6,729 nucleotides of DNA, from assembly GCA_041486365.1 (NCBI GenBank), contig JBGPLH010000183.1, positions 1 through 6,729 of the forward strand, written 5' to 3'. This stretch comes from JBGPLH01 sp041486365 [NCBI: Thermodesulfobacteriota bacterium] (lineage in GTDB: Bacteria; JAUYMQ01). The translations under genes were made by a program, and so were the position numbers. Positions 1 through 6,729 of this stretch are shown in pieces (the first letter of the stretch is position 1; each line of letters starts with the position of its first letter). Below the pieces are notes generated by a model, which was not told the DNA's origin, searched no databases, and saw only the letters and a list, made by a program, of their open reading frames with translations.

Positions 1-141
1 CTTCTTCCGCTTCACGCTGGGCTTCTCGTAGTGCTCTCGCTTGCGGATCTCCGACAGGATTCCCGCCTTCTCGCACTGCTTCTTGAAGCGCTTCATGGCG
101 TTATCGAAGGGCTCGTTGTCCTTGACTTTGACTCCCGGCAT
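1..141 (-). CDS. rpsU: Small ribosomal subunit protein bS21, N-terminal part (runs off the left edge)
   Basis: The 47 visible residues begin [20 protein letters not shown] and continue [27 protein letters not shown], typical of bS21: an acidic N-terminal strand, the [10 protein letters not shown] helix, the [10 protein letters not shown] segment, and the start of the Lys/Arg-rich tail. S21 binds 16S rRNA near the 3' end in the 30S subunit and helps translation initiation. Family members are about 60-70 residues, so the last ~15-25 codons are outside the window. The ATG at 141 has a strong SD and a promoter with leader upstream. It is therefore probably an independent transcription unit rather than the last his-operon gene; the neighbours beyond the edge are unknown. 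Confidence 0.95.
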
Positions 142-143
142 GC

Positions 144-160
144 GGGGTTTCGCCTCCCCT
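144..160 (-). promoter_or_regulatory. rpsU Shine-Dalgarno, able to pair with CCCC next to the AUG
   Basis: The transcript has AGGGGAGG (plus 153-160) 11 nt before the rpsU ATG. The GGGG of this SD (156-159) can pair with a CCCC (144-147) just upstream of the start codon, closing an 8-nt loop. The SD is strong in sequence and supports the start; the 4-bp pairing could partly hide it. Confidence 0.5.
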
Positions 161-178
161 CTATCGAGAATTCCGTCC

Positions 179-209
179 GCCCGGGCAAAAAGACGCGGTT
201 TTCCCGGGC
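179..209 (-). promoter_or_regulatory. Bulged hairpin in the rpsU leader
   Basis: GCCCGGG (179-185) pairs with CCCGGGC (203-209), and AAAA (187-190) with TTTT (199-202), leaving one bulged base and an 8-nt loop: 11 bp in total. It begins about 9 nt after the predicted transcription start. On the transcribed strand no U-run follows, so it is not a terminator. It could protect the 5' end or act as a site for translational feedback, as leaders of some ribosomal-protein genes do; this is inference. Confidence 0.5.
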
Positions 210-224
210 TTCGGGCAAAACGGC

Positions 225-252
225 AGTATATCGGTCGAGCTTCGAGTGTCAA
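225..252 (-). promoter_or_regulatory. Sigma70-type promoter of rpsU
   Basis: On the minus strand a perfect TTGACA (-35, plus 247-252) is followed after 16 nt by TATACT (-10, plus 225-230), one mismatch from TATAAT. Transcription should begin near position 218, giving a leader of about 77 nt before the rpsU ATG. It is the only clear promoter I see in the window and lies 28 nt after the hisF stop. It separates rpsU expression from the his operon, although read-through from hisF is not excluded. Confidence 0.75.
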
Positions 253-280
253 CCCAAAACTGGCCGCAGCCACGGGCGCT

Positions 281-1051
281 TCAGAGGCGAATGGGGACCC
301 CCCGCTCGGCGAGGTACTTCTTGGCCTCGGGAATCGTGTGCTCCCGGAAGTGGAAGATCGAAGCCGCCAGCACGGCGCTAGCCCCTCCCTGGACGAGGCC
401 CTCGTAGAGGTGCTCCAGGGTCCCCACCCCGCCCGAGGCGATCACCGGGACTCCGACCGCGTCGCTCACCGCCCGGGTGAGGGGGATGTCGTAGCCGGCC
501 TTCGTGCCGTCCCGGTCCATGCTGGTGAGGAGGATCTCGCCGGCCCCCGCGCGCTCCATCTGCTCGACCCAGGCGAGGGCGTCGATCCCGGTCGGCGTGC
601 GCCCGCCGTGGGTGTAGACCTCCCAGCGAGGCTGGTCGGGTGTCTCGTGAACGCGCTTGGCGTCCACGGCGACGACGATGCACTGGCTCCCGAATCGTCC
701 CGCGGCGCGCCGGACGAAGTCCGGATCGGCCACGGCCGCCGTGTTGATCGACACCTTGTCGGCGCCCGCCCGGAGGAGGCTCTTGATGTCGTCCAGATCC
801 CGCACGCCGCCGCCCACGGTGACGGGCATGAAGACGCCCTCGGCCGTGCGCGCCACGACGTCGAGGATGATGTTCCTCCGCTCGTGCGAGGCCGTGATGT
901 CCAGGAACGTCAGCTCGTCCGCCCCCTCCGCGTCGTAGGCGAGCGCGGCCTCCACCGGATCGCCCGCGTCGCGAAGGGCGACGAAGTTGACCCCCTTCAC
1001 GACACGACCTTCCTTCACATCCAGGCAGGGGATGATCCGCCGGGTCAGCAC
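281..1051 (-). CDS. hisF: Imidazole glycerol phosphate synthase, cyclase subunit HisF
   Basis: TIM-barrel cyclase that combines PRFAR with ammonia delivered by HisH, giving imidazole glycerol phosphate for HisB and AICAR for purine synthesis. The 256 residues match the family closely: [15 protein letters not shown] with catalytic D11, [12 protein letters not shown] (77-88), VAVDAKRV with catalytic D130, [13 protein letters not shown] (176-188) and [11 protein letters not shown] (204-214). The start is GTG at 1051, overlapping the hisA stop by 7 nt, with a GGGAGG SD about 9 nt upstream. It is the last gene of the his cluster; the stop is followed by a 139-nt gap. No hisI or hisE follows, so the steps that make ProFAR must be encoded elsewhere. 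Confidence 0.97.
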
Positions 1052-1782
1052 GTCCTGGGCCCTCCCGCGATGGCGAGCGCGTCCGCGAGCTTCACGTCGC
1101 CCGTGTAGAGCGCGCGGCCCACGATGACGCCCGTGACTCCCGCCGGCTCCATCCGGGCCACGGCCCGGATGTGCTCCAGGCTGCCGATCCCGCCGGAGGC
1201 GATCACGGGGATCCGCGTCGCCCGGGCCAGCGCCTCCGTGGCCGCGAGGTTGGGGCCGCGGAGCGTTCCGTCCACTTCGATGTCCGTGTACACGATGCCC
1301 GCCAGCGGGAGATCCTCGAATCGCCGCGCGACGTCGATGGCCGTCTCAGCGCTCGTCTCCACCCAGCCCCGCACCGCCACCTTCCCGTCCCGGGCGTCCA
1401 GGCCCAGCACGATCCGCCCCGGGAACCGCTCCGCGGCCTCGCGAACCACCGCGGGCTCCGCGAGCGCCGCCGTGCCGAGGATGACCCGCGTAACGCCGAG
1501 CGCGAGCATGCGCGCGGCCGTGTCCACGGTCCGGATCCCGCCGCCCATCTGCACCGGAACGGAGACGGCCCCGAGGATCCGGCCGATCGCATCCAGGTTT
1601 CGCGGCTCCCCCGCGACGGCGCCGTCCAGATCCACGACGTGGAGCCAGGAGGCCCCCTCGGACGCCCAGCGCCGCGCGGCGTTCTCGGGGTGATCGTCGT
1701 AGCGCGTCTCGCGCGCCATGTCGCCCTGCACGAGGCGGACCGCCGCGCCTCCCTTGATGTCGATGGCCGGGTACACGATCAC
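1045..1782 (-). CDS. hisA: Phosphoribosylformimino-5-aminoimidazole carboxamide ribotide isomerase HisA
   Basis: TIM-barrel isomerase that performs the Amadori rearrangement of ProFAR to PRFAR, the substrate of HisH-HisF. The 245 residues show the two half-barrel pattern: catalytic D8 in YPAIDIKGG, phosphate-binding VQMGGGIR (77-84), D129 in [14 protein letters not shown], the second-half motif [14 protein letters not shown] (165-178), and the second phosphate site IASGGIGS (194-201). Presence of GW (139-140) and of DGTLRGPN distinguishes it from HisF. The start is GTG at 1782, overlapping the lipoprotein stop (GTGA), with an AGGGAG SD about 6 nt upstream. The 3' end overlaps hisF by 7 nt. 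No sign of the bifunctional PriA/TrpF form is evident beyond ordinary HisA features, but substrate range cannot be settled by eye. Confidence 0.96.
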
Positions 1783-2528
1783 GGCGGGCTCCCTGGCGGG
1801 ACCGGCGAGGGAGGCACGGCCTCATCGCGCGGAGGGCGCGGCTTCGGGAAGCGCTCGAGGATCTGTCCCGCCGCCCAGTCGGCGAGCTGGTGGGCCGTGA
1901 GGAAGCGCGCGCCGCGCTGCACGAAGCTGCCGATCCCGCCCACGTTGTCCGATAGCGTCGCCTGCGTCTCGGCGTAGGAGGCCTGCCAGAGGAGCTTTCC
2001 CGTGCGGGCGTCGACCAGGTGCACGTCCATCACGACCGCGGCGGACGCTTTCGCCGCGTAGGCCGATCCGTGCAGCTCGTCGTATAGCAGCACGTTTCCG
2101 GCGAGCACCGCGTCCGCGCCGAGCTCTTCCGCCATCGGGCCGAAGAACGCCGGCGGCTCCATCGCCTTCGGGTCCAGGTGGCGCCGGGCGATGAGGGCCT
2201 CCACGTCCCCCGGCCGGACGATGTCGTAGCCCCCCTTGAGAGAGAGCTGCTGGAGAAAGATGGCGGTGACCTCCGCCAGGGCGGCCTCGGGGACGCGGGC
2301 CCGCGGAAAGATCTTGCCGTCGTACAGGCAGGTCACCGTCGGCGAGCGCTCCGTGCCGGTGCGCTTCACGTAGAGATCGCTTTCGAAGGGAAGCAGGGCG
2401 ATCCGTCTGACCGCGGTTTTCCGGAGGAGATCGGTCTCCTGGACCTGCACGAACTTCGCGCAGGCGGCCAGCGGCGATACCGCGAGGAAGATCAGGACGG
2501 CGCGCGCCGCCGCGCGGCGGATAGTCAA
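1779..2528 (-). CDS. Putative outer-membrane lipoprotein of unknown role inside the his operon
   Basis: A 249-residue protein with a lipoprotein signal peptide: basic n-region (MTIRRAAARA), hydrophobic stretch VLIFLAVSPL, and lipobox LAAC with C23 as the lipidated residue. Residue +2 is Ala, which would favour outer-membrane sorting. The mature part has RRIALLPFESD (41-51), ELGADAVLAGNVLLYDE (135-151) and VDARTGKLLWQASY (172-185). This 'LLPF...GAD.VL.G...D.RTG...W' layout resembles the CsgG/LpoB/GNA1162-like group of periplasmic lipoproteins, but I cannot assign a family firmly. A Pro-rich tail ends the protein. The start is a TTG at 2528, chosen because it is the only in-frame start that keeps the signal peptide; no strong SD is seen. 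It begins 4 nt after the hisH stop and overlaps hisA by 4 nt, so it is coupled to both, although nothing in it suggests histidine metabolism. Confidence 0.82.
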   Translation of the reverse strand: MTIRRAAARAVLIFLAVSPLAACAKFVQVQETDLLRKTAVRRIALLPFESDLYVKRTGTERSPTVTCLYDGKIFPRARVPEAALAEVTAIFLQQLSLKGGYDIVRPGDVEALIARRHLDPKAMEPPAFFGPMAEELGADAVLAGNVLLYDELHGSAYAAKASAAVVMDVHLVDARTGKLLWQASYAETQATLSDNVGGIGSFVQRGARFLTAHQLADWAAGQILERFPKPRPPRDEAVPPSPVPPGSPP

Positions 2529-2532
2529 GGCG

Positions 2533-3156
2533 CTATCCGGCGAGGCGGCCGAACCGGTCGAGGATCGACAGGCCCAGGCGCTGGCTCTTTTCCGGATGGA
2601 ACTGCACGCCCCAGACGTTCTCCCGCGCGATGGCGGACGTGAACGACACGCCGTACTCCGTCGTCCCGGCGATCCAGGCGGGATCCACGGGCTGCACGTA
2701 GTAGGAGTGGACGAAGTAGAGGTGGCTCGGATCCGGGAGCCCTTCGAAGATCCGCGCGCGGTTCGGGAAGGCCACCTGGTTCCAGCCGATGTGCGGGACC
2801 TTTAGCGACTCGCCGGATGGCGTCCGCGCCGGGAAGCGCACGACGCGTCCCGACACGAGCCCCAGCCCTTCCTGCCTGCCGAACTCCTCGCTCTCGTCGA
2901 AGAGGAGCTGGAGCCCCAGGCAGATACCGAGGAAGGGCCTGCCGCCGCGGACGGCCTCCACGACGGGCTCGCGCAGGTCCCCCTTGACGAGGTTCGCCAT
3001 GCAGTCGCCGAAGGCCCCCACGCCGGGGAGCACCACGGCGGACGCCGCGCGCACACGATCGGGATCGGGGGTCACCTCCGCGGCGTGGCCCAGGCGCTCG
3101 AAGGCCTTCTGCACGCTGCGCACGTTCCCCATGCCGTAGTCCACGATGGCGATCAT
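2533..3156 (-). CDS. hisH: Imidazole glycerol phosphate synthase, glutamine amidotransferase subunit HisH
   Basis: Class I glutamine amidotransferase subunit that hydrolyses glutamine and passes ammonia through the HisF barrel to make imidazole glycerol phosphate and AICAR. At 207 residues it is of normal length. The catalytic triad is visible: C79 in GICLGLQLL, and H187 and E189 in QFHPEKSQ. The oxyanion-strand segment PGVGAFGDCM (44-53) and the HisH-typical PHIGWNQV (121-128) and YFVHSYYV (147-154) are also present. The ATG at 3156 gives the canonical MIAIVDYGMGN start. It lies 21 nt after the hisB stop, preceded by only a weak G-rich SD. Its partner HisF is encoded three genes downstream in the same operon. 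Confidence 0.97.
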   Translation of the reverse strand: MIAIVDYGMGNVRSVQKAFERLGHAAEVTPDPDRVRAASAVVLPGVGAFGDCMANLVKGDLREPVVEAVRGGRPFLGICLGLQLLFDESEEFGRQEGLGLVSGRVVRFPARTPSGESLKVPHIGWNQVAFPNRARIFEGLPDPSHLYFVHSYYVQPVDPAWIAGTTEYGVSFTSAIARENVWGVQFHPEKSQRLGLSILDRFGRLAG

Positions 3157-3177
3157 TGCCCATCCCGATCACGCAAT

Positions 3178-3939
3178 CTAGAGGCTGCCCTTCGTCGAGA
3201 GCGCGCCGCGCACGCGGGGCTCGATCCGGCTGGCCGCATCGAGGGCGCGGCCGAGCGCCTTGAAGACGCTCTCCACGATGTGGTGCGAGTTGCGCCCGTA
3301 GCGCGTGTTCACGTGCAGATCGATCTGCGCGTTCGATCCGAAGGCGCGCAGGAACTCCTCCACGAGCTCCAGATCGAAGTTGCTGATCCGCCGCGCCGGG
3401 ATCTGCACGTTGTAGACGAAGTGCGGCCGGTTGGAGAGGTCCACGGACACCTCCGTGAGCGTCTCCGTCATCGGCACCACCCCGTGGCCGTACCGGCGGA
3501 TCCCGCCGTAACCCTCCAGCGCCTGGTGGAACGCGCGGCCGAGCACGATTCCGACGTCCTCCACCGTGTGGTGCAGATCGACCTCCAGGTCGCCGCGCGC
3601 CTTCAACTGGACGTCGAAGAAGCCGTGCCTGAAGGCGGCGCCGAGCAGGTGATCGAAGAAGGGGATCCCCGTGTCGACGTGGTACTCGCCCGTCCCGTCG
3701 ATCACGAGCCGCAGCGCGATGTCGGTCTCCTTCGTCTTGCGCGTCACCTCGGCGCGGCGCGCGGCTCTCGATTCGCCCTTCGCGCGGGGCGTCCTGTCGT
3801 TCGACTCGTTGGATACTCTCGGCCCTCGCTTCGCTCGGGACATCACTTGGAATTTTCTCGGCCCTCGCTTCGCTCGGGACATCACTTGGAATTTTCTCGG
3901 CCCTCGCTTCGCTCGGGACCTCAGTGTGCCCTTCTTCAT
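3178..3939 (-). CDS. hisB: Imidazoleglycerol-phosphate dehydratase HisB with repeat-encoded N-terminal extension
   Basis: Monofunctional Mn-dependent dehydratase that converts imidazole glycerol phosphate to imidazole acetol phosphate. The core begins near residue 61 (RRAEVTRKTKETDI) and has both metal-binding signatures, HHTVED (123-128) and HHIVES (219-224), GIPFFDHLL (91-99) and the typical STKGSL C-terminus. There is no phosphatase domain, so histidinol-phosphate phosphatase must be separate. The core is about 193 residues, normal for the family, but the protein is 253 because of an extra N-terminal segment rich in Arg, Lys and Ser that contains 2.6 copies of SRAKRGPRKFQVM. I keep the ATG at 3939 because it overlaps the hisD stop (ATGA) and has a GGAGGA Shine-Dalgarno 4 nt upstream; the ATGs inside the repeats and a GTG near the core lack a well-placed SD. 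Processing or internal initiation remains possible. Confidence 0.95.
   Translation of the reverse strand: MKKGTLRSRAKRGPRKFQVMSRAKRGPRKFQVMSRAKRGPRVSNESNDRTPRAKGESRAARRAEVTRKTKETDIALRLVIDGTGEYHVDTGIPFFDHLLGAAFRHGFFDVQLKARGDLEVDLHHTVEDVGIVLGRAFHQALEGYGGIRRYGHGVVPMTETLTEVSVDLSNRPHFVYNVQIPARRISNFDLELVEEFLRAFGSNAQIDLHVNTRYGRNSHHIVESVFKALGRALDAASRIEPRVRGALSTKGSL
3818..3918 (-). repeat. 39-bp tandem repeat, 2.6 exact copies, inside the hisB 5' coding region
   Basis: Unit A (3880-3918) and unit B (3841-3879) are identical over 39 bp, and a third partial copy (3818-3840) is identical over its 23 bp; the sequence after it (AGTATCCAACGAG) looks like a decayed continuation. Thirty-nine bp is 13 codons, so copy number can change without a frameshift; the hisB frame reads SRAKRGPRKFQVM. 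Each unit has a 17-nt core, CCCGAGCGAAGCGAGGG on the coding strand (plus 3823-3839, 3862-3878, 3901-3917), and an A/T-richer spacer (AAAATTCCAAGTGATG) that stands out from the GC-rich surroundings. The core also matches a segment of murA. It is most likely a dispersed palindromic-type repeat in coding sequence. Confidence 0.9.
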
Positions 3940-5291
3940 GCCGTCCTCCGTCGGGCGCGGCCCGCGCCCCGTCTGCGCTTGTCCCGGTCCGCATCGAGCC
4001 GGACCCGCACCGCTTCCGCGTGCCCGGGCAGCCCCTCGAGCAGCGCGAGCGACTCGGCGTAGGGACCGAGCCGCCCGAGGCCCGCCGCCTCCACCTCGAT
4101 GACGCTGGAGCGCTTCACGAAATCCTGGGCGCCCAGCGGCGAGAAGAAGCGCGCGGTGCCCGCCGTGGGCAGCACGTGATTCGGCCCCGCCACGAAATCG
4201 CCGAGCACCACGCTCGTCCGGTGCCCGAGGAAGATCGCCCCCGCGTGGCGGATCTTCTTCAGGAGCAGATCCGGCCGGGCGACGGCCAGCTCAAGGTGCT
4301 CCGGCGCGAAGCGGTTCACGAGGTCCGCGGCCTCGGACAGATCCCGCGCGAGGATGAGCGCGCCACGGGATTCGAGGGACGCCATCACGATGCTCCGGCG
4401 CGGCGCCGCGGCCGCCCGGGCCAGGAGCCGCTCCCGCGCCTGCTCGACGAGCGCCCGCGAGGTCGCGATCAGCACCGCGGTTGCGTCCTCGTCGTGCTCG
4501 GCCTGCGAGAGAAGGTCGGCCGCCACCCAGTCCGCGCGTGCCGTCTCGTCTGCCACGACCACTATCTCCGTCGGCCCGGCGACGGCGTCGATCCCCACCG
4601 CGCCGAAGGCGAGCCGCTTCGCCGTGGCGACCCAGATGTTTCCCGGGCCCACGATCTTGTCCACACGAGGCACGCGGGCGGTGCCGTAGGCCATCGCCGC
4701 GATGGCCTGGGCGCCGCCGATCCGGAACACGCGATCGACGCCGGCCACGTCGGCCGCCGCGAGCACCATGGGATTGAGCGCTCCGCCGGTGGCCGGCGTG
4801 GCGAGCACGATCTCCCGCACGCCCGCCGTCCGGGCCGGAACGGCCGTCATGAGGACCGAGGACGGATAGGCCGCCTTGCCGCCCGGCGCGTAAACACCCA
4901 CGCGATCGAGCGGCGTCACCCGCTCGCCGATCGAGACGCCGGGCCCGCCGGCCATCCGCCATGATTTCGGGAGCGCCCGCGCGTGGAAGCGCTCAATTCG
5001 CGCGGCCACGACCTCGAGCGTCCGGAGCGCCTCGCGGGGCACCTGCTTCCGCGCGGCGCGCAGGGTGCGCCGGTCGACCTCGAGGGTCTCCGGCCTGACG
5101 TCGGCGCCATCGAAGCGGCGCGTGAAGCGGACCAGGGCGCGATCGCCCTCGCGCCGCACGGCCTCCATGATCGCGCGCACGCCCCGCTCGACGCGCTCTC
5201 CGTCCTCGATGGAGCGGGCGAGGATCCGGGCGAAGGCGCGCTCGAATCCCTTCTCGCGCGTCGAGAGGATCGGGAGCGACGGCGTCTTCAT
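3936..5291 (-). CDS. hisD: Histidinol dehydrogenase HisD
   Basis: Catalyses the last two oxidations of histidine synthesis, L-histidinol to histidinal to histidine, with NAD+ and a zinc ion. The 451 residues carry the full family signature [17 protein letters not shown] (234-250) running into LLSQAEHD. The expected zinc ligands and catalytic residues are present: Q263, H266, D365 ([10 protein letters not shown]), H424 (GLPGHAEA), and the E331-H332 pair in FAPEHLE. I chose the ATG at 5291 because it overlaps the murA stop (ATGA) and gives a normal N-terminus; the frame stays open further upstream only as a shadow inside murA. A GAAGG-type SD lies about 10 nt upstream. The last ~15 residues ([16 protein letters not shown]) form a strongly basic tail beyond the usual end. 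The stop overlaps the hisB start by 4 nt. Confidence 0.97.
3944..3949 (-). promoter_or_regulatory. hisB Shine-Dalgarno that supports the long HisB start
   Basis: GGAGGA lies 4 nt before the ATG at 3939, inside the last codons of hisD. It is the best SD match near any candidate hisB start. It supports translation of the repeat-encoded N-terminal extension rather than a start near the conserved core. Confidence 0.65.
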
Positions 5292-6604
5292 GACCCGGCG
5301 GCCTTCTCGCGGCGGATCTCCGCACCGAGCCGGGAGAGCTTCTCCTCGATGCGCTCGTAGCCCCGGTCGAGGTGGTACACCCGGGAGATCTCCGTCGTCC
5401 CCTCCGCCGCCAGGCCCGCAAGGACCAGGCACGCGCTCGCGCGCAGATCCGTGGCCATCACCGGAGCGCCCGACAGCCGGGGGACCCCGCGCACCACGGC
5501 GATCCCCGCCTCCACCGTGATGTCGGCCCCCATCCGCTGCAGCTCGCTCACGTGCATGAAGCGGTTCTCGAAGACGGTCTCCGAGATCCGGCTTGTGCCG
5601 GACGCGAGGGTCATGAGGGCCATGAACTGCGCCTGCATGTCCGTGGCGAAGCCCGGAAACGGGGACGTGCGGATGTCAGTGCTCCGGATCGGCTCCGGCG
5701 CGATTACCCGCAGGCCGTCGGCCTGGCGCTCGATCTGCGCGCCCGCCTCCCCGAGCTTCGCGATCACCGCCTCCAGGTGCTCGGCACGCGCGTTGCGCAG
5801 GGTGACGTCCCCACCGGTGATCGAGGCGGCCACCATGAAGGTGCCCGCCTCGATCCGGTCGGGCATCACCTTCACCTCGACCGGGAGGAGGAGGGGCACG
5901 CCTTCCACCGTGATCGTGTTCGTGCCGGCCCCCTCGATCTTCGCCCCCATGCGCGACAGCACGCGGGCCAGCTCGACGACCTCGGGCTCCTGGGCCGCGT
6001 TATCGATCACCGTCACCCCCTCCGCGAGGCTCGCCGCCATGAGGAGGTTCTCGGTGCCGGTCACGGTGATGGTCTCGAAATAGACCTTGCCGCCCATGAG
6101 CCGCTCGCAGTACGCGGTGACGTATCCGTGCTCGATCTCGATCTTCGCGCCGAGCGCCTCGAGCCCCTTCAAGTGCAGATTGATGGGACGCGCGCCGATG
6201 GCGCAGCCGCCCGGCAGCGAGACACGCGCGCGCCCGTAACGGGCCAGGAGCGGTCCGAGCACGAGGATGCTCGCGCGCATCGTCTTCACCAGGTCGTAGG
6301 GCGCCTCGGGCGTGTTGACGCGGGTCGTGTCCACCGCGAGGAAGTCATTAACAACGTCGGCCCTGGCATTGTCAGAGTCGGCCCTCCTTACGGTCGGGAC
6401 CTCGGGCCAGCGCCAGGTGACGCCCATGTGCTCGAGGAGGCGGAGCATCGTCCGCACGTCCTCCAGGCGCGGAACGCCCTGCACCACGCTCATGCCGGAC
6501 GTGAGAAGCGTGGCCGCGAGAATCGGCAGCACCGCGTTCTTCGCCCCGCTCACCTCGACGTCGCCTTCCAGGCGCCTCCCACCCTGGATCAGGATCCTGT
6601 CCAT
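5288..6604 (-). CDS. murA: UDP-N-acetylglucosamine 1-carboxyvinyltransferase MurA
   Basis: Cytoplasmic enzyme that transfers enolpyruvate from PEP to UDP-GlcNAc, the first committed step of peptidoglycan synthesis and the target of fosfomycin. The 438 residues show the two-lobed EPSP-synthase-like fold with the family motifs: K22-N23 in SGAKNA, the loop cysteine C134 in [11 protein letters not shown]110 in TMRAS, D322 in [10 protein letters not shown] and R414 in [14 protein letters not shown] Cys rather than Asp at the loop position predicts fosfomycin sensitivity of the enzyme. It is about 19 residues longer than E. coli MurA; compared with E. coli numbering (K22, R91, C115, as recalled) all of the excess falls between K22 and R110, around residues 68-92, where a repeat-derived insertion is seen. 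The ATG at 6604 has a G-rich SD. The stop overlaps hisD by 4 nt (ATGA), indicating translational coupling. Confidence 0.96.
6347..6403 (-). repeat. Repeat-derived in-frame insertion in murA, related to the hisB repeat
   Basis: This stretch encodes about residues 68-86 of MurA ([19 protein letters not shown]), which the family does not normally have between the strand around residue 65 and the [13 protein letters not shown] segment. Positions 6380-6403 match hisB positions 3899-3922 at 20 of 24 bases without gaps, and all four differences fall in the central 7 bases. A second TCGGCCCT at 6357-6364 repeats 6378-6385 with a period of 21 bp, so the insert itself looks like one and a half degraded copies. 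The insertion keeps the frame. The exact borders are estimated. Confidence 0.6.
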
Positions 6605-6616
6605 GCTCCCCCCCCC
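6605..6616 (-). promoter_or_regulatory. murA ribosome binding site with a nine-G run
   Basis: Immediately before the murA ATG the transcript reads nine consecutive G residues (plus-strand C 6608-6616), then AGC and ATG. The G-run and following AG supply a GGGGAG-type Shine-Dalgarno sequence about 2-5 nt from the start codon. Homopolymers of this length are prone to slippage, which would change SD strength and spacing but not the reading frame. Confidence 0.5.
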
Positions 6617-6621
6617 GTTCG

Positions 6622-6729
6622 TCAGCTCCCGCCGGCGTGCCGGGCCGGCGGCCCTCTGCGATCCTCCTTGCCGTCGCTCAGCCTTTCAGCCGAGACGACC
6701 CGCGGGATGCCCGCGAGATCCCTCCGAAC
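6622..6729 (-). CDS. prmC: Peptide chain release factor N5-glutamine methyltransferase PrmC, C-terminal end only
   Basis: Only the last 35 residues are inside the window; the gene enters from the right edge and stops at TGA (6622-6624). The visible protein starts [16 protein letters not shown], which resembles the usual C-terminus of PrmC/HemK (a 'DLAGxxRVV' strand ending in A-E/R). PrmC uses SAM to methylate the glutamine of the GGQ motif in release factors RF1 and RF2. The remaining ~19 residues ([19 protein letters not shown]) look like an unstructured tail beyond the usual end. The catalytic NPPY region would lie outside the window. Position supports the call: prmC directly upstream of murA is a known arrangement in several phyla. 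The gene stops 17 nt before murA, so the two are probably cotranscribed. The identification rests on a short stretch plus context. Confidence 0.72.
6629..6651 (-). repeat. GC-rich 8-bp inverted repeat at the prmC 3' end
   Basis: CCGCCGGC (6629-6636) and GCCGGCGG (6644-6651) are exact reverse complements around a 7-nt loop, so a strong hairpin can form in either strand's RNA. It lies in the last codons of prmC, just before murA. On the transcribed strand it is followed by GAGC and then mixed sequence, not a U-run, so it is not an intrinsic terminator. It could affect mRNA stability or translation of murA; that is inference, and chance formation in GC-rich coding sequence is possible. Confidence 0.4.

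Follow-up and report, generated by a model that had tools for sequence, protein, structure and literature searches.

Protein-coding palindromic repeats are best known from Rickettsia, and in-frame intragenic tandem repeats represent minisatellites in coding DNA. Rickettsia palindromic elements (RPEs) reside inside unrelated housekeeping genes. PMC3733652 presents REPs as hairpins of 20-40 bp, which occur singly or grouped and sometimes lie inside ORFs, where their clusters encode 43-82 aa. Proteins bearing RPE-1 at the N-terminus are reported there to be expressed in vivo (section 15), and many N-terminal REPs may be located outside the true coding regions owing to wrong start codons (PMC3733652). 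The same paper regards head-to-tail dimers as negligible in the CGTC families, and TGTC and CCTC as frequent variants of CGTC (PMC3733652). In the stem of the E. coli REPs, a mismatch of two bases is conserved and is needed for cleavage by their transposase (PMC8266576).

We analyzed a stretch of DNA of 6,729 nucleotides (hereafter the window), which comprises a his operon on the minus strand in the order of murA, hisD, hisB, hisH, a gene for a GNA1162/CsgG-like lipoprotein, hisA and hisF, followed by rpsU. A 39-bp tandem array was found in the 5' part of hisB, and the core of its unit was found again in murA:

3178-3939, minus strand: hisB, imidazoleglycerol-phosphate dehydratase, 253 aa (NCBIfam, Pfam PF00475)
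5288-6604, minus strand: murA, UDP-N-acetylglucosamine 1-carboxyvinyltransferase, 438 aa (family matches)
3817-3923, minus strand: tandem array within the 5' part of hisB, 39-bp unit, 2.7 copies (TRF; direct-repeat families D1 and D2)
3897-3922, minus strand: first core of the element in reading order (copy 1), taken as the reference; GAGGTCCCGA-GCGAAGC-GAGGGCCGA on the coding strand
3858-3883, minus strand: second core (copy 2), differing from the reference at one position (direct-repeat families, pattern scan)
3819-3844, minus strand: third core (copy 3), likewise differing from the reference at one position (direct-repeat families, pattern scan)
6378-6403, minus strand: fourth core, inside murA, with its reading frame shifted by one relative to the copies in hisB; GAGGTCCCGA-CCGTAAG-GAGGGCCGA on the coding strand

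The tandem repeat reported for hisB in the initial annotation is real (TRF, 3817-3923), with a period of 39 and 98% matches, and each 39-bp unit consists of the 26-nt core and 13 bp. The units at 3817-3855 and 3856-3894 are identical, third codon positions included, and the third one, which adjoins the start codon, comprises the core with one difference followed by divergence (82% over 39 bp). The two exact units claimed initially were thereby found again, but the partial copy spans approximately 29 bp by TRF rather than 23 bp. Nor is the array placed directly behind the ATG, as it begins after about seven codons (MKKGTLR). The period was correctly described as a multiple of three with the frame open, and the proposal of a recent tandem expansion is supported by the two identical units.

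We consider it probable that a short palindromic DNA element, similar to REPs or RPEs, was inserted in frame in both hisB and murA and then duplicated in tandem in hisB. Such an element, with the core GAGGTCCCGA-N7-GAGGGCCGA on the coding strand, could fold into a small hairpin interrupted by an internal mismatch. It would have entered two genes of the operon in frame, perhaps as a mobile hairpin, the sites being the 5' end of hisB and a loop of murA. The 39-bp unit of hisB may have been duplicated head to tail afterwards by slippage or unequal exchange. The additions would presumably be translated in vivo, and would be tolerated because they are located in unstructured places. What persists or spreads would be the DNA itself, as with intragenic REPs or RPEs, and the element may be dispersed elsewhere in the genome; the basic tail of HisB would be a by-product.

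The window element resembles RPEs as a putatively palindromic repeat inside unrelated housekeeping genes, but differs from them in having a GC-rich core of 26 nt, a direct tandem array and no CGTC end; in addition, none of the loci found gave the proteins of the window a rickettsial neighbour. With the intragenic REPs of the GTAG/CGTC type it shares the size, the grouping and the position in genes and, by prediction, the stem-loop form, and its predicted stem mismatch is broadly as in the E. coli REPs. On the other hand, the array of the window is head to tail, and none of the window's eight identified genes encodes a transposase, RAYT included. Neither GTAG nor CGTC was detected within 12 nt of any of the four copies on either strand, and the element thus lacks the tag of the REP super-family. 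TGTC and CCTC are present in or near the copies, partly within the core, and a CGTC precedes a degenerate half-copy at 6355, its count being not beyond chance. As in in-frame intragenic tandem repeats, the 39-bp unit has a length of a multiple of three and its copies are near-identical, but its core also occurs singly in another gene and in another frame. Altogether, the element probably works like an RPE or an intragenic REP, and by this analogy would be a new member of the broad kind but not of the tagged family.

The core in murA, which was missing from the initial annotation, is identical to the hisB core at 22 of the 26 positions in the same orientation, and is internal, approximately 200 nt into the gene. 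The following features were found around it:

6341-6403, minus strand: MurA insertion, residues 68-88 (21 residues, ends approximate; alignment of 22 homologues, pLDDT)
6346-6385, minus strand: degenerate duplication of the GGCCC end of the element with a spacing of 21 (6346-6364/6367-6385, 79%; family D8, albeit two-copy families this short can arise by chance)

Among the 22 MurA homologues aligned, all of which are distant, 18 were without 17-20 of the columns of the insertion, three (L123, L133 and L136) lacked 9-14 of the columns and possessed other residues, and one (L005) was truncated at the insertion and is therefore uninformative. The insertion was common to none of the 21 informative homologues. 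In the AlphaFold model of MurA (pTM 0.89), it was placed between two strands, with a pLDDT of <50 for residues 71-85, and the fold was otherwise confident apart from one other low-pLDDT segment (133-138).

The similarity between the two cores might be a coincidence in GC-rich sequence, with plain replication slippage having made the array in hisB. Recent slippage would be consistent with the two identical 39-bp units, but we regard the coincidence as very unlikely, since the ungapped match of 22/26 was reached in none of 4000 codon-shuffled windows (codons shuffled within genes; the maximum was 21, attained three times) and sits in a segment absent or shorter in the homologues of MurA. When five of the seven loop bases were masked, the pattern was exact in two copies, namely copy 1 in hisB, the closest to the start codon, and the one in murA, against an expectation of 0, and none of 200 dinucleotide shuffles held any match. 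What speaks for coincidence is the gapped alignment including the flanks, of which the score of 40 was barely beyond the null (39 for the best of 2000 shuffles). Further copies of the core in the window, searched with three mismatches and the loop masked, were at a chance-like level (7 matches against 3.5 expected), and the insertion sites seen in the 6.7-kb window are two only, hisB and murA.

An artefact of assembly or binning, as in a metagenome contig, appears extremely improbable for the insertion at the two sites. Tandem repeats are indeed prone to collapse or expansion, but hisB and murA are both open frames, with family matches along the cores flanking the additions on either side, and the in-frame placement of the element in murA would hardly be expected from such an error.

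The cores in the two genes are read in different frames. In murA, the core reads GAG GTC CCG ACC GTA AGG AGG GCC GA and gives VPTVRRAD, while the hisB frame, shifted by one, reads G TCC CGA GCG AAG CGA GGG CCG A and gives SRAKRGPR. Thus, DNA rather than peptide is conserved between the two. GC3 is low in the additions, at 0.618 for residues 8-41 of HisB and 0.714 for residues 68-88 of MurA; the HisB core has a value of 0.959, and murA outside its addition one of 0.938. This pattern of frames and GC3 is the prediction of an inserted DNA element, not of a selected basic peptide. Five of the six frames of the 39-bp unit and all six of the hisB core are free of stop codons, and the hisB-type core would thus be able to enter genes in any frame; the murA variant would hold a stop in the hisB frame.

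The long form of HisB, in which the array is coding, had been proposed initially on the basis of its start signals, and these were confirmed. The features around the start of hisB are as follows:

3936-3939, minus strand: ATGA overlap of the hisD stop and the hisB start (sequence)
3944-3949, minus strand: GGAGGA, Shine-Dalgarno-like site of the long hisB form (anti-SD pairing)
3760-3939, minus strand: N-terminal leader of HisB, residues 1-60, basic and predicted to be disordered (composition, AlphaFold)
3178-3759, minus strand: enzyme core of HisB from residue 61, stop codon included (NCBIfam, PDB matches, AlphaFold)

The computed anti-SD pairing before ATG1 (-9.5 kcal/mol) is the strongest of the in-frame candidates, the others being CTG6 (-5.3 kcal/mol), GTG19, ATG20, GTG32 and ATG33 (-3.0 kcal/mol each) and GTG65 (-1.8 kcal/mol), and the ATGA overlap with hisD accords with the same start. 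GTG65 is the sole start codon near the enzyme core and is located inside it, the core beginning at about residue 57-61 according to the NCBIfam and PDB matches. A downstream start, which would make the array non-coding, was rejected because the SD pairing is weaker at every in-frame candidate tested. In the AlphaFold model of HisB (pTM 0.74; the models took the window and locus sequences as input), residues 1-57 were almost wholly of pLDDT <50, and the blocks of the core were mostly of 90 or higher, with two at 83 and 89 and the C-terminal blocks at 77 and 53. Judging from the predicted pTM and pLDDT, the folds of the hosts appear to be kept with the inserts in tolerant positions, and the two protein-coding genes that carry the in-frame insertions, hisB and murA, are unrelated to each other.

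As the initial annotation stated, the leader is strongly basic, with 21 K+R against 3 D+E in residues 1-60. This composition, along with a unit that is open in frame and a multiple of three, would suit a functional basic tail, by which the 24-mer shell would contact nucleic acid or a partner through its SRAKRGPR motifs, this binding being the reason for the expansion of the repeat; two distant relatives (L004 and L113) may also carry a leader, 16-26 aa long, with many basic residues. We nevertheless regard the functional tail as unlikely. In murA, the same DNA core is read in the other frame and gives an unrelated, slightly acidic peptide (3 K+R and 5 D+E in the insertion), and the initial view of the repeat as a feature of HisB serving a basic peptide is hence difficult to maintain. 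Moreover, the two full units of hisB are identical in DNA down to the third codon positions, and none of 119 homologues was found to repeat an 8-aa peptide in the 80 aa upstream of the HisB core. The repeat has the look of inserted DNA and not of a trait particular to HisB. Most likely, the two proteins are decorated by a palindromic element, which expanded recently in tandem in hisB, rather than HisB having evolved a basic tail, and the case is a warning that repeat-derived leaders should not be taken for functional tails.

Both variants of the core are predicted to fold into an imperfect stem-loop composed of an outer stem, an internal mismatch and an inner stem of two pairs. The predicted loops are GAA in hisB and GTAA in murA, with the inner stem moved by one base in the latter, and the inner pairs differ yet pair. 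The stability of the stem-loop is within the range of shuffles (z of -0.50 to 0.42 as DNA and -1.55 to -0.47 as RNA). The loop sequence in hisB, GCGAAGC, co-occurs in published papers with the words "extraordinarily stable" and "hairpin". It is quite improbable in our opinion that the repeats act in the mRNA, as stem-loops that tune translation or transcript stability near the hisB start with the coding being incidental. The array is indeed close behind the start codon, the RNA folds of single cores amount to -9.6 and -9.7 kcal/mol, and REPs at 5' ends have been proposed as post-transcriptional elements, possibly being extragenic through wrong start calls (PMC3733652). However, the 136-nt 5' region containing the array showed no more stable folding than its shuffles (z 0.59), the murA copy lies some 200 nt inside its gene, and the SD pairing of the downstream in-frame starts falls well short of that of ATG1.

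Among the 119 distinct homologues of HisB, the nearest in-frame start precedes the core by 1-9 aa in 116 and by 14, 17 and 26 aa in the remaining three, and an open frame able to start at least 40 aa upstream was found in seven. The repeat as a feature of the HisB family was rejected with these homologues. The closest ones are 58-59% identical over the core, and thus give no date for the insertion; the identity was at most 57% among the best 80 of 229 relatives from the contig scan, and at most 58% (58.5% by BLAST) in the phylum around L004 (198 genomes). Searches by phylum starting from G002 and G205 covered largely the same genomes, and the class of G001 one genome. As one half of what would speak against its proposal, the initial annotation had named relatives that start HisB at the core, and this applies to the homologues found, all of which are at most 59% identical. 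As there is no good start at the HisB core of the window and the relatives are no closer than this, we read the insertion as peculiar to this lineage.

As a repeat, the element was found in none of eight other genomes. The core pattern had isolated matches in 31 of 395 genomes, against approximately 46 with a reversed control pattern, and in 14 of 245 genomes, against approximately 15, both being at the background level; the genomes of the phylum of L002 (Nitrospirota) were scanned for the pattern alone. With three mismatches and the loop masked, no match to the core was detected in the loci outside those fetched by the pattern and the stretches around such hits, and the other loose matches come from loci fetched by the pattern itself. 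The matches with two mismatches in L156 and L187 represent one single site, isolated within what we take to be the coding sequence of etfB. Text searches of the literature found neither the 15-mers of the core nor an N-terminal extension together with the name of the HisB enzyme, which does not make the element undescribed or prove novelty.

A viral origin was rejected, since the 20-mer CGGCCCTCGCTTCGCTCGGG was present in four viral contigs without the flanks of the element and the longer 26-base pattern in none. In the viral contigs L124 (3665-3684), L126 (1211-1230) and L127 (5060-5079), the 20-mer has flanks unlike those of the window element and lies slightly past the C-terminal end of large proteins, which we presume from their appearance to be variable targets of DGRs. 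Separately, genome G387, which is of lower GC, contains hairpin-like repeats near TCCCGAGCGAAGCGAGGG with 0, 1 and 3 differences (L182, 5240; L183, 4934 and 7916), each preceded by a stretch like TGCTTCGCTTG or similar. Two near-matches of the hairpin in this genome have other flanks and apparently lie between larger ORFs.

In a tentative reading, which we regard as less likely than not, the window would represent an untagged, GC-rich palindromic family that spreads through the coding genes of an uncultured bacterial lineage, ever making new disordered protein segments. If two biosynthetic enzymes of a GC-rich lineage clearly read one core in two frames, and one of them has freshly expanded it in tandem, the same route to new protein segments would be placed outside Rickettsia.

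The operon has some further peculiarities. murA and hisD overlap by 4 bases (5288-5291) with no hisG between them in the window, and the gap between the two genes in related operons is, by matches, approximately 770 bases (L004) and 710 bases (L002), leaving room for hisG. The gene for the GNA1162/CsgG-like lipoprotein is located between hisH and hisA (1779-2528), and weak relatives of its product (24-40% identity) were found in 18 of 147 loci. The C-terminal tail of HisD, of which 17 residues are encoded at 3939-3989, is strongly basic and adjoins the start of hisB.
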